A DNA stretch of 64,000 bases from Gardnerella vaginalis (GTDB taxonomy: Bacteria; Actinomycetota; Actinomycetes; Actinomycetales; Bifidobacteriaceae), in contig NZ_JBETXJ010000002.1 of the NCBI RefSeq assembly GCF_040427915.1, forward strand, positions 372,001 through 436,000. The letters are read 5' to 3'. The translations under genes were made by a program, and so were the position numbers. Under the pieces are notes generated by a model, which did no database searches, was not told where the DNA came from, and worked only from the letters and a program-made list of their open reading frames with translations. Positions 1 to 64,000 of the stretch are shown one piece after another. Numbering within the stretch: the first letter of the stretch is position 1; each line of letters begins with the position of its first letter.

Positions 1-93
1 GTAAACCTTTTCATTTATGATGACTAGAAGCAGGGTGATTACAAGAGATGCAGTTAAAAACTCTGCAGCTAAAACGCTTAAAAGAGGTGCGAC

Positions 94-1110
94 TTGTCAA
101 AAACTAGTATTTGCGATGTAGCAACACTGGCAGGAGTGTCGATTGCAACAGTCTCCAGAACATTCGCACACCCAGAAAAAGTCTCCGCATCTACACGCGC
201 CAAAGTCATGCGCGCAGCTGAACAAATGGATTTCACTGTTTCTAGAACCGCCGGAGAGCTTAAAACAGGCAAATCGTATCGCATAACGCTACTAATCGGA
301 AGCAGTAAAATCGAATGGTTTAGCTCGGCAATTATAGAAGGATTAAATAGCGTACTTAACAAAAATGGCTACGACCTTGTAATACACCTTTTAGAAGGAG
401 TTGAACAAAGAAAAAACTTCTTTAAAGAACTGCCTTTACGCGCAAACACAGACGCAATAATCGTATCGTCATTTGACATAAGCAGCAATGAGGCCGAACA
501 ATTACAACGCATAAACGTACCAATTGTCGGAATAAACTGCACAGCTTCTAAAGTGCTCTCTGCATCAATCGGAATCGACGATGCTCTGGGCATAAAACTT
601 GCGATTCAACACTTAGCAACATTAGGACATAAGCGTCTTTTATACGTGTATGAGCATTTTTGTTCATCTTTCCGCTTTAGCTCGTCAAGAAGAATCACAA
701 GCTTTGAAAACGTGTGCAACAATATTGATGGAATGCAAGGGAAAGTACTACCAATAGACATAAAAGATGACCCCATAGATGCCACTCTTTCTGAGCTTTT
801 TACACAAGAAAATCCTCCTACTGCAATATGCTTCCACCAGGATTCAACAGCAATGCCGTTCTTGTTTAGATTACAAAAATTAGGAATTCGCGTGCCTGAA
901 GATTTATCGATTATAGGATTCGACAATGGCACTTATGCAAAAGAGGCTGGACTAACCACAATCCGTCAAAATCCTAAAACAATGGCAGAACAAGCTGGGA
1001 ACATTGCGATATCTCTTATAGAAGGTAAAGCTGTAGCGCGAAGACATCTTACAGCTCCAGTGCAACTTATTATAAGAAATTCTACGGCTGCGCCTAAAGC
1101 AAAATCGTGA
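94..1110 (+). CDS. LacI-family transcriptional regulator (paralogue of the one at 19434)
   Basis: A DNA-binding repressor of the LacI/GalR family, 338 aa. The N-terminal HTH (about residues 5-25, with ATVSRTFAHP as recognition-helix region) is followed by a periplasmic-binding-protein-like effector domain. The usual C-terminal SIIGFDNGTYAKEAGLTTI motif is present. The start is TTG at 94, preceded by AGAGGTG at 84-90, because no ATG gives the conserved N-terminus. It resembles the regulator at 19434 in the effector core (both have SIIGFD..YA.E.GLTTIRQ), so the two probably respond to related alpha-glucan sugars. Its last 17 bases overlap the convergent TraX gene. Target genes are inferred: the maltose-type importer at 4626 is the nearest sugar system. 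Confidence 0.93.
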   Translation: MSKTSICDVATLAGVSIATVSRTFAHPEKVSASTRAKVMRAAEQMDFTVSRTAGELKTGKSYRITLLIGSSKIEWFSSAIIEGLNSVLNKNGYDLVIHLLEGVEQRKNFFKELPLRANTDAIIVSSFDISSNEAEQLQRINVPIVGINCTASKVLSASIGIDDALGIKLAIQHLATLGHKRLLYVYEHFCSSFRFSSSRRITSFENVCNNIDGMQGKVLPIDIKDDPIDATLSELFTQENPPTAICFHQDSTAMPFLFRLQKLGIRVPEDLSIIGFDNGTYAKEAGLTTIRQNPKTMAEQAGNIAISLIEGKAVARRHLTAPVQLIIRNSTAAPKAKS

Positions 1111-1867
1111 ATGCGCTTGCGATTACAAGCATAAGCGGATACCACGCATACATAAGCCAGCGGAATTGCTTAGTTTGCTTAGGACCGTCGCCATACGGAC
1201 TGCGGTAATGCAGCACAGCCACGCCAACGCCAGGCGCCAAAAGCGACATAGCGCCGAACGCGCCAGCAATCAGCTCCATGCGAATCTCATGGTTTTCTAG
1301 GAATCTAAAAATGAGAACAAATCCTAAAAGTAAAGCTCCGCCCCAAAAAATATTCTGCCTAAAGCCGACTTTTCCGAAAAGATTCCACAATATTCCTGCA
1401 ACCAGAATTACTACGATTGACGCCACTTTTTGCGCGCCCTTAAAACGCGCACGAACCATGTCGATTCCCGAAAGCACAAACAGTGCGATAACAAGACCAA
1501 ACACTGGGTTTTGCGAGCGCATATCGAAAGCGCAACCAAAGGTTGTAAAGTCGTACGGAACTTCGCAAATAAGAGCCAATATAAGCAGACGGAGCGTGTA
1601 AAGGTTGAGGTTATGCGTGTTTTGATATCCGCGAACGAGCAGCCACGCGTACCACGGCAGAGCCGACCAGCTTATAACTTCGCACACCACGGCAGCAGTG
1701 AGGCTCCACATGTTGGAATTGGAAAGACCTCCAAAAAGGTGCGGAATCACGGTTGTACCGAACGCGCTGAGCATCATCATTACAGCGCCGAGCAGCTTGA
1801 ACTTTTTGAGCGTAATCCCCATTTTTATGTTCTTGTCTGCGCGGATCTTTGGTTTTAGCGCGTCCAT
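1094..1867 (-). CDS. TraX-family integral membrane protein
   Basis: A 257-aa polytopic membrane protein with about seven hydrophobic segments. It matches the TraX family in overall organisation, in the internal EVPYDFTTFG segment and in the C-terminal FRWLMYAWYPLMLVIAS segment. TraX of the F plasmid acetylates pilin, but chromosomal TraX proteins of Gram-positive bacteria have no settled role and no conjugation genes occur nearby, so only the family is claimed. The ATG at 1867 is preceded by AGAGGTG (six-base spacing), which supports this start. It is transcribed away from the structured RNA element at 1946 and converges with the LacI gene, overlapping its 3-prime end by 17 bases. Confidence 0.85.
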   Translation of the reverse strand: MDALKPKIRADKNIKMGITLKKFKLLGAVMMMLSAFGTTVIPHLFGGLSNSNMWSLTAAVVCEVISWSALPWYAWLLVRGYQNTHNLNLYTLRLLILALICEVPYDFTTFGCAFDMRSQNPVFGLVIALFVLSGIDMVRARFKGAQKVASIVVILVAGILWNLFGKVGFRQNIFWGGALLLGFVLIFRFLENHEIRMELIAGAFGAMSLLAPGVGVAVLHYRSPYGDGPKQTKQFRWLMYAWYPLMLVIASAFTILL

Positions 1868-1902
1868 AATTCACCTCTTGCTCGCACGCGTGGCGTTAAG
1901 TG

Positions 1903-1936
1903 CGTATATAAGTACGTATATAAATACGTATACTAC
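1903..1936 (+). repeat. 12-bp tandem repeat (2.8 copies) upstream of the RNA element
   Basis: CGTATATAAGTA, CGTATATAAATA and CGTATACTAC run head to tail. The units are AT-rich and each contains a minus-10-like hexamer (TATAAG, TATAAA, TATACT). They lie between the divergent TraX start and the RNA element, so they are likely part of the promoter of one or both. Confidence 0.75.
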
Positions 1937-1945
1937 GCCAAGCTG

Positions 1946-2400
1946 GGTAGAGATTCGAGATTTTTCGCAGCGGATGAAGCGAACCTCAGCATCTTTGATG
2001 GTGACTCGCTGAAGCAGCAAGAAAAATCGAGAATCTCAGGCGATTAAGCAATACGCAATTGCTCAAGCACGTAAGAGGGCTGGGTGATTCTTGGTCGAAC
2101 AGTATAAGAGCGGCAGCCGATACCAAATAATACAATGATCAACCACTACAAACAAACTTCAACCAAAAACAAAAAATTAAAGCCAAATCGGAACAACCGC
2201 AACAACAACCAACACGCAAGAGGCGAAGCGTTGTGCGAATCGACGACTTCGAGCTGCATAGCGCGCGAGAAGTCACCTCGATTCGCTGAGCCGCTTAAAT
2301 GTAAAGTCCAGTGGACTTTACATGCGACGAAGGCGTGAGCGCGGCTAATCCGCGCGAGCGTAGAAACACCCAGCCCTCACACAACGCTAAATAGGAAAAT
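1946..2400 (+). ncRNA. Large structured RNA element, copy 1 (with a 280-nt expanded second arm)
   Basis: Homologous to the element at 43469. Domain 1: a 17-nt stem, 1950-1966 (GAGATTCGAGATTTTTC) with 2021-2037 (GAAAAATCGAGAATCTC). It is perfect except for a central CGAG/CGAG, which forms a tandem G-A motif. Inside lie helix 1978-1982/2006-2010 (AGCGA/TCGCT) and a hairpin CATC-TTT-GATG extended by TCA/TGA. Domain 2: helix 2076-2086/2367-2377 (AGGGCTGGGTG/CACCCAGCCCT, perfect 11 bp). It encloses an A/C-rich, G-poor linker (about 2120-2218), nested stems 2226-2230/2292-2296, 2235-2243/2278-2286 and 2245-2250/2269-2274, and a 12-bp-arm hairpin at 2299-2323. The G-A motif exists only in plus-strand RNA, which gives the orientation. 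No convincing protein is encoded. It lies between a divergent and a convergent gene, so it is probably its own transcript. The ends are approximate. Confidence 0.72.
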
Positions 2401-2404
2401 CGTG

Positions 2405-4111
2405 TTATAAAACAAACAGAGCGAAGGACTGCGCGCCGAGTTTAAGCGCGGAAGAGTCGCAAGTAACCGCTCCAACCGAAATCCGCGGCCGCAAAATCGC
2501 CTCTGGCGTAATCCCTGCAAGCGCGCTAAGCGAAATCGTCTCCTCGTTTAATCCAGGATTCATAGCCACAATAATTTTTTCTGTAGAGGATTCGCCATCC
2601 GACCCATCCGGCTCAGCCGCGCATCGCTCGTACGCAAAGCTGCGACCATCCACAGGCGCGTGCAACACTCTCCAAGTGGCATCCGCATGCAACGCCGCGC
2701 ACTCGTGGCGCAAAGCAATCAGCGCGCGCACCCAGTTAAGCAGCGAATCGCCATCCTGCTCCTGCCCCAAAACTGTTGGAATTTCGCCACTTTGCACGGC
2801 TTGGTTGCGCGAATTTGCGCAAGTCCTTCCATCCGCGCGCGCCTCAACAGGCAAATACAACTTCGACTTTGCAGCCGTGGAGAATCCAAAATTCTTGGAA
2901 TCATCCCACTGCATTGGCGTACGCGTACCCGTGCGCGCGTAACCGCCTTCTTTTGTAGGAATATCGCGGTATTTCATGCCGATTTCGTCGCCGTAATACA
3001 CAAACGGCACGCCTGGCATTGTAAGAATCATGCCAAACGCAATCCGCCTTTCGCGCTCGCTTAATCGCGGAGCAAGTCGCGGCGTATCGTGATTGCACGT
3101 TATAAAACTAAAGTAGCCATCGTTACAAGTAGCCTCGTATTGTGGGCAATAATCGTCTAAAAATGGGCAAATGCTGCCGCCGCCACGCGCATTAAAGTAG
3201 CTGTGGTCGTGCTCGGGATTGCTGTCTAGCGCATTATCCACATCTCTAGCTAAGCGCGCATAACCGTTAGGATTCCCATCCCAGCGCCAATTCAAATAAA
3301 AGTCCATGTCGAACCCAGCAGCCAGCGCCTGACGAGGCCTGCCCCACTCCGAAACGAAAGCAGCCTGCGGATACTCGGCTTTTACAGCGCCCAGCATTTC
3401 TTGCCATGCGTGAATCGTGTTGTCTTTGCCAAGGCTTCCTTCGCCATTGTTGTCGTCGTTTTTTACAAGCGAATCCGCCATGTCTACGCGGAAGCCGTCT
3501 GCCCCAAGCGAAAGCCAGAATCGCATAACATCAACCATTGCAGCGCGAGTTTCTGCCGCCTCCTTGGAATCTGGCGCGGATTGCCACGCGCGATCCCTAT
3601 GTGCAAAACCGTAATTTAGCGCTGGTTGGCATTTGAAGAAGTTAAGAATATACGTGGCATCTCGCTCGCTTTCGCCGCCAATAAACGGCATGGAATAGCC
3701 ACTAAACGCACTGTCTGTCCATATGTATCGCTTGCTAAACTCGTTTTCTTGCGCGCGCGAGCTTTGCTTAAACCACTCGTGCTCTTCGCTTGTGTGACCT
3801 GGAACAAGGTCTAGCAAAATGTGCATTCCGCGATTGTGTGCTTCGCTAAAAAGACGCTGCAAATCCTCGTTTGTGCCGTAGCGCGCTGCCACTTTTTTGT
3901 AGTCGCGCACGTCGTAGCCCGCGTCTTTAAATGGCGAATCGTAGCAAGGATTTAGCCAGATTGCATTGCAACCAAGCGATTTTACGTAGTCGAGTTTTTC
4001 GATTATGCCTGGAATATCGCCGATTCCGTCGCCGTTTGAATCGTAGAAGCTTTGTGGGTAGATTTCGTAGAATACGGCGTCGCGCAGCCATTGCGCATGT
4101 TCGTTTTGCAT
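2405..4111 (-). CDS. GH13 alpha-glucosidase / oligo-1,6-glucosidase family enzyme
   Basis: A cytoplasmic glycoside hydrolase of family GH13, 568 aa with no signal peptide. An (alpha/beta)8 barrel is indicated by YEIYPQSFYDSNGDGIGD at the N-terminus. The three catalytic residues lie in DGFRVDMAD (Asp nucleophile), FVSEWG (Glu acid/base) and CNHDTPRL (Asp). The C-terminal about 90 residues form the usual beta-sandwich. Family members release glucose from malto- or isomalto-oligosaccharides; the precise linkage cannot be read from the sequence. The ATG at 4111 follows GGGGGAAAT. Its 3-prime end touches the structured RNA element copy 1. It stands alone as a transcription unit, divergent from the maltose-type importer. 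Confidence 0.9.
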   Translation of the reverse strand: MQNEHAQWLRDAVFYEIYPQSFYDSNGDGIGDIPGIIEKLDYVKSLGCNAIWLNPCYDSPFKDAGYDVRDYKKVAARYGTNEDLQRLFSEAHNRGMHILLDLVPGHTSEEHEWFKQSSRAQENEFSKRYIWTDSAFSGYSMPFIGGESERDATYILNFFKCQPALNYGFAHRDRAWQSAPDSKEAAETRAAMVDVMRFWLSLGADGFRVDMADSLVKNDDNNGEGSLGKDNTIHAWQEMLGAVKAEYPQAAFVSEWGRPRQALAAGFDMDFYLNWRWDGNPNGYARLARDVDNALDSNPEHDHSYFNARGGGSICPFLDDYCPQYEATCNDGYFSFITCNHDTPRLAPRLSERERRIAFGMILTMPGVPFVYYGDEIGMKYRDIPTKEGGYARTGTRTPMQWDDSKNFGFSTAAKSKLYLPVEARADGRTCANSRNQAVQSGEIPTVLGQEQDGDSLLNWVRALIALRHECAALHADATWRVLHAPVDGRSFAYERCAAEPDGSDGESSTEKIIVAMNPGLNEETISLSALAGITPEAILRPRISVGAVTCDSSALKLGAQSFALFVL

Positions 4112-4129
4112 ATTTCCCCCGTTTTGTTG

Positions 4130-4161
4130 GCGTATATTAACTTTTGCGTATATTAACTTTT
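4130..4161. repeat. 16-bp perfect tandem duplication in the GH13 promoter region
   Basis: GCGTATATTAACTTTT occurs twice in direct succession (4130-4145, 4146-4161), just upstream of the minus-strand gene starting at 4111. Read on the minus strand each unit carries a TTAATATACG with a minus-10-like TAATAT, so the duplication may duplicate a promoter element. Confidence 0.8.
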
Positions 4162-4206
4162 GACTTGTCCGACTTTATTTTACTATTAACATTCTTGCTT
4201 TTGTTT

Positions 4207-4327
4207 CCGCATTTTGTACCACATTTGACCTAAATCACGTACATTCTCAGGAAAACAACTCCGCACTTTGTACCACATTTGACCTAAATCACGTACAAAA
4301 AGCGGAAAAGATTGACGCACTTTGTAG
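4207..4327. repeat. 54-bp tandem repeat, 2.2 copies
   Basis: The block starting CGCAYTTTGTACCACATTT and ending with AAATCACGTACA occurs at 4208 and 4262, and its first 11 bases recur at 4316, giving an exact 54-bp period. The 37-bp core differs at one base between copies 1 and 2; the remainder is more diverged but keeps GGAAAA. It lies between the divergent GH13 and solute-binding-protein genes. Confidence 0.85.
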
Positions 4328-4461
4328 CTAGCAATCATCAATTAGCTTAACCAATCAATAATAAAATTCCGTTAAATTTACTGAGTTATAGAATAAAATA
4401 CGATTTTCTAAAGCTAAAAAGTCACTTTACAAACAATTTTTCTAATCACTTGCGACATGAT

Positions 4462-4511
4462 TTGCTAACACTTTTATATCCGTGTATACTACACAGTGCT
4501 TATACACGGAT
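4462..4511 (+). promoter_or_regulatory. Promoter of the maltose-type importer with overlapping inverted repeat
   Basis: Minus-35 TTGCTA (4462-4467), a 17-bp spacer and minus-10 TATACT (4485-4490). An 11-bp perfect inverted repeat, ATCCGTGTATA (4478-4488) and TATACACGGAT (4501-4511), covers the minus-10 and the expected transcription start. It is therefore either a repressor operator or a 5-prime RNA hairpin. It lacks the CAAACG core of the LacI-type sites found elsewhere in this window. Confidence 0.65.
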
Positions 4512-4592
4512 TTCAATAAAAATGTGACGCTGCTCAACGCAGCAAAACGCGATGTTGCGCCACATGGAATCTGTTACTATGCCACCAAAGAA

Positions 4593-4609
4593 CATGCCAA
4601 GCTGGCATG
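4593..4609 (+). promoter_or_regulatory. Palindrome just upstream of the RBS
   Basis: CATGCCA-AGC-TGGCATG is a perfect 7-bp inverted repeat in the leader, ending five bases before the strong AGGAGGT ribosome binding site of the solute-binding protein. It could be a translational hairpin or a second operator. Confidence 0.45.
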
Positions 4610-4625
4610 ATATAGGAGGTCAAGG

Positions 4626-5855
4626 ATGACGAATATGAAGAAAGTGCTGGGCGCAGGCCTCGCAATCGCTACAATGTTTGGATTTGCTGCATGCGGTTCT
4701 AGCACCAACGCTGGCTCCAGCAGCAAGTCAAACCCAGTAAAGCTCACCGTGTGGTCTTCTTCCGAAGATCAGAAGGCTGGCGGCTGGATTCAGGCTATGG
4801 AGAAAGCCTTCAAGAAGGATCACCCAGAGGTTACTTTTAAGAACGCTGTTGTTGCTCCACCAGATGCTGCTAAGACCGTTAAGCAGGATGCTAAGGCTGC
4901 TGCCGATGTTTACCTGTTCCCTAACGATCAGCTCGGCGACTTGGTAAAGGCAAACGCAATTGGCGAGTTGAGCGATGATGCCGCTAAGCAGGTTAAGGAA
5001 GACAACGATGAGACCATCATCCAGTCTATTACTGCTCAGGATGGCAAGATGTATGGCGTTCCATACATGGGCAACACTTGGTTCATGTACTACGATAAGT
5101 CCAAGTTCTCCGACGAAGACGTTAAGTCCCTCGACAAGATGCTCGAAAAGGGCAAGGTTGCTTTCGATATCAGCAACGCTTGGTACCTTCCAGGCTTCTA
5201 CCTCGATGGCAACATGACCCTCTTCGGTGAGAAGAGCAACGATGGCAAGGCCGGCATCAAGATTGGTGACAAGGCTGCCGAAATCACTAAGTATGTTGCA
5301 AAGCTCATCCAGAACAAGAACTTCGTAATGGATGGCGATGGTGCTGGCTTGTCTGGCATTAAGAACCACACTGTTGACGCTTACTTCTCCGGCTCTTGGG
5401 ATGCTGGCGACGTAAAGAAGGCTTTGGGCGACAACTATGCTGCTGCTCAGCTTCCAAAGTTCAAGTCTGAAGATGGCGAACATCAGATGAAGTCCTTCGC
5501 TGGCTCTAAGGCTGTTGCTTACAACCCTAACTCCAAGGCTCCAGAGATGGCCGCTAAGTTCGCTGCATTCCTCGGTTCTAAGGAATCCCAGGAGCAGATG
5601 TACAAGCTTCACGGCGATATCCCAGTTGCTAAGTCTTTGGCTGATCTCGTTAAGGACAACCCAGCCGCTGTGGCTCAGATGAACACCATTGCTAAGACTT
5701 CTGTCTTGCAGCCAACCGTTCCAGAAATGGGTGCCTTCTGGGATCCAATGAAGACCTTCGGTACTGCATTGGCAAACAAGGAAGTCAATGATGGTAACGC
5801 TGCTGCAAAGGTTGCAGACTTCCAGAAGGGCTTCGAGGAAGCTCTCAAGAAGTAA
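4626..5855 (+). CDS. ABC-importer solute-binding lipoprotein, maltose/maltodextrin type (MalE-like)
   Basis: Extracellular sugar-binding lipoprotein, 409 aa. The signal peptide ends in a lipobox FAAC (Cys23), so the mature protein is membrane-anchored. The body matches family 1 binding proteins (KLTVWSSSEDQKAGGWIQAMEKAF near the N-terminus, MYGVPYMGNTWFMYYDKSKF). It is followed by the two permeases at 6015 and 7412, and it sits among alpha-glucan enzymes, so maltodextrin is the likely ligand. A strong AGGAGGT precedes ATG 4626. Codon use is markedly more GC-biased and lysine AAG-rich than its neighbours, which suggests high expression. A terminator-like hairpin after the stop would give more binding protein than permease, as is common in such operons. 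Confidence 0.93.
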   Translation: MTNMKKVLGAGLAIATMFGFAACGSSTNAGSSSKSNPVKLTVWSSSEDQKAGGWIQAMEKAFKKDHPEVTFKNAVVAPPDAAKTVKQDAKAAADVYLFPNDQLGDLVKANAIGELSDDAAKQVKEDNDETIIQSITAQDGKMYGVPYMGNTWFMYYDKSKFSDEDVKSLDKMLEKGKVAFDISNAWYLPGFYLDGNMTLFGEKSNDGKAGIKIGDKAAEITKYVAKLIQNKNFVMDGDGAGLSGIKNHTVDAYFSGSWDAGDVKKALGDNYAAAQLPKFKSEDGEHQMKSFAGSKAVAYNPNSKAPEMAAKFAAFLGSKESQEQMYKLHGDIPVAKSLADLVKDNPAAVAQMNTIAKTSVLQPTVPEMGAFWDPMKTFGTALANKEVNDGNAAAKVADFQKGFEEALKK

Positions 5856-5928
5856 GTATTAACTTACGACTATTTTCTAAATTTAGATTCTTTCAAAAAG
5901 AGAATAATATTTAGAAAACAACGGCAAG

Positions 5929-5976
5929 GACGCCCCGCTCCCCTAAGGATTTTAAAATCGGGGCGGGGCGTCTTTT
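5929..5976 (+). terminator. Intercistronic terminator / attenuator between binding protein and permease
   Basis: GACGCCCCG..CCCC pairs with GGGGCGGGGCGTC (about 5929-5972), followed by TCTTTTG. It is a very stable GC stem but has a short U-tract, consistent with partial termination before the permease genes. Confidence 0.8.
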
Positions 5977-6014
5977 GCTTGTAAAAAGCCCCACAATTTT
6001 ACGAAAGGCATGTC

Positions 6015-7415
6015 ATGACTGGCACGACATCCACCAAGCGAGGGAAGCGTAAGAAGGCACCTGATGCCGAATACATTGCCCCTTCGCAATACTCATTACA
6101 GGAGGCTGCAAAGCACGCAGACGTACTGTCTTGGGTTTCGATAATTATCTTCGGTTTTGGTAACTTCGTTCGCAAACAGTACGTGAAAGGTCTCGTATTC
6201 ATTCTATGCGAGGCTGGAGTTCTTGCCTTCTTGGCCACAACTGGCGCTGAATATCTACCAAAATTCGGTACTCTTGGTACTAGGAAGCAAGGTAGAGTAA
6301 AGATTAACGGCTTCTGGCACTATGTGGCTGGAGATAATTCTGTTGAAATTTTGCTGTATGGCGTTATGAGCATTGCAGCAATTGTTGTTTTAATTTATTT
6401 AGCTACTTTGTCTTTGCGTAGCGCATACAAAGCTCAGTCTTTTGTGGCACGCGGAGAAAAGCCTATTACTTTTGTTAAAGATGTTGAGTCTTTGCTCGAC
6501 CGCCATGCGCACGTTGGTTTTATGACTCTTCCAACCGCTGGAATTGTTTTGTTCACGGTTTTGCCATTGGTGTTCATGATTTCGATGGCATTCACAAACT
6601 ATGATCGCGACCACACATTGCTGTTCCATTGGGTTGGTTTGAACAACTTCTTTAAGATTCTTGGAAATACAACTGGAACCATTAATGCTGGAATCTTCTT
6701 TGATGTTTTGATTTGGACCCTTGTTTGGGCTTTCTTCGCTACATTCTTGAACTTCTTCTTCGGCATGTTTATGGCAATGATTATTAACAGACGCACAACT
6801 CGTCTTAAGAGCTTGTGGCGTATCTGCTTCTCTTTGACCATTGCTGTTCCACAGTTTGTGTCTTTGCTTGTTATGCACAGCATGTTGCAAAGAGATGGCG
6901 CTATTAACCGTCTTCTCATCTCTTCTGGCTGGATTCATTCTCCACTACCGTTCTTCCAGGATGCTACTTGGGCAAGGGTTACGGTTATTCTCATCAACCT
7001 TTGGGTTGGTATTCCTTACACCATCATGCAGATCACTGGTATTTTGCAGAACGTTCCAGCTGAACTTTACGAAGCAGCAGAGCTTGACGGTGCAAGCTGG
7101 TGGCAGCGTTTCATGAACGTCACTATGCCATACATCTTCTTCGTTATGACTCCATACCTGATCACCACCTTCACTGGAAACGTTAATAACTTCAACGTTA
7201 TTTACCTCTTGTCTGGCGGCGAACCAACACCAATTGGTTCTTCTGCAGGTAAGACTGATTTGCTCATCACCTGGTTGTACAAGCTTACGGTTGATAAAGA
7301 TAACTACAGCATGGGCGCGGTAATCGGCATTATGACATTCATTGTGCTTGCGATTGTTGCTTTGATAACATACCGCAACTCTGGCTCCTACAAGAATGAG
7401 GAGGGATTCCGGTGA
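6015..7415 (+). CDS. ABC sugar permease, MalF type
   Basis: Inner-membrane permease of the importer whose binding protein is at 4626, 466 aa. It has an N-terminal extension with early TM segments typical of MalF and then the BPD_transp_1 core. The EAA loop that contacts the ATPase is visible as ELYEAAELDGASWWQRFMNVTMPY. GAAAGG at 6003-6008 precedes ATG 6015. It overlaps the next gene by four bases (GTGA), so the two are translationally coupled. No ATPase gene follows, so a shared MsmK/MalK-type ATPase elsewhere is implied. Confidence 0.93.
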   Translation: MTGTTSTKRGKRKKAPDAEYIAPSQYSLQEAAKHADVLSWVSIIIFGFGNFVRKQYVKGLVFILCEAGVLAFLATTGAEYLPKFGTLGTRKQGRVKINGFWHYVAGDNSVEILLYGVMSIAAIVVLIYLATLSLRSAYKAQSFVARGEKPITFVKDVESLLDRHAHVGFMTLPTAGIVLFTVLPLVFMISMAFTNYDRDHTLLFHWVGLNNFFKILGNTTGTINAGIFFDVLIWTLVWAFFATFLNFFFGMFMAMIINRRTTRLKSLWRICFSLTIAVPQFVSLLVMHSMLQRDGAINRLLISSGWIHSPLPFFQDATWARVTVILINLWVGIPYTIMQITGILQNVPAELYEAAELDGASWWQRFMNVTMPYIFFVMTPYLITTFTGNVNNFNVIYLLSGGEPTPIGSSAGKTDLLITWLYKLTVDKDNYSMGAVIGIMTFIVLAIVALITYRNSGSYKNEEGFR

Positions 7416-8332
7416 GTAATAAGAAGGATCTTATGCAAGGCGAACAGACTGTGCATAGTGTACGTAGCGTCCCATTCTGGCGCGATCAGCGTATCCGCCG
7501 CATATTCGGAGACGTTGTAGCTCATCTGTTCCTGATTGTTATGGCTGTGATTTGGCTTGCGCCAATCGTATGGGTGTTCTTGGAAAGCTTTAACCAGAAC
7601 ACTGCACCATATCAGACAACATTCTTCCCAACTAAGTACACGTTTAATAACTACATTCAGTTGTTCACTGAAAGAGAAGTTCTTGACTTCCCACGAATGT
7701 TCTTGAACACCTTGATTGTGTCTATTTTCGTGTGCATTATCTCTCTGTTCTTCGTTCTTGTAGTAGCGTTCTGCATGTCTCGTTTGCGTTTCCGCGGTCG
7801 TAAGACATTTATGAACATTGCTTTGATTCTTGGTATGTTCCCAGGCATCATGGCAGTTATCGCTATCTACTTCATTTTGAAGGCTTTTGGCTTGACGAAT
7901 GGCTCTGTTGTTCTTATTTCCCTTATAATCGTTTACTCTGCTGGTAGCGGCATGGGCTTCTACGTTATGAAGGGTTATATGGACACCATTCCAAAGTCTT
8001 TGGATGAGGCCGCTTATTTGGATGGCTGCACAACTTGGCAAGTGTTCTGGAAGATTATTCTTCCAATCTGCAAGCCTATGATTGTGTTCCAAGCTATTGT
8101 TAGCTTCTTGGGTCCATGGCTTGACTTCGTTTTGGTTAAGACTATTGCTCGTACTCAAGATAATTACACTGTGGCTTTGGGCTTGTACCAGATGTTGCAG
8201 AGAGAATACATCAATCACTGGTTCGCACGATTCTCCGCTGGAGCTGTGTGCGTTTCCATTCCGATTGCAATCCTGTTTATTGTCATGCAGCGATTCTATG
8301 AAGAGTCGATGTCTGGCTCTGTTAAGGGATAG
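7412..8332 (+). CDS. ABC sugar permease, MalG type
   Basis: Second membrane subunit of the maltose-type importer, 306 aa. It has about six TM helices and an EAA loop SLDEAAYLDGCTTWQVFWKIILP. The C-terminus ERFYEE-like region (MQRFYEESMSGSVKG) is the usual MalG end. Translation starts at GTG 7412, overlapping the stop of the MalF-type gene. The transcript ends at the hairpin at 8363. Confidence 0.93.
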   Translation: MSNKKDLMQGEQTVHSVRSVPFWRDQRIRRIFGDVVAHLFLIVMAVIWLAPIVWVFLESFNQNTAPYQTTFFPTKYTFNNYIQLFTEREVLDFPRMFLNTLIVSIFVCIISLFFVLVVAFCMSRLRFRGRKTFMNIALILGMFPGIMAVIAIYFILKAFGLTNGSVVLISLIIVYSAGSGMGFYVMKGYMDTIPKSLDEAAYLDGCTTWQVFWKIILPICKPMIVFQAIVSFLGPWLDFVLVKTIARTQDNYTVALGLYQMLQREYINHWFARFSAGAVCVSIPIAILFIVMQRFYEESMSGSVKG

Positions 8333-8362
8333 TAACCTCTACAGCAATTGTGGGGTTTAATT

Positions 8363-8408
8363 GAAAATGGGGGCCGAGCGTTTTAAAGCGTTTCGGCCTT
8401 CATTTTCT
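8363..8408 (+). terminator. Rho-independent terminator after the importer operon
   Basis: GAAAATG..GGCCGA pairs with TCGGCC..CATTTTC around a TTTTAAAGCG loop. It lies 30 bases past the MalG-type stop codon and just before the pullulanase RBS. The stem is imperfect and the U-tract is within the 3-prime arm. Confidence 0.65.
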
Positions 8409-8434
8409 GAATAATTAAAAGAAGGATATATTAC

Positions 8435-10426
8435 ATGACGTTCACGTCTTCAACACAATGGCCAGTGTACTCGGGTCAGCTTGGATGCTCGCTTAATGAA
8501 AAATCAACAACATTCACAGTTTGGGCGCCAACCGCATCATGCGTAACGCTAAGACTTTTTGAAACAGGAAATAACAGCGAGCCGTTCAAAACACGTAATT
8601 TAAAGCCATTGCGCGACGGCGCATGGAGAACGTCAATATTGCAAAGGCTAGATGGCGTTTACTACGATTTTCTGGTGACTTTTGCGGATGGAAAAGTCAA
8701 TCGTACAAGTGACCCGTGGGGTGTTGCTAGTGGCGTAAATGGCGAGCGCAGCATGGTTGTAAGTGAGGAACGCGTTAGCCCAGCTGACTGGCACAAAGAT
8801 AAGTCGCCAGAGTTTGTACGCCATGCGACGGTTGTTTGGGAAACGCATGTTGAGGACTTTAGCAGCAATCCTAATGGTGGTTTTAATCCAGAACATAGGG
8901 GTCAGTATCTTGCTTTTACAGATTCGCATACGACTTTAGATGGCGATAAGCACTTCCCTACTGGAATTGACTATCTTAAAAAACTTGGCGTAACTCACGT
9001 TCAACTAATGCCAATCTACGATTTTGCTACTGTGGATGAGGTTGCGATTTCGTCTGCTCGCAAAAACGGTGAGGGTGTGGATTCGCTTTACAATTGGGGC
9101 TACGATCCACATGCGTACAATGTGCCGGAGGGTGCTTACTCTAGCAATCCATACGACGGTACGGCAAGAATACGCGAGTGCAAGGCGATGATTGGCGCTT
9201 TGCATAAGAATGGTATACGCGTAGTTATGGATGTTGTTTATAACCACATGTTTGAGGCTGCGTCGAATGTGTTTGAAAGTGTAGCTCCAGGCTATTTCTG
9301 CAGGCGTAAGGCTGATGGGTCTTTTGCAAATGGTTCTGGCTGCGGCAACGAGATGGCTTCCGATCATCCTATGTTTAGGCGTTTTATGATTGAGTCCATT
9401 TTGCATTGGGCGCGCTGCTACCACGTGGATGGCTTTAGATTTGACCTTATGGGCTTAACGGACGCGGAAACGTTGAACATGATTCGCGCAGAGCTAGATA
9501 AGCTTGATGGCGGCAAAGATATTCTTATGTACGGCGAGCCGTGGGGCGCGGGCGCTGCAGCTGTTGGCGATGACTGCCCTATGGGTGATAAAAATGGTCG
9601 CGGCCACCTTGATTCTAGAATCGGCTGGTTTAGTGATGAGTCTCGTGACACGCTTAAGGGCAATGTTATGGATCATCATGACCGCGGATATGTAAATGGC
9701 AATGAGTTTTGGACTGCGGATCCTGTTCGTAACGCGTTTAATGGCTGGCGTGGTATGCCTTGTGCTGGTAAAAGCGTTGGTCAGATTGTGCAGTATGTTT
9801 CTGCTCACGATGATTTGACTTTGTGGGATAAACTGTGTATTTCTATGCGCGATAACGCGTCTAGCAGCGATTTTGACGCAAGTGACCCAAACAGCGTTGC
9901 AGACATCTTTAGCGCTAATATTCTTAGCTCCGGCATAATTTTGTGTTCTGCTGGAATGCCATTTATGCTTGGCGGCGAAGAGTTTGGTCGCACTAAGCAC
10001 GGTTGCGATAATTCCTATAATCGCGGTGTGCTTATGAATCAGCTGGATTGGTCTAGAACTAAACAATTCCAGCCGCTTGTAGAGTGGTATAGTGCGCTTA
10101 TATCGCTTCGCGCTAAGAATGCGGAGTTTTATGATGCTCAGCACACAAGGCTTACTGCGTCTGATAATACTGTTCTTGCGGAGCAGATTGGAAGCGATTT
10201 GATTGTGTGCGTAAATCCTATGAATGATGCGTCTGCAACAATTGATTTGCCTGCTAAATCTGCAAACCCGTGGCGCTACGTGTTGGATTCCACTGAGTAT
10301 TTTGCTAAGTGGACGGGGCGCGACTCTGGCAGCTGCGTTTCTATGCTGTGCGATGATAATGGCTCTCAGCGTGCGGTTCATGTGCCGCCGCGTACATTTG
10401 TTGTGTTGAGTCGCAAGCGCGCTTGA
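8435..10426 (+). CDS. pulA: Type I pullulanase (alpha-1,6-debranching GH13 enzyme)
   Basis: Hydrolyses alpha-1,6 branch points in pullulan, glycogen or limit dextrins; 663 aa. An N-terminal CBM48 segment (about residues 10-100, FTVWAPTASCVTLRLF) is followed by the GH13 barrel. The family hallmark YNWGYDPHAYNVPEGAYS is complete. Catalytic motifs are DGFRFDLMG, YGEPWGAG and SAHDDLTLWDK. There is no signal peptide or anchor, so it acts in the cytoplasm on imported dextrins, unlike secreted amylopullulanases. It lies directly after the maltodextrin importer and may be co-expressed by read-through. Confidence 0.93.
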   Translation: MTFTSSTQWPVYSGQLGCSLNEKSTTFTVWAPTASCVTLRLFETGNNSEPFKTRNLKPLRDGAWRTSILQRLDGVYYDFLVTFADGKVNRTSDPWGVASGVNGERSMVVSEERVSPADWHKDKSPEFVRHATVVWETHVEDFSSNPNGGFNPEHRGQYLAFTDSHTTLDGDKHFPTGIDYLKKLGVTHVQLMPIYDFATVDEVAISSARKNGEGVDSLYNWGYDPHAYNVPEGAYSSNPYDGTARIRECKAMIGALHKNGIRVVMDVVYNHMFEAASNVFESVAPGYFCRRKADGSFANGSGCGNEMASDHPMFRRFMIESILHWARCYHVDGFRFDLMGLTDAETLNMIRAELDKLDGGKDILMYGEPWGAGAAAVGDDCPMGDKNGRGHLDSRIGWFSDESRDTLKGNVMDHHDRGYVNGNEFWTADPVRNAFNGWRGMPCAGKSVGQIVQYVSAHDDLTLWDKLCISMRDNASSSDFDASDPNSVADIFSANILSSGIILCSAGMPFMLGGEEFGRTKHGCDNSYNRGVLMNQLDWSRTKQFQPLVEWYSALISLRAKNAEFYDAQHTRLTASDNTVLAEQIGSDLIVCVNPMNDASATIDLPAKSANPWRYVLDSTEYFAKWTGRDSGSCVSMLCDDNGSQRAVHVPPRTFVVLSRKRA

Positions 10427-10462
10427 TTGCTCGAGTTCTTGAGCGCGCTCGACTTGCATTTT

Positions 10463-10519
10463 ATCCCGATTTTGTTCCCTTATTCCTATGATTTGGGAAC
10501 AAAGTCGGGATTATTTTTT
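10463..10519 (+). terminator. Rho-independent terminator of the pullulanase gene
   Basis: A 17-nt arm, 10463-10479 (ATCCCGATTTTGTTCCC), pairs with 10495-10511 (GGGAACAAAGTCGGGAT), followed by a run of T (10512-10519 region). Only one internal mismatch. Confidence 0.9.
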
Positions 10520-10526
10520 GGTTTAT

Positions 10527-10576
10527 AGTCGAATACTAATATTTTGAATACTTAGTCGAATACTTAGTCGAATACT
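10527..10576. repeat. Short direct repeats of AGTCGAATACT
   Basis: TTAGTCGAATAC is tandemly duplicated (10552-10563, 10564-10575), with a further AGTCGAATACT at 10528. The rest of the 10427-10844 gap holds the pullulanase terminator, a minus-10-like TATACT at 10672-10677 and a 5-prime leader of about 160 bases before the surface-protein gene. Confidence 0.75.
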
Positions 10577-10844
10577 AATATTTCAAGGCAAATCCTTGTA
10601 ATTTCCTTAATTGTTCCTTATAACTTGCCAAAGTTAGCGAATTATTCCTGTTGTTCTGCTAGAATCACTTTTATACTTTATACCCCTATTATGTATATGC
10701 AGAGTAGAGAAGTAGAAAGTTCAGAAACAAGACAGGGACGTGATGCAGACGCAGATTGTATGCCAGCGCTTTGATCTTACAACTTGATAATTAAACAAAT
10801 ATCCCCACCCCCCAAACCTAAATGATTTGAAGAATGAGGTAAAT

Positions 10845-13769
10845 ATGAACGCTAAGATTGCAGCCGCCATCTCTTTGGGTGCTAGCTCTTTGGCTCTTAT
10901 TGGAAGCATAAGCATTGCAAACGCTGCCAACGCCGCCGACGCGACTACAACAGATACGTCCAATCATCCAGCAGCACGGGTTGAGACCATATCCAACACT
11001 GGTTTTAATGCTGTTAGCAATGTTATGTCTTACGGTCCAGAAGATTCTACACCACAAACCGTTAATCCTCCTGTTGCTGGCGACGCTGTTGCTGGTAAGC
11101 AAGAGAAAGAAAATTCTGGAACAGTTCAAGGTTCAGACACATCTAAGAATAACACTCCAGCAAATGCAGAGATACTCCAAAAAGTCGAAGAATCAACGAA
11201 ACTGCAAAAAGAAGCTAAGAATAAGCATGATGAAGCAAATAAAGCTGTAGAAGAAGCAAAACGAGAAGTTGAAGATACTGCAAGAAAAATTAATGAAGCT
11301 GTAGAAAAGAAAAATAATGCAGAAAATAGCATTGCTGAGACCAATAAGAAAATAGAAACAGAGACTCAGAATATAGCAAATGCCAAGCAGCGCATTGAAG
11401 AGAAGAATAGAGCCGTAGAAGAGGCAGAAAAAGCCAAGAAGGTTGCTGACGAGGCTAGACAAAATGCTGAACAAGTAAACAAGATTAGGTCTGAAGAAAA
11501 AGCTGCAAAAGATGAACTTGCTAAGGATGCAAAAGATGACCACGAAGATACTGCAGAAGATTTAGCAAATGAAGAAAAGGCTAAATCTACGCTTGAAGCA
11601 GAGCTAGCTGAAGATAGAAAAAATGTTGAACAAGCAAAATCAGATGCTGAACAAGCAGAAAAAACCGCTGCCAAAGGTAAAGACGCTGAAACTAATCTTA
11701 ATAAAATCAATTCAAATCTTGAGAAATTAACAGAAGAATTAAAAGAAGCTAAGAATAATAAAGAAACAAACTCCAGCAAAATCGCAGAGTTGAAGAAAAA
11801 TGTTGAAAAAGCAAATGAATCTGTTTCAAATGCTAAAAAGGATGTAGAAGAAAAGAAACGTAAATATGTTTTACAGCAAGAAAAAGTAAATACTCTTGAA
11901 AAGCAGCTACAGGAATTAGAAAAAGATACTTCTAAACTTGGCAACTCTGAGCATGCTGAAAAAATGAATAAAATAGGACAAGAAAAACTAACTGAAAGCG
12001 ATGCAGCAGAAAAACTTAAATCAGAGTTAGACAATGCTACTCGTACGCTTCAAGAAGAAACAACAAAAGCTAATAAAGCTGAGCAAGATCTGATGGAAGC
12101 AAACAAAAACAATGACGCTATTAATGAAATATCAGATGCAATTAAAGAGTTAACTTCTGAAAAGGAATACAATAATAAGATTGTATTGGAAGCTGCTGAA
12201 GCAAAAGAACTTGCATCTAGAAAGAAGACTGAGGCTGAAAAATTAGCTAAAGATATTAAAGAAAAAGAATTAAAGTTACAGGAATACGAAAAAACAATAG
12301 CCGAATTACGCGAATCTAAACAAGATGCCGAAAAAGCTTTTTCTACCACTAAAGAGGCAGCAGAAAAAGCTAAAGAGGAGGCAGAAAAAGCTGCTCAAAA
12401 CTTACTAGCAAGAACAGAAGAAGCACTAAGAGCAGAGAAAAAAGTTCAAGACGAAACTGCTAATTTTGAAAACGCTAAAATGGATAAGGATACCGCCGAA
12501 AAGAATCTTAATCAACTGAAAGAAGACTTGAAGCGAATCGATAAAGAAATATCAGAAGCGAAAACTACTGTTGAATCAACTAAACAACTTGCTGAAACAG
12601 CAAAGCAAAAACTAAATGATGCAAAAACTAATGTTGAAGCAACTAAAGCAAAGATCTTAGAGCTAAAAGCTTCGATTGAAGAGACCAAGCGTACACTTAT
12701 TTCAAAATATGCTGCGAGCACCCAAACCATAGAAACAGCTTTTGCTTTCATGATAAATGAGGTTGCTCATCGATCTAAAGAACTTGATAAATCAACACAA
12801 ACGTTGAACGATGTGGAAAAGAGTCTCACTGCAGCAAAACAGAAGGCTGAGGAAGCTTTGAATCCACAGGCGCAAAAGCCAGCTCCTGCTCCAAGCGCGC
12901 CGCAAGAGGCTCCACAGACTCAGCCGCAAGAGACTCCACAGGATCATCCACAAAATCCTGCAGTGCCAGAAACACACGCTCCTTCTGCACCAGAGTCACA
13001 AGCTCCGCTTACACCTCCAGCGCCTCCAGCGGCTTCAAATCCACAGGTTCAGAAGCCAGAAAACGGTGTGAATCCAGAAAACAACGCGAAGCCAGAGGAC
13101 AACACGCAAGATAGCAATAGCTCTTCTCGAGGAGACTTTGCAGGAAGCAACTCGCAGCAAGACGGTGGCAATTTGAGTGTTGCTCCAGCTCCAAACACTC
13201 CGCAGAATGCGCCACAGAACAATGCTGCACCAAGTGCGCCACAGGCTTCGGCTCCTTCTGCTCCACAGTCTGCTCCACAGTCTGCACCTAAGCACAGTGC
13301 TGTCCCAGCAAAACAAACGGAGTCCACACATACCGCAAAAGCTGCAGAAGCACTAGTAGAAAACGCTACTGCTAAGTCGCCAGCAACCGCAGAGACTCCT
13401 GCACGCACGCCTCGTGCTGCAGCATCTGCTGCAGCACCTACTACAACACCATCTACCGCACATTCCCATACGCAAAGCGATGCCGAAAAATCAAATAACA
13501 GCAACGCTTCTAAGGGAAAGGAAGATGTAAAGAGCGAATCCAAGGAATCCGAAGATTCTAAGAATAACGAATCTAATAACAACAATTCTAAGAACGAAGA
13601 ATCCAAAAACGAGGATTCCAAGAGCGCAGAGGCTGCAACCCCAAAGGCAACAGCTCAAGATTCTGGAAACAGCGCATTCATGAAGATTGCAGCAATCGCA
13701 GGAAGCATCACTGCTGGAATCGCAGCAATCGGCGCAGGATGGCACTTTATGCGAATTCGTCGCAAGTAG
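10845..13769 (+). CDS. Long coiled-coil surface protein with Pro/Ala-rich stalk and C-terminal membrane anchor
   Basis: Not a recognised family; 974 aa. A signal peptide (MNAKIAAAISLGASSLALIG to about ANA) is followed by about 520 residues of Glu/Lys/Ala heptads (about 100-640) predicting a continuous coiled coil. Next come a Pro/Ala/Gln-rich stalk (about 665-880) and a Ser/Asn/Glu/Lys-rich segment. The end is one TM helix with a basic tail (FMRIRRK). No LPXTG sorting motif is visible before the final helix, so sortase anchoring is unlikely; it may be membrane-held or use a non-standard signal. ATG 10845 is chosen over an in-frame TTG at 10827 because GAGGT (10836-10840) lies five bases upstream. 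A C4-A-C6 tract sits at 10803-10813. A role in adhesion or cell-surface spacing is inference. Confidence 0.88.
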   Translation: MNAKIAAAISLGASSLALIGSISIANAANAADATTTDTSNHPAARVETISNTGFNAVSNVMSYGPEDSTPQTVNPPVAGDAVAGKQEKENSGTVQGSDTSKNNTPANAEILQKVEESTKLQKEAKNKHDEANKAVEEAKREVEDTARKINEAVEKKNNAENSIAETNKKIETETQNIANAKQRIEEKNRAVEEAEKAKKVADEARQNAEQVNKIRSEEKAAKDELAKDAKDDHEDTAEDLANEEKAKSTLEAELAEDRKNVEQAKSDAEQAEKTAAKGKDAETNLNKINSNLEKLTEELKEAKNNKETNSSKIAELKKNVEKANESVSNAKKDVEEKKRKYVLQQEKVNTLEKQLQELEKDTSKLGNSEHAEKMNKIGQEKLTESDAAEKLKSELDNATRTLQEETTKANKAEQDLMEANKNNDAINEISDAIKELTSEKEYNNKIVLEAAEAKELASRKKTEAEKLAKDIKEKELKLQEYEKTIAELRESKQDAEKAFSTTKEAAEKAKEEAEKAAQNLLARTEEALRAEKKVQDETANFENAKMDKDTAEKNLNQLKEDLKRIDKEISEAKTTVESTKQLAETAKQKLNDAKTNVEATKAKILELKASIEETKRTLISKYAASTQTIETAFAFMINEVAHRSKELDKSTQTLNDVEKSLTAAKQKAEEALNPQAQKPAPAPSAPQEAPQTQPQETPQDHPQNPAVPETHAPSAPESQAPLTPPAPPAASNPQVQKPENGVNPENNAKPEDNTQDSNSSSRGDFAGSNSQQDGGNLSVAPAPNTPQNAPQNNAAPSAPQASAPSAPQSAPQSAPKHSAVPAKQTESTHTAKAAEALVENATAKSPATAETPARTPRAAASAAAPTTTPSTAHSHTQSDAEKSNNSNASKGKEDVKSESKESEDSKNNESNNNNSKNEESKNEDSKSAEAATPKATAQDSGNSAFMKIAAIAGSITAGIAAIGAGWHFMRIRRK

Positions 13770-13808
13770 TCGCAAGTAGTGAACATGCGCAAATAATCGC
13801 AAATAACA
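13761..13808. repeat. Decamer tandem repeat across the stop codon of the surface-protein gene
   Basis: CGCAAGTAGT occurs twice exactly (13761-13780), including the TAG stop at 13767-13769. Related CGCAAATAAT and CGCAAATAAC follow at 13789-13808. One of several stop-codon tandem duplications in this window. Confidence 0.9.
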
Positions 13809-13814
13809 AATAAC

Positions 13815-13850
13815 AAAACCGCAGTTGGCATTTAGCTTTCTGCGGTTTTT
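13815..13850 (+). terminator. Terminator of the surface-protein gene
   Basis: AAAACCGCAG (13815-13824) pairs with CTGCGGTTTT (13840-13849) and runs into a T tract. The T tract and GCGG are repeated just after (TGCGGTTTTTGTTAA), another local duplication. Confidence 0.85.
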
Positions 13851-13889
13851 GTTAATGCGGTTTTTGTTAAATCCCACTAAAATCGCCAA

Positions 13890-13990
13890 TATTGCAAACG
13901 ATATCAATACTTAATATAATGGTTAGCTAGAGCGTGCCTCAATCCAGTGATGTGTTGAGAAATCGCACTCTTCGACATCGTTTGCAAACC
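13890..13990 (+). promoter_or_regulatory. malQ promoter with two LacI-type operators
   Basis: Minus-35 TTGCAA (13892-13897), 17-bp spacer and minus-10 TATAAT (13915-13920). The minus-35 is part of a LacI-type operator, ATTGCAAACGATATC. A second operator, ATCGTTTGCAAACC, with perfect palindrome GTTTGCAAAC lies downstream at 13977-13990. The same operator-over-minus-35 arrangement occurs at 22140-22173. Confidence 0.75.
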
Positions 13991-14040
13991 AACATCGATG
14001 CGACGAGATTACATGTGCCACTGATTAACAAAGGAGCATC

Positions 14041-16290
14041 ATGAGCACAACAGACAACGCCAAAACAAAGGCTGCCACGCCTGTGCCCGTAGAAGAAAGC
14101 GCAGAACGACTCAATCGTCCACTAATTCAGCTAGCAAAAGCCTGCGGAGTTGCAACTTTCTACATAGACCAACTAGGCGACTATACGGAAATTACCGATG
14201 AAGCTCTTGTTGGCGTGCTAGATGCACTAGGTTGGCAAGCAGATACAGAGGAAAATATTGCAAACTCACTAAAACTAGTGCAAGAAAAGCGAGATAACGA
14301 ACTTCTGCCACCAACCGTTGTATGCTTTAATGGCACAAAAACAATAGTGCCTGTGCACACTGGCGGCAGTGCAATCGACCCAAGCAAAATTCATGTAACG
14401 CTGACTTTAGAAGACGGAACAGAATACGAGGATACGCCTGATAAGCCTCTTAATAACTTTAAGACAAGCAAAGAGGGCGACTTGTTGCTGGAACTTCCAG
14501 AAGATTTGCCAATGGGTTACCACACTCTGAAAGCAACTGTAGATGACGAATGCTCCTTGCATACTCAGGTTACACTGATTTCTGCTCCAGCAAGAATCCC
14601 TCTTCCACAAAGCGTTCAGGAACGCCATCGCTGGGGCTACATGACTCAGCTCTACTCCGTGCGATCAAAGGAATCTTGGGGAGTTGGCGATTATGGCGAT
14701 TTGCGTAGACTTCTTAAAGACGCGGGTAGCATTGGCAAAGCCGACTTCATGCTTATAAACCCAATTCACGCTTGCGCACCAGTGGCACCTTTAGAGCCTT
14801 CGCCTTATTTGCCTGAGTCGCGCAGATTCTTAAACGTAACTTATATTCGCCCACAGGATATTCCAGAATACGAGCAATTAAGCGATAGCCAGAGAGAACA
14901 AGTAGAGGCTCTGCACGAGTCGGTTGAAGCGCAAAACAACGATCCAAATCCTATGGATATTAACGCTGCTTGGAGCGCAAAACTACCAGCATTAAAGATG
15001 ATTTTTGAGCAGCCTAGAAGCGCAGAGCGCGAGCAGGATTTCGCAGACTTTAAGGCGCGTTCTGGAGAAGACTTAGACGCTTTTGCAACTTGGTGCGTAG
15101 CCTTTGAAGTTTGGGGCGCTCCTTGGGGAGATAACCTTTGGTTTGATACCACTGGCAAGGGCACTCCGCAGATTGACGCACTTAAGAGCGAGCACGCCGA
15201 TTTGTTGGAGTTCCACCGCTGGCTGCAGTGGATTGCAGACGAGCAGGTTGCAGCTGCCCACGCCGAAGCCAAAGCCGCTGGAATGGCAATCGGTCTTATG
15301 CAAGACATGGCTGTTGGCGTTCACGGCTATGGCGCAGATGTGTGGTGGAGCCCAGAGCGATTTGCTAACGGCGTTAGCGTTGGTGCACCTCCAGACTTCT
15401 ACAACCAGCAAGGTCAAGATTGGGGTCAGCCTCCATTTGACCCTAATTATCTAGACGAAACTGGATACATTGCATACCGAGACATGGTTCACAACGTGTT
15501 CTTGCATGCTGGCGCGGTTCGCATTGACCACGTGCTCGGTCTTTTCCGCTTATGGTGGATTCCGCAAGGTCAAGGAGCTAAAAACGGTGCTTACGTGTAC
15601 TACAACGTGGACGCTATGCTTGCTGTTCTTAGTATTGAGGCAACTCGCGCAGGCGGATTGGTGATTGGCGAAGATTTGGGCACTGTTCCAGCATATGTTT
15701 CTAAGGTTCTTGCCTCGCACGGAATTCTTGGAACTGTTGTTGAATGGTTCACTCACAACGACGATGCAGAAAAAGCCGCTAAGAAGGCTGGTAAGAAGCA
15801 GATTATATTTGCAAACCCTTCTACATACCGCGAATACGCTTTGGCATCTGTTACAACTCACGACATGCCACCTACAGCTGGATACCTTGCTTTCGAGCAT
15901 GTTAAACTTCGCGAGGAGCTTCATTTGCTTACCGATTCTGTAGAAAGCTTCCAGAAGGCTGCGAGCGCAGAACGAGACGCCATGATGAAAATGCTTTTGG
16001 AAGGCGGATGGATTAGCAAGGATGCTGCAGAACATGTAGAGGACCATGTGCAAGAGATTGTAGAGGCCATGCATGCGATTATGCGTACTTCCCCATCTTT
16101 GCTTTTGCAAGTGGCGCTTGTTGACGCAGTTGGAGAAAAGCGTTCGCAGAATCAGCCTGGAACAAGTACAGAATATCCAAATTGGCGTATTCCTCTTGCT
16201 GACAAAGATGGCAATGTTATTCACACTGACGAAGTGTTCAAGTCGCCTAGAGTGCTTTCTATGGCAGCTGTTATGAACGGCAAACAATAG
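14041..16290 (+). CDS. malQ: 4-alpha-glucanotransferase (amylomaltase, GH77)
   Basis: Transfers alpha-1,4-glucan segments between maltodextrins, releasing glucose; cytoplasmic, 749 aa. The N-terminal about 170 residues are the extra domains of the long MalQ type. The GH77 barrel then carries VRIDHVLGLFRLWW (Asp nucleophile), VIGEDLGTVPAYV (Glu) and TTHDMPPTAGYL (Asp). AAAGGAG precedes ATG 14041. It is transcribed alone from a promoter with two LacI-type operators and works on the products of the importers and pullulanase around it. Confidence 0.95.
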   Translation: MSTTDNAKTKAATPVPVEESAERLNRPLIQLAKACGVATFYIDQLGDYTEITDEALVGVLDALGWQADTEENIANSLKLVQEKRDNELLPPTVVCFNGTKTIVPVHTGGSAIDPSKIHVTLTLEDGTEYEDTPDKPLNNFKTSKEGDLLLELPEDLPMGYHTLKATVDDECSLHTQVTLISAPARIPLPQSVQERHRWGYMTQLYSVRSKESWGVGDYGDLRRLLKDAGSIGKADFMLINPIHACAPVAPLEPSPYLPESRRFLNVTYIRPQDIPEYEQLSDSQREQVEALHESVEAQNNDPNPMDINAAWSAKLPALKMIFEQPRSAEREQDFADFKARSGEDLDAFATWCVAFEVWGAPWGDNLWFDTTGKGTPQIDALKSEHADLLEFHRWLQWIADEQVAAAHAEAKAAGMAIGLMQDMAVGVHGYGADVWWSPERFANGVSVGAPPDFYNQQGQDWGQPPFDPNYLDETGYIAYRDMVHNVFLHAGAVRIDHVLGLFRLWWIPQGQGAKNGAYVYYNVDAMLAVLSIEATRAGGLVIGEDLGTVPAYVSKVLASHGILGTVVEWFTHNDDAEKAAKKAGKKQIIFANPSTYREYALASVTTHDMPPTAGYLAFEHVKLREELHLLTDSVESFQKAASAERDAMMKMLLEGGWISKDAAEHVEDHVQEIVEAMHAIMRTSPSLLLQVALVDAVGEKRSQNQPGTSTEYPNWRIPLADKDGNVIHTDEVFKSPRVLSMAAVMNGKQ

Positions 16291-16626
16291 TTAGAATTTA
16301 AGCCAAAATAACAGTCAAAACAACAATAAAACAACAAAAAGAAAGGGCTAAAAACCTTTATAAATAAAGCCATTTAGAGTATAATGGAAGGGTATGGTTA
16401 CCTGTTAAGAGTAACTTTATTCCCTCCCCCGACATGGTGTTAGGATTTGTGCATAGTTGCACATTTAACGCACCTTGTAATGATGTCCCAAATGAGGCGA
16501 ACATCCGTGATGGTGTTCGCCTCATTAATTATTTTGCCGATTGCCCTTATTTGGTTACCACGGTTATTTGGTTACCCAAATAACCAATTAAATATAATTC
16601 TCGGGTTACTAATGTCAATTCACAGA
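16291..16626. other. Intergenic region malQ to DUF624 gene
   Basis: Holds the malQ-side terminator at 16491 and an inverted repeat GGTTATTTG/CAAATAACC (16562-16583), with a direct GGTTATTTGGTTACC duplication just upstream (16545-16575 region). A -10-like TATAAT (16380-16385) on the plus strand is followed by no ORF. No gene was recognised. Confidence 0.6.
16491..16533 (+). terminator. Terminator-like hairpin
   Basis: AATGAGGCGAACA (16491-16503) pairs perfectly with TGTTCGCCTCATT (16514-16526), followed by AATTATTTTG. It lies 200 bases past malQ and about 95 bases past the DUF624 stop on the other strand, so it could serve either. Confidence 0.8.
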
Positions 16627-17241
16627 TCACTTACCACTTGTTTTAACGTATTTTGCAAACACGCGCTCAAGCAGCGGAGTGTGAAGCATAATCAAAGACC
16701 CCCATCCAAGCAAAATCAACAATGGCAATCCCTGCAAAAAATACTTTAAAGATAAATAGACAAGCGCAAAAAATACAGAGTCAAGCAAAACCATCATAAA
16801 AGTGGTTGCAATGTAAGATACGCTAAAAATCAACGAATTAATCAAAGTTCTACCAACAGAATTTTCAAATCTTGCTTGAAGAGCAAACACCCATTGAGCA
16901 ACCAAAACCCATAAAATACTAATCGCAAACTTTATTATTAAAAGTGGCGTAAGCTGCAGAAAAATCCAAGACCCTACAATTGCCACAAGAATCGGAAGCA
17001 AAATTATCCAAATAATAGTAGATTTAACAAAATTATTTTTAAAAGATTTAAAATAGATTGAAGTTGTGTGTGCTTCGCCGCGCTCAATTCTTCTAGCAGT
17101 TTCATGAGCAGCTGTAATTGATGCGCCAATCGTTATAATCGGAACACTCGTAATAATCATTAAAATGGTAAGCCATACTGCGTCTGCAAACGATTCCATT
17201 CCTTGAGCAAACTTTGAATCGGGGCTTCCAAAAGAAATCAT
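16627..17241 (-). CDS. DUF624 (YesL-like) membrane protein
   Basis: A 204-aa protein with about five TM segments of the YesL/DUF624 family, which usually accompanies MalFG-type importers; the molecular role is unknown. The N-terminal motif DAVWLTILMIITSVPIITIG and the following HETARRIERGEAHTT are characteristic. ATG 17241 is preferred over the GTG three codons earlier because CAGGAGTGG lies eight bases upstream. It is the last gene of the minus-strand importer operon (19084 to 16627), after a 12-bp triplicated repeat. Confidence 0.85.
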   Translation of the reverse strand: MISFGSPDSKFAQGMESFADAVWLTILMIITSVPIITIGASITAAHETARRIERGEAHTTSIYFKSFKNNFVKSTIIWIILLPILVAIVGSWIFLQLTPLLIIKFAISILWVLVAQWVFALQARFENSVGRTLINSLIFSVSYIATTFMMVLLDSVFFALVYLSLKYFLQGLPLLILLGWGSLIMLHTPLLERVFAKYVKTSGK

Positions 17242-17269
17242 TACAACCACTCCTGCATAGTTAAACGCA

Positions 17270-17305
17270 ATCTAAAACAAATCTAAAACAAATCTAAAAC
17301 AACAA
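17270..17305. repeat. 12-bp tandem triplication between permease and DUF624 gene
   Basis: AATCTAAAACAA occurs three times head to tail (about 17270-17305) in the spacer between the MalG-type permease stop (17400) and the DUF624 start. Confidence 0.85.
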
Positions 17306-17399
17306 TACACTAAAAAATACTCCTAAACACAAATGATGGTGGAAGCAAAGTTTTGCAACCACCATCATCATGCAACCGAAGCCCGAAGGAGAAAAGACC

Positions 17400-18233
17400 T
17401 CAGCCTTTTACCGCACCAGCCATAACGCCTTTGATAATATACTTCTGGCAGATGAGGTAGAAAATAATAATTGGAAGAATGGCAAGAACCAAGCAGCCCA
17501 TCATGGCACCCATTTCAACAGAACCATAACCACCCTTCAAATATTGAACTGCAATCGAAACAGTCTTATACTTGTTCAGATCCAAAGTGAGGTAAGGAAG
17601 AAGGAAGTCATTCCAAATCCACATTGTTTGCAAAATCGACACAGATATAATAGCAGGTCTCATAATCGGAACAATAATCTGGAAGAATATGCGCGGTACG
17701 GAAGCGCCATCAATCATTGCGGACTCTTCCAACTCCTGAGGAATACCCTTCACAACGCCCGTGAAAATAAACACAGCCAAACCTGCGCCAAAGCCAAGGT
17801 AGATAATCCACAATCCCCAAGGGGTGTTCAATCCAAGCTTTGTAGTGATGTTGGAAAGAGTGAACATAACCATCTGGAATGGCACAATCATATTGAACAA
17901 GAACAATACGTAAAGCAGCTTTGCAGCCCAATTGTTTACTCGCACAATCCACCATGCGCACATCGAAGTGCACAAAAGAATCAGAACCACAGCGCCAATC
18001 GTTACAACAATTGTCCACCAGAAGCTCATCAACAAATTCGTGCGGTTAATGCCAAGAACGTAATTATCAAAACCAATAAACGACTTTGGAGTAAGTGAGA
18101 ATGGCTCGCTAGCAATATACACCTTTGACTTAAAGGAGTTCATAAACACTAACGCGATTGGGAAAATCCACAACAAACTCACTACAGCAAAAAGCGTGGT
18201 CCAAAGCACAGGATGCTTAGTCTTCTCGTTCAT
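17400..18233 (-). CDS. ABC sugar permease, MalG type (second importer)
   Basis: Inner-membrane subunit of a carbohydrate importer, 277 aa and about six TM helices. The EAA loop ELEESAMIDGASVPRIFFQIIVP and the C-terminal KYIIKGVMAGAVKG are typical. It overlaps the partner permease by four bases (ATGA) and is followed by the DUF624 gene. The binding protein is probably the separate gene at 20724-22067, which lies beyond the divergent LacI gene. Confidence 0.93.
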   Translation of the reverse strand: MNEKTKHPVLWTTLFAVVSLLWIFPIALVFMNSFKSKVYIASEPFSLTPKSFIGFDNYVLGINRTNLLMSFWWTIVVTIGAVVLILLCTSMCAWWIVRVNNWAAKLLYVLFLFNMIVPFQMVMFTLSNITTKLGLNTPWGLWIIYLGFGAGLAVFIFTGVVKGIPQELEESAMIDGASVPRIFFQIIVPIMRPAIISVSILQTMWIWNDFLLPYLTLDLNKYKTVSIAVQYLKGGYGSVEMGAMMGCLVLAILPIIIFYLICQKYIIKGVMAGAVKG

Positions 18234-19084
18234 GCTGCCACCTCCTTAGACGTTGTCAACCTGTTCTGAATCAAAGCAATTACAGCCACAATGATGAAGA
18301 ATATGACTGCCTTTGCCTGACCGACGCCTTCACCATTGATTCTTCCATAGAATGTGTTGAAAATGTTCAACGCCAACATCTCCGACTTTCTGGAAGGAGC
18401 ACCATTAGTCAACGCCAAGTTCTGATCGAACAGCTTGAATCCGTTTGTAACAGTCAAGAATGTGCACACTGTAATGGACGGCATCATAAGAGGAATCGTA
18501 ATCTTAAACAGCGTCTGCATTGGAGTTGCGCCATCAACAGCTGCCGCCTCAATAACATCTCCTGGAAGCGCCTGCAAACCAGCAATGTAAATAATCATCA
18601 TATATCCGATTTGCTGCCAGCATATCAAAAGAACCATGCCCCAGAATCCGTACGTTGCAGAATACGTAATAGCACGACCAAAATAGCCTAAAATACCATT
18701 AAGCACTACTTGCCAAACATAGCCCAAAACAATGCCACCAATAAGATTTGGCATAAAGAACACTGTACGGAATAAGTTTGAACCTTTGAACTTCTTTGTA
18801 AGCATATACGCAATTGCAAAAGCAATAACGTTAATAACAACTGTTGTTACAACAGTAAAAGCAGTTGTGAAAATCAACGAATGAATAAAATGAGGATCGC
18901 GCAAAGCCTTGCGATAATTGCGAATACCCACAAACTTTCCATCCGTAACAGTATGGAACTTAGTAAAGCTAAGATACACACCCATTACGAATGGCACTAA
19001 AAAGCCGATTACAAAAGCAGCAAACGTTGGCAAAGCGAATAACGCCCACCATTTGCGTATTGCTTTTCCACTCATATTAATCAT
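18230..19084 (-). CDS. ABC sugar permease, MalF/UgpA type (second importer)
   Basis: A 284-aa permease with six TM helices and EAA loop VIEAAAVDGATPMQTLFKITIP. It is the first gene of the minus-strand operon with the MalG-type and DUF624 genes. AAGGAGGAG lies about 13 bases before ATG 19084; a second ATG three codons later is possible but has no better RBS. The promoter at 19150-19180 carries a LacI-type operator over its minus-35. Confidence 0.92.
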   Translation of the reverse strand: MINMSGKAIRKWWALFALPTFAAFVIGFLVPFVMGVYLSFTKFHTVTDGKFVGIRNYRKALRDPHFIHSLIFTTAFTVVTTVVINVIAFAIAYMLTKKFKGSNLFRTVFFMPNLIGGIVLGYVWQVVLNGILGYFGRAITYSATYGFWGMVLLICWQQIGYMMIIYIAGLQALPGDVIEAAAVDGATPMQTLFKITIPLMMPSITVCTFLTVTNGFKLFDQNLALTNGAPSRKSEMLALNIFNTFYGRINGEGVGQAKAVIFFIIVAVIALIQNRLTTSKEVAA

Positions 19085-19154
19085 GACTCGTCACTTTCTC
19101 CTCCTTGAGTACAACGCCTGTACGAGCGTCGACGCCCGAACCAACACTTTTATA

Positions 19155-19190
19155 TTACTACATGCAACAGCAATGTCAAACGTTGTCATT
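19155..19190 (-). promoter_or_regulatory. Promoter and LacI-type operator of the second importer operon
   Basis: On the minus strand TTGACA (complement of 19174-19179) is followed at 16-19 bp by TAATATAAA. The operator AATGTCAAACGTTGTCATT (19172-19190) covers the minus-35, the same layout as at malQ and at the binding-protein gene. Confidence 0.65.
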
Positions 19191-19285
19191 TTTTGCATGT
19201 CGTTACGCGATGAAATCAAAATCAAATGTGAAGAAAATCCCTATTTTTGGCGATTTTGCAGCAAAATCTGCTATTATTATTTTTA

Positions 19286-19306
19286 TTGCAAACGTTTGTG
19301 TATAAG
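19286..19306 (+). promoter_or_regulatory. LacI-type operator in the promoter of the LacI gene at 19434
   Basis: TTGCAAACGTTTGTG contains the perfect palindrome CAAACGTTTG (19289-19298) and lies immediately upstream of a minus-10-like TATAAG (19301-19306). It would allow autorepression of the downstream regulator. Confidence 0.65.
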
Positions 19307-19433
19307 AGGCGCAATGAACATTGATGTATGCGCTGCTCATATACTATCGTTGAAGATGTTTGAATGATATTAATGAAGACATTAATAAAAATATTGATGA
19401 AGATATTGATGTTGTGCGAATAAAGGAGTTCAC

Positions 19434-20453
19434 ATGCCGGCTAATATTCAAGATGTTGCCAACGAAGCTCACGTATCAGTATCTACTGTTTCGCGCTCAT
19501 TTACACGACCAGACTTAGTTTCCGCAATAACTCGCGACAAAGTGTTGGCTATTGCAGAAAAACTAAACTTCTCAATATCTCGTTCTGCAGCCGCGTTAAA
19601 ATCTGGCAGAACTCTAAGAGTCGCACTACTAATGAGCGACAGCATTCGTCTGTGGTTTAGCGCATCCATAATGCAAGGATTGAATCAGGTTCTTCACCCA
19701 GCAGGCTACGATCTATCAATTTTCCAAATATCAAGCAGCCAAGAGCGCGCAGAATTTTTTGATATGCTACCAACTCGAAGAAATGCGGATGCTGTAATAG
19801 TTTGCTCATTTGACGTGAATAAGTCGGAAGTTGCTTCATTAAAGGCAACTGGCGTACCAGTTTTAGGCATAAACTGCTTATATCCTATGGACTGCGATTT
19901 TGACGCAACAATTAATATTGATGACGATCAGGGCGCTAGGCTTATGGCTCGCCACCTTATTGGATTAGGTCATAAAAATATAGCTTATATTCGCACAAAT
20001 CGCGATGTTTCCCTTCATTTCAGCGTTTTACAACGTTATCATTCGTTTATTGACGAATGCAAGATTAACAATATTACTCCTACAGAAATCGTAGCTCCAG
20101 AAGGTTTAGACCGCATAAGTTCAATAGTTTCATCGCTTTTAAGCAACAGTAGTATGCCTACTGCAATCGCATGCCAAGAAGACGGAATAGCAATACCTTT
20201 AATGTTCCAGCTTTCTAGAAGCGGATACAGCACACCAGGTGATCTTTCAATTATCGGTTTTGACGACAGCTTCTACGCTAGAGAAACAGGACTTACAACT
20301 ATTAGACAAGACCCTGTAAGTATGGCAGTGGATGCTGCAAAAATGACTTTATCTTTAATTAATAGAGATTATTTAGATGAAAGTCGCCGATACATTACGA
20401 TTCCAGCACAGTTAATTGTGCGCTCGAGTACATCTCAACTTGACGTAGATTAG
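19434..20453 (+). CDS. LacI-family regulator of the second importer / malQ regulon
   Basis: A 339-aa LacI/GalR repressor. The HTH at about residues 4-24 (DVANEAHVSVSTVSRSFTRP) is followed by an effector-binding domain with SIIGFDDSFYARETGLTTI. AAAGGAG is seven bases before ATG 19434. It is divergent from the permease operon and adjacent to the matching binding-protein gene; all three share CAAACG-type operators, as does malQ. This makes it the best candidate for the MalR-like controller of that set (inference). It is a close paralogue of the regulator at 94. Confidence 0.93.
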   Translation: MPANIQDVANEAHVSVSTVSRSFTRPDLVSAITRDKVLAIAEKLNFSISRSAAALKSGRTLRVALLMSDSIRLWFSASIMQGLNQVLHPAGYDLSIFQISSSQERAEFFDMLPTRRNADAVIVCSFDVNKSEVASLKATGVPVLGINCLYPMDCDFDATINIDDDQGARLMARHLIGLGHKNIAYIRTNRDVSLHFSVLQRYHSFIDECKINNITPTEIVAPEGLDRISSIVSSLLSNSSMPTAIACQEDGIAIPLMFQLSRSGYSTPGDLSIIGFDDSFYARETGLTTIRQDPVSMAVDAAKMTLSLINRDYLDESRRYITIPAQLIVRSSTSQLDVD

Positions 20454-20497
20454 TTTAAGTACCATCTTAAATGCAATCTTAAAATACTATTTAAATA

Positions 20498-20542
20498 TCA
20501 GACTAAATCAGACTAAATTCAAATTCAGCCTAAATTCAGCCT
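20498..20542. repeat. Two adjacent tandem duplications
   Basis: ATCAGACTAA twice (20498-20517), then AAATTCAGCCT twice (20521-20542). These lie between the convergent LacI and binding-protein genes, just before the shared terminator. Confidence 0.85.
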
Positions 20543-20552
20543 AAATTCAAAC

Positions 20553-20589
20553 AAAAGAGCTTCAAACCCCTAAGGCTTGAAGCTCTTTT
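20553..20589. terminator. Bidirectional terminator between convergent genes
   Basis: AAAAGAGCTTCAA (20553-20565) pairs with TTGAAGCTCTTTT (20577-20589), a perfect 13-bp stem with A/T tails on both sides. It lies between the LacI gene (plus) and the binding protein (minus). Confidence 0.88.
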
Positions 20590-20723
20590 AGTAGGCTATT
20601 AATGCACTGTGCTAATGCAATTACATCAACAGCCCAATCTTATTAAATTATCATTTTAAATTATGTTCTTAAATTATGACTTTAATTTGTAATCAAGTTT
20701 AAGCCGAATAATCAATATTCAGA

Positions 20724-22067
20724 TTAATCCTGATCTTCGTGAGTCTGAGCAACTTCCTTAGCCCAATTGTCAACGAAGGCGCTCTTAACCTTATCCCACT
20801 TGCCAGTGCCCTGAGCATACTCAAGCAAAGCGGAGCCAAGATCGTTCTTCCAGTTGTCAGATGGCATCATAGTGAAGTTCCAGCTTACAGGAGTCTTACC
20901 AGACTGAGCATCTTCAACAGCAGCAGCAGTCAAAGGATTCTCAGACTTCATATCAGCAAAGCTCTTGAATGGAGTGGTGAAGCCCATCTTCTTAGACATA
21001 GCTTCCTTGCCGTAATCAGAGGTAAGAACCCACTTCAAGAAGTCCTTAGTTGCCTTCTTGTTTGCATCCGAAGTCTTATCGTTAATGCACCAGTAGTTCT
21101 CGGAGCCAGTAGCCAAGCCCTGCTTTTCTTCGCCCTTAGCACCAATGTAGATTGGGAGCATGCCAAGGTCTTCAGCCTTCATACCAGCCTTCTGCAAGTC
21201 GGTCCAAGCCCAAGTACCATTCTGATAGAACACAGCCTTGCCAAGCGAGAACTCAGAGTTTGCATCCTCGCCAGTCTTAGAGCTGAGCTGAGTTGCAGGA
21301 GTGGTGGAATCAGTAATGTAAAGATCAAAGATCTTCTTGTAGCCATCAAGGAACGTGCCCTTAATCTTTGCTGGCTGCTTAGTTACCTTGTCTGCCTTGA
21401 ACTCATAGTACAGAGGAATGTTTGCAAGGTGAGTCTTAAAGCGCCAATCAGAGCTGGAATCGAAGCCAGCAGAAGTGAAAGCACCATCAACACCAAGTTC
21501 ACCCTTACGAGCCTGAATGTCATCAGCAACAGCCTTAAGCTTATCGAAGGAATTAATCTCTTCAGCAGACTTTACCTTTGCATCCTTAAGCTCAGTGTAC
21601 TTCTTTAACAAAGACTTGTTGTAAATCAAGCCGTAAGTTTCCATTGCGTATGGAACACCAACAACCTTGTCTCCATCCTTAAGAGCAATATCCTTGTTCT
21701 GAAGCTGCTTGTAAAGCTCGGTATCCTTAAGATCTGCAGTGTAATCCTTCCAGCTTGCGTAGCCAACAGGGCCATTCACCTGGAAGAGTGTAGGCGCTTC
21801 GTCGCCCTTGCTGATTTCACTCTTAAGAGACTGCTCATATGTGCCAGAGGCAGCGTTCTGGACCTTTACAGGAACACCAGTCTTCTTGGTATATTCCTTA
21901 GCAACTTCCTTCCACTGATCAGCAGATTCTGGCTTGAAGTTAAGGAAGTAAACCTTGCCCTTATCGGAAGAATCCGAAGAGCTGGAACCGCATGCAGCGA
22001 GCGCACCGAATGCCATCGCGGAGCAAGCTACAAGCGCAATTGTTGACTTAATTGTACGATTCATCAT
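20724..22067 (-). CDS. ABC-importer solute-binding lipoprotein (second importer)
   Basis: Sugar-binding lipoprotein, 447 aa, with lipobox LAAC at Cys26 and a Ser-rich linker. It has a family 1 binding-protein fold (LFQVNGPVGYASWKDYT, GVPYAMETYGLIYNKSLL). It is the only orphan binding protein near the MalFG-type pair at 17400-19084, so it probably serves them. AGGAGAAAGG precedes two adjacent ATGs (22067, 22064). The promoter at 22140-22168 carries a LacI-type operator identical in core to that of malQ. High AAG/GAG usage suggests strong expression. Confidence 0.93.
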   Translation of the reverse strand: MMNRTIKSTIALVACSAMAFGALAACGSSSSDSSDKGKVYFLNFKPESADQWKEVAKEYTKKTGVPVKVQNAASGTYEQSLKSEISKGDEAPTLFQVNGPVGYASWKDYTADLKDTELYKQLQNKDIALKDGDKVVGVPYAMETYGLIYNKSLLKKYTELKDAKVKSAEEINSFDKLKAVADDIQARKGELGVDGAFTSAGFDSSSDWRFKTHLANIPLYYEFKADKVTKQPAKIKGTFLDGYKKIFDLYITDSTTPATQLSSKTGEDANSEFSLGKAVFYQNGTWAWTDLQKAGMKAEDLGMLPIYIGAKGEEKQGLATGSENYWCINDKTSDANKKATKDFLKWVLTSDYGKEAMSKKMGFTTPFKSFADMKSENPLTAAAVEDAQSGKTPVSWNFTMMPSDNWKNDLGSALLEYAQGTGKWDKVKSAFVDNWAKEVAQTHEDQD

Positions 22068-22139
22068 CGAACCTTTCTCCTATGCCGTCGACCCTACTAT
22101 GAGCCGCCGCACCCCTAGGTGCCCTTTTCGACAATTTTT

Positions 22140-22173
22140 ATTATGCCTCAAATGCAAAAATATTGCAAACGAT
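22140..22173 (-). promoter_or_regulatory. Binding-protein promoter with LacI-type operator
   Basis: On the minus strand: minus-35 TTGCAA (22163-22168), 17-bp spacer and minus-10 CATAAT (22140-22145). The operator reads TATTGCAAACGATA on the plus strand, matching the malQ operator at 13890. Confidence 0.75.
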
Positions 22174-22221
22174 AGCAGTGTTGATATGATGGCGTGTCGA
22201 ATAATCTGCAACAATCACAAA

Positions 22222-22980
22222 TCAACAATTCCAGCGAACGATTACACGATCTCCCTTATAAGTTCCAAGAGCGCTGTAGTGGGCGGTGTCTAGTCGCAGC
22301 AACCGCGCTTGAGACGCATCAACGCCTAACCATCTCATAGCTAAAATTCTAAGAACATGCGCGTGCGCAACAATAATCACATCCTTGCCGCTTTTAAGCT
22401 TTGGCAAAACAGAGTCGATTATTTTTTGCGTTCGATCAGAAACATCCTGCAGACTTTCCCCATTGCAGCGTACTACTTTCACTGTTTCACCACTCGGAAG
22501 AGACTCTTCACAAGAATCCGACATAAACTCTGGAAGAGCCTTAGGACCATCTCGCCAAACATCCCACGATTCTACTCCGCTTAACGCGGAGACATCTTTT
22601 CTAGTTCGCCCTTCTGCACACCCATAATCCCATTCAGCTGCGTACTCTAGCGGCGTGCAATGCGTAAAACCTGCTAGTTGAGCTGTTTGACGAGCGCGAA
22701 CAAGAGGGCTTACAAACTGGCAGTCCGCATCAAAACCCTTAGGAAACGCTTGTCGAATGCGCTCACCAGCATAAACTGCTTGCGAACAACCAATTTGTGT
22801 AAGCGGTATATCCGTTCTACCTGTATGCTGACCTGATTCGCTCCAAACAGTTTGTCCGTGACGCAAAAGAACAAGTCTTCCCTCGGGAGCTCCGCCACAA
22901 GTTGCTGGAACATCTTGAATCTCGTACGAATCTCCGCTAAATGAACCACCATTAACGTCAACGTCAATACTGTTCAGCAT
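22222..22980 (-). CDS. Histidine phosphatase (phosphoglycerate-mutase-like) family protein
   Basis: A 252-aa cytoplasmic enzyme of the histidine phosphatase superfamily. The RHG motif (LVLLRHGQTVWSESGQHTGRTD) supplies the phosphorylated His, and VAHAHVLRILAMRWLG the second His. The N-terminal about 35 residues precede the fold. The substrate cannot be assigned; non-cofactor mutase-type phosphatases such as GpmB are the nearest named relatives. AAGGCGGAG is about eight bases before ATG 22980. Confidence 0.88.
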   Translation of the reverse strand: MLNSIDVDVNGGSFSGDSYEIQDVPATCGGAPEGRLVLLRHGQTVWSESGQHTGRTDIPLTQIGCSQAVYAGERIRQAFPKGFDADCQFVSPLVRARQTAQLAGFTHCTPLEYAAEWDYGCAEGRTRKDVSALSGVESWDVWRDGPKALPEFMSDSCEESLPSGETVKVVRCNGESLQDVSDRTQKIIDSVLPKLKSGKDVIIVAHAHVLRILAMRWLGVDASQARLLRLDTAHYSALGTYKGDRVIVRWNC

Positions 22981-23163
22981 AAATCCACTCCGCCTTAAGC
23001 ACCGCCAACAAGTCGAAAATCTGCGCTTGGTGCCTTAGCGCAAATCTAAACCCATTACATACAAACTGGCTCCACTGCCATGTTCGCTCGCTTTTATAAC
23101 ACTTTTATAACACTTTTACATGTCAATTACTAATTGGTATTTCGCTACCATTAACATAAAAAT

Positions 23164-23736
23164 ATGACGTTAACCCAAAATGATTCACGATATGATTCGC
23201 AGCACGATTCACGACAAGACTCTTCTGGTCAATTTTATACCGAATCTTCCAACGCGCATGCAGATTATAGTGCGACTCATAATACGTCTCGCATAGCAAC
23301 TCGCAGCGCGTCAAATCTTACAATTAAGCGTTTAAACAGGGTTAGCGATAAAGCTATTGCGTTAAAACAAAAAAGACTTAAAAATCCTGACACTTTGTTA
23401 GATATGATTGCAAAATCTGCAATTCCTGCAATCGTTACAATGGTCGTAGGTAAAGTCGCAGAAATCGTATGGAAGCATTACGTAAAAAACAATAAAATGC
23501 ACAAAATCGCGCAAAATAAACAATTTGAGAAATACAGAAAAAATAAAAGCAGTAAAAATAAAGACGTAAATAGAGAAGACTATAAAGAAATCAATAAAGA
23601 CAATAAACAAGAAGATTCTTTACTAATGAGCATCGGACTGGCGATTTTTAGCGCAATCTTAACAACAGTTGCTGGTAGATACACAAATCGCGCGGTACTA
23701 TCTGCGATTAATAAAAGGCAAAGTCGCAGAAAATAA
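23164..23736 (+). CDS. DUF4235-like small membrane protein
   Basis: A 190-aa protein with a Ser/Asp/His-rich N-terminus (about 1-70). One hydrophobic segment (AIVTMVVGKVAEIVWKHYV, about 90-108) is followed by a basic Lys/Asn-rich linker and a second segment (SIGLAIFSAILTTVAGRYTNR). The two-segment arrangement with VGK..E..WK is that of actinobacterial DUF4235 proteins, function unknown; the assignment is by pattern only. No Shine-Dalgarno is visible. A TAACAT hexamer ends about four bases before the ATG, so a leaderless or nearly leaderless mRNA is possible. Confidence 0.7.
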   Translation: MTLTQNDSRYDSQHDSRQDSSGQFYTESSNAHADYSATHNTSRIATRSASNLTIKRLNRVSDKAIALKQKRLKNPDTLLDMIAKSAIPAIVTMVVGKVAEIVWKHYVKNNKMHKIAQNKQFEKYRKNKSSKNKDVNREDYKEINKDNKQEDSLLMSIGLAIFSAILTTVAGRYTNRAVLSAINKRQSRRK

Positions 23737-23824
23737 CAAGAAAAACAAAGTATTAAAAAACAAGGTATTTTAAATAATTTAATATTATAAATATTTTTAA
23801 ATAGCATAATTTTAAGGAAATAAA

Positions 23825-24637
23825 ATGACAGAGTTGCAGCAAAATAACGATCAAGACAACGAACAGATTGAAGAAAATAAAACAATTCAAACACTTCTTA
23901 ATCGCAGATCTATACGCGCTTTTAAAAACGAGCCGATTGACCCACAAATTGTCAAGACTCTTGAAGCAGCGGCGCAAAGAGCAGCATGCAGTCAGTTTTT
24001 AAACGATTGGTCCGCGATTAAAATCACAAGCGTAAGCCTTAAGAAAAAGCTTTCCGAGCTTGGAAATCAAACTTATATAGCCACAGCACCACTTCTGTAT
24101 GTTTTTATTATTGACCAGCACAGAAATGCTGCTATAGCGCGCAAAAATGGCATTGATGCAAACGGAAACGACTTTACGCTTAAAACAGGATACAGGTTCT
24201 CACAATCACGAAATGACGCAATTCTTGCACTACACGCTATGGAAACAGCCGCGGAATCGCTTGGACTTGGATGCGTAATTCTTGGTTCAATTTTGAACAA
24301 TATACCCGATTTAATTGAACTTTTGAAGTTGCCAAAATACACGTATCCAGTACTTGGGCTTGCGATTGGAATGCCAGACCAGTCCCCAGAACTAAAACCT
24401 CGTATGGATTCGAGCATGCAATTCTTTGAAAATGAATATCCTAGCAGCGATGAAGTTTTGCTTGAAAAACTTGCCGAATTCGACGAAAGAGTGCATAAAT
24501 ACTACGATTTGCGAAATGCCAGCAAACCAGTAGACGCGTTCAGCTCACAAATCACAAAGCTTGCTGTAGATTCTGGAGCCAAAAACCATAGTTGCGAATC
24601 GCAGCTTAATGCGCAAGGATTTACTTTTAAGTACTGA
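23825..24637 (+). CDS. Nitroreductase-family flavoprotein (NfsA-like)
   Basis: A 270-aa FMN-dependent oxidoreductase that would use NAD(P)H to reduce nitro compounds, quinones or flavins. The FMN-binding start NRRSIRAFKNEPID (about residue 26), the central ALHAMETAAESLGLGCVILGSI and the YPVLGLAIGMPDQSPELKPR segment are standard for the NfsA/FRP branch. TAAGGAAA precedes ATG 23825. The stop codon lies in an 8-bp triplication. Possibly relevant to metronidazole chemistry in this genus, which is inference only. Confidence 0.9.
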   Translation: MTELQQNNDQDNEQIEENKTIQTLLNRRSIRAFKNEPIDPQIVKTLEAAAQRAACSQFLNDWSAIKITSVSLKKKLSELGNQTYIATAPLLYVFIIDQHRNAAIARKNGIDANGNDFTLKTGYRFSQSRNDAILALHAMETAAESLGLGCVILGSILNNIPDLIELLKLPKYTYPVLGLAIGMPDQSPELKPRMDSSMQFFENEYPSSDEVLLEKLAEFDERVHKYYDLRNASKPVDAFSSQITKLAVDSGAKNHSCESQLNAQGFTFKY

Positions 24638-24681
24638 TTTACTGATTTACTGATTTTTTAGCGTTAATTTTTTAGCGTTAA
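24633..24681. repeat. Stop-codon triplication plus adjacent 14-bp duplication
   Basis: ACTGATTT three times (24633-24656), the first copy containing the nitroreductase TGA. Then TTTTTTAGCGTTAA twice exactly (24654-24667, 24668-24681), ending five bases from the stop of the convergent gene. Confidence 0.9.
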
Positions 24682-24685
24682 TTCT

Positions 24686-24952
24686 TTAACGAAGACGCGG
24701 CTTATACCCGCGTTTTCTAGACTTAGGTTTGGTTGTTTCAAACCGCGAGCGCATATCGCAATACTTACGAATTGCAGGATTTGAATGCGTTAAATGCCAA
24801 CTTCCGCAATAATCGCATTTATAAACCCATAATCTCGCTCCGCGCTCTCTAAGGCTTTTATCCGCTGCCATAAGAGCCTGCCCTTTATTGGCATACATTA
24901 TTTTTTGGGTAGATTCACATCTGCGCGGAGTAAAGAAATACATGTAACCCAT
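24686..24952 (-). CDS. Small Cys-rich (zinc-ribbon-like) hypothetical protein
   Basis: 88 aa from ATG 24952. The centre is VYKCDYCGSWHLTHSN, a CxxC followed by a His, and the tail is very basic (KPKSRKRGYKPRLR). It suggests a small metal-binding or nucleic-acid-binding protein; function unknown. The open frame continues upstream to 25171, but a long inverted repeat occupies 24983-25018, so the shorter start is preferred. No strong RBS is seen for either. Confidence 0.55.
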   Translation of the reverse strand: MGYMYFFTPRRCESTQKIMYANKGQALMAADKSLRERGARLWVYKCDYCGSWHLTHSNPAIRKYCDMRSRFETTKPKSRKRGYKPRLR

Positions 24953-24982
24953 AGTATCACCGCAACAAACTGCGCAATTATT

Positions 24983-25018
24983 TGCCAAAAATGTACCAAA
25001 TTTGACCCATTTTTGGCA
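24983..25018. promoter_or_regulatory. 11-bp perfect inverted repeat upstream of the Cys-rich gene
   Basis: TGCCAAAAATG (24983-24993) and CATTTTTGGCA (25008-25018) around TACCAAATTTGACC. The loop resembles the TACCACATTTGACC core of the 54-bp repeat at 4207. It may be an operator or a hairpin. Confidence 0.6.
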
Positions 25019-25176
25019 CAACGTCAGCAGCTTCTTCCTGCATTTGTTGTCGCAATAGCCAATTCGGTAAACAAACGCGGGAGGAGTACTCGCGCGGATT
25101 ATACGTTCGAGCGGTGCTACAAACGCACTACAAGATTGTGAATTGCGCAAAATCATATTACAGCAAATCAAAATAA

Positions 25177-25350
25177 GTTCAATTTAATGTCTTTTAGTTC
25201 AAGTCTTAATTATTATTCAGCCAAAATTCAAAATAAATTCAATTTTAGGCTTGCAAAATGCTTTTTTATGCGTAAAATTGTCTTTTAATCGCCTCAAAGT
25301 TCAATTTATAGCTTCTATTTTGAACTTTGTTGTAAGTTTGTTCAATTTAA
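25177..25350. repeat. Four copies of a GTTCAATTTA motif upstream of the HTH-aminotransferase
   Basis: GTTCAATTTAA (25178), ATTCAATTTTA (25238), GTTCAATTTAT (25299) and GTTCAATTTAA (25340), all on the plus strand. A perfect inverted repeat CAAAGTTCAA/TTGAACTTTG (25295-25304/25320-25329) overlaps the third. They fill the AT-rich region before 25390 and are candidate binding sites. Confidence 0.6.
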
Positions 25351-25389
25351 GAATGCTGATTTTATAAGCTTCTATGAGAAAGACGGATT

Positions 25390-26916
25390 ATGGCACAGAA
25401 TTTTGCAAACGACCTTAAAAAGGCCATGAAGATCAAGGGATATAAGCAGATTGATGTAATCGCGCTTGCAGCAAAAAATGGTCATAAGCTTGGCAAAAGT
25501 CAACTAAGTCAATATTTAAGCGGCAAAACTGAGCCACGCAAAGACGTGCGAGATATGCTTGCACAAATTCTTGGAATTAACGGCGACGGAATCAAAGGCG
25601 GCCATTCGTGCGCAAAAGTCGCGCAAAACTGCCAGCCTGCAGAAGAATCACAATTAAGTCAGCCACAGCTCACAGAAGAACAACTTTCCCAAACACTCAA
25701 ACATAGATCTTTCAACAAATCCACCAAACTTGAGCACGTGCTTTACGACGTTCGTGGCCCAGTTGTAGAAGAAGCAAACCGCATGGAAGCAAATGGAACG
25801 CATATTTTAAAGCTCAATATTGGGAATCCTGCGCCTTTTGGTTTCCGCGCTCCAGACGAAGTGATTTACGACATGCAGCAGCAGCTTATTGACTGCGAAG
25901 GCTACTCGGACAGTCGCGGACTTTTCTCTGCGCGCAAGGCGATTATGCAATACGATCAGCTTAAGGGCATTCCAGGCGTGCAAATGGAGGATATTTACAC
26001 TGGCAACGGTGTTTCCGAGCTGATTAATCTTTCTATGCAAGCGCTTCTTGATTGCGGCGACGAGATTCTTATTCCAAGCCCAGACTATCCGTTGTGGACT
26101 GCGTGCGCGAGCTTGGCTGGCGGCACTCCTGTGCACTACATGTGTGACGAAAAGTCGCATTGGTACCCAGATATTGCCGATATTCGCTCTAAAATCACTC
26201 CTCGCACTAAAGCAATCGTGATTATTAACCCAAATAATCCTACGGGTGTGCTGTATAGTCGCGAAGTTTTGGAAGAGATTGTTAAGATTGCACGCGAGTT
26301 TAATTTGATTATTTTTGCGGACGAGATTTACGACCGTCTTGTTATGGACGGCAAGAAGCATATTTCGATTGCTTCTCTTGCTCCAGACGTATTCTGCGTA
26401 ACTTTCAGCGGACTTTCTAAGTCGCATATGATTGCTGGCTTCCGCATCGGCTGGATGAGTCTTTCGGGAGATAAGTCCAAGGCTCGCGACTACATTATGG
26501 GACTTAACATGCTGTCTAATATGCGCTTGTGCTCGAACGTTCCTGCGCAGTCGATTATTCAGACTGCTTTGGGTGGATACCAGAGCGTTGAGAAGTATTT
26601 GGAGCCAGGCGGACGCGTGTATGAGCAGCGCGAGTATTGCTATAACGCGCTTCAAGAGATGGATGGCGTAAGCGTTGAACGACCAGACGCTGCTTTCTAC
26701 ATGTTTGTAAAGCTCGATCCAAGTCGATACAACATTCACGACGACGAACAGTTTGCTCTTGATTTGCTACGCGATCAGAAATTGCTGATTGTGCACGGCA
26801 AAGGCTTTAATTGGCAGACTCCAGGCTACTTCCGCGTAGTCTACTTGCCGCGCTTGCAAACGCTTCGCGACGCAATGGGCAAACTCTCCAGCTTCCTCTC
26901 CTACTATCGCCAGTAA
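25390..26916 (+). CDS. XRE-type HTH fused to an AlaA-like class I/II aminotransferase
   Basis: 508 aa. Residues about 1-70 are a helix-turn-helix (QIDVIALAAKNGHKLGKSQLSQYLSGKTEP). A Gln/Ser-rich linker (about 75-105) leads to a full PLP aminotransferase. Its features are LNIGNPAPFGF, YSDSRGLFSAR, IINPNNPTGVLYSREVLEEI, ADEIYDRL, the PLP lysine in FSGLSKSHMIAGFRIGW and the C-terminal Arg in GYFRVVYLP. All catalytic residues are present, so it is probably an active alanine-type aminotransferase that can also bind DNA; regulatory self-control is inference. Unlike MocR/GntR fusions the HTH is of the XRE class. The frame is open through both parts with no break. Confidence 0.9.
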   Translation: MAQNFANDLKKAMKIKGYKQIDVIALAAKNGHKLGKSQLSQYLSGKTEPRKDVRDMLAQILGINGDGIKGGHSCAKVAQNCQPAEESQLSQPQLTEEQLSQTLKHRSFNKSTKLEHVLYDVRGPVVEEANRMEANGTHILKLNIGNPAPFGFRAPDEVIYDMQQQLIDCEGYSDSRGLFSARKAIMQYDQLKGIPGVQMEDIYTGNGVSELINLSMQALLDCGDEILIPSPDYPLWTACASLAGGTPVHYMCDEKSHWYPDIADIRSKITPRTKAIVIINPNNPTGVLYSREVLEEIVKIAREFNLIIFADEIYDRLVMDGKKHISIASLAPDVFCVTFSGLSKSHMIAGFRIGWMSLSGDKSKARDYIMGLNMLSNMRLCSNVPAQSIIQTALGGYQSVEKYLEPGGRVYEQREYCYNALQEMDGVSVERPDAAFYMFVKLDPSRYNIHDDEQFALDLLRDQKLLIVHGKGFNWQTPGYFRVVYLPRLQTLRDAMGKLSSFLSYYRQ

Positions 26917-26984
26917 AAAAAAATAATTTTTATATAAACAAAAAAATTATTATTAATTCTGGTCATATTACAAAAATTATGCAC

Positions 26985-27026
26985 ATAGTGCCACGCTAAA
27001 AAAACTTAACGTGGCACTATATTTTT
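26985..27026. terminator. Terminator between HTH-aminotransferase and LacI genes
   Basis: ATAGTGCCACG (26985-26995) and CGTGGCACTAT (27010-27020), followed on the plus strand by ATTTTT. It serves the plus-strand aminotransferase and possibly the convergent LacI gene. Confidence 0.88.
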
Positions 27027-27062
27027 CATAGGAGGAAGGAATCAAAGTATTTACTACGCAGC

Positions 27063-28124
27063 CTATTCTCGTATAGATGCTGCTGGGCCAATTGACTCAC
27101 GCAGCAGCACAGTAATAGGTAGACATACGTGACGAGATGATGCTCGTTCATACCCAGCATTCAAAGTCTCTACTATATATTCAGCAGCTAAACGTCCTTT
27201 AGTTGTAACAGGCTGTTTAACTGTTGTCAACGGTGGATTACTACATGCAGACTCATCTAGGTCGTCAAAGCCTGTAACAGAAATATCACGTGGGATTTGT
27301 AAACCAGACTGTCTAGCAGCATCCATTACTCCAAATGCAATAACATCACTAAAGCAGATGAACGCAGTTGGAAATACAGAATTATTTTGTTTAGTTATTT
27401 GTGCAAAAGCTTCTTCTCCTCCAGTACGAGTACATGGCACCTCAATAACATTTTTCTTATCGACCAGTGGGGCTATTCCATTCTCTTCTAAAGCAGAAAT
27501 CACACCATCAATACGGCGACGAATTGTTCCATGCCAAGAAAGATACCCATCATCATTGCCTGATTCTGGAGAAATCACCACAAAATTGCGATGGCCCAAT
27601 GAAATAAGATGCTCAGTTAGTTCTTTCATAGCGCGCGACTCATCAATATTGATACTCGGAGCCTGGCTATGTACTTCACTGTCAACAATCACAAATGGCT
27701 TTCCTTGCTGCATAAGAGCTTCAACTTCACCACGATCTTCTTCTAAACCAGTTACTATAAAACCGTCAACGGCAGCATAAGGAATTGCTTTTAACATAGA
27801 ATTACGAAGTGGAGGCACTAAAAGAAGCGTCAATCCCTCTCGCTCACAGATTTGCCCAATACCCTGAATAAATTCTGAATAGTATGGGTTTTCTAACACT
27901 CGCCCTAATTGCTGTGGTAGTAACAATCCCAAACTATTTGTCTTTTGAGTTCGCAGCATATAAGCAACAGGATTACGCACATATCCTAGTTCCTTTGCAA
28001 CTGAAAATATGTGTTCTACAGTTTCTGACGATAAGCGATCAGGAGTATTATACGCAAAGGAGACAGCAGATTTAGAGACACGCGCTGCATCAGCAATATC
28101 CTGCATTGTAATTTTCTTTCCCAT
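27063..28124 (-). CDS. LacI-family regulator of the third sugar locus
   Basis: A 353-aa LacI/GalR repressor with HTH ITMQDIADAARVSKSAVSFA. The hinge is followed by the effector domain (SVTGFDDLDESACSNPPLTTV). It is the last gene of the minus-strand cluster 32648 to 27063 (binding protein, two permeases, GH13 enzyme, LacI), so it probably controls that locus. It is more distant from the other LacI proteins here and ends in the usual RESIGP-type tail. Confidence 0.93.
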   Translation of the reverse strand: MGKKITMQDIADAARVSKSAVSFAYNTPDRLSSETVEHIFSVAKELGYVRNPVAYMLRTQKTNSLGLLLPQQLGRVLENPYYSEFIQGIGQICEREGLTLLLVPPLRNSMLKAIPYAAVDGFIVTGLEEDRGEVEALMQQGKPFVIVDSEVHSQAPSINIDESRAMKELTEHLISLGHRNFVVISPESGNDDGYLSWHGTIRRRIDGVISALEENGIAPLVDKKNVIEVPCTRTGGEEAFAQITKQNNSVFPTAFICFSDVIAFGVMDAARQSGLQIPRDISVTGFDDLDESACSNPPLTTVKQPVTTKGRLAAEYIVETLNAGYERASSRHVCLPITVLLRESIGPAASIRE

Positions 28125-28156
28125 GCTTCACACTTCTTACTTCTACATTATTTTTA

Positions 28157-29533
28157 CTATTGAGCTTGCAATACGATCATAGAATTATCTTTATTGTGGC
28201 GCCAACTATCTCCAACAGTTACACCATTTATAATTCGCCAATTATGATTTTGCAATTGTTGAGGTAGCTTCGATGAATTATACTCTACTAAATTACTACG
28301 TGAAATAATCATCAAAAGAGATTCTTCCTTATGCTCTCGCGAAATAATGACAGTATCTCCATCAACAGCGTAACAACTTTGAGTACCTCTTCGCAACGCA
28401 ATATGATCACGCCGCAATGCATTTAATTGAACAATTGTACGGAATATTTCAGCATTTGTATCAAGACTATCCCACTGCATGCCAGAACGGCACCCTGGAT
28501 CATTATCGCCAACCATACCAAGTTCATCACCGTAATAAATCATAGGAGCACCTTCGCAGGCAAACATGCAACAGTAGGCAGTTATGCAATCCTCAGTATT
28601 ATTTTGGTGCGCAGTTAAAACACGCTCAGTATCGTGACTACCCAACAAATTCATCATCCCATGGTGATATCCATACGGTATGCGCTCCTGCAAACGGTTA
28701 ATACCGTTAACAAAATCGTATGCATTGAATCGCTTTGTCGCAGTAAAACCTAAAACTAAATCACGCAGAGTATAATTCATTGTGCTATCGGTAGTGTCTC
28801 CTTGCAGCCATTGAGCAGGGTCTCTCCATTCTTCAGCTATCAAACATAATTCTGAATTTTTTTCTTTAACAACTTGCCTAAAATCCTGCCAAAATTCTGG
28901 ATAAATAAAATATGGAACGTCAAGACGATAACCGTCGATACCTTGATCAATCCAATATCTCGCAACATTAAAATGATGCTCACGCACCTTTGGATTAAAC
29001 ACATTCCACTTCGGTAGATATTCACAACCAGAACAGGTTTTATAATTAGGCACAGGCAATGACTTAACTGGAAAGTTTTTCACTGAAAAATAATTAACAT
29101 ATTCTGAATTCTCTTCATTTTTAACAACATCTTGAAACATCCAATGAGTTTTACCACAATGATTTAAAACTGCATCTAGTACTATACGTATATTCCGCTT
29201 ATGCGCTTCATCTACCAATGTATGGAAATCTTCAAGAGTTCCTAAAAGTGGATCGATTTTAAAATAATCGTTTGCGTCATAACGATGATTTGTTGCAGCA
29301 GAAAAAATTGGATTCAAATAGAGCGCGTTGCAACCTAAATCATGAATATAATCAAGTTTTTCTGTAATTCCAGCAATATTACCACCTAAGAAATTCTCAC
29401 GCGTAGGCTCAGCATCCCATGGATCAAGCGGCACATGACCTTCAGTTAGCATACCGTAGCCTTCACAACGATGGAAACGATCAGGAAAAATCTGATAAAA
29501 TCTTGCATCAGGCAACCACTGTGGTATAGACAT
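28157..29533 (-). CDS. GH13 cyclomaltodextrinase / neopullulanase-like alpha-glucosidase
   Basis: A 458-aa cytoplasmic GH13 enzyme. FYQIFPDRFHRCEGYG and NFLGGNIAGITEKLDYIHDLG are typical of the cyclomaltodextrinase/neopullulanase branch, but the N-terminal dimerisation domain of that branch is absent. Catalytic motifs are GYRLDVPYF (Asp), LIAEEWRDP (Glu) and LLGSHDTERVL (Asp). ATG 29533 is chosen because GGGATGGGG lies six bases upstream; the ATG at 29545 has no spaced RBS. It lies directly downstream of its importer genes. Substrate: short malto-oligosaccharides or cyclodextrins (family inference). Confidence 0.9.
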   Translation of the reverse strand: MSIPQWLPDARFYQIFPDRFHRCEGYGMLTEGHVPLDPWDAEPTRENFLGGNIAGITEKLDYIHDLGCNALYLNPIFSAATNHRYDANDYFKIDPLLGTLEDFHTLVDEAHKRNIRIVLDAVLNHCGKTHWMFQDVVKNEENSEYVNYFSVKNFPVKSLPVPNYKTCSGCEYLPKWNVFNPKVREHHFNVARYWIDQGIDGYRLDVPYFIYPEFWQDFRQVVKEKNSELCLIAEEWRDPAQWLQGDTTDSTMNYTLRDLVLGFTATKRFNAYDFVNGINRLQERIPYGYHHGMMNLLGSHDTERVLTAHQNNTEDCITAYCCMFACEGAPMIYYGDELGMVGDNDPGCRSGMQWDSLDTNAEIFRTIVQLNALRRDHIALRRGTQSCYAVDGDTVIISREHKEESLLMIISRSNLVEYNSSKLPQQLQNHNWRIINGVTVGDSWRHNKDNSMIVLQAQ

Positions 29534-29565
29534 AATAAACCCCATCCCTAATATTTCTACAATTT

Positions 29566-30387
29566 CTAATCTTTCATACCAGTATTGGCAATTCCTCTAA
29601 CAAGCGCACGTTGGAAGAAAAGGAACACAATAATACTTGGTATTGTTGCAGTCAAAGTTCCTGCCATCAAATAATTCCAAGAGGTTCCGTAACGCCCTAC
29701 GAAGGATGCTAAACCAATCTGAATTGTACGAGTTTCATCCGTATTCGTAACCAATAACGGCCAAAGGAAATCATTCCACGCAAAGAGAAAACTAAAAATA
29801 CCAAGCGTCGCAAACGCTGGGGACGACAATGGAACGATTACTTTGAAGAATATTCCAAACCTGCCACAACCATCAATGCGCGCTGCCTCATCAAGCTCTC
29901 GAGGAATTGTTGCAAAATATTGGCGAAGTAAAATAATGCCAAACACATCTGCAAGCCTAGGAACAATCAAAGCATACAGCGTATCGACCCATCCTAAATT
30001 AGCGACTATCTCATAAGACGGAATAACAATCACAAAATTAGGAATCATCAATGCAGAAAGCAGCAGAATGAATATTGTTTTCTTCAAAGGAAATTCTAAT
30101 CGCGCAAAAGCGTAGGCGGCAAAGGCATCAAATATTAAATGTCCTACAACAATTCCTACCGTCATCAATAGCGTATTCCAATAATATTGCGCAAACGGCG
30201 CCGCTTGCCAAGCGTGAATATAGTTTTCCCAATGCCATGATGTAGGAAAAATTGAAGTATTCGTGTATGTTTCAGCACGCATTTGCAAAGAAGTAGTGAA
30301 CATCCACAAAAATGGAATGATTACTGTTGCTGAACCTAAAATCAGAATCGCATGACGCGCCAAACGCGACCATAATGATGACTTCAT
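29566..30387 (-). CDS. ABC sugar permease, MalG type (third importer)
   Basis: A 273-aa permease with six TM helices and EAA loop ELDEAARIDGCGRFGIFFKVIVP. The start at ATG 30387 is set by AAGGAGAAG eight bases upstream; its A is shared with the stop codon of the preceding gene (TAATG), so the genes are coupled. A longer in-frame start at 30420 lies inside the upstream gene and lacks an RBS. Confidence 0.92.
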   Translation of the reverse strand: MKSSLWSRLARHAILILGSATVIIPFLWMFTTSLQMRAETYTNTSIFPTSWHWENYIHAWQAAPFAQYYWNTLLMTVGIVVGHLIFDAFAAYAFARLEFPLKKTIFILLLSALMIPNFVIVIPSYEIVANLGWVDTLYALIVPRLADVFGIILLRQYFATIPRELDEAARIDGCGRFGIFFKVIVPLSSPAFATLGIFSFLFAWNDFLWPLLVTNTDETRTIQIGLASFVGRYGTSWNYLMAGTLTATIPSIIVFLFFQRALVRGIANTGMKD

Positions 30388-31292
30388 TATTCTTCTCCTT
30401 GTGCTCCAGAAACTTTCCATTGAATCATCGTCACGCCTAGCACTAGCGCAAGCGTAATGAACGCTATTGCTGTTCCATAGCCAAAATCACCGAGCTTGAA
30501 CGCATCACGATACATCATCATGCCAAGCACTTCCGTGCCTCCGCGAGGACCGCCACCCGTGAGCATGTATGCAAGGTCGAAAGATTGGAAGCTCGTTACC
30601 AATGCCTGAACTACTACAAAAAACGTCATTGGAGACAGCAATGGGAAAGTAATCTTCCATAATTTTTGCCACCCAGTAGCTCCATCTAATGCAGCCGCTT
30701 CATACACGCTTTTTGGCAATGCTTGTAACGCAGTTAAATACAAAATAGCGTTAAAACCAATATTTTTCCACACGGTCAAAAGAATTAATGCAATAAGCGC
30801 AAGCCAGCGATTTTGTAACCAATCTGGTCCGTGTATATTGAATTTCATCAACACACTGTTCACGAATCCAGAAGGATCGAGCATATATTTCCACACAATA
30901 GCTGCAGCCACAGAAGATGTAACCACTGGAAGGAAGTAAATACTACGATAAATACTCCTACCTCGTATAGGCGCATCAAGCAAAAGCGCGAGCAACAATC
31001 CAGTCAGCACACTTAATACACATACACCAGCAGCATAAATAATTGTTACCATTAAGCTGTTGAAAAACTCAGGATCTTGGAAAAGACGAGCATAGTTTCC
31101 CAAGCCAATAAATTTCTTTTCTGGAGAGAACCCATCCCACGATGTTAGTGAAATATATACAGCAGACAACACAGGGTACAGCACGAAACCACCAATAATA
31201 AGCACTGCTGGCAACAAGAATACCGCAGCACAAATTACCTGATCTTTCTGGTAGTGCCTGTGCGCAGACTTGAGAAAATGACGTTTTTTCAT
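30387..31292 (-). CDS. ABC sugar permease, MalF/UgpA type (third importer)
   Basis: A 301-aa permease, six TM helices, EAA loop SVYEAAALDGATGWQKLWKITFP. It lies between the binding protein (ends 31377) and the MalG-type subunit. The N-terminus is Lys/His-rich before TM1. As for the other two importers no ATPase gene is linked. Confidence 0.92.
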   Translation of the reverse strand: MKKRHFLKSAHRHYQKDQVICAAVFLLPAVLIIGGFVLYPVLSAVYISLTSWDGFSPEKKFIGLGNYARLFQDPEFFNSLMVTIIYAAGVCVLSVLTGLLLALLLDAPIRGRSIYRSIYFLPVVTSSVAAAIVWKYMLDPSGFVNSVLMKFNIHGPDWLQNRWLALIALILLTVWKNIGFNAILYLTALQALPKSVYEAAALDGATGWQKLWKITFPLLSPMTFFVVVQALVTSFQSFDLAYMLTGGGPRGGTEVLGMMMYRDAFKLGDFGYGTAIAFITLALVLGVTMIQWKVSGAQGEE

Positions 31293-31376
31293 TACATACT
31301 CCTTGATGCAAAGAACTCCGATAGCTGAGCCAACTTTATTTCATTCGACCCAGCTATCGGCACAGTATTTGTGCGA

Positions 31377-32648
31377 TCAGCCTTTGGCAATCACGTCGTT
31401 TACTGCCTTTTCAGCATTCGCAAGCGCTTCGTCAACACTCTGCTCTCCAGCGAAAGCCTTCTCCACAGCCTTTGCAAATTCGAAGGAAATCTTTGGATAC
31501 AATGGAGTATTTGGACGCGTATGAGCAATATCCATTTGTTCCACAAACGGAATTAAACGAGGCTGTTCCTTCTTAACCCAATCCAAATACTTATCAGACT
31601 TTGCAACACTCTTCGTTACAGGAAGCATGCCAGTCTTTTGCGACCACTTAATCACCTGTTCTGGCTGTAAGAACCAGTTCAAGAATTCGCCAGCAGCCTT
31701 GGCACGAGCATCAGAATTATGGAAGACGATTGCTTGTTCACCACCGAGATTAGTTGCTTCCTTGCCATCCTTTGGATGAGGAGCTTTCGCTACACCGAAA
31801 TCAAATGGTGGATCTGGCGCCCAGATGCCAACCATCCAGCTACCTTCCTGAGCAGAACCACCCTTGCCCTTTTCAAATTCGCCCCACTTAGCATATGGGC
31901 TCACGCCGCTCTTTATAAGATCCATCCAGAAGTTCATAGCCTTCTTGCCTTCTGGCGTATTGAATGCAGCCTTAGAATTATCCTTCGTCAAGAATTCGCC
32001 GCCAGCTTGCCACAAGTTGACCTGGAAGTTCCAAGTTAAACCTTCGCCGTTATCTCCTGCTTGAGTAAGCAAATCATACCCTGGCTTGCCTGTCTTTTCC
32101 TTGATTGTCTTGGCAACTTTCTTCAACTCATCCCATGTTTGTGGTGGTTTGTTAGGATCTAACCCAGCTTCTTTATAAACGTCCTTGTTGTACATGTACG
32201 CAAGATTATTGGCAGTAACTGGCACAGAAACTTGTTTGCCGTCAATATGACCATAGTCAATCAATGCAGGAGTCACATCATCGAGCGTTTTCGAGCTGAT
32301 AACCTTAGAAAGATCAGTCAAATTGCCCATTTTTGCAATCTGTGGCACCCAAACCAAATCACTTATGGAAATATCCGGCAAGCTCTTCGACGAAGCCGAT
32401 GCACGAAGCTTCGTCATAAAATCAGAATTCGGGACGCTCGCAGTCTTAATCTTAATATTTTTATGCGAAGCATTAAAATCCTTCACCATTGCATCAAAGG
32501 TATCGGCATTAGCACCATCCCAATAATGCCAAATGGTAAGTGATGTCGCACCATTAGCGTCAGACGATTTTGCACTACCGCATGCACTTACGCTAATAAT
32601 CATTGCAGCAGCACCAATCAGTGCACATATTTTTGTAAGTTTCTTCAT
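31377..32648 (-). CDS. ABC-importer solute-binding lipoprotein (third importer)
   Basis: 423-aa sugar-binding lipoprotein with lipobox VSAC (Cys23). The family 1 fold is evident from SLTIWHYWDGANADTFDAMV and VPVTANNLAYMYNKDVYKEA. ATG 32648 is chosen because AGAAGG lies six bases upstream and the signal peptide begins there; the open frame extends 16 codons further without support. It heads the operon with two permeases, a GH13 enzyme and LacI. Confidence 0.93.
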   Translation of the reverse strand: MKKLTKICALIGAAAMIISVSACGSAKSSDANGATSLTIWHYWDGANADTFDAMVKDFNASHKNIKIKTASVPNSDFMTKLRASASSKSLPDISISDLVWVPQIAKMGNLTDLSKVISSKTLDDVTPALIDYGHIDGKQVSVPVTANNLAYMYNKDVYKEAGLDPNKPPQTWDELKKVAKTIKEKTGKPGYDLLTQAGDNGEGLTWNFQVNLWQAGGEFLTKDNSKAAFNTPEGKKAMNFWMDLIKSGVSPYAKWGEFEKGKGGSAQEGSWMVGIWAPDPPFDFGVAKAPHPKDGKEATNLGGEQAIVFHNSDARAKAAGEFLNWFLQPEQVIKWSQKTGMLPVTKSVAKSDKYLDWVKKEQPRLIPFVEQMDIAHTRPNTPLYPKISFEFAKAVEKAFAGEQSVDEALANAEKAVNDVIAKG

Positions 32649-32855
32649 TGTAACCTTCTTTTTATCTGCATATGTTAACTTGCACTCATTTTGCATTTAG
32701 AAAATGGATGACGAACTATTCTCTAAAGCATCAGAAAACAAACTCATAGTTTTTTTATTCTTTGTTGTATGACTACATAACAAGCAAACAGTTTTTAATT
32801 GCCGCAAACACTGGATCATAGGAATCTACATATCATGTTCACAGAAAACACCAAA

Positions 32856-32981
32856 TTAAAAATGCACGCTTGCTTCCACCTCCTCCCCTCCAACTCCGAA
32901 GACATTATCTTTAGATGCCCACTGTTTGTCGTCAAGCAATGCCTTAAATTGGAACTTTTTACCTTTAGGTATTCTCTCCAT
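32856..32981 (-). CDS. 41-residue orphan ORF with promoter and RBS
   Basis: Not recognised. It reads MERIPKGKKFQFKALLDD and ends in VEASVHF. ATG 32981 has AAAGGAG six bases upstream. Upstream on the minus strand TTGACG, 17 bp and TAAATT form a plausible promoter (about 33022-33050). The composition (FQFKALLDD.QW) is that of a globular beta fragment rather than of noise and faintly recalls carbohydrate-binding modules, but no family is claimed. It lies 208 bases upstream of the third importer binding protein on the same strand, so it may be a small operon leader gene or the 3-prime remnant of a larger gene. Confidence 0.45.
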   Translation of the reverse strand: MERIPKGKKFQFKALLDDKQWASKDNVFGVGGEEVEASVHF

Positions 32982-33144
32982 TTCAGTCTCCTTTGAACTG
33001 CAATGCTAAACTCTTGTAAATCAATTTACTACATTGTTAAACAAACGTCAATCCCTTAAAAATTACATGTTATCTACTTGCCGCGCCTGCAAGCCGCAGC
33101 GATGCAAATCACGACACAAACAACAAAGCGCAAAAGTAAGTACA

Positions 33145-33275
33145 TTTCGGAGTAGTTAAGAGTACTTCGGAGTACTTCGGAGTAAAACACCGCAATAAAC
33201 ACAAATAAAACCCAACAAAGCTATACAAGAGTAGGGCTCAGAACACTTCGGAGTAGTTCGGAGTAGTTCGGAGTA
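33145..33275. repeat. Decamer array upstream of the AlbA_2 gene (7 units in two clusters)
   Basis: Units of the form NTT(CG or AA)GAGTA: TTTCGGAGTA, GTTAAGAGTA, then CTTCGGAGTA twice (33145-33184). A 61-bp block follows, and then CTTCGGAGTA and GTTCGGAGTA twice (33246-33275). The block reads AAACACCGCAATAAACAC through GCTATACAAGAGTAGGGCTC. The array is non-coding. Confidence 0.92.
33176..33241. repeat. 66-bp direct repeat, left copy
   Basis: Identical base for base to 34939-35004, 1763 bp away in the same orientation, with the AlbA_2 gene between them. Each copy begins inside a CTTCGGAGTA/GTTCGGAGTA decamer and ends at GGGCTCAG. Confidence 0.92.
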
Positions 33276-33447
33276 AAACAACAATGTACTTAATAGCGCG
33301 CTATAAATACTCTTAATTTACTCATATGTCATTCCAGTCAAATCCTTGAAAGAATAACATTCTCTATATCCTTCTTTTGATATAGTAATCACAAGAATTA
33401 TTCGTATAAAAATCGCGCAGTAATGCTTCGATATTTAAGGCGGAACA

Positions 33448-34878
33448 ATGGAAGAGTACAAGATTGAAGAGATTAAAGACCTGAAAGAAGGTCAGTATTT
33501 TGATCGCAAAAGTGCTCGCATAAAGCCTAAAGATATACTAAAACACGTCATTGCCTTTGCTAACGCAGACGGAGGCACATTAGCTATCGGCATCGAGGAT
33601 AATGGCAAATTAACTGGCACAAATTATACGGAGGCACATTCTTTAGACGAATACGAACTAGCAATCCAACAAGATATCATTGGTCAGCCTTCAATCGATT
33701 ACAGTAAGTTAGACTATGAATCCGAAGATGGCAAAAATGCATTATTTATCATTCATATCGATTGTTCAAAGAATAGACTTATTAAAAATCGAAGTGAAGA
33801 AGTTTATTTAAGAATTGGAGATAAAAGCGTCAAACAAAATTACTCTCAAATTAAGCAATTAGAGTATGCTAAAGGTGAAAGATTATTCGAGGATAATCTA
33901 ATTCCAGATGCTAACCTGGCAGATCTTGATGAACAACTGTTGAATGAATATAAAAAACAACTTAATTGCGAACATTTACCCAATCAGCAAGTATTAGAAG
34001 CTCGCGGATTTATGCATCAAGGTCAACTAACTACCGCATCAATTCTAATGTTTGGCAAAAATCCAAGCTATTATTTCCCACAAGCTCGTCTGAGATTCTT
34101 GCGATATGAAGGAACCCACCGTGAGACTGGCGCACGAATGAATATTGTTAAAGATCAAACCTTTGACGGACCGATTCCAACAATTATTCGCCAATCACAA
34201 ACAGCTATACGAGCGCAATTGCGCGAATTTGAATATCTTGGAAACGATGGAAGATTCAAAGTCGTACCAGAATATCCAGAATTTGCCTGGTTTGAAGGAA
34301 TTGTTAACGCCGTAGCACATCGCGATTATTCATTAAGAGGCGATTACATTCGCGTCAGCATGTTTGACGATCGATTCGAGATATTCAGTCCTGGTTCCTT
34401 GCCAGATATTGTAACATTAGAGAATATGCGACATACGCGCTACGCTAGGAATCCTCGTATTGCTCGCGCATTAGTTAACTTCGGCTGGGTTCGAGAACTC
34501 AATGAAGGAATTAATAGAATTTATGAGGAAATGGCGGAATTTTATCTCAATGATCCTCAATACAGCCAGCCAAATCCTTACTCTTTATTGCTGACGTTAG
34601 AAAATAACTATGCTTCGCGTCAAATGCGTATGGACGATCATATAAATGAGTTAGAGGAAAAACTAAATAATGGCGAGTTCAATGAGAATGAGCGAAAAAT
34701 TCTCGCATATTCATATAGCAATGATCGAGTTACCGTAAAAACAGCTGCAAATCTTATTAATATGAGTGAAGCTACAGCGCGAAAATTATTACGTGGACTT
34801 GCTAATAAACACGCTCTACTGTGGCATGGAAACTCTAAACTTGACCCTAAGCAATATTATGCGCGCATAAAAGATTAA
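33448..34878 (+). CDS. AlbA_2 (Schlafen-type) DNA-binding / GHKL-like ATPase regulator
   Basis: 476 aa. The N-terminal AlbA_2 domain (about 8-125; EGQYFDRKSARIKPKDILKHVIAFANADGGTLAIGIED) is followed by an ATPase-like domain (about 250-390; EGIVNAVAHRDYSLRGDYIRVS, EIFSPGSLPD). A C-terminal winged helix (about 415-476; VTVKTAANLINMSEATARKLL) completes it. Proteins of this architecture are annotated as RecG-like or putative transcriptional regulators, often in accessory regions. AAGGCGGAACA is the weak RBS region before ATG 33448. It is bracketed by decamer arrays and a perfect 66-bp repeat, so it could be excised by homologous recombination. Confidence 0.88.
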   Translation: MEEYKIEEIKDLKEGQYFDRKSARIKPKDILKHVIAFANADGGTLAIGIEDNGKLTGTNYTEAHSLDEYELAIQQDIIGQPSIDYSKLDYESEDGKNALFIIHIDCSKNRLIKNRSEEVYLRIGDKSVKQNYSQIKQLEYAKGERLFEDNLIPDANLADLDEQLLNEYKKQLNCEHLPNQQVLEARGFMHQGQLTTASILMFGKNPSYYFPQARLRFLRYEGTHRETGARMNIVKDQTFDGPIPTIIRQSQTAIRAQLREFEYLGNDGRFKVVPEYPEFAWFEGIVNAVAHRDYSLRGDYIRVSMFDDRFEIFSPGSLPDIVTLENMRHTRYARNPRIARALVNFGWVRELNEGINRIYEEMAEFYLNDPQYSQPNPYSLLLTLENNYASRQMRMDDHINELEEKLNNGEFNENERKILAYSYSNDRVTVKTAANLINMSEATARKLLRGLANKHALLWHGNSKLDPKQYYARIKD

Positions 34879-34897
34879 ATCAAGCACAGGGAAAACA

Positions 34898-35159
34898 GTT
34901 AAGAGTAGTTAAGAGTAGTTCGGAGTAGTTCGGAGTAGTTCGGAGTAAAACACCGCAATAAACACAAATAAAACCCAACAAAGCTATACAAGAGTAGGGC
35001 TCAGCACAGTTAAGAGTAGTTAAGAGTAGTTAAGAGTAGTTAAGAGTAAAACACAGTAACAAACACAGCAAAAACCCAACAAAGCTATACAAGAGTAAGG
35101 CTCAGCACAGTTAAGAGTAGTTAAGAGTAGTTAAGAGTAGTTAAGAGTAGTTAAGAGTA
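34898..35159. repeat. Decamer array downstream of the AlbA_2 gene (14 units in three clusters)
   Basis: Cluster 1 (34898-34947): GTTAAGAGTA x2, GTTCGGAGTA x3. Cluster 2 (35009-35048): GTTAAGAGTA x4. Cluster 3 (35110-35159): GTTAAGAGTA x5. Clusters are separated by 61-bp blocks that share AAACCCAACAAAGCTATACA with the upstream array. The remainder of the 34879-35279 gap contains no ORF. Confidence 0.92.
34939..35004. repeat. 66-bp direct repeat, right copy
   Basis: Perfect match to 33176-33241. It continues into GTTAAGAGTA units instead of CTTCGGAGTA. Confidence 0.92.
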
Positions 35160-35279
35160 AAACACAGCAATAAAACACTAATTTCACTCGCAGTCCAGAA
35201 AAAGGTGTATATCAATAGGCATATATCATTCAGAATATGAAAGACATTCATAACATGAAAGAAAAAAAAAGAGAAGGAA

Positions 35280-36548
35280 ATGAACGCTGCGGCACGAATT
35301 CGCACAACTCTTATTATTGCCGTTTTATCGCTTAATGCTTTTCTTTTAACAAGCTGTAGATTTGGCGTGAGTCTATATCTTTTAATGCATGTCGACTTAT
35401 CTCACGCAGCGCTTAACGCGGTATCGGTAGCGCTTATGACCTGCATAGCAGCACCGCTTGGCGGCATTATCGCAGATAAATATCCACCAACTAGATTGTT
35501 TATAGCGCTAACGTTCTGTTTTGCCTTGTTGTGTGCTGGATATGGTTTCGCTTTAGTAGCACAGCATAATCTTATTGCTATTATGGTTACGCTACTCGGC
35601 ATAATATTCGGGTTCTTTACTGCATTTTCTTCACCTAATCAAAAAGTATTGATGGCGTATAGCGTACCTACTGGCGAAAAAACCAAATTTTTAGCAAGCA
35701 TGCGCATGTGGATTAATCTCAGCAGGCTTGCTGCACCTGCAATCACTGGCATATTTGTTGATATATGCAATCCGCTCATTTTCTTTACGAGCATTGCTAT
35801 TGTGATGATATTAGCGGCGCTACCTCTACTGTTAGTTAATCTAAACCAGCAAGCACAAAATAGCGCAAACAATACGAAAACAGGAACAGGAAGCAATAAA
35901 ACTGCTGGTTTTGCAGCTTCTCTACACTATATGAGATCTACACCATGGTTAATAGTCTTAGGAGTAGTATCAGCATTACAATCGGGATCATGGCTTGCTG
36001 CATTCAGACTAATGGGAGCACACCATTGTCTCACGCTTTTTCATTCGGCATCCACTTGGGGGTCAATAGTCAGCATATTTAACATTGGCATGATTGTAGG
36101 TTCGCTATTATGCAAATATATTGTGCTGCATTATGAGATTTTATACTCTATTTTATTACCTGGATTCCTTTCTATTCCTTTACTTATTTTCGCACTTAAT
36201 AATTGGATTGCTCTTTTTCTTTGCTCTGCTTTCATTGCAGGTATTATTTTTGACGCCACTATTGTCTATGGGCAAACAGCTCTTCTCGACGGCATACCGA
36301 CACGCATTCTCGGCGCGACTACTACTTTTACTTCTATTATGGAGCAATGCGGCATTATCGTGGGGTATGCAAGCGTACTAGCATGGGGAAATCTAAATTC
36401 ATCATTATTCATAATGATTGCAGCTGGTGTAATACTTGTTTCAACAGGTATAGCCTTATGGATTATTCAAACTCGTAAACAAACATACCCATCAATGCTT
36501 ACCAAAGATTATTGGGCACCATCAACATGGGTAAAAAGAAGCATATAA
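35280..36548 (+). CDS. MFS transporter
   Basis: A 422-aa major facilitator protein with about 12 TM helices. The loop 2-3 segment (GGIIADKYPPTRLF) is a variant of the MFS A motif, and a Gln/Asn/Thr/Lys-rich central loop (about 190-212) separates the two halves. The substrate is unknown; drug or metabolite export is typical of this type. GAGAAGGAA precedes ATG 35280. A candidate RNA or regulator link with the two-component genes downstream cannot be shown. Confidence 0.88.
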   Translation: MNAAARIRTTLIIAVLSLNAFLLTSCRFGVSLYLLMHVDLSHAALNAVSVALMTCIAAPLGGIIADKYPPTRLFIALTFCFALLCAGYGFALVAQHNLIAIMVTLLGIIFGFFTAFSSPNQKVLMAYSVPTGEKTKFLASMRMWINLSRLAAPAITGIFVDICNPLIFFTSIAIVMILAALPLLLVNLNQQAQNSANNTKTGTGSNKTAGFAASLHYMRSTPWLIVLGVVSALQSGSWLAAFRLMGAHHCLTLFHSASTWGSIVSIFNIGMIVGSLLCKYIVLHYEILYSILLPGFLSIPLLIFALNNWIALFLCSAFIAGIIFDATIVYGQTALLDGIPTRILGATTTFTSIMEQCGIIVGYASVLAWGNLNSSLFIMIAAGVILVSTGIALWIIQTRKQTYPSMLTKDYWAPSTWVKRSI

Positions 36549-36621
36549 CAAGCTATTTAGTGCAAAAACGCAATAAAGCCATACAAATGCACATGGCATT
36601 CTTCACTCATCATCGTCAAGC

Positions 36622-36698
36622 CTCAACCATATTGCATTAAGTTACTAAGATTTGAGCGAACTTATTCGCTGCGGAGTAACCCCCATAAGCTCTCAGCG
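36622..36698 (-). pseudogene. 3-prime remnant of a HicB-like gene
   Basis: On the minus strand this reads LMGVTPQRISSLKS-stop, matching the last residues of the intact gene at 39348 (LTGVTPQRISLLKA). It also carries the same 3-prime flank (CTCAACCATATTGCATTAAG). The match breaks off upstream after about 20 codons. Confidence 0.75.
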
Positions 36699-36718
36699 CC
36701 TACCTTTATAAGATTCCC

Positions 36719-36747
36719 TTTGTAAGGGTTTTCCTAGACAAGATATT
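36719..36747 (+). promoter_or_regulatory. 29-bp box upstream of the two-component operon (copy 1)
   Basis: TTTGTAAGGG then TTTTCCTAGACAAGATATT, 57 bases before the response-regulator start. The same box precedes the small membrane-protein gene at 38795, so it may be the binding site of this response regulator. Confidence 0.6.
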
Positions 36748-36804
36748 CATCATACAAATTCAAGTACTATTATTACTTAAATAATGCTTTTCTAAAGGAG
36801 CAGT

Positions 36805-37476
36805 ATGATAGCAAAGCATATTACTGTTGGCATTGTCGACGATGATTGTTTTTGTCTACACGGCCTAAAAACATATATTGAACAGGTTGTTCCGTCCTGC
36901 AATATTTGCTGGTTGTCAACATGTGCCGATCAAGCAATTCAGTTTTGTCAAAATCAATGCCCAGACGTGCTGCTAATTGACATGTATATGTCTGGGGTCT
37001 CGGGAATTAAAATATTATACGAATTGCGAAGAAGACACTCGCTCCCAATAATAATTGCTATAACTTCATTTCCTATCAACGATTATGCCTTAAAAGCATC
37101 GGCAGCAGGCGCGCAAGGCATTGTTGGGAAAAACCACCCCGAAACTATTTGCGCCATGCTCAGCAGTATTATCCAGGGAGCGTTCAAGCCGCAAATAATA
37201 GGTGATCTTCATTTTGACGACACGATGACAGCATTTCAACGTTTGCAAAATAAGCCAAAAAAGGGACGCCTTGCTTTAACGGATCATGAGACTGAAATTG
37301 TAAAGTTGTGCAGTAAAGGCATGACCAATGCGCAAATCGCTAAACGTTTATTTGTTGAAACTTGTACTGTGGAAACTATCCTTCGTCGCGTGTTCAAAAA
37401 GTTGAATGTGACAAATCGTTCACAACTTATTACCACATGGCTGCATGATGAATATTTAGGAAATGATACACAATGA
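36805..37476 (+). CDS. LuxR/NarL-type response regulator
   Basis: 223 aa. The receiver domain has VDDD (acidic pocket, residues 11-14), the phosphoacceptor in LLIDMYMSG (Asp59) and the conserved Lys in VGKNH. The C-terminal HTH is LTDHETEIVKLCSKGMTNAQIAKRLFVETCTVETILRRVFKKL. AAAGGAG is six bases before ATG 36805. It overlaps the sensor gene by four bases (ATGA), so the two form one operon. A repeated 29-bp box lies upstream of this operon and of the gene at 38795. Confidence 0.93.
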   Translation: MIAKHITVGIVDDDCFCLHGLKTYIEQVVPSCNICWLSTCADQAIQFCQNQCPDVLLIDMYMSGVSGIKILYELRRRHSLPIIIAITSFPINDYALKASAAGAQGIVGKNHPETICAMLSSIIQGAFKPQIIGDLHFDDTMTAFQRLQNKPKKGRLALTDHETEIVKLCSKGMTNAQIAKRLFVETCTVETILRRVFKKLNVTNRSQLITTWLHDEYLGNDTQ

Positions 37477-38633
37477 TTATTTTCTTAATGCGTCGTTTGC
37501 GAGAAAAGCTTATTGACAATAAAACATTTTTACTATTGGGATGTTTGTCGAGCGCAATGGATGCATATATTTACTCAAATAGCGACAATAGCACAATACA
37601 ACTTGTTATAGTTTACATGATTCTTGCTGCTATGAATCTGTTCCTTTGCTTGCTCCCGCATTTTATGAGCATGTGCTATATTTTTGTGCACCTCAGCATT
37701 CTTGTTATTCCTAGTCTGAATCTTCCACCAGTAACTTTCGGGCTCATCATATCATTTGTTTTTATTTCGTATTTATATCCGATTCAATTTACATTACCTT
37801 TATTCTTAGTACTAGATGCATTACACTACGTTGCATACCGATACCTATCAACTTTGTCTTTCAAGTATCTTATTGCTTACCTTTTAATAAATATATTTTG
37901 CGTTTGCACTGGTATTATTTTGCGCATTTATCACCAAAAAATGGTTCTTTATGAAAAAGACAAGCAAACAATTAATAATCTTAATTTGGCTGTGCGAATG
38001 CACGATAAATTAACTAATAAGATTGCAGATATTGCACTACAAAGTAAAATAGCATTACTTGACAAGTCTATTTCTAAAAAGCAACGAGAAGCTATTGAAG
38101 AAATAAATGATTTGGCAGATCAGGCTTTTGAAGAAGGTCATAATATTATCGACATTCTACGTGGAAATACTGCTAAGCATGATGCTCGAAGCGAGTTCAT
38201 TCAGCGCATTGAAGATACGCTACAAATGAACGACTCAATCAATGAATCATGTGGATTAAAAGGAAGATCCATATGCAATATATCTAGTAACGATATTCCT
38301 GAAGACATTAGAGATGAAATCATCTGTGAAGTTATTGAATTAATCGAAGAGCTATATTTGAACATGCGAAAATATGCTTCTTTAGTTTATTACATCAGAA
38401 TTTCGATACGCGAAAAACAAATTGTTATAAAACAGTTTAATGTCCGATTTTTGGGCGAGAAAAGTAAAGATGCGATTCGCGCAGTATCTCAAAAAGGGCT
38501 TCTGATTCATCGCGATACCCTAAAGCATTTAGGCGGTTCACTTTATTTTCGAGCCTTTGGCAAGTATTGGGAATGTAATGCAGTTATCCCTTTAAAAAAT
38601 GAACATAACCATATAAATAGTATACTTTACTGA
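37473..38633 (+). CDS. Sensor histidine kinase (degenerate HisKA_3 type)
   Basis: 386 aa. About six TM helices occupy residues 15-160. A short linker leads to a dimerisation helix whose phospho-accepting His is probably in VRMHDKLTNKIADIAL. The catalytic domain keeps a recognisable N-box position (EELYLNMRKYASLV), but no glycine-rich G1/G2 boxes are evident, so ATP binding may be atypical. It is coupled to the response regulator by a four-base overlap. The signal is unknown. Confidence 0.8.
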   Translation: MIIFLMRRLREKLIDNKTFLLLGCLSSAMDAYIYSNSDNSTIQLVIVYMILAAMNLFLCLLPHFMSMCYIFVHLSILVIPSLNLPPVTFGLIISFVFISYLYPIQFTLPLFLVLDALHYVAYRYLSTLSFKYLIAYLLINIFCVCTGIILRIYHQKMVLYEKDKQTINNLNLAVRMHDKLTNKIADIALQSKIALLDKSISKKQREAIEEINDLADQAFEEGHNIIDILRGNTAKHDARSEFIQRIEDTLQMNDSINESCGLKGRSICNISSNDIPEDIRDEIICEVIELIEELYLNMRKYASLVYYIRISIREKQIVIKQFNVRFLGEKSKDAIRAVSQKGLLIHRDTLKHLGGSLYFRAFGKYWECNAVIPLKNEHNHINSILY

Positions 38634-38681
38634 TTCAGTTTAAAAGATTAATGAATCTTGAGTAGTTTTAGTTAGTAATTA

Positions 38682-38710
38682 TTTGTAAAGGTTTTCCTAG
38701 ACAAGATATT
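38682..38710 (+). promoter_or_regulatory. 29-bp box upstream of the 4-TM protein gene (copy 2)
   Basis: TTTGTAAAGG then TTTTCCTAGACAAGATATT, 84 bases before ATG 38795. A partial third copy, TTGTAAAGGTTTGATATAC, begins at 38743. It is one base different from the box at 36719. Confidence 0.6.
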
Positions 38711-38794
38711 GTTTACCTTTTAGCACGCCATTAATTTATAAATTGTAAAGGTTTGATATACACAATTATTTTCTTGTATTAGAAGGAGAAGAAT

Positions 38795-39166
38795 ATGAGT
38801 AATTTAGAAGATACAAAAGCACAAATTCCGTCCGTATTTTGGACAATAGCCAATGGCGTATTTCTTGCTAGCGGAATTGCGCTGATTGTAATGCGTAATG
38901 ATTATCTATGGGGAGTGCCTCAAATTATCGCTGGATTATTTGGCCTTGCAACCATGTTTCTCATTAAAAAACCGTGGTGCGCGCAACTATATTTTATCGT
39001 ATCCTCACTAGCTGTAATAGCAAATGGGCTTATGGAAATATTCGGCATAATCCACGGATCTGGATACGGTTATGTTCCGCTGATTATTGGTATAATTGTG
39101 CTTCTATTTATAGGCCTTGATAAGGATGAAAGTTCAAAAGCTCTTGGCATAGCCAAAAATAAGTAA
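38795..39166 (+). CDS. Four-TM small membrane protein, unknown family
   Basis: 123 aa with four hydrophobic segments (about 13-32, 38-55, 64-85, 90-108) and a charged C-terminus. AGAAGGAGAAG precedes ATG 38795. It follows the two-component genes and shares their upstream 29-bp box, so it is a likely target of that system. No function is claimed. Confidence 0.75.
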   Translation: MSNLEDTKAQIPSVFWTIANGVFLASGIALIVMRNDYLWGVPQIIAGLFGLATMFLIKKPWCAQLYFIVSSLAVIANGLMEIFGIIHGSGYGYVPLIIGIIVLLFIGLDKDESSKALGIAKNK

Positions 39167-39210
39167 AAGCATTAGACTGCGAATTTTAATATAAAAACAT
39201 ATCACAATTT

Positions 39211-39255
39211 TCAAAGGTCAAGCTGTAGCCATGTATCCTACGGCTTGGCCTTTGA
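39211..39255 (+). terminator. Hairpin after the 4-TM protein gene
   Basis: CAAAGGTCAAGCTGTAG pairs with CTACGGCTTGGCCTTTG with two mismatches. The following U-tract is weak (ACTATTTAT). Confidence 0.6.
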
Positions 39256-39347
39256 CTATTTATCTGTTAATGGTTTATTTTGCATAGAGTTTATACGTTA
39301 CTGAACAATTTATTTGCACATAATCTCAACCATATTGCATTAAGTTA

Positions 39348-39749
39348 CTAAGCTTTAAGCAAACTTATTCTCTGCGGAGTAACCCCAGTAAGCTCTGCAA
39401 CATCACGAACCGTCAATCCCTGATTCCTTAGTATGCGAACCGTTTCACGCATAAGCATAGACGCTTCTTCTTGAGTTTTTATAGCTGCAGATTTTGCATC
39501 TAGCATGCGCTGAAGCATAAGCTCATCTTGTTCACTAAGTTTCGGAGTTACTTTCACGCCATTGACTTTAACATTTAAAGTTGCAGCAGCGTCTTTTACC
39601 ATTGCTGCAACCTGATCAAGTCTACGTACTTGAGTAAATAATCCTGGTATTTCTGACACTTCTATAGCCCACCAGCCATCGCATCTGCGAGCTATAACGG
39701 TCACCATTTGTAAACAAGTCGTTGCATTATCATGCTCAGTAGCACTCAT
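39348..39749 (-). CDS. HicB-like protein with C-terminal HTH (orphan antitoxin-like)
   Basis: 133 aa. The N-terminal partially degraded RNase-H-like HicB fold is visible in VIARRCDGWWAIEVSEIPGLFTQVRRLDQVAAMVKDAAATLN. The C-terminus is an HTH (LTVRDVAELTGVTPQRISLLKA). HicB antitoxins normally pair with a HicA toxin of about 60 aa, and none is encoded on either side. It may act as a stand-alone regulator or be the remnant of a toxin-antitoxin pair. A broken copy of its 3-prime end lies at 36622. Confidence 0.75.
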   Translation of the reverse strand: MSATEHDNATTCLQMVTVIARRCDGWWAIEVSEIPGLFTQVRRLDQVAAMVKDAAATLNVKVNGVKVTPKLSEQDELMLQRMLDAKSAAIKTQEEASMLMRETVRILRNQGLTVRDVAELTGVTPQRISLLKA

Positions 39750-39866
39750 TGATTAAGTCTTTTCTCCAACTCTTTTCGCTTCAAACGTATAAGTATATGC
39801 CTATTTATCAATTCAATAAATAGGCATTGCATACAAAATCAGCACAATAAAGCTATACAAATGCAA

Positions 39867-40391
39867 TTACATCACAGGACAATTAGTTTGCACATCCTGT
39901 TGGAATCCTGATGGATCTCCCAGTTTTGCTTTGCGCATGTGCTCTTTGAAAAAGTTTCGCGTTGCATCATCACAACGGTCTGGACCCATAAACGGCATAC
40001 TAGGCACTTTTTCAAGCTCACGCAAAGCTTTACTCGCCGCTTGCTCATCACTAGCATACGTGTCTAGCCATTGCCGTTCCCAAGCACACTGATAATAATT
40101 AGATGCTTGCGTATCGCCATATCCACTCTGGAACTGACCGTCTTTTTCTTCTCCAACCAAGTTTGCAGGAGCTTTATATTTTTTAGGCCAACTAAGCTTT
40201 GCCACAGATTCCTGATATTCCTTCTCTATATGAGCAAAATCAACAATCTCTCTAGGCGAACTATTTTGCGAGCGCGCGCCATCCATACCGCTCGCATTAT
40301 TGTTGCCTACTCCTCCACACGCATTAAACATAAGAAGCGCACTAAGCACACCAATAATAAGAGTTGCTTTATCAATAGTATGATTATTCAT
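39867..40391 (-). CDS. Lipoprotein of unknown function
   Basis: 174 aa. The signal peptide ends in lipobox FNAC (Cys25). The mature part has Trp/Tyr-rich motifs (KLSWPKKYKAP, YYQCAWERQWLDTY) and three further Cys residues. AAGGAATAA is the RBS region before ATG 40391. It is encoded after the FtsX-type permease, ATPase and adaptor on the same strand, so it may be a component or substrate of that export unit. No family was recognised. Confidence 0.75.
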   Translation of the reverse strand: MNNHTIDKATLIIGVLSALLMFNACGGVGNNNASGMDGARSQNSSPREIVDFAHIEKEYQESVAKLSWPKKYKAPANLVGEEKDGQFQSGYGDTQASNYYQCAWERQWLDTYASDEQAASKALRELEKVPSMPFMGPDRCDDATRNFFKEHMRKAKLGDPSGFQQDVQTNCPVM

Positions 40392-40418
40392 TATTCCTTC
40401 TTTCTTATTTTTTGAAAA

Positions 40419-41630
40419 TTAACGCAATGCTAATGCTGGTTGTAAGCGCGATGCTTTTATTGCCGGCACCACACTTCCAGCAAGTGCTGTGATAAAAGCC
40501 GAAATAACAGCTTCAATAGCGGCTTCATATGGGTAAACTGGCGGACTAACTGGGCTTGCTGCATCCCAAAAACTTGATGCTATAGACACAAGACCAAAAG
40601 AAACAGCGACGGCAGCAATAGAAACTATCAACGCTAAAATAATCGCACTGCCTAACACGAGTGAAGCAATCGACCATCTAGTAGCACCTAAAGCTCTGCG
40701 TATAAGCAGTTCATGTGTGCGCTGTTCCAACGATGCTAAACCAATATTGATTAAACCTAACGCTGAAACAAAAAGCAATAATGCTGCTACGATAGCAAAA
40801 CTTAATTGCAATACTGTTATCACATTCTCGTAATTATCACTATTATCATGTCTTCTAATTTCGTTTACTTGCCCACCACAACAGTCATAAAGAGCATCTG
40901 AAACATAAGATTTAATTGATTTTTGAGAACGATTTTCTTTATTCAACCAGTAGATTGAGCCTTGAGCTTCTTTTTCAGAATATTCCCAAAGAGTTGGAGC
41001 ATAACGTAACAAGCCTAGAATATTCACGTATACTTTTGCCGAGTCTACGCCATCGTTCACAACTCCAACAATCCTTATAGGACTCATTTGTGTTGTTTTG
41101 CGAGAAGTAATAAATGCTACTTCACCAATCTTGTATCTTTTGCTAGCAGATTGGTTTACTACCATTTCTAATGCGTTGTTTTTAGCGCTATTACTAAACC
41201 ATCTTCCACTTACAATAGGTAAGTTATAAACTTTGTTGTATCCTGCCGTAGTGTAAACAGCGTCAACATATTGAAGATTGCTGGTCTTATATTCTTTGCT
41301 TATTTTTACACTATTCGAGACTGGCATAGAAGCGCTAAACAGTAGTCCAGTGTTTGGTTGTAGCATAACGTTAGCGTTACGGTTTGCGGATTCAATGCGA
41401 TTTAAGAATTTGTTAAATACTGAATATTCGTCAAAATTTTGTGCTGAAAAAGTAATCTCGTATGTTGGTCTACGACCGTTTAGTTGTTCGTTAGTTGCAA
41501 TAAGATAGTCCTTACCAACCGTGCCGATAAGCACTGACGCAATAACAGCAACGATGCCAATAAACATTGAAAAACCTGTGAGGAAGGATCTCATAGGAGA
41601 CAGGCGCAAATCTTTAAACAGCATGATCAT
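40419..41630 (-). CDS. FtsX/MacB-type ABC permease
   Basis: 403-aa membrane subunit: one TM helix (about 15-38), a large extracytoplasmic domain (about 40-280) and three C-terminal helices with the FtsX core (LINIGLASLEQRTHELLIRRALGATR). Starts at ATG 41630 or 41624 have GGAAGGCGG upstream; the GTG at 41639 lies on the RBS. It overlaps the ATPase gene, showing coupling. With the ATPase and the lipoprotein adaptor it forms a MacAB-like exporter or lipoprotein/peptide-handling machine. Confidence 0.9.
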   Translation of the reverse strand: MIMLFKDLRLSPMRSFLTGFSMFIGIVAVIASVLIGTVGKDYLIATNEQLNGRRPTYEITFSAQNFDEYSVFNKFLNRIESANRNANVMLQPNTGLLFSASMPVSNSVKISKEYKTSNLQYVDAVYTTAGYNKVYNLPIVSGRWFSNSAKNNALEMVVNQSASKRYKIGEVAFITSRKTTQMSPIRIVGVVNDGVDSAKVYVNILGLLRYAPTLWEYSEKEAQGSIYWLNKENRSQKSIKSYVSDALYDCCGGQVNEIRRHDNSDNYENVITVLQLSFAIVAALLLFVSALGLINIGLASLEQRTHELLIRRALGATRWSIASLVLGSAIILALIVSIAAVAVSFGLVSIASSFWDAASPVSPPVYPYEAAIEAVISAFITALAGSVVPAIKASRLQPALALR

Positions 41631-42324
41631 AAAGAACACCGCCTTCCATAGTAAAAATGTGAGAGCAAGAACGAGCCACTTTCATATCATGAGTGACTAA
41701 TAGTAATGTTGTTCCAGATTCTTGAACACGATCATGCAACACTTGAAGCACTTTTTCTCCCGTACTACTATCAAGAGCACCAGTTGGCTCATCGCAAATA
41801 AGTAATTCGGGATTAGTGACGAGAGCACGCGCTATTGCGACTCTCTGCTGTTCACCGCCTGATAGCCTTCCAGGGTATTCGTTTAGTTTATCTTGCAATC
41901 CAACAGCACATAATGCTTCTTCTATCGTTTTTCTTCTTGTCTGCTTGCTTTGTTGTAGTCCTGCATACAAAAGCGGCAACTCAACATTTTCTCTAATACT
42001 TAAATGCTTAATAAGCGAATAGTTTTGGAAAACAAAACCAATATTTCGAGCGCGCATATGCGATACTGTAGTATCACTACACTTTTGGATTGACTTGCCA
42101 GAATAATAGTATTTTCCAGTAAAATTTTTATTCAAAAATCCAATAATAGAAATAAGACTCGTTTTGCCAGATCCAGACCTGCCAACTACCGCGTATGTTT
42201 CACCTTGGTTAAGTATCATAGAAGCAGAGTTGACAGTGGTAAGCCATTCGCCATTGCCTAGTTTTACACGCGCTGACACGTCTTGTAGTTCAACCAGTGG
42301 AACAGGATTGTCTCCCATAATCAT
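41614..42324 (-). CDS. ABC transporter ATPase (MacB/LolD type)
   Basis: 236 aa with Walker [10 protein letters not shown], signature [15 protein letters not shown] and Walker [13 protein letters not shown], and the H-loop in [25 protein letters not shown] is typical of the LolD/MacB class that works with FtsX-type permeases. It overlaps the adaptor gene by four bases (ATGA) and the permease by 17 bases. Confidence 0.93.
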
Positions 42325-43223
42325 TGCGCTCCTGGAATGAGATTAGGAGAAACACCTGCTACAACATCACCCTCATGCAAGCCAGACGTAATTTCAATAT
42401 TAGCGCCGTCACTGATTCCAAGACCAACTTCTTTACGCTCCCAATTATCGCCTTTCTTGTATGAGACTAAGCCTTTTTGAACTCTTCCAGAAACCGCACT
42501 AACAGGCAGAGTTAGAACCGATTGTTTATGCTTGCCATTAAAAACAAGCGTCGCATTTTGGCCTGATTCTACTTCTGTGCTTTTATCTATTAAACACGTT
42601 AAAACTTTTGACGATACACTGGGTGTACTTTGCATACTCGACTCATCTGTTTGAGTTGAATCAGCATTATCATTCTTGCTACTACCCGAGGCTGAAACAT
42701 CGGTAGAACTTCCACCGCTTTGTACTATTTGCAAACAATTGGTTGGCCCAACACCATCTTCAACTTGAAAGCGACCTTTAACATCTGCAATATCTGCAGA
42801 ACGAAGTAAAGCTTTTGCGTTAAGGCTTATTGAAAAACCTTCATATTGAAGAGTGAATAGCGGGAAAGATTTAGGCATGTCCGCAGATGATTCAGCTACT
42901 GACACAACTTTCGCGTCTACGGGAGCAATAATCTTGTTACCAGCATTGTAACCTAAAATACTTCCAGCTTTTACAGCACTTCCTGCCTTTACCGATGGAG
43001 AAAAATTCCCCCTACATATAGCACCGATAACAAAGGTAGACGATTGTTCTATTGTTGCTTTACCCGACACAACTTGTGTTAAAGGCTGTTTTTTGACTGA
43101 AACAAGTGGGACTGAATCATGTGATACCTGCTGTTGACTATCATCAACTGCTCTACCAGCGCATGCAGTAAGCAAACACGCTGGCAGAGCAGCTAACAAG
43201 AATACTTTCGTAAACTTACGCAT
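42321..43223 (-). CDS. Lipoprotein adaptor (MacA/HlyD-like) of the ABC exporter
   Basis: 300 aa. Lipobox LTAC (Cys21) follows a short signal peptide. The barrel-sandwich halves are seen in GSAVKAGSILGYNAGNKIIAPVDAKVVSV, but the long coiled-coil hairpin of classical MacA is missing; a Ser/Asp/Gln-rich stretch (about 175-200) stands in that region. The C-terminal LTLPVSAVSGRVQKGLVSYKK and VGLGISDGANIEITSGLHEGD match the beta-barrel and membrane-proximal domains. ATG 43223 is chosen because AGGAG lies nine bases upstream; the open frame extends eight codons further. Confidence 0.85.
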   Translation of the reverse strand: MRKFTKVFLLAALPACLLTACAGRAVDDSQQQVSHDSVPLVSVKKQPLTQVVSGKATIEQSSTFVIGAICRGNFSPSVKAGSAVKAGSILGYNAGNKIIAPVDAKVVSVAESSADMPKSFPLFTLQYEGFSISLNAKALLRSADIADVKGRFQVEDGVGPTNCLQIVQSGGSSTDVSASGSSKNDNADSTQTDESSMQSTPSVSSKVLTCLIDKSTEVESGQNATLVFNGKHKQSVLTLPVSAVSGRVQKGLVSYKKGDNWERKEVGLGISDGANIEITSGLHEGDVVAGVSPNLIPGAQ

Positions 43224-43468
43224 AACACAAAGCTCCTTACTCACCAAACTCGTAAACGCATAGAATGCGTCGAAACAAGCCTCTCAAACTAATCCAAAAT
43301 AAATAAAGGTCTCGGTAATACTGCAATTAACGCTTTTATGATTACCACTTTATTTAGAATTTCAGCTTTTGGTTAATAGCCTATAATCGCCGTAAAGAGT
43401 TTGCATCACACTAAATGATGATTTTTATTTATGATTCTTGAAGCTTGTGTAATACCAGAGAATGATAG

Positions 43469-43700
43469 GTAGAGATTCGAGATTTTTCGCACTGAATGAG
43501 ATGAACCTCAGCATCTTTGATGGTGATTCATCGAATGAAGAAGAAAAATCGAGAATCTCGGTGATAAAAACCACGCAAAAGTCCTAGATATTCAGAAGGT
43601 TTGATGTATTTCTCTACGAGCAATAAAAGAGGAGCGTAGCGACGGGACTTGCGAGGAGAGAAATACTCAAACCTCGCGCAACAATAAGTAAGGAAATATC
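43469..43700 (+). ncRNA. Large structured RNA element, copy 2 (compact form)
   Basis: Shares with copy 1 (1946) the 17-nt stem with the tandem G-A centre (43472-43488/43543-43559) and an identical 24-nt apical hairpin region, GAACCTCAGCATCTTTGATG then GTGA. Helix 43500-43504/43528-43532 reads GATGA/TCATC where copy 1 has AGCGA/TCGCT (three compensatory pair changes). The second arm, AGGTTTGA (43597-43604) with TCAAACCT (43667-43674) and TATTTCTC/GAGAAATA (43607-43614/43658-43665), replaces copy 1 AGGGCTGG/CCAGCCCT, again with compensatory changes. The tail CGCGCAAC..TAAGTAAGGAAAT matches copy 1. A weak promoter, TTGAAG-17-AATGAT (43438-43466), would start transcription at the first stem. It lies between the divergent adaptor gene and the convergent rRNA terminator. 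Confidence 0.72.
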
Positions 43701-43715
43701 TTTCGCACTACGCTT

Positions 43716-43741
43716 TAAGCGCTCTGGCATGTCGGAGCGCA
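43716..43741. other. Hairpin downstream of the RNA element copy 2
   Basis: GCGCTC and GAGCGC (about 43719-43724 and 43735-43740) form a GC stem with a 10-base loop region 16 bases past the element. It has no U-tract; it could be a further domain or a weak terminator. Nothing else is recognised up to 43838. Confidence 0.4.
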
Positions 43742-43837
43742 GGGCTACTAATAAGCCGTGAGGAATAACACGTCGTAAATCAAGTACAATCGCACTACAA
43801 GAATATGAACGTGTTCAACTATGAAACATGTTAAATA

Positions 43838-43872
43838 ACAAAAAAGCGGGGAACAATCAAGTTCCCCGCTAA
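43838..43872 (-). terminator. rRNA operon terminator
   Basis: AGCGGGGAAC and GTTCCCCGCT (43845-43854, 43861-43870) around AATCAA, with an A run on the plus strand at 43840 that gives a U-tract on the minus strand. It lies 12 bases past the 5S end. Confidence 0.9.
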
Positions 43873-43883
43873 TCAAAGAATAA

Positions 43884-44001
43884 TGCGGCAGCGTGCTAGT
43901 CTCCCACACCCTATCGAGTGCAGTACCCTCACCGTGTCAGGCCTTAGCTTCCGGGTTCGGAATGGGACCGGGCGTCTCACCTGAGCCATGACCACCGCAA
44001 A
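43884..44001 (-). rRNA. rrf: 5S rRNA
   Basis: On the minus strand the sequence runs GCGGTGGTCATGGCTC to GGGAGACTAGCACGCTGCCGC, including CCCATTCCGAACCCGGAAGC, which is universal in bacterial 5S. About 118 nt; ends estimated from terminal pairing. Confidence 0.95.
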
Positions 44002-44169
44002 ACTAAATTATACACTCACTATAAGCGAGCGGCAAACTGGCGGTTTGGGAACCGGACATGAACGCGAGCAACAAGAAGAACCCTTATCAAAATCAACAAC
44101 TTAACCATAATCATGATCATTTAACACTCCATACTGTTAAGAGAATTAAACGATAAACAATACAAGTAG

Positions 44170-49129
<4,960 letters not shown>

Positions 49130-49660
49130 AACTTCAATGAAGAGCCAACAAAAGGCTCCAATATAAAAGAAAAAGACGAGACATTCTTTAAGGAAAGAAC
49201 ATCCCAACAAAAAACCTCACCATCATTTAACCATCTCTCAGGCACCCCACAATCCGTGAGGCTGACAATGAACTGGCAATAATTAACTAATAAGTAGTAC
49301 AGACACGCTCTTGAGTTCTCAAACCACCACCACACCAGCCGGCCCATCAACCTCAACCGAGGAGAACCAGCCGCGCTGAGCAGCAAGAGATAAACTTACA
49401 CCAAACCCCACCAAAACGCAAACCAACACCAAACAAACACCACAAAACCATTGAAAACAAGCCAAAACATCGGCGTGTCGAAAACACGCAAAAAACCACA
49501 ACAAACCACAACAACCACCAACACAAAACCAAAAACAACCCAAAAAACAAACAAAAAACCATAAAAAACACAAAACCCGGGAGTGTCGCGCAAAGCAATA
49601 TACACAATATCCACAAAATTCACAACATAAACGAAATGCGCACTACATATGAACACCATA
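49130..49660 (-). promoter_or_regulatory. rRNA operon leader and promoter region with a G/T-rich stretch
   Basis: Upstream of 16S on the minus strand. It holds the boxA-like element (49304-49328) and, at about 49390-49560, a 170-base run made almost only of A and C on the plus strand (G and T in the RNA-like strand), interrupted by one GTGTCG-AAAACAC. No ORF there is credible. The promoter hexamers could not be fixed with certainty. Confidence 0.6.
49304..49328 (-). promoter_or_regulatory. Leader boxA-like antitermination element
   Basis: On the minus strand GGTGGTTTGAGAACT followed by CAAGAGCGTG, a form typical of actinobacterial rRNA leaders. Its first 15 bases recur in the spacer at 47392. 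Confidence 0.6.
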
Positions 49661-49697
49661 TATGCGCACCATATATATGCGTGCTATATATATAGAT

Positions 49698-50480
49698 ATG
49701 AGAAATAGCGAGAAAAACACTAACAACAACCCACACCACCACATTGTGGTTCTAACAGGCGCAGGAATATCTACAAGCGCAGGCATTCCTGATTTTCGAG
49801 GTCCAGATGGAGTTTGGACTAAGCACCCAGAGCAAATGAATGTTTACGATATAGACGCGTTTTTAAGCAGTGAAGAAGAACGCATTTATTCTTGGCGATG
49901 GCAAAAAGAGTCGCCAGTTTGGAACGCGGCTCCTGGAGCAGCGCACAAGTCGCTAGTAAAACTTGAGAAAGCTGGGATGCTTGACTTAATCGCCACTCAA
50001 AACTTTGATGCGCTTCACGAAAAAGCTGGAAACAGCCCAGATATTGTAGTGAACTTGCACGGAAGCATCGGAACATCGCATTGCATGAGCTGCCACGCGA
50101 GCTACAATACAGCAGACATTATGCGCGACTTAGACGCGCACCCAGATCCACATTGCAGGCGCGCGCTGCCGTATCGCGGAAATATGCCTTGCAACGGTCT
50201 TATAAAAACGGACGTAGTATATTTTGGAGAAGCACTTCCCGAAGGCGCGATGGAACGCAGCGCGCAGGCGATTATGCAAGCAAGCGAACTGTGGGTTATT
50301 GGCTCCACGCTAGAAGTGTTTCCAGCTGCCAGCCTTGTGCCACTAGCTGCTCGCGTAGGAGTGCCGATTACGATAATGAACCTGGGCGCTACGCAATACG
50401 ATTATTTGGCAGAGCGCATAATACGCGAAGATATTGCGAAAGCTCTGCCAAAGTTAGTAGACGAAACTATTGCAAAGTGA
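49698..50480 (+). CDS. cobB: Sirtuin (NAD-dependent protein deacylase)
   Basis: Removes acyl groups from protein lysines using NAD; cytoplasmic, about 260 aa. It has GAGISTSAGIPDFRG (NAD binding), QNFDALHEKAG and LHGSIG (catalytic His). The zinc-binding Cys pairs are CMSC and the later CRRALPYRG..PC set, followed by TDVVYFGEALP. ATG 49698 is chosen because homology starts soon after; two earlier in-frame ATGs (49662, 49677) lie in an ATATATGCGC repeat. There is no Shine-Dalgarno, but TATATA (49685-49690) is about seven bases upstream, suggesting a leaderless mRNA. The stop codon lies in a 14-bp duplication. Confidence 0.9.
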   Translation: MRNSEKNTNNNPHHHIVVLTGAGISTSAGIPDFRGPDGVWTKHPEQMNVYDIDAFLSSEEERIYSWRWQKESPVWNAAPGAAHKSLVKLEKAGMLDLIATQNFDALHEKAGNSPDIVVNLHGSIGTSHCMSCHASYNTADIMRDLDAHPDPHCRRALPYRGNMPCNGLIKTDVVYFGEALPEGAMERSAQAIMQASELWVIGSTLEVFPAASLVPLAARVGVPITIMNLGATQYDYLAERIIREDIAKALPKLVDETIAK

Positions 50481-50509
50481 ATATTGCAAAGTGACTATTA
50501 CAAAATAAT
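50468..50509. repeat. 14-bp duplication across the cobB stop codon
   Basis: TATTGCAAAGTGAA and TATTGCAAAGTGAC (50468-50481, 50482-50495), then a degenerate TATTACAAAATAAT. The TGA stop is in the first copy. Confidence 0.9.
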
Positions 50510-52461
50510 TATTGCAAGCCAACAGCGATTCCCTCCCAAGGCGCAAGCATGCCATTTTTAAGCGATTTAAGGGCATGATCCGCGCTGTAAGTAGAAATCA
50601 TCACATCATCATACGATACGCTGTTAGAGGCGATATTACGCAACAATCCGGCACTTTGATCAGGTATTGCTACAGATGAATCCGTCATATTTATCATTAC
50701 GAGCAACTTCTTTACAGAAGCGCAAGGCAAATCGCCAGCAACCGCGCTTGAAGAATTCACACCATTCTCAAGACCTGCCTTACCTGCCACATCTGCCTTA
50801 GCATTTTCACAAGTCTGCTCAACCTGCCTAATAAACGCGTAAACACACTCATCATCCGCATCAATCAAATTCCAAGATCCAGCCGAAACAACAGGCTGCA
50901 AATGACGCAACGCAATCAAACGCTTATAGAACGAATAAACGGAATCCGAATCTTCCATTTGCTCAGCAGCATTAATATCTACATAATTAGGATTCACACT
51001 AATCCACGGCTGCGCATTATTTTGCGACGGAACATTAAAAGGCATAAATCCTGCATATTTAGACGCATTCCATTGCATAGGAGTTCGAGAATTATCGCGA
51101 CCACGCTTTGCGAGCGCATCCATCATCGATTCCGCCGACTGAATATGCGCTTCTTCTACGCGCTGCTTAAACATATTCAACGCTTCCAAATCACGATACT
51201 GCTCGAGACGAGTAAAGTGCGCGTTAGTCATACCAATTTCTTCACCCTGATACACGTATGGAGTGCCTCGGTGCATATGGAGAAGCATGGCAATCGCCTT
51301 AGCGGAAAGCACGCGCATCTCATCGCTAGCCTCACTACCCCAGCGAGAAAGCGCACGCGGCTGATCGTGATTATTAAAGAACAGGCTCGCCCAACCAGCC
51401 TCGCTAACAGCCTGCTGCTGATCTGCCATTGCGCGTTTTAATGCCGTCAACTTAAGAGGAATAGGATTCCACTTAGTTCCATTTGCGCAATCAACATTAA
51501 CTTGATCAAACAAGAAGAGCATGTCTAGCTCACCATTAGCAGGATTTGTAATATAAGTGTTTCGATGCGCGGAAATTCCAGGAGCCTCGCCAACAGTTAA
51601 GAAACCTTCGCGACCTTTGAAAACCGCTTCGCGCATCTCGCGCAAAAACTCGTCTAAACGAGGGCCATCGGAGCAGAAGAAATACGGCGAAGAGTAGCCG
51701 TCGTCGCCTGCCGGCGCATCCTCAATCTGCGAACCGCATTCTCCAGGCAAACGTCCTTCGCTATCTATGCGCTTAGAAATTTGCGTGATCACATCCATGC
51801 GGAAACCGTCAATTCCGCGATCCATCCACCAATTCATCATCTTGTATACGGCAGCACGAACCGCAGGATTTTCCCAATTCAAATCTGGCTGCTTTGGCGA
51901 ATACTGGTGGAAATAGTATTCTCCGCGCTTCGGATCGTAAGTCCACGCGGAACCGCCGAAATACGAACCCCATTTATTTGGCTCCGCACCTGGCTCTCCA
52001 TGCACATGCCCTTTGCGCACTGGCCTCCACCAATACCAGTCTGCATAGTCGCTAGAAGCATCTCTTGAAGCCTGGAACCACGCATGCTCGTCGGAAGTGT
52101 GATTTACTACTAAATCCATCACGACTTTAAGTCCGCGCTTATGCGCTTCTGCCAGAAGCTCGTCCATATCTTCCAGAGTGCCAAAAAGTGGATCAATATC
52201 TTGATAATCGGAAATATCGTAGCCGTTATCGTCTTGCGGAGACTTGTAAACAGGGCTAAGCCAGAGCACGTCAACACCTAAATCAGCCAAATAATCAAGA
52301 CGAGAAGTGATTCCCTTCAAATCGCCAATGCCGTCGCCGTTAGTATCCTGAAAGCTTCGCGGATAAATCTGATACACAACTGCATTTGCCCACCAAGGGT
52401 TTGGCGTAGCGCCGTTTGTGCGCACGGATTTTGGCAAGTTTGCTCTGTCAAAAGTAGTCAT
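50509..52461 (-). CDS. GH13 oligo-1,6-glucosidase / alpha-glucosidase
   Basis: A 650-aa cytoplasmic enzyme that releases glucose from isomalto-, malto- or sucrose-type oligosaccharides (exact specificity unproven). The start WWANAVVYQIYPRSFQDTNGDGIGDL is that of oligo-1,6-glucosidases. Catalytic residues are in DGFRMDVITQIS (Asp), LTVGEAPGI (Glu) and FNNHDQPRALSRWG (Asp). It is longer than usual because of a Ser/Ala/Lys-rich insert (about 560-590) in the C-terminal domain. GGGGATTAA precedes ATG 52461. Convergent with cobB, its stop is within a few bases of the cobB 3-prime repeats. Confidence 0.92.
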   Translation of the reverse strand: MTTFDRANLPKSVRTNGATPNPWWANAVVYQIYPRSFQDTNGDGIGDLKGITSRLDYLADLGVDVLWLSPVYKSPQDDNGYDISDYQDIDPLFGTLEDMDELLAEAHKRGLKVVMDLVVNHTSDEHAWFQASRDASSDYADWYWWRPVRKGHVHGEPGAEPNKWGSYFGGSAWTYDPKRGEYYFHQYSPKQPDLNWENPAVRAAVYKMMNWWMDRGIDGFRMDVITQISKRIDSEGRLPGECGSQIEDAPAGDDGYSSPYFFCSDGPRLDEFLREMREAVFKGREGFLTVGEAPGISAHRNTYITNPANGELDMLFLFDQVNVDCANGTKWNPIPLKLTALKRAMADQQQAVSEAGWASLFFNNHDQPRALSRWGSEASDEMRVLSAKAIAMLLHMHRGTPYVYQGEEIGMTNAHFTRLEQYRDLEALNMFKQRVEEAHIQSAESMMDALAKRGRDNSRTPMQWNASKYAGFMPFNVPSQNNAQPWISVNPNYVDINAAEQMEDSDSVYSFYKRLIALRHLQPVVSAGSWNLIDADDECVYAFIRQVEQTCENAKADVAGKAGLENGVNSSSAVAGDLPCASVKKLLVMINMTDSSVAIPDQSAGLLRNIASNSVSYDDVMISTYSADHALKSLKNGMLAPWEGIAVGLQ

Positions 52462-52507
52462 TTAATCCCCATTAATATTCTAATTATCTATATTTTTATT
52501 ATTCTAT

Positions 52508-52537
52508 ATTTTAGCTATCTTTATTTTAGCTATCTTT
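52508..52537. repeat. 15-bp tandem duplication across the toxin-gene stop codon
   Basis: ATTTTAGCTATCTTT twice exactly. The second copy contains the minus-strand stop (52526-52528). Confidence 0.92.
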
Positions 52538-52906
52538 GGATTTTGCAAGCAACGTTAAAGTATTACTTACCATCTCAGAATACTTGCGAATAATTTTAGA
52601 ATTAGTATGAGCATTAGAGAATAATTCATCATGATTCCCCGCTCTTACCAATACTAAAGAAACAGACAATCCATCAACCCAATAAATAAGTAGTAAATCT
52701 GGCTGTACATGCAACTCACGGTATCCTTTCCAACTACCAGTAAGAGCATGGTCACGATATTTACTCTTTAATAGCTGTTGATTATTATCTATAAGAGCCT
52801 GAAATACGGCAAGAAAATCTTCAGTGTTAATATGCTTTTTACGAATCTTTTTATAGTCATTATCAAATGACTTGATTGTAAGAAGACGTCTCTTTTCACA
52901 GACCAT
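52526..52906 (-). CDS. YafQ-type mRNA interferase toxin (RelE superfamily)
   Basis: A 126-aa toxin that would cleave mRNA on the ribosome. The C-terminal DHALTGSWKGYRELHVQPDLL and IYWVDGLSVSLVLVRAGNHDELF match YafQ, including the catalytic His/Asp region. The N-terminus is slightly extended and basic. It overlaps the antitoxin gene by 11 bases, so it is translated after it, as in most type II systems. Confidence 0.9.
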   Translation of the reverse strand: MVCEKRRLLTIKSFDNDYKKIRKKHINTEDFLAVFQALIDNNQQLLKSKYRDHALTGSWKGYRELHVQPDLLLIYWVDGLSVSLVLVRAGNHDELFSNAHTNSKIIRKYSEMVSNTLTLLAKSKDS

Positions 52907-53207
52907 TTAGGTAATCCATCATGTCAGAAGCAGTATGTGATTCATGGGTAAATTCGCGATTTTGAACTTGCTTACGAGCTTCATTGTTTTTATTTTCGAT
53001 AGCTTCTTCAATATACTTTTGAAGTTGTTCTTCGAGTGATTGATAACGCTCAAAATCTTCACGGTTAATAATGAAGTACATTGGTTGATTATTTTTTAGC
53101 ACTGTAACCGGCATACCAGAACTCACCTTGGCAAAAGCCTGTGCAGATTTACCGTTACTAAAAGCACTAATCGGAACCATAGTGCTTATCGGAGCGACTG
53201 TAACCAT
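52896..53207 (-). CDS. Phd/YefM-family antitoxin
   Basis: 103 aa (ATG 53207; an ATG two codons earlier at 53213 has a poorly spaced AGGG). The N-terminal Phd fold VPISAFSNGKSAQAFAKVSSGMPVTVLKNNQPMYFII is followed by an acidic helix that would wrap the toxin. YafQ is classically partnered by DinJ (RelB family), so this pairing with a Phd/YefM-type antitoxin is a mixed arrangement. Autoregulation is expected; short ATACACATA repeats lie upstream (53236-53265). Confidence 0.85.
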   Translation of the reverse strand: MVTVAPISTMVPISAFSNGKSAQAFAKVSSGMPVTVLKNNQPMYFIINREDFERYQSLEEQLQKYIEEAIENKNNEARKQVQNREFTHESHTASDMMDYLNGL

Positions 53208-53331
53208 ATGCATTACCCTAACTTTTCTACAGACAATCCATACACATACTTAATACACATATATTTACTATGTTTTTCACAAGTATATATGAAAGTTGTT
53301 GCACTTGTAAATATTATAGTTAAAATAGAAT

Positions 53332-53364
53332 AAAAAGCGGCCCGCAGTAAAAACCACGAGCCGC
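53332..53364 (-). terminator. Terminator-like hairpin of the panE gene
   Basis: On the minus strand GCGGCTCG..CGGGCCGC is followed by TTTTTATTC. It lies about 95 bases past the panE stop, after AAATTAGATACC duplications (53395-53418). Confidence 0.65.
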
Positions 53365-53444
53365 GTCTCCTTCTCATTCACTGTAAGTTCTGCAAAATTA
53401 GATACCAAATTAGATACCAAATAAAATACAGAATTAGATACCTC

Positions 53445-53472
53445 TTATTGCTGATTATTTATTGCTGATTAT
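53445..53472. repeat. 14-bp tandem duplication across the panE stop codon
   Basis: TTATTGCTGATTAT twice exactly (53445-53458, 53459-53472). The minus-strand stop TAA is at 53459-53461. Confidence 0.92.
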
Positions 53473-54427
53473 GCAATTTGAATGCAAGCTCCGCCAAATG
53501 AACTCCGTGAGTCAAGAACTCGTGAGTACGGCACACATAATCATTTTCGCGACCAAGCTTTGCAATATATCCGTTGATATAATCAACTTCTGTCTTTCGT
53601 CCGCGACTCATATCTTGGTACATTGAAGGATAATGTAAAGGATTTGCGACTCGGCTCACGTAGTCAATAGCCTCCAACTCCTGCTGACGAGTATTAACCA
53701 TACGAATTCCTGCACGATCGCACACGTCATACGCTTCATTAATAAGCTGTCGAGCCATATCCATAGCTCCTGGGTACGAAATAAACTGACCCATCTGAAT
53801 CTGATACATTGTGCACAAAGTGTTAACTACGGAATTAAAAACTACCTTCGCCATGCACGTACCCTTGAAATCTTCCGTAATTGTAGGATTCAAGCCAGCA
53901 GCTTTAAAGTCGTCTCGCATAGCAAGCTCAACATCACTCACCTGCTCATTCAATGCACACATATTCATCGTACCAACGCCGACTTTACCAATAAAATCAA
54001 CGTCTCCGGGGCCATTCAGTACGGTTGCAATCATGGCAGTTCCGCCGTAAATACGATCATCCGAGAAATACTGCTGAAGCTTTTCGAAATGACCCCAACC
54101 ATTCATTGCAGCGAACACAACCTGATGATCCTTAAACAAATGCTTGCAACGCTCCAACATTTCCGCAAGCTGCATCTGCTTCATAAACACAATCCACACA
54201 TCTGGATCTCCGTCATAATCTTCCGGAGTATACATATTTATTGGCACAAGATGACGATTTTCATGATCTCGGCTCACCATTACTCCGCCTTGCTCGCGGA
54301 CTTTATTCACATTTTCATCCCAGGCATCAATGAAATCAACATGAATACCAGCCGTTTCCTGCAACAAAACGCCATAGCGATACCCCATAGCTCCAGAACC
54401 GATCATTGCATATTTCATGCCACTCAT
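53459..54427 (-). CDS. panE: Ketopantoate reductase family (ApbA/PanE)
   Basis: A 322-aa NADPH-dependent reductase of the 2-dehydropantoate 2-reductase family. GSGAMGYRYG is the nucleotide-binding loop; the catalytic Lys is probably in CMAKVVFNSVVNTLC, and the C-terminal domain contains RGRKTEVDYINGYI. The true substrate could be another 2-oxo acid, since the family is broad. AAAGGAGGTG lies before ATG 54427 (second ATG at 54418). It lies downstream of the ribose genes but behind a terminator. Confidence 0.88.
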   Translation of the reverse strand: MSGMKYAMIGSGAMGYRYGVLLQETAGIHVDFIDAWDENVNKVREQGGVMVSRDHENRHLVPINMYTPEDYDGDPDVWIVFMKQMQLAEMLERCKHLFKDHQVVFAAMNGWGHFEKLQQYFSDDRIYGGTAMIATVLNGPGDVDFIGKVGVGTMNMCALNEQVSDVELAMRDDFKAAGLNPTITEDFKGTCMAKVVFNSVVNTLCTMYQIQMGQFISYPGAMDMARQLINEAYDVCDRAGIRMVNTRQQELEAIDYVSRVANPLHYPSMYQDMSRGRKTEVDYINGYIAKLGRENDYVCRTHEFLTHGVHLAELAFKLHNQQ

Positions 54428-54510
54428 AGTGACACCTCCTTTTAGGTAAAAATGTGCTTAGGCGAAATTCGTACATACATGGAAATTCGTCGAAGCGACT
54501 ATGAATATAG

Positions 54511-54567
54511 TAAAAAGCAGTAAGGCTGATTGTAGTGACTAAAATCAGCCAACTGCTTTTTGTTTTT
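54511..54567. terminator. Bidirectional terminator-like hairpin
   Basis: AAAAAGCAGT..GGCTGATT pairs with AATCAGCC.ACTGCTTTTT (54512-54561), with T tracts on both strands. It lies between rbsK and panE and may end the ribose transcript. Confidence 0.8.
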
Positions 54568-54652
54568 ATAGCATATTACACAGTTTTGGGAGAATGTCAA
54601 AATTTTTCTAATTGCATCTTTGCGGCGTTTCTAATTAAAAAATTATTCAGTT

Positions 54653-54751
54653 TTATCTATGATTTTCGAAAAAATTACGCAATAATTGCGCACACTCCGA
54701 TTCACAAACAGAACCAAAAACTTGCGGATGCGAGCCAATATGCGGATCTCG
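54653..54751 (-). pseudogene. 3-prime remnant of tadA
   Basis: On the minus strand the codons read DPHIGSHPQVFGSVCES and then ECAQLLRNFFENHR-stop, aligning with the C-terminus of intact TadA at 62490 (DPHVGSHPQVFGSVCES then QCVQILSDFFKNCR). The match ends abruptly at the 5-prime side; upstream are GCAAGCAC repeats. It is intergenic and not translated as part of another gene. Confidence 0.85.
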
Positions 54752-54818
54752 CAAGCACGCATAACAAAAATACGCATATCGCAAGCACCTACAACGTAAT
54801 CACCTACAACTCAGTCAC

Positions 54819-55883
54819 TTAAGCATTAAAGAATTGACGAATTTGTTCAACTGTGCCATAGGAAGCTTGAGCGCCAAAACCAGTAGCTGCATACGCAGAA
54901 ACATAAGACGCTAGCGCAGCAGCTTCGTCTAATCGCATATCTACAGACAAACAAGCTAGTATTGTGCCCATAAAAGCATCACCGCAGCCAGTTGTATCAA
55001 CAGCTTTAACGCGCTGAGGGGAAATCATGCATACGCAATCTTCCTTGGAATAATCCAACACTACAGAGCCTTTAGAGCCAAGCGTAACTACAGATTCATC
55101 AAAGCCAAAATCATGCATAGCGTGAGCTACATGATTCCAATCAAAAGAACACCAATCACCATCTTCTGGCTCTTCAATATTCAAAAGTTGCGCCATCTCG
55201 TGCTCGTTAACAAGCAAAATATCTGCAGAATCAATCAAATCTTTAGGCAACTTGTTTAAAAATGGCGAATCGTTAAGAAGCACTTTTACGCCGTTTTCAT
55301 GCGCTAGTTGCGCGCACATAGTTACAGTTTTTAAAGGACTTTCTAAACAAAGGCCAAGAACTTTTGCGCTAGTAAGAGCGGATTTTACTAATGGCGATTG
55401 AACATACTCACAATCGACTAAAGAATTAGAACCTGGAGCATACACAATAGTGTTTTCACCGCTATGAGCATCTACAGTAATCACCGTTGCGCCGCTCTTT
55501 TTATTTTCTACGCAACGAACACAAGTTGTATCAACTCCAGAAGATTGCAAAGAATTTAGGAGAAAATCAGCATTGGAATCGTTGCCAACTGCGCCAAACA
55601 TTTTAACGTTGGCACCTAGTTTTGCAGCCGATACAGCTTGGTTGCCAGATTTTCCGCCTGGCAATACGCGAATCTCGTTTCCATTAATGGTTTCTCCTGG
55701 ATTAGGAAGACGATCTGCCACAATAGTGTAATCCGCGTTCATAGAGCCGACTATTGCAATAGCGTTTGAATCTGCTTTATGCGATTCTTGCATATTCTCT
55801 TGCGTAACTTTTAAATCATTTAAGCGAAGCGACGCTATATTTTCCAATCCACTTAATGAATCAAGCTCACTATAACAATGCAT
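54819..55883 (-). CDS. rbsK: Ribokinase
   Basis: Phosphorylates ribose to ribose-5-phosphate with ATP; PfkB family, 354 aa. VGSMNADYTIVADRLPNPGETI and DTTGCGDAFMGTILACL (catalytic Asp and anion hole) are complete. About 45 residues precede the kinase fold, more than usual; ATG 55883 is kept because AGGAG lies five bases upstream. It follows rbsD closely in the ribose operon. Confidence 0.93.
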   Translation of the reverse strand: MHCYSELDSLSGLENIASLRLNDLKVTQENMQESHKADSNAIAIVGSMNADYTIVADRLPNPGETINGNEIRVLPGGKSGNQAVSAAKLGANVKMFGAVGNDSNADFLLNSLQSSGVDTTCVRCVENKKSGATVITVDAHSGENTIVYAPGSNSLVDCEYVQSPLVKSALTSAKVLGLCLESPLKTVTMCAQLAHENGVKVLLNDSPFLNKLPKDLIDSADILLVNEHEMAQLLNIEEPEDGDWCSFDWNHVAHAMHDFGFDESVVTLGSKGSVVLDYSKEDCVCMISPQRVKAVDTTGCGDAFMGTILACLSVDMRLDEAAALASYVSAYAATGFGAQASYGTVEQIRQFFNA

Positions 55884-55940
55884 TTTTCTCCTAAATTAGC
55901 AACTAATCTTTAATATTAAAATTTAATAAAAGAACCTATA

Positions 55941-55956
55941 ATTTAGAAATTTAGAA
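55941..55956. repeat. 8-bp tandem duplication across the rbsD stop codon
   Basis: ATTTAGAA twice exactly. The minus-strand stop is at 55951-55953. Confidence 0.85.
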
Positions 55957-56346
55957 AGGAACACCACAGCGCAACAAAACGTTGGAATATGGCGTAGTTT
56001 CGCCTGTACGAATCACAAATTTTGCCTGTGAAACTAAAGCTTTAAAACCTTCATCGCCATCGTGCGGAACATACGTTAGTGGCACACCTAAGGATTCTTT
56101 TACCCACTCTTCTGGCTTTTTATTGCACGCTTCTTTAGCCATTATGCCTGATTCAAGTACCAAATCATCTTTGATTGCATTCAGCACATCGCTAAATCGC
56201 GGAATCCCAAATATTAAAGCTAAATCTATTACTTCTACGCCTTGCGGAACTGGTAATCCACAATCAGAAATAACAAATTGATCCTTATGCCTAAGCTTTG
56301 CCAGAGCAGCCGCTAATTGCGAGTTCAAGATGCCATGAGTTAACAT
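55951..56346 (-). CDS. rbsD: D-ribose pyranase
   Basis: Interconverts beta-pyranose and furanose forms of ribose for ribokinase; 131 aa. The N-terminal HGILNSQLAAALAKLRHKD (catalytic His) and DCGLPVP are typical. AAGGAGGAAAA precedes ATG 56346. It is followed by rbsK after about 70 bases. Confidence 0.92.
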   Translation of the reverse strand: MLTHGILNSQLAAALAKLRHKDQFVISDCGLPVPQGVEVIDLALIFGIPRFSDVLNAIKDDLVLESGIMAKEACNKKPEEWVKESLGVPLTYVPHDGDEGFKALVSQAKFVIRTGETTPYSNVLLRCGVPF

Positions 56347-56802
56347 TTTTCCTCCTTATGATATTAAATTTTTACCTTGCATTAGTGACTATCAACAGTG
56401 ATAATCGCATAATAGAAAATGCTCATCAAGCTTAAATGCTTGCTGTAATGATTGTTGTAAGACTAAATATCTACTTATTTGTATTTACTTTATTTTAAAT
56501 ATTTACTTTTATATATTTACAAATAATGCATCAAAAATAATATGACCAAAATAGTACATCCAAAATAACGCATCAAAAATAACGTGATATTAAAAACCAC
56601 AAATAGTGCGGCGTTGAAAACGATGACAACATACACGTTGCATATGCAATAAAATCGTATTAATTGTTACGCTCAGCATACAAGTCAACGATTTCAACGC
56701 CATATAAATGTTGTACTACTTTTTGTACACTTTTCACACTATTTGGTTTACTACTTTTTTGTACTATTTGTTGTACTACTTTTTGTACTACTTGATTTAC
56801 TA
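56347..56802. other. rbsB-rbsD spacer with long stem and short repeats
   Basis: A long imperfect stem, GGCGTTGAA..CG..GAC (56610-56627) with GTC..CG..TTCAACGCC (56684-56701), encloses the palindrome TTGCATATGCAA (56638-56649). Next to the rbsB stop, TTGTACTACTTTTT-type units repeat (56711-56800). No ORF. The stem could stabilise the rbsB mRNA or terminate part of the transcripts. Confidence 0.65.
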
Positions 56803-57741
56803 TTACTCGAAATCAGCTACATTCTTTGCTGTAACTGTTTTCACAGTAATTGGCTCAGTCTTTGGAACAGTTTGCTTCTTAATGGCTTTTACAGCTGCAG
56901 CAACAGCAGAACGTCCAAGCTCCTTTGGTTGCTGAGCAATAGTACCAGCCATTGTTCCAGCCTTAATTGCCTTCATACCATCGGCAGTACCATCAAAGCC
57001 AACTACCTTAACATCTTTACCAGCTTTAGCACCTAATGATTGTATTGCACCTAATGCCATCTCGTCATTCTCTGCGTAAATGCCAGCTGCATTTGGATGA
57101 GATTGCAACAAGTTGGTTGCAACGTTCAATGCCTCAGCACGATCAAAGTTAGCAGTCTGCTCTGCAACAACCTTAATATTTGGATACTTCTTAATGCGGT
57201 CCTTAAAACCTTTGCCACGATCTCGTGTAGAAGCAGCACCTGGAATACCTTGCAAAATCAGAACTTCGCCTTTTTCTCCCATGCTCTTAGCGAGCGCATC
57301 GGCAGCTTGAGCACCTCCAGCCACATTATCGGAAGCAATGTGAGAAGTAACTTTTTCGCCAGTTACGGAACGATCCACAGAAATCACAGGCATACCAGAG
57401 CTAAGAAGTGGCGCAACAGCTGGACCAGCAGCATCGGAATCCACAGGATTTATAATTACTGCTTTAGCACCTTGAGATTGCGCGTTTTGAGCCTGATCTT
57501 GCTGCTTAGAAGAATCGTTCTGAGCATCCGAAACCTGTAAATCAACGCCCAGCTTCTTGGCTTCCGCTTGTGCACCATCACGCAAATCCACAAAGAACGG
57601 GTTATTTAGCGTAGATACCAACAGCGCAACCTTGTCGCTAGAGCTTGCGTTTCCACACGCACTCATGCTGAAAACAAGAGCCGATGCTGCTGCAACAGCA
57701 CAAGCGAGCTTCATACCACGGCGCATAACTAGATAATTCAT
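56803..57741 (-). CDS. rbsB: Ribose-binding lipoprotein
   Basis: About 312 aa. Lipobox MSAC (Cys29), then the periplasmic-binding type 2 fold for pentoses: VALLVSTLNNPFFVDLRDGAQAEAKKLG, INPVDSDAAGPAV and VGFDGTADGMKAIKAGTMAGTIAQQP. Of two adjacent ATGs (57744, 57741) the second has AGGAG at five bases. It is followed by a structured spacer before rbsD. Confidence 0.93.
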   Translation of the reverse strand: MNYLVMRRGMKLACAVAAASALVFSMSACGNASSSDKVALLVSTLNNPFFVDLRDGAQAEAKKLGVDLQVSDAQNDSSKQQDQAQNAQSQGAKAVIINPVDSDAAGPAVAPLLSSGMPVISVDRSVTGEKVTSHIASDNVAGGAQAADALAKSMGEKGEVLILQGIPGAASTRDRGKGFKDRIKKYPNIKVVAEQTANFDRAEALNVATNLLQSHPNAAGIYAENDEMALGAIQSLGAKAGKDVKVVGFDGTADGMKAIKAGTMAGTIAQQPKELGRSAVAAAVKAIKKQTVPKTEPITVKTVTAKNVADFE

Positions 57742-57744
57742 CAT

Positions 57745-58035
57745 ATCTCCTTTGACTATTGCCTTATTAATCGCAAATTCACAATATTTAAAACATTATT
57801 TGCATAAATAAGGCTGATGTTTTTGCCATTTATTTACCATATTGTTAAATTGTTTTCAGTTGTAATTTAAATCATTTTTATTAGATTTTTGTTAGATTTC
57901 TTATTATATTTTTTGCTACATTTAGGCATTGATTGCTTGCCACCATTAAATCAATACCTTTTATAAACACCCCCCTTCTAAGCAAGAAGATCAAGTTTTT
58001 GCGGATTATTAATAGGCCTATTAATATGCCTTATT
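57745..58035. promoter_or_regulatory. rbsC-rbsB spacer with a perfect 20-bp palindrome
   Basis: TATTAATAGGCCTATTAATA (58007-58026) is perfectly palindromic and begins ten bases past the rbsC stop. A C6 tract is at 57968-57974. The rest is AT-rich; no gene was found. Confidence 0.6.
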
Positions 58036-59037
58036 TCAGTGAGTATCTTCCTTGCGTCGCAAAGTATCGAGGCTTACAGCAAACGCAATCACCAAGCCAA
58101 TAACAACTTGCTGCCAGAAGGAAGAAACGTTCAAAATGTTCAAGCCATTACGAATCACAGCCAAAAGTATTGCGCCTACGAATGTTCCCGAAATCTTACC
58201 TTTGCCACCAGAAAGCGATGCGCCACCAATAACCACAGACGCTATAGCATCCATCTCGTAACCAGTAGCTGCTTGAGGCTGAGCAGAATGCAAACGCCCT
58301 GCAATCACCAAACCAGCTACAGCAGCAAAAACGCCAGAAAGAATAAACACCATAATTTGAGTTTTATGAATGTTTATGCCAGAAAGACGAGATGCTTCCA
58401 TATTTCCGCCAACAGCATACATTGAACGACCTATAGTAGTGAAGTTCAAGATTATTGCGGAAATAACGCCCATAATAATCATCATTACTATTGGCATAGG
58501 GATTCCGCATATTGTTGCTCCGAAGAAATTCACCATACCAGAAGTGGAAATAGGACGACCATCTGAAACGACCAGCGTAAGTCCACGAGCCACAGACATC
58601 ATTGCTAATGTGGCAATAAATGACGGCAGCTTAAGAAAAGCATTAGCAACGCCAGAAATTAAGCCAAAAACTGCACCTGTAGCAATGCCAATAATAATAG
58701 TCAATATTGGAGGCAAGCCCATAGAAGCGCCGGTGTAAGCAACAAGCATGCTAGAAATTGCAGCAACTGCACCAACCGACAAATCAATTCCAGCTGAAAC
58801 GATTACGAAAGTTTGGCCAAATGCCAAAATTGCTACCGTAGCCGCTTGAATTCCAACGTTGAGAATATTTACACTTGTTAAAAATGCAGGCGTAGCGCAA
58901 GAAAGCGCTGCACACAAAATAATCAAACCAATAAGTGCACCATTACGAGATGCAAACTTTTTTAACGTTGGCAAAAAGCCTTTGTCGTCTGCACCATACC
59001 CTAAACGGTGAGATTTTTCGCTCTTTGTAGCACCCAT
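58036..59037 (-). CDS. rbsC: Ribose ABC permease
   Basis: 333 aa with about ten TM segments. It shows the BPD_transp_2 features VGIQAATVAILAFGQTFVI, SAGIDLSVGAVAAISSMLV and SLSGGKGKISGTFVGAI. ATG 59037 is chosen because AAAGGAG lies about eight bases upstream; the open frame begins 12 codons earlier. It partners RbsA and RbsB. Confidence 0.93.
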   Translation of the reverse strand: MGATKSEKSHRLGYGADDKGFLPTLKKFASRNGALIGLIILCAALSCATPAFLTSVNILNVGIQAATVAILAFGQTFVIVSAGIDLSVGAVAAISSMLVAYTGASMGLPPILTIIIGIATGAVFGLISGVANAFLKLPSFIATLAMMSVARGLTLVVSDGRPISTSGMVNFFGATICGIPMPIVMMIIMGVISAIILNFTTIGRSMYAVGGNMEASRLSGINIHKTQIMVFILSGVFAAVAGLVIAGRLHSAQPQAATGYEMDAIASVVIGGASLSGGKGKISGTFVGAILLAVIRNGLNILNVSSFWQQVVIGLVIAFAVSLDTLRRKEDTH

Positions 59038-59189
59038 AACAAATACTCCTTTAACGAGTTTCCAACAGTTCACAGCACCTATTTGCGCTTTTCAAACTGC
59101 AGAACGCAAGTTTTACGTTTTACAAGTAATCTTTCAATTTTTAATTTTTCAATATGACTTCACGCCATGTTGTTTATTGTTATTTATTG

Positions 59190-60683
59190 CTATTTATCTG
59201 ATTCACTAAGATGCGTTACAGCAAGTTCCATAACCTTTTCCTGCGTAGCCTCGCTTGCAGCAAGCTCTCCACTGATCTTGCCGTTTGACATTACAAGAAT
59301 ACGATCAGACATTCCTAGAACTTCAGGTAAATCTGACGAAGCCATAAGTACTGCTCCACCGTTTTCAACGATATTGTTAATAAGCTCATAGATTTCAACG
59401 CGAGCGCCAACATCAACGCCACGAGTAGGCTCATCCAAAAGCAGCACTTTTACGTTTGCCATAGACCACTTGCCAAATACGATTTTTTGCTGATTTCCAC
59501 CAGAAAGTGAACCAGCAAGCTGATCAATATTTGCCATGCGAATACGCAATTTCTCTGCAGTCTCTTCTTCATGCGCACGCTGACCTTTCAAATCTGCAAA
59601 ACCAGCATGAGATGTAGGAATTAACGTAGAGATTCCAAGATTATCTGCAACAGAGGCTTCCAAAATAAGGCCTTGCACGCGACGATCTTCTGGCACTAAT
59701 CCAAGACCTGCAGCAATGCTGCCAGCAATATTTGCTTTAGGAATCACTTTTCCGTCTACAGTAACAGATCCCGAATCGTAAGTATCCGCTCCAAATATTG
59801 CACGAAGAACCTCAGTCCTACCAGCACCAACCAAGCCCGCAAGCCCAACGACTTCTCCAGCATGAACGCTAAAAGACACATCCTCAATAGCACCTTTTCG
59901 CGTTAATCCTTCTACTTTTAGCAATTCCTTGCCTTGATGCCTATTTCCATGTGGGAACTGATTAGTTATATCGCGTCCAACCATTAACCTTACAAGTTCT
60001 TTTTCTGGAACATCTGCACTAACAGTGTCAACGTATTTTCCATCTCGAAGTACGGTTACTACATCTCCAACTCGTGCAATCTCGTCCAAATGGTGAGAAA
60101 TAAATACCATTCCAACATTTTTAGATTTCAGATCTGCAATAATGCTGAATAATTGTTCACACTCACGCTTTGTAAGTGCTGCTGTTGGTTCGTCAAGAAT
60201 AAGAATAGATGCATGTTGCATAAGCGCTTTAGCAATTTCTACCATTTGTTGACGAGCCACTCCAAGCTCTCCCATTGGCTTATCTACATCTTCTTCTAAG
60301 CCAATAACTTGCAATGCCTCTTTTGCTTTAGATCGCATAGTTGCGCGATCAACAAAACCAGCTTTGGTCGGTAGCATGCCAAGAAACAGATTTTCCATAA
60401 TGGAAAGTTCAGGCACTAAATTTAACTCTTGGTGTATTACAGCAATACCTAATTTGCGCGCAGAATCTACATTAGGAATACGCACCGTTTTGCCGTTAAT
60501 CTCAATATGACCTTTATCTGGCTGATAAATGCCACTCATCATTTTAATAACAGTTGACTTGCCAGCACCATTTTCACCAAGTAGAACATGAACTTCACCT
60601 GGCTTTACTTTTACTGACACATTGTCAACTACAGTAGAATTACCGAATATTTTCGATACTCCTACTAATGACAGCTCCGTCAT
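59190..60683 (-). CDS. rbsA: Ribose ABC ATPase (two nucleotide-binding domains)
   Basis: 497 aa. Domain 1 has Walker A GENGAGKST, signature-like LGVARQQMVEIAKAL and Walker B ILILDEPTAAL. Domain 2 has a degenerate GLVGAGRTE but a good LSGGNQQKIVFGKW and LLLDEPTRGVD, as in the RbsA/MglA class. CAATAAATAA-type repeats follow the stop (59168-59195). Confidence 0.95.
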   Translation of the reverse strand: MTELSLVGVSKIFGNSTVVDNVSVKVKPGEVHVLLGENGAGKSTVIKMMSGIYQPDKGHIEINGKTVRIPNVDSARKLGIAVIHQELNLVPELSIMENLFLGMLPTKAGFVDRATMRSKAKEALQVIGLEEDVDKPMGELGVARQQMVEIAKALMQHASILILDEPTAALTKRECEQLFSIIADLKSKNVGMVFISHHLDEIARVGDVVTVLRDGKYVDTVSADVPEKELVRLMVGRDITNQFPHGNRHQGKELLKVEGLTRKGAIEDVSFSVHAGEVVGLAGLVGAGRTEVLRAIFGADTYDSGSVTVDGKVIPKANIAGSIAAGLGLVPEDRRVQGLILEASVADNLGISTLIPTSHAGFADLKGQRAHEEETAEKLRIRMANIDQLAGSLSGGNQQKIVFGKWSMANVKVLLLDEPTRGVDVGARVEIYELINNIVENGGAVLMASSDLPEVLGMSDRILVMSNGKISGELAASEATQEKVMELAVTHLSESDK

Positions 60684-60945
60684 GTTTAGCCTCTTCCTTC
60701 GCTATAGCAACAATGCAATCGCGAAATTACCATTGATTACGTCAAGTTATTGTTTGTTTAATTACGTTTATATTGACTTGCAAATTGCGAATACAACATT
60801 AAGTACAATGCGCAGAGTACAGAGTACGAACAATGTTCACTCAAACAATTAATACACGTACAACAAAGTTACAGTGCAATAATCAGTTGAGATACTGATA
60901 GATAAACCATTAAATAATGACGATATTTTGCAGCTTTTTACGAAT

Positions 60946-61956
60946 CTATGCTCGCCCTAGCGATTCGCGAGGGATATACACAGTTTCTACACGCTGCGAT
61001 TTAACGTCACCATTATTCTCAAGCATATCTAAAAACAGTGCAGCACTTATGTGGCCAATGCGTTGAACTTGCTGTGAAATCACAGAAATACGTGGAGTTG
61101 CTAGGCGAAACACTTCTACATCATCGAAAGAAATCAATGATATATCTTTGCCTATTACTAATCCTTCTTGAGCCATCACTTGCATTACTCGCAACGCATC
61201 TGGCGAATAGCCAATAATAAGAGCTTTCACTCCAACATTAATCATGCGATGCATTACGCTTGCACACGACGACTGGTCAAATCCTGTTGATTCTACGAAT
61301 ACATGCTCTTCGCCAAATATCTCTGAAGCCACGGTTCTAAATGCTTGCTCACGTTCTTGCAACGATGGCGAAGCAATAATTGGGCCAGAAATATAGCCAA
61401 CTGAGTGAAAACCATGTTGCAGAACATCTAACAGCGCATCACGAATGCCCTTTGCCGGGTCTGAATCAACTACTGGCACGTGTTCTAAGCCGCCAGCTTG
61501 CGGTTCTACGTGGCGATCCATAAACAGCATAGGGAGTCGCTGCTCAATCAGCTTTCTCATAGCTTCAGTAACTTCGCCTTGAGGAACTATAATCGCCCCA
61601 TCAATACGTTGAGAAAGAATACTGGTTATAAATGAATCTTGACGAGATGCACTTTCAGATGATGTTCCTATAAATGCACAATAGCCTGCCTCAAACAATG
61701 AGTCTTGAACAGTGTAAGCGAGTTCGGCAAAATATGCGTTACGAATGTCTGGCACAAGCAGTCCTACTGTTTTTGTGCGTAACGATCGCATTGCTTGCGC
61801 GCGCGAATCTGGGATATAACCTAATTGAGCAACCGCACGCTCAACTTTTGCCTTGGTGTTTGCCGATATACGACCCGTGTTGTTTAATGCACGAGACACA
61901 GTTGACACTGATATTCCAGCATGTTGTGCAACATCGCGAATCGTAATATACGTCAT
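60946..61956 (-). CDS. rbsR: LacI-family ribose regulator
   Basis: 336 aa. HTH TIRDVAQHAGISVSTVSRAL, then DSRAQAMRSLRTKTVGLLVPD and an RbsR-like effector domain. It is the first gene of the ribose operon and is preceded by a perfect operator at 62231. ATG 61956 is chosen because GGGAGGTG lies upstream; longer starts lack an RBS. Control of the rbs genes is inferred from position. Confidence 0.9.
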   Translation of the reverse strand: MTYITIRDVAQHAGISVSTVSRALNNTGRISANTKAKVERAVAQLGYIPDSRAQAMRSLRTKTVGLLVPDIRNAYFAELAYTVQDSLFEAGYCAFIGTSSESASRQDSFITSILSQRIDGAIIVPQGEVTEAMRKLIEQRLPMLFMDRHVEPQAGGLEHVPVVDSDPAKGIRDALLDVLQHGFHSVGYISGPIIASPSLQEREQAFRTVASEIFGEEHVFVESTGFDQSSCASVMHRMINVGVKALIIGYSPDALRVMQVMAQEGLVIGKDISLISFDDVEVFRLATPRISVISQQVQRIGHISAALFLDMLENNGDVKSQRVETVYIPRESLGRA

Positions 61957-62230
61957 AGCACCTCCCATCGGTAACACTATACAAAACTATACAAGTACAG
62001 CATTTAAGATTATTTACATTGCAATTTATATGCTCTGATTTTCTCTTGTATTCTATATTCTAAATTACGTTTTTCCATATACTCCTCTCTTTTGAGAGAA
62101 TCACACTATGCATCTATGCATACGATGTTTTTACTAACCTCAATCTCACTAAGTAGCTTCATCAGCGCTGACCAAAGTCACCCATGAGATAACGTTTTCA
62201 CACCCTTCTTACTTCCGTAGTAAGTCTTGT

Positions 62231-62276
62231 GCGGTAACGTTACCGCAACTATAACATTTAAAAAGCGCAATTGCAA
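62231..62276 (-). promoter_or_regulatory. rbsR promoter and RbsR operator
   Basis: Minus-35 TTGCAA (62271-62276), 17-bp spacer and minus-10 TATAGT (62248-62253) on the minus strand, followed at once by the perfect palindrome GCGGTAACGTTACCGC (62231-62246). The start would fall inside the operator, giving a 5-prime leader of about 280 bases before rbsR. The remaining 61957-62489 gap is AT-rich and holds no ORF. Confidence 0.75.
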
Positions 62277-62465
62277 GATAAAAATACTAAGAAATTTATA
62301 TTATTAAAATAATTATTAGTAAAATGAAATAATCTAAAAATACGAATAGATAAGATTAAATAAGACACAATAAAAGAAGACGAAACTAGGCTATATTAAA
62401 CAAGACTAAACAAAGCTAGAGAAGACAGCTAGAAAAGACTTGAGTAAATCAAACCTACCTGCGAT

Positions 62466-62493
62466 TCTTAAAAATCTACTCTTAAAAATCTAC
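62466..62493. repeat. 14-bp tandem duplication across the tadA stop codon
   Basis: TCTTAAAAATCTAC twice exactly. The minus-strand stop is at 62490-62492. A longer imperfect repeat (CTACCTGCRATTCTTAAAAA) surrounds it (62456, 62490). Confidence 0.92.
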
Positions 62494-62954
62494 CTGCAAT
62501 TCTTAAAAAAATCGCTTAGAATCTGAACACACTGCGATTCACAAACAGAACCAAAAACTTGCGGATGCGAGCCAACATGAGGATCTCGCAGAATATCCCA
62601 AACAGATCCACATGCGCCAAGTTTTGAATCCCATGCGCCAAAAACAACACGCTTTATATGTGTTTGTAAAATCGCGCCAGCGCACATAGGACAAGGTTCT
62701 AAAGTAACAACAAGCGTGCAATCACTAAGATTCCAAGACTTTTGACCCTCTGCTGCTTGCCTAATCGCAAGAACTTCTGCGTGAGAAAGAGGGTCAGAGT
62801 CTCGCTCACGAAGATTAGAGCCGCGCCCAATAATCACTCCAGAGCCGTCTACAACAACAGCTCCAACTGGAACTTCTCCGCAATCGGCAGCAGTTCGCGC
62901 AAGTCGCAAAGCTTCTTGCATGAGTGGAACATATTCGCGCGCGCCGAAAGTCAC
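62490..62954 (-). CDS. tadA: tRNA-specific adenosine deaminase
   Basis: Deaminates A34 of tRNA-Arg to inosine; zinc enzyme, 154 aa. SHAEVLAIRQA supplies the zinc His and catalytic Glu, and EPCPMCAGAI the two Cys. GTG 62954 is chosen because it overlaps the upstream stop (GTGA) and gives the usual N-terminus; the frame stays open 12 codons further. A stray copy of its 3-prime end is at 54653. Confidence 0.92.
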   Translation of the reverse strand: MTFGAREYVPLMQEALRLARTAADCGEVPVGAVVVDGSGVIIGRGSNLRERDSDPLSHAEVLAIRQAAEGQKSWNLSDCTLVVTLEPCPMCAGAILQTHIKRVVFGAWDSKLGACGSVWDILRDPHVGSHPQVFGSVCESQCVQILSDFFKNCR

Positions 62955-63772
62955 ATTAACCCCGAAGAAATATTGTGCAGCGCAAGCCAAGAGCGAATAT
63001 CACCAAGTTCTTCCATATGAACAGCATGGTCAAGCCCGCGATAACGTTTCTCCTCAAGCCACGTATGTTCCTCAAGCCAGGCTGCAGCCGCTGAAAACTC
63101 GTAAGGAGCAATAACAGCATCATCCAAACCATAACCAAAGAAAACAGGCGTATTAAGATCCGCAAGAACATCATCATTAAGAGAAATATCCTTGGCAATA
63201 TTAGGAGCTACAAAGCCAGAAAGTGCAACGGCTGCACGATAACGCTCAGGGTTAAGCCTGAGAATATGAACAGCAAGAGCAGCACCCTGCGAAAAACCAA
63301 ATGGCACAACAGCGCGATCTTCAGGAACGTTCGCAGCAACCCACTCGTCAATTGCAGCAGCTGCAGCATACATATCTCGATCTAAGTCATCTCCCTGAGG
63401 AACAGCATCATGGAACCAGCTGTAAGCGCCTTGATCTAATCGAAGCGGAGCACGAAGAGAAATCGCATCATTATAAGGGGCAACAACGCGCAGCAAATCA
63501 AGCAAATCATCCTCATTGGAACCCCACCCGTGCAGAAGCAAAAGAAGAGGTCTTGTAGCGTAAGCCGACGCTTCTCCGCGAGAATACTTAGCAGCGCTTA
63601 CATGCAAATCTTCGCCGAAACGTCCTGGAACAACGCTAGATTCGCGACCAGCATGGAGACCATTTGAAGCGCTTGCAGCACTGTCTTCGCTGCCAAAATC
63701 GCCATTATTGTCGTTATTGTCAAACTCGCCGTTGTCGAACTCATCTGAGATCACACCGTTATGATTAGTCAT
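62951..63772 (-). CDS. Phospholipase/carboxylesterase-type alpha/beta hydrolase
   Basis: About 273 aa (ATG 63772; another ATG at 63790). LLLLHGWGSNEDDLL is the oxyanion region, GFSQGAAL the nucleophile Ser, GLDDAVI the Asp and LDHAVHMEEL the His, so the triad is complete. The N-terminal about 50 residues are Asn/Asp/Ser-rich and low-complexity. Neither start has a clear RBS. It overlaps tadA by four bases. Substrate unknown; family members hydrolyse short acyl esters. Confidence 0.85.
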   Translation of the reverse strand: MTNHNGVISDEFDNGEFDNNDNNGDFGSEDSAASASNGLHAGRESSVVPGRFGEDLHVSAAKYSRGEASAYATRPLLLLLHGWGSNEDDLLDLLRVVAPYNDAISLRAPLRLDQGAYSWFHDAVPQGDDLDRDMYAAAAAIDEWVAANVPEDRAVVPFGFSQGAALAVHILRLNPERYRAAVALSGFVAPNIAKDISLNDDVLADLNTPVFFGYGLDDAVIAPYEFSAAAAWLEEHTWLEEKRYRGLDHAVHMEELGDIRSWLALHNISSGLM

Positions 63773-63855
63773 ATCTACAGCATACGGCACAGCTTTGGCA
63801 TTTATAACCCTTGTAACCCGAACACTGCGCTAAACGCGTAAACGCTACATAAAAA

Positions 63856-63886
63856 TTTAACCCCGACCGTTTAAGTCGGGGTTTAA
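63856..63886. terminator. Bidirectional terminator
   Basis: TTTAACCCCGAC pairs with GTCGGGGTTTAAA around CGTTTAA. It lies upstream of the hydrolase gene and so probably ends a gene beyond the window. 63887-64000 shows no gene. Confidence 0.8.
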
Positions 63887-64000
63887 ATTAAAGGAAAAAA
63901 TATGAATAAGCTTTCGTGAATTACTTTTTAAGTTTTTCACTAATATTATGAAAACACATAATCCTTAGTGCTGCTAGTACATTAGCTGATAAGTTCCTGA

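What the first reader, a model, noticed from the sequence alone, without database searches (positions are those of the whole stretch)
1946..2400. A dispersed, structured RNA element supported by covariation between its two copies
Seen: copies at 1946 and 43469 share a 17-nt stem with an identical tandem G-A centre and an identical 24-nt apical region. Helix AGCGA/TCGCT in copy 1 is GATGA/TCATC in copy 2 (three double substitutions that keep pairing). The second arm AGGGCTGG/CCAGCCCT becomes AGGTTTGA/TCAAACCT (three more). Loops and tails (ACGCA, CRCAAC..TAA) are conserved. Neither copy encodes a plausible protein, and both lie between a divergent and a convergent gene. Established: compensatory changes in helices mark selected RNA structure. 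Inference: a large non-coding RNA. The size and host range recall structured RNA classes of Firmicutes and Actinobacteria such as the raiA motif, which I could not test.
Basis: partly seen in the sequence, partly recalled or inferred. Interest (0 to 1): 0.85.

Follow-up and report, generated by a model that had tools for sequence, protein, structure and literature searches.

The report
Mosaic folded repeats in Gardnerella chromosomes
A family of short non-coding DNA repeats scattered between genes of the vaginal bacterium Gardnerella keeps the same folded shape on one strand while its letters, its loops and even whole halves are exchanged between copies; what the shape is for is unknown.

Summary
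But the two copies are two of about 26 in this 1.6 Mb Gardnerella-type genome. Hairpin 1 is found in 12 of 189 Bifidobacteriaceae genomes searched; four can be named, all Gardnerella. Nothing in Rfam matches the two copies. Across 83 copies from ten genomes hairpin 1 covaries strongly (228 doubly changed cells against 88 in shuffles), and the second helix is rebuilt with different letters in each clade. Both domains carry G-A/G-A internal loops beside helices. G-U pairs outnumber A-C mismatches (36 to 8 cells), so the + strand is probably the one kept foldable, as RNA or single-stranded DNA.

'A large non-coding RNA' is only partly supported. Copies swap halves and tips, host palindromic inserts, flank an inversion, decay to scars or vanish at orthologous loci, and show no fixed orientation to genes; no promoter-like site was found at either window copy. 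I read it as a BOX-like mosaic of dispersed non-autonomous repeats. No IS200/IS605-type transposase over cut-off and no IS110 was found in the 12 genomes. Unexplained: 25 of 26 copies lie on one replichore here, though not in a relative.

The parts
1946..2399 (+). copy 1, element of type B with a palindromic insert in domain 2
   Evidence: (L010)
1950..2037 (+). copy 1 hairpin 1: outer helix 1950-1966 with 2021-2037, G-A/G-A internal loop, inner helix and apex
   Evidence: fold; positions; covariation
2076..2096 (+). copy 1 domain 2, 5' arm AGGGCTGGGTGATTCTTGGTC
   Evidence: (type B copies)
2093..2114 (+). conserved motif GGTCGAACAGTATAAGAGCGGC of type B
2140..2215 (+). A/C-rich, largely unpaired stretch of the type B loop
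   Evidence: fold; type B folds
2236..2361 (+). inserted palindromic module (P-like repeat)
   Evidence: absent from L013, L019; P family
2367..2377 (+). copy 1 domain 2, remaining 3' arm CACCCAGCCCT
2378..2399 (+). 3' tail CACACAACGCTAAATAGGAAAA
   Evidence: tails
43468..43697 (+). copy 2, element of type A, downstream of a 5S rRNA gene that lies on the other strand
   Evidence: L001
43472..43559 (+). copy 2 hairpin 1: outer helix 43472-43488 with 43543-43559
   Evidence: fold
43597..43674 (+). copy 2 domain 2: arms 43597-43615 and 43657-43674, inner helix GCAA/TTGC next to GA/GA
43615..43636 (+). conserved motif TACGAGCAATAAAAGAGGAGCG of type A
43675..43697 (+). 3' tail CGCGCAACAATAAGTAAGGAAAT

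Best explanation
A Gardnerella-specific family of non-autonomous, modular, dispersed intergenic repeats, comparable in kind to the pneumococcal BOX elements. A unit has a 5' leader, hairpin 1 (helices separated by G-A/G-A internal loops), a linker with ACGCA, domain 2 (a long helix, a G-A/G-A loop and a 4-bp helix, enclosing 10 to 312 nt of exchangeable loop) and a tail that in this genome reads roughly CGCRCAACA-N-AARTAAGG. Shown here: the structure is kept by compensatory changes across species; copies exchange tips and whole halves, flank an inversion, receive palindromic inserts and decay. Inferred: the folded single strand is the signal that a trans-acting factor, not identified, recognises, as ssDNA or RNA; copies spread and homogenise within each species mainly by non-allelic recombination through shared modules and the palindromic P repeats that often abut them.
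For: About 26 places in the genome; hairpin 1 in 12 of 189 family genomes. Hairpin 1: 83 copies, 9 of 30 pairs doubly changed, 228 doubly changed cells against 87.5 (sd 11.3) in shuffles, collapse when partners are slid by 1-3 columns. Domain 2: the 4-bp helix is GCAA/TTGC, GCAC/GTGC, GCGC/GCGC, AAAC/GTTT, GAAC/GTTC, ACAA/TTGT or, with one G-U, ACAG/TTGT, over loops of 10-312 nt; one outer pair is C-G, U-G or U-A in different copies of G110. GA stands opposite GA in all 57 type A and 23 type B copies in which both arms were found with letters, GA not being required. G-U 36 against A-C 8 cells. Orthologous locus with type B here and type A in G109; tip-allele exchange at another. About 4 kb between inverted copies at 447 and 451 kb is inverted relative to G090, G013 and G109. 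Scars or absence in G109. Convergent sites 29 against divergent 11 of 101 classified. BOX precedent: modular, varying in the inner module, inserted into one another (passages of PMC3049150).
Against: No gain by transposition was proven. The cleanest absence (G109, L185) is better read as a loss, because this genome, G090 and G013 are filled. L003 may be a gain: G109 lacks the element there and its sequence resembles that beside the other rRNA operon, but a block with P ends, not a clean insertion, separates the two (by eye). No terminal inverted repeats beyond shuffles in six copies tested, no target duplication seen. No partner enzyme: Y1_Tnp 0 of 12 over cut-off, two weak matches at 14-15 bits in G043 and G060; IS110 0 of 12; reverse transcriptase 1 of 12, not in this genome. 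Gene conversion of a tip carries both sides of a helix at once, so within-genome covariation counts are inflated. Counted as genome events G-U against A-C is 19 to 8 (p 0.05), as pair types 10 to 5 (p 0.3). TTTCTAT opposite AGAGAAA breaks one domain 2 pair in 11 of 57 type A copies.
Confidence: 0.6

Rival explanations
1. A multi-copy structured non-coding RNA: intact copies are transcribed from their own leader and the folded RNA, with its G-A motifs, binds a protein or another RNA.
For: Compensatory changes with G-U intermediates; in G060-type genomes many leaders share a GGATAT or GAATAT box a few nt before the hairpin (read by eye); a similar loop motif in both domain 2 versions.
Against: No promoter-like site at either window copy, and no terminator-like site apart from one on the other strand beside the 5S gene; no -10-like box in this genome's leaders by eye; loci are lost, scarred or swapped between close relatives; no Rfam match.
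Confidence: 0.2
2. A relic REP/BIME-like family moved as single-stranded DNA by an HUH tyrosine transposase (RAYT or IS200/IS605) that has been lost.
For: GT(A/G)G precedes the hairpin in most copies of this genome and its close relatives, as in the REP head described in PMC2817692 (passages); hairpin with conserved mismatches; more G-U than A-C on the + strand.
Against: 0 of 12 genomes with Y1_Tnp over cut-off; the hairpin is about 90 nt and the unit about 200-450 nt, not 20-40 bp; the head is GCAG in G111.
Confidence: 0.1
3. Cis-acting RNA in gene tails: the repeat works in the 3' ends of mRNAs as a stabiliser, processing site or terminator of whatever gene it lands beside.
For: Convergent sites are commoner than divergent (29 against 11); ERIC and Correia elements alter transcripts in other bacteria (passages of PMC10969869).
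Against: Between co-directional genes orientation is not significantly biased: 25 same strand as the genes, 36 opposite, p 0.2, and copies on the opposite strand would put the other strand into the mRNA.
Confidence: 0.1

Closest known systems
BOX elements of Streptococcus pneumoniae
   Same: Modular dispersed repeats; end modules fold, the inner module varies in number and takes little part in the main fold; repeats inserted into one another (passages of PMC3049150).
   Different: No sequence comparison with boxA/B/C was made; here the loop varies by exchange of different loops and by palindromic inserts, whole domains are swapped, and G-A/G-A loops recur; the host is an actinomycete.
REP / BIME with RAYT transposases
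   Same: GT(A/G)G head directly before an imperfect palindrome in this clade; mosaic neighbourhoods.
   Different: Unit about 200-450 nt, head not kept in all species, no Y1 transposase over cut-off in 12 genomes.
ERIC, Correia and other bacterial MITEs
   Same: Mostly intergenic, tens of copies, foldable, variable between strains (passages of PMC10969869; abstract of PMC2229807).
   Different: No terminal inverted repeats in six copies tested and no target duplication seen; two separate domains instead of one end-to-end hairpin.
raiA motif and other large structured RNAs
   Same: Large, multi-helix, covarying (general knowledge of such RNAs).
   Different: No match at the two copies in Rfam 15, 4227 families; multi-copy and exchanged between loci.

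Membership tests
BOX-like modular dispersed repeat (kind, not sequence family) | Many intergenic copies in one genome | tested here: met
   26 places; 14 of 111 arms overlap a mechanical ORF of 120 aa or more
BOX-like modular dispersed repeat (kind, not sequence family) | End modules with an exchangeable inner module | tested here: met
   types A and B, loop 10-312 nt
BOX-like modular dispersed repeat (kind, not sequence family) | Common sequence descent with boxA/boxB/boxC | not tested
   no BOX sequence was compared
REP/RAYT | GT(A/G)G head before the palindrome | tested here: inconclusive
   in most copies of G000, G109, G090, G013; GCAG in G111, GTGA in many copies of other species
REP/RAYT | Unit of 20-40 bp (abstract of PMC3733652 in the listing) | tested here: not met
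   hairpin about 90 nt, unit about 200-450 nt
REP/RAYT | HUH (Y1) transposase in the host | tested here: not met
   PF01797 over cut-off in 0 of 12; two matches below it
MITE | Terminal inverted repeats | tested here: not met
   leader against tail, six copies: 6-9 matched letters, reached by 30 to 195 of 200 shuffles
MITE | Target-site duplication at a filled/empty pair | tested here: inconclusive
   one clean filled/empty locus, probably a deletion; L003 not clean
raiA motif (Rfam) | Match to the covariance model | tested here: not met
   no hit at gathering level or at E up to 10
IS110 bridge RNA | IS110 recombinase in the genome | tested here: not met
   PF01548 in 0 of 12 at E 0.01
retron or group II intron RNA | Reverse transcriptase in the genome | tested here: not met
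   PF00078 in 1 of 12 at E 0.01, not in this genome
independent ncRNA gene | Transcription | not testable with these tools
   no RNA-seq held; promoter scan negative at two copies

The most novel reading that the evidence does not exclude
A new RNA- or ssDNA-based mobile repeat whose recognition code is a ladder of G-A/G-A motifs with short helical rungs shared by two domains, moved by an enzyme class not yet linked to such repeats, and confined to part of the chromosome (25 of 26 copies on one replichore here) by that mechanism.
Probability: 0.2. Interest if true: 0.8.

Novelty: new variant of a known kind. Interest (0 to 1): 0.5.

Why it matters
It adds a repeat family that my literature searches did not find described and that shapes Gardnerella genomes: copies flank an inversion, recombine with one another and run into unresolved stretches in draft assemblies. 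The structure is well supported and points to a binding partner that can be fished for. It also shows why compensatory changes alone do not prove an RNA gene: a foldable repeat that exchanges its parts leaves a similar mark.

Tried and rejected
Rfam at permissive thresholds: only eukaryotic families below their gathering scores. Plasmid collection: no match. Phage collection: 63 Synechococcus phage records; the 20 shown match 30% of the query at E 0.08 and none of the 63 covers 80%; taken as chance. IMG/VR: 2 contigs match the 5' arm pattern; L190 continues without the element, L191 was not picked up by my longer arm pattern; taken as chance. A direct repeat CCAAGTAAGG at both ends in this genome looked like a target duplication; dropped because G060-type genomes lack it (by eye). 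Ms1 RNA was considered; the paper reports gaps too short for it in Bifidobacterium (passages, PMC9130861). A fixed cis-regulatory position was rejected on gene orientations. One-replichore location as a rule was rejected: in G109 6 of 13 model matches lie on one side; interrupted copies found later in the fetched G109 stretches are not in that count.

Literature: eight searches showed no paper on these repeats in Gardnerella; several listings were capped (15 of 1,554, 15 of 1,493, 15 of 4,402, 12 of 956, 10 of 125) and only open-licence PMC papers are held. The main texts of PMC3733652, PMC2267715, PMC8040213, PMC12306157 and PMC10969869 do not contain the word Gardnerella (term counts).

Full report
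What was checked. Each folds better than every dinucleotide shuffle made. No Rfam family fits them.

It is a repeat family. The window lies in a 1.64 Mb genome (G000:C2:372001-436000). A search with the 98-nt hairpin of copy 2 gives 34 matches at E up to 10; 21 cover at least 90 of the 98 letters, and with five partial or interrupted copies I count 26 places. A covariance model of hairpin 1, built from 19 of the own-genome copies, hits 12 of 112 genomes of the GTDB genus and the same 12 of 189 genomes of the family, 16 genera; both searches ran with stricter filters that lose weak matches. The 12 are 1.5-1.8 Mb genomes. Four can be named from equal contig lengths as Gardnerella vaginalis 1500E, G. 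piotii UGent 18.01, and G. vaginalis strains GED7760B and KA00225; that the rest, this genome included, are Gardnerella is inferred. In draft genomes some copies run into stretches of N.

Anatomy. I collected 111 distinct 5' arms from 12 genomes; 79 parse as complete hairpin 1, in ten genomes, and 32 do not: they are interrupted, cut by N or a contig end, fused to other bodies, or (L129, L169) have a changed arm. Hairpin 1 is an outer helix (7 + 8 bp with a GA/GA loop between), a 2-bp step, further GA/GA loops, an inner 6-bp helix and a small apical hairpin. GA stands opposite GA(A) in the outer loop in 72 of 79 copies; in the inner loop in 66, and in the middle one in 48, of the 71 copies of standard length. 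Domain 2 comes in two versions, type A (57 parsed) and type B (23 parsed), which share a long outer helix, then GA opposite GA, then a 4-bp helix, then a loop of 10 to 312 nt. That parse required GA; without the requirement GA is opposite GA in the same 57 and 23, and in no copy with both arms readable is it otherwise, while 5 of 62 A arms and 8 of 32 B arms had no recognisable 3' arm and one had N. In type B much of the loop is A/C-rich and unpaired. In copy 1 of the window a palindromic module is inserted near the 3' end of that loop and interrupts the 3' arm.

Covariation. On a model-fitted alignment of 83 copies (76 distinct, ten genomes), 95.0% of cells pair, against 87.6% when the 3' letters are shuffled and 29-53% when partners are slid; 228 cells are changed on both sides against 87.5 in shuffles; nine of 30 pairs show double changes. 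One of the 30 pairs (columns 24/77) was misplaced by me and never pairs; it lowers the score. The number of doubly changed pairs and of further pair types does not exceed the shuffles (230 and 500 of 500 reach them), as when a few alleles dominate. Between clades the outer C-G becomes U-A. In domain 2 the 4-bp helix has seven pairing versions, one with a G-U, and a few broken ones: GCAA/CTGC (two type A and two type B copies), GCAC/ATGC and AAAC/ATTC (one each). One outer pair is C-G, U-G or U-A in different copies of G110, and U-G or U-A in G075; against this, TTTCTAT opposite AGAGAAA breaks a pair in 11 of 57 type A copies. Wobbles (36 cells) outnumber A-C mismatches (8), which would be wobbles on the other strand; as genome events it is 19 to 8, p 0.05, and as pair types 10 to 5, p 0.3. 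So the + strand is probably the one selected, but the test is modest, and DNA as well as RNA would fit.

Dynamics. At one locus with about 95% identical flanks this genome has type B and G109 type A (L009/L163); at another only the tip allele differs (L006/L167). Four copies join a 5' tip half of one allele to a 3' half of another: L009, L168, L176 and L169. A palindromic repeat, P, with 28 places in this genome (41 matches, 10 self-matches dropped, neighbours within 1 kb merged), sits beside many copies. In eight copies (two here, six in G109) it interrupts hairpin 1 at the same place, after the 5' side of the inner helix, whichever allele that helix has; a G090 copy has nearly the same junction (L044). 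The copy-1 locus and the L019 locus are reduced in G109 to P-like sequence plus the 3' end of type B plus the tail. At the L013 locus G109 has 58 nt between two anchors where this genome has 587 and G090 has 572; G013 is filled too, so loss in G109 is likelier than gain. At L003, beside an rRNA operon, G109 has no element and resembles the sequence beside the other operon here, so this copy may be a gain, but the two differ by a block with P ends, not by a clean insertion (by eye). About 4 kb between inverted copies at 447 and 451 kb is inverted relative to G090, G013 and G109. At the L014/L166 locus the copies have opposite orientations, and this genome keeps the 3' scar of a + copy beside its - copy (by eye). 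One locus is conserved throughout (L007/L164, 97.5% over 2.8 kb).

Place in the chromosome. dnaA lies at 513 kb; 25 of 26 copies lie on one replichore. The largest arc holding at most one copy is 62% of the chromosome, reached in 0 of 20,000 uniform simulations, also after merging neighbours within 10 kb. P repeats, as a control, are not so restricted: 10 of 28 places lie in that arc against 1 of 26 copies, Fisher p 0.005. The arc was chosen after seeing the data. In G109 (dnaA at 0.6 kb) 6 of 13 model matches lie on one replichore and 7 on the other; interrupted copies, which the model misses, are not counted. A block that carries copies lies on the other arm there, so the restriction may follow gene blocks rather than the replichore; this is an inference.

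Gene context. Of 111 arms, 101 have an ORF of at least 120 aa on both sides: both genes on the opposite strand 36, convergent 29, both on the same strand 25, divergent 11; 14 of the 111 arms overlap a mechanical ORF of that length. Convergent exceeds divergent (p 0.006), and the gene beyond the 3' end more often points towards the element (65 of 101, p 0.005). There is no consistent orientation as for a riboswitch or leader. No promoter-like site is found at the two window copies.

Mechanism. Systems in which a fold drives mobility were checked through their enzymes in the 12 genomes: Y1 transposase 0 over cut-off, with two matches of 14-15 bits below it; reverse transcriptase 1 (G109 only); IS110 0. 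TnpB/IscB-type nucleases and other transposase families were not searched. I favour a BOX-like non-autonomous family with an unknown trans factor that reads the fold, spreading and homogenising largely by recombination. Shown: fold, exchange, decay, range. Inferred: the factor, the form (DNA or RNA) and the route of gain.

Literature. The BOX comparison rests on passages of PMC3049150, REP on passages of PMC2817692 and the listed abstract of PMC3733652, MITE features on passages of PMC10969869 and the abstract of PMC2229807. That sheared tandem G-A pairs are stable in DNA and RNA in a Y-GA-R context is recalled, not taken from a call.

Noticed in passing
G000 genome-wide, e.g. G000:C2:225411-225520; P-like insert in copy 1 at window 2236-2361: A second dispersed palindromic repeat family (P) with about 28 places in this genome, abutting or inserted into the elements, in hairpin 1 at a constant position.
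   Followed up: partly
G000:C2:447127-451309 (L015, L008) against L036, L157, L043, L176, L158: About 4 kb between two inverted copies is inverted in this genome relative to three others.
   Followed up: partly
L115, L144, L151: The 5' arm of the element is fused to a different body that contains a further repeat module and type B-like motifs; similar in three genomes.
   Followed up: no
window 22073-22132, minus strand: Actino-ugpB sRNA (RF02927), 82 bits.
   Followed up: no
L001 and L003 (G000:C2:415468 and 297079): Two copies sit just downstream of 5S genes; at the L003 site G109 has no element.
   Followed up: partly
G109:C1:1142897-1143295: The only reverse-transcriptase match (PF00078) among the 12 Gardnerella-type genomes.
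   Followed up: no
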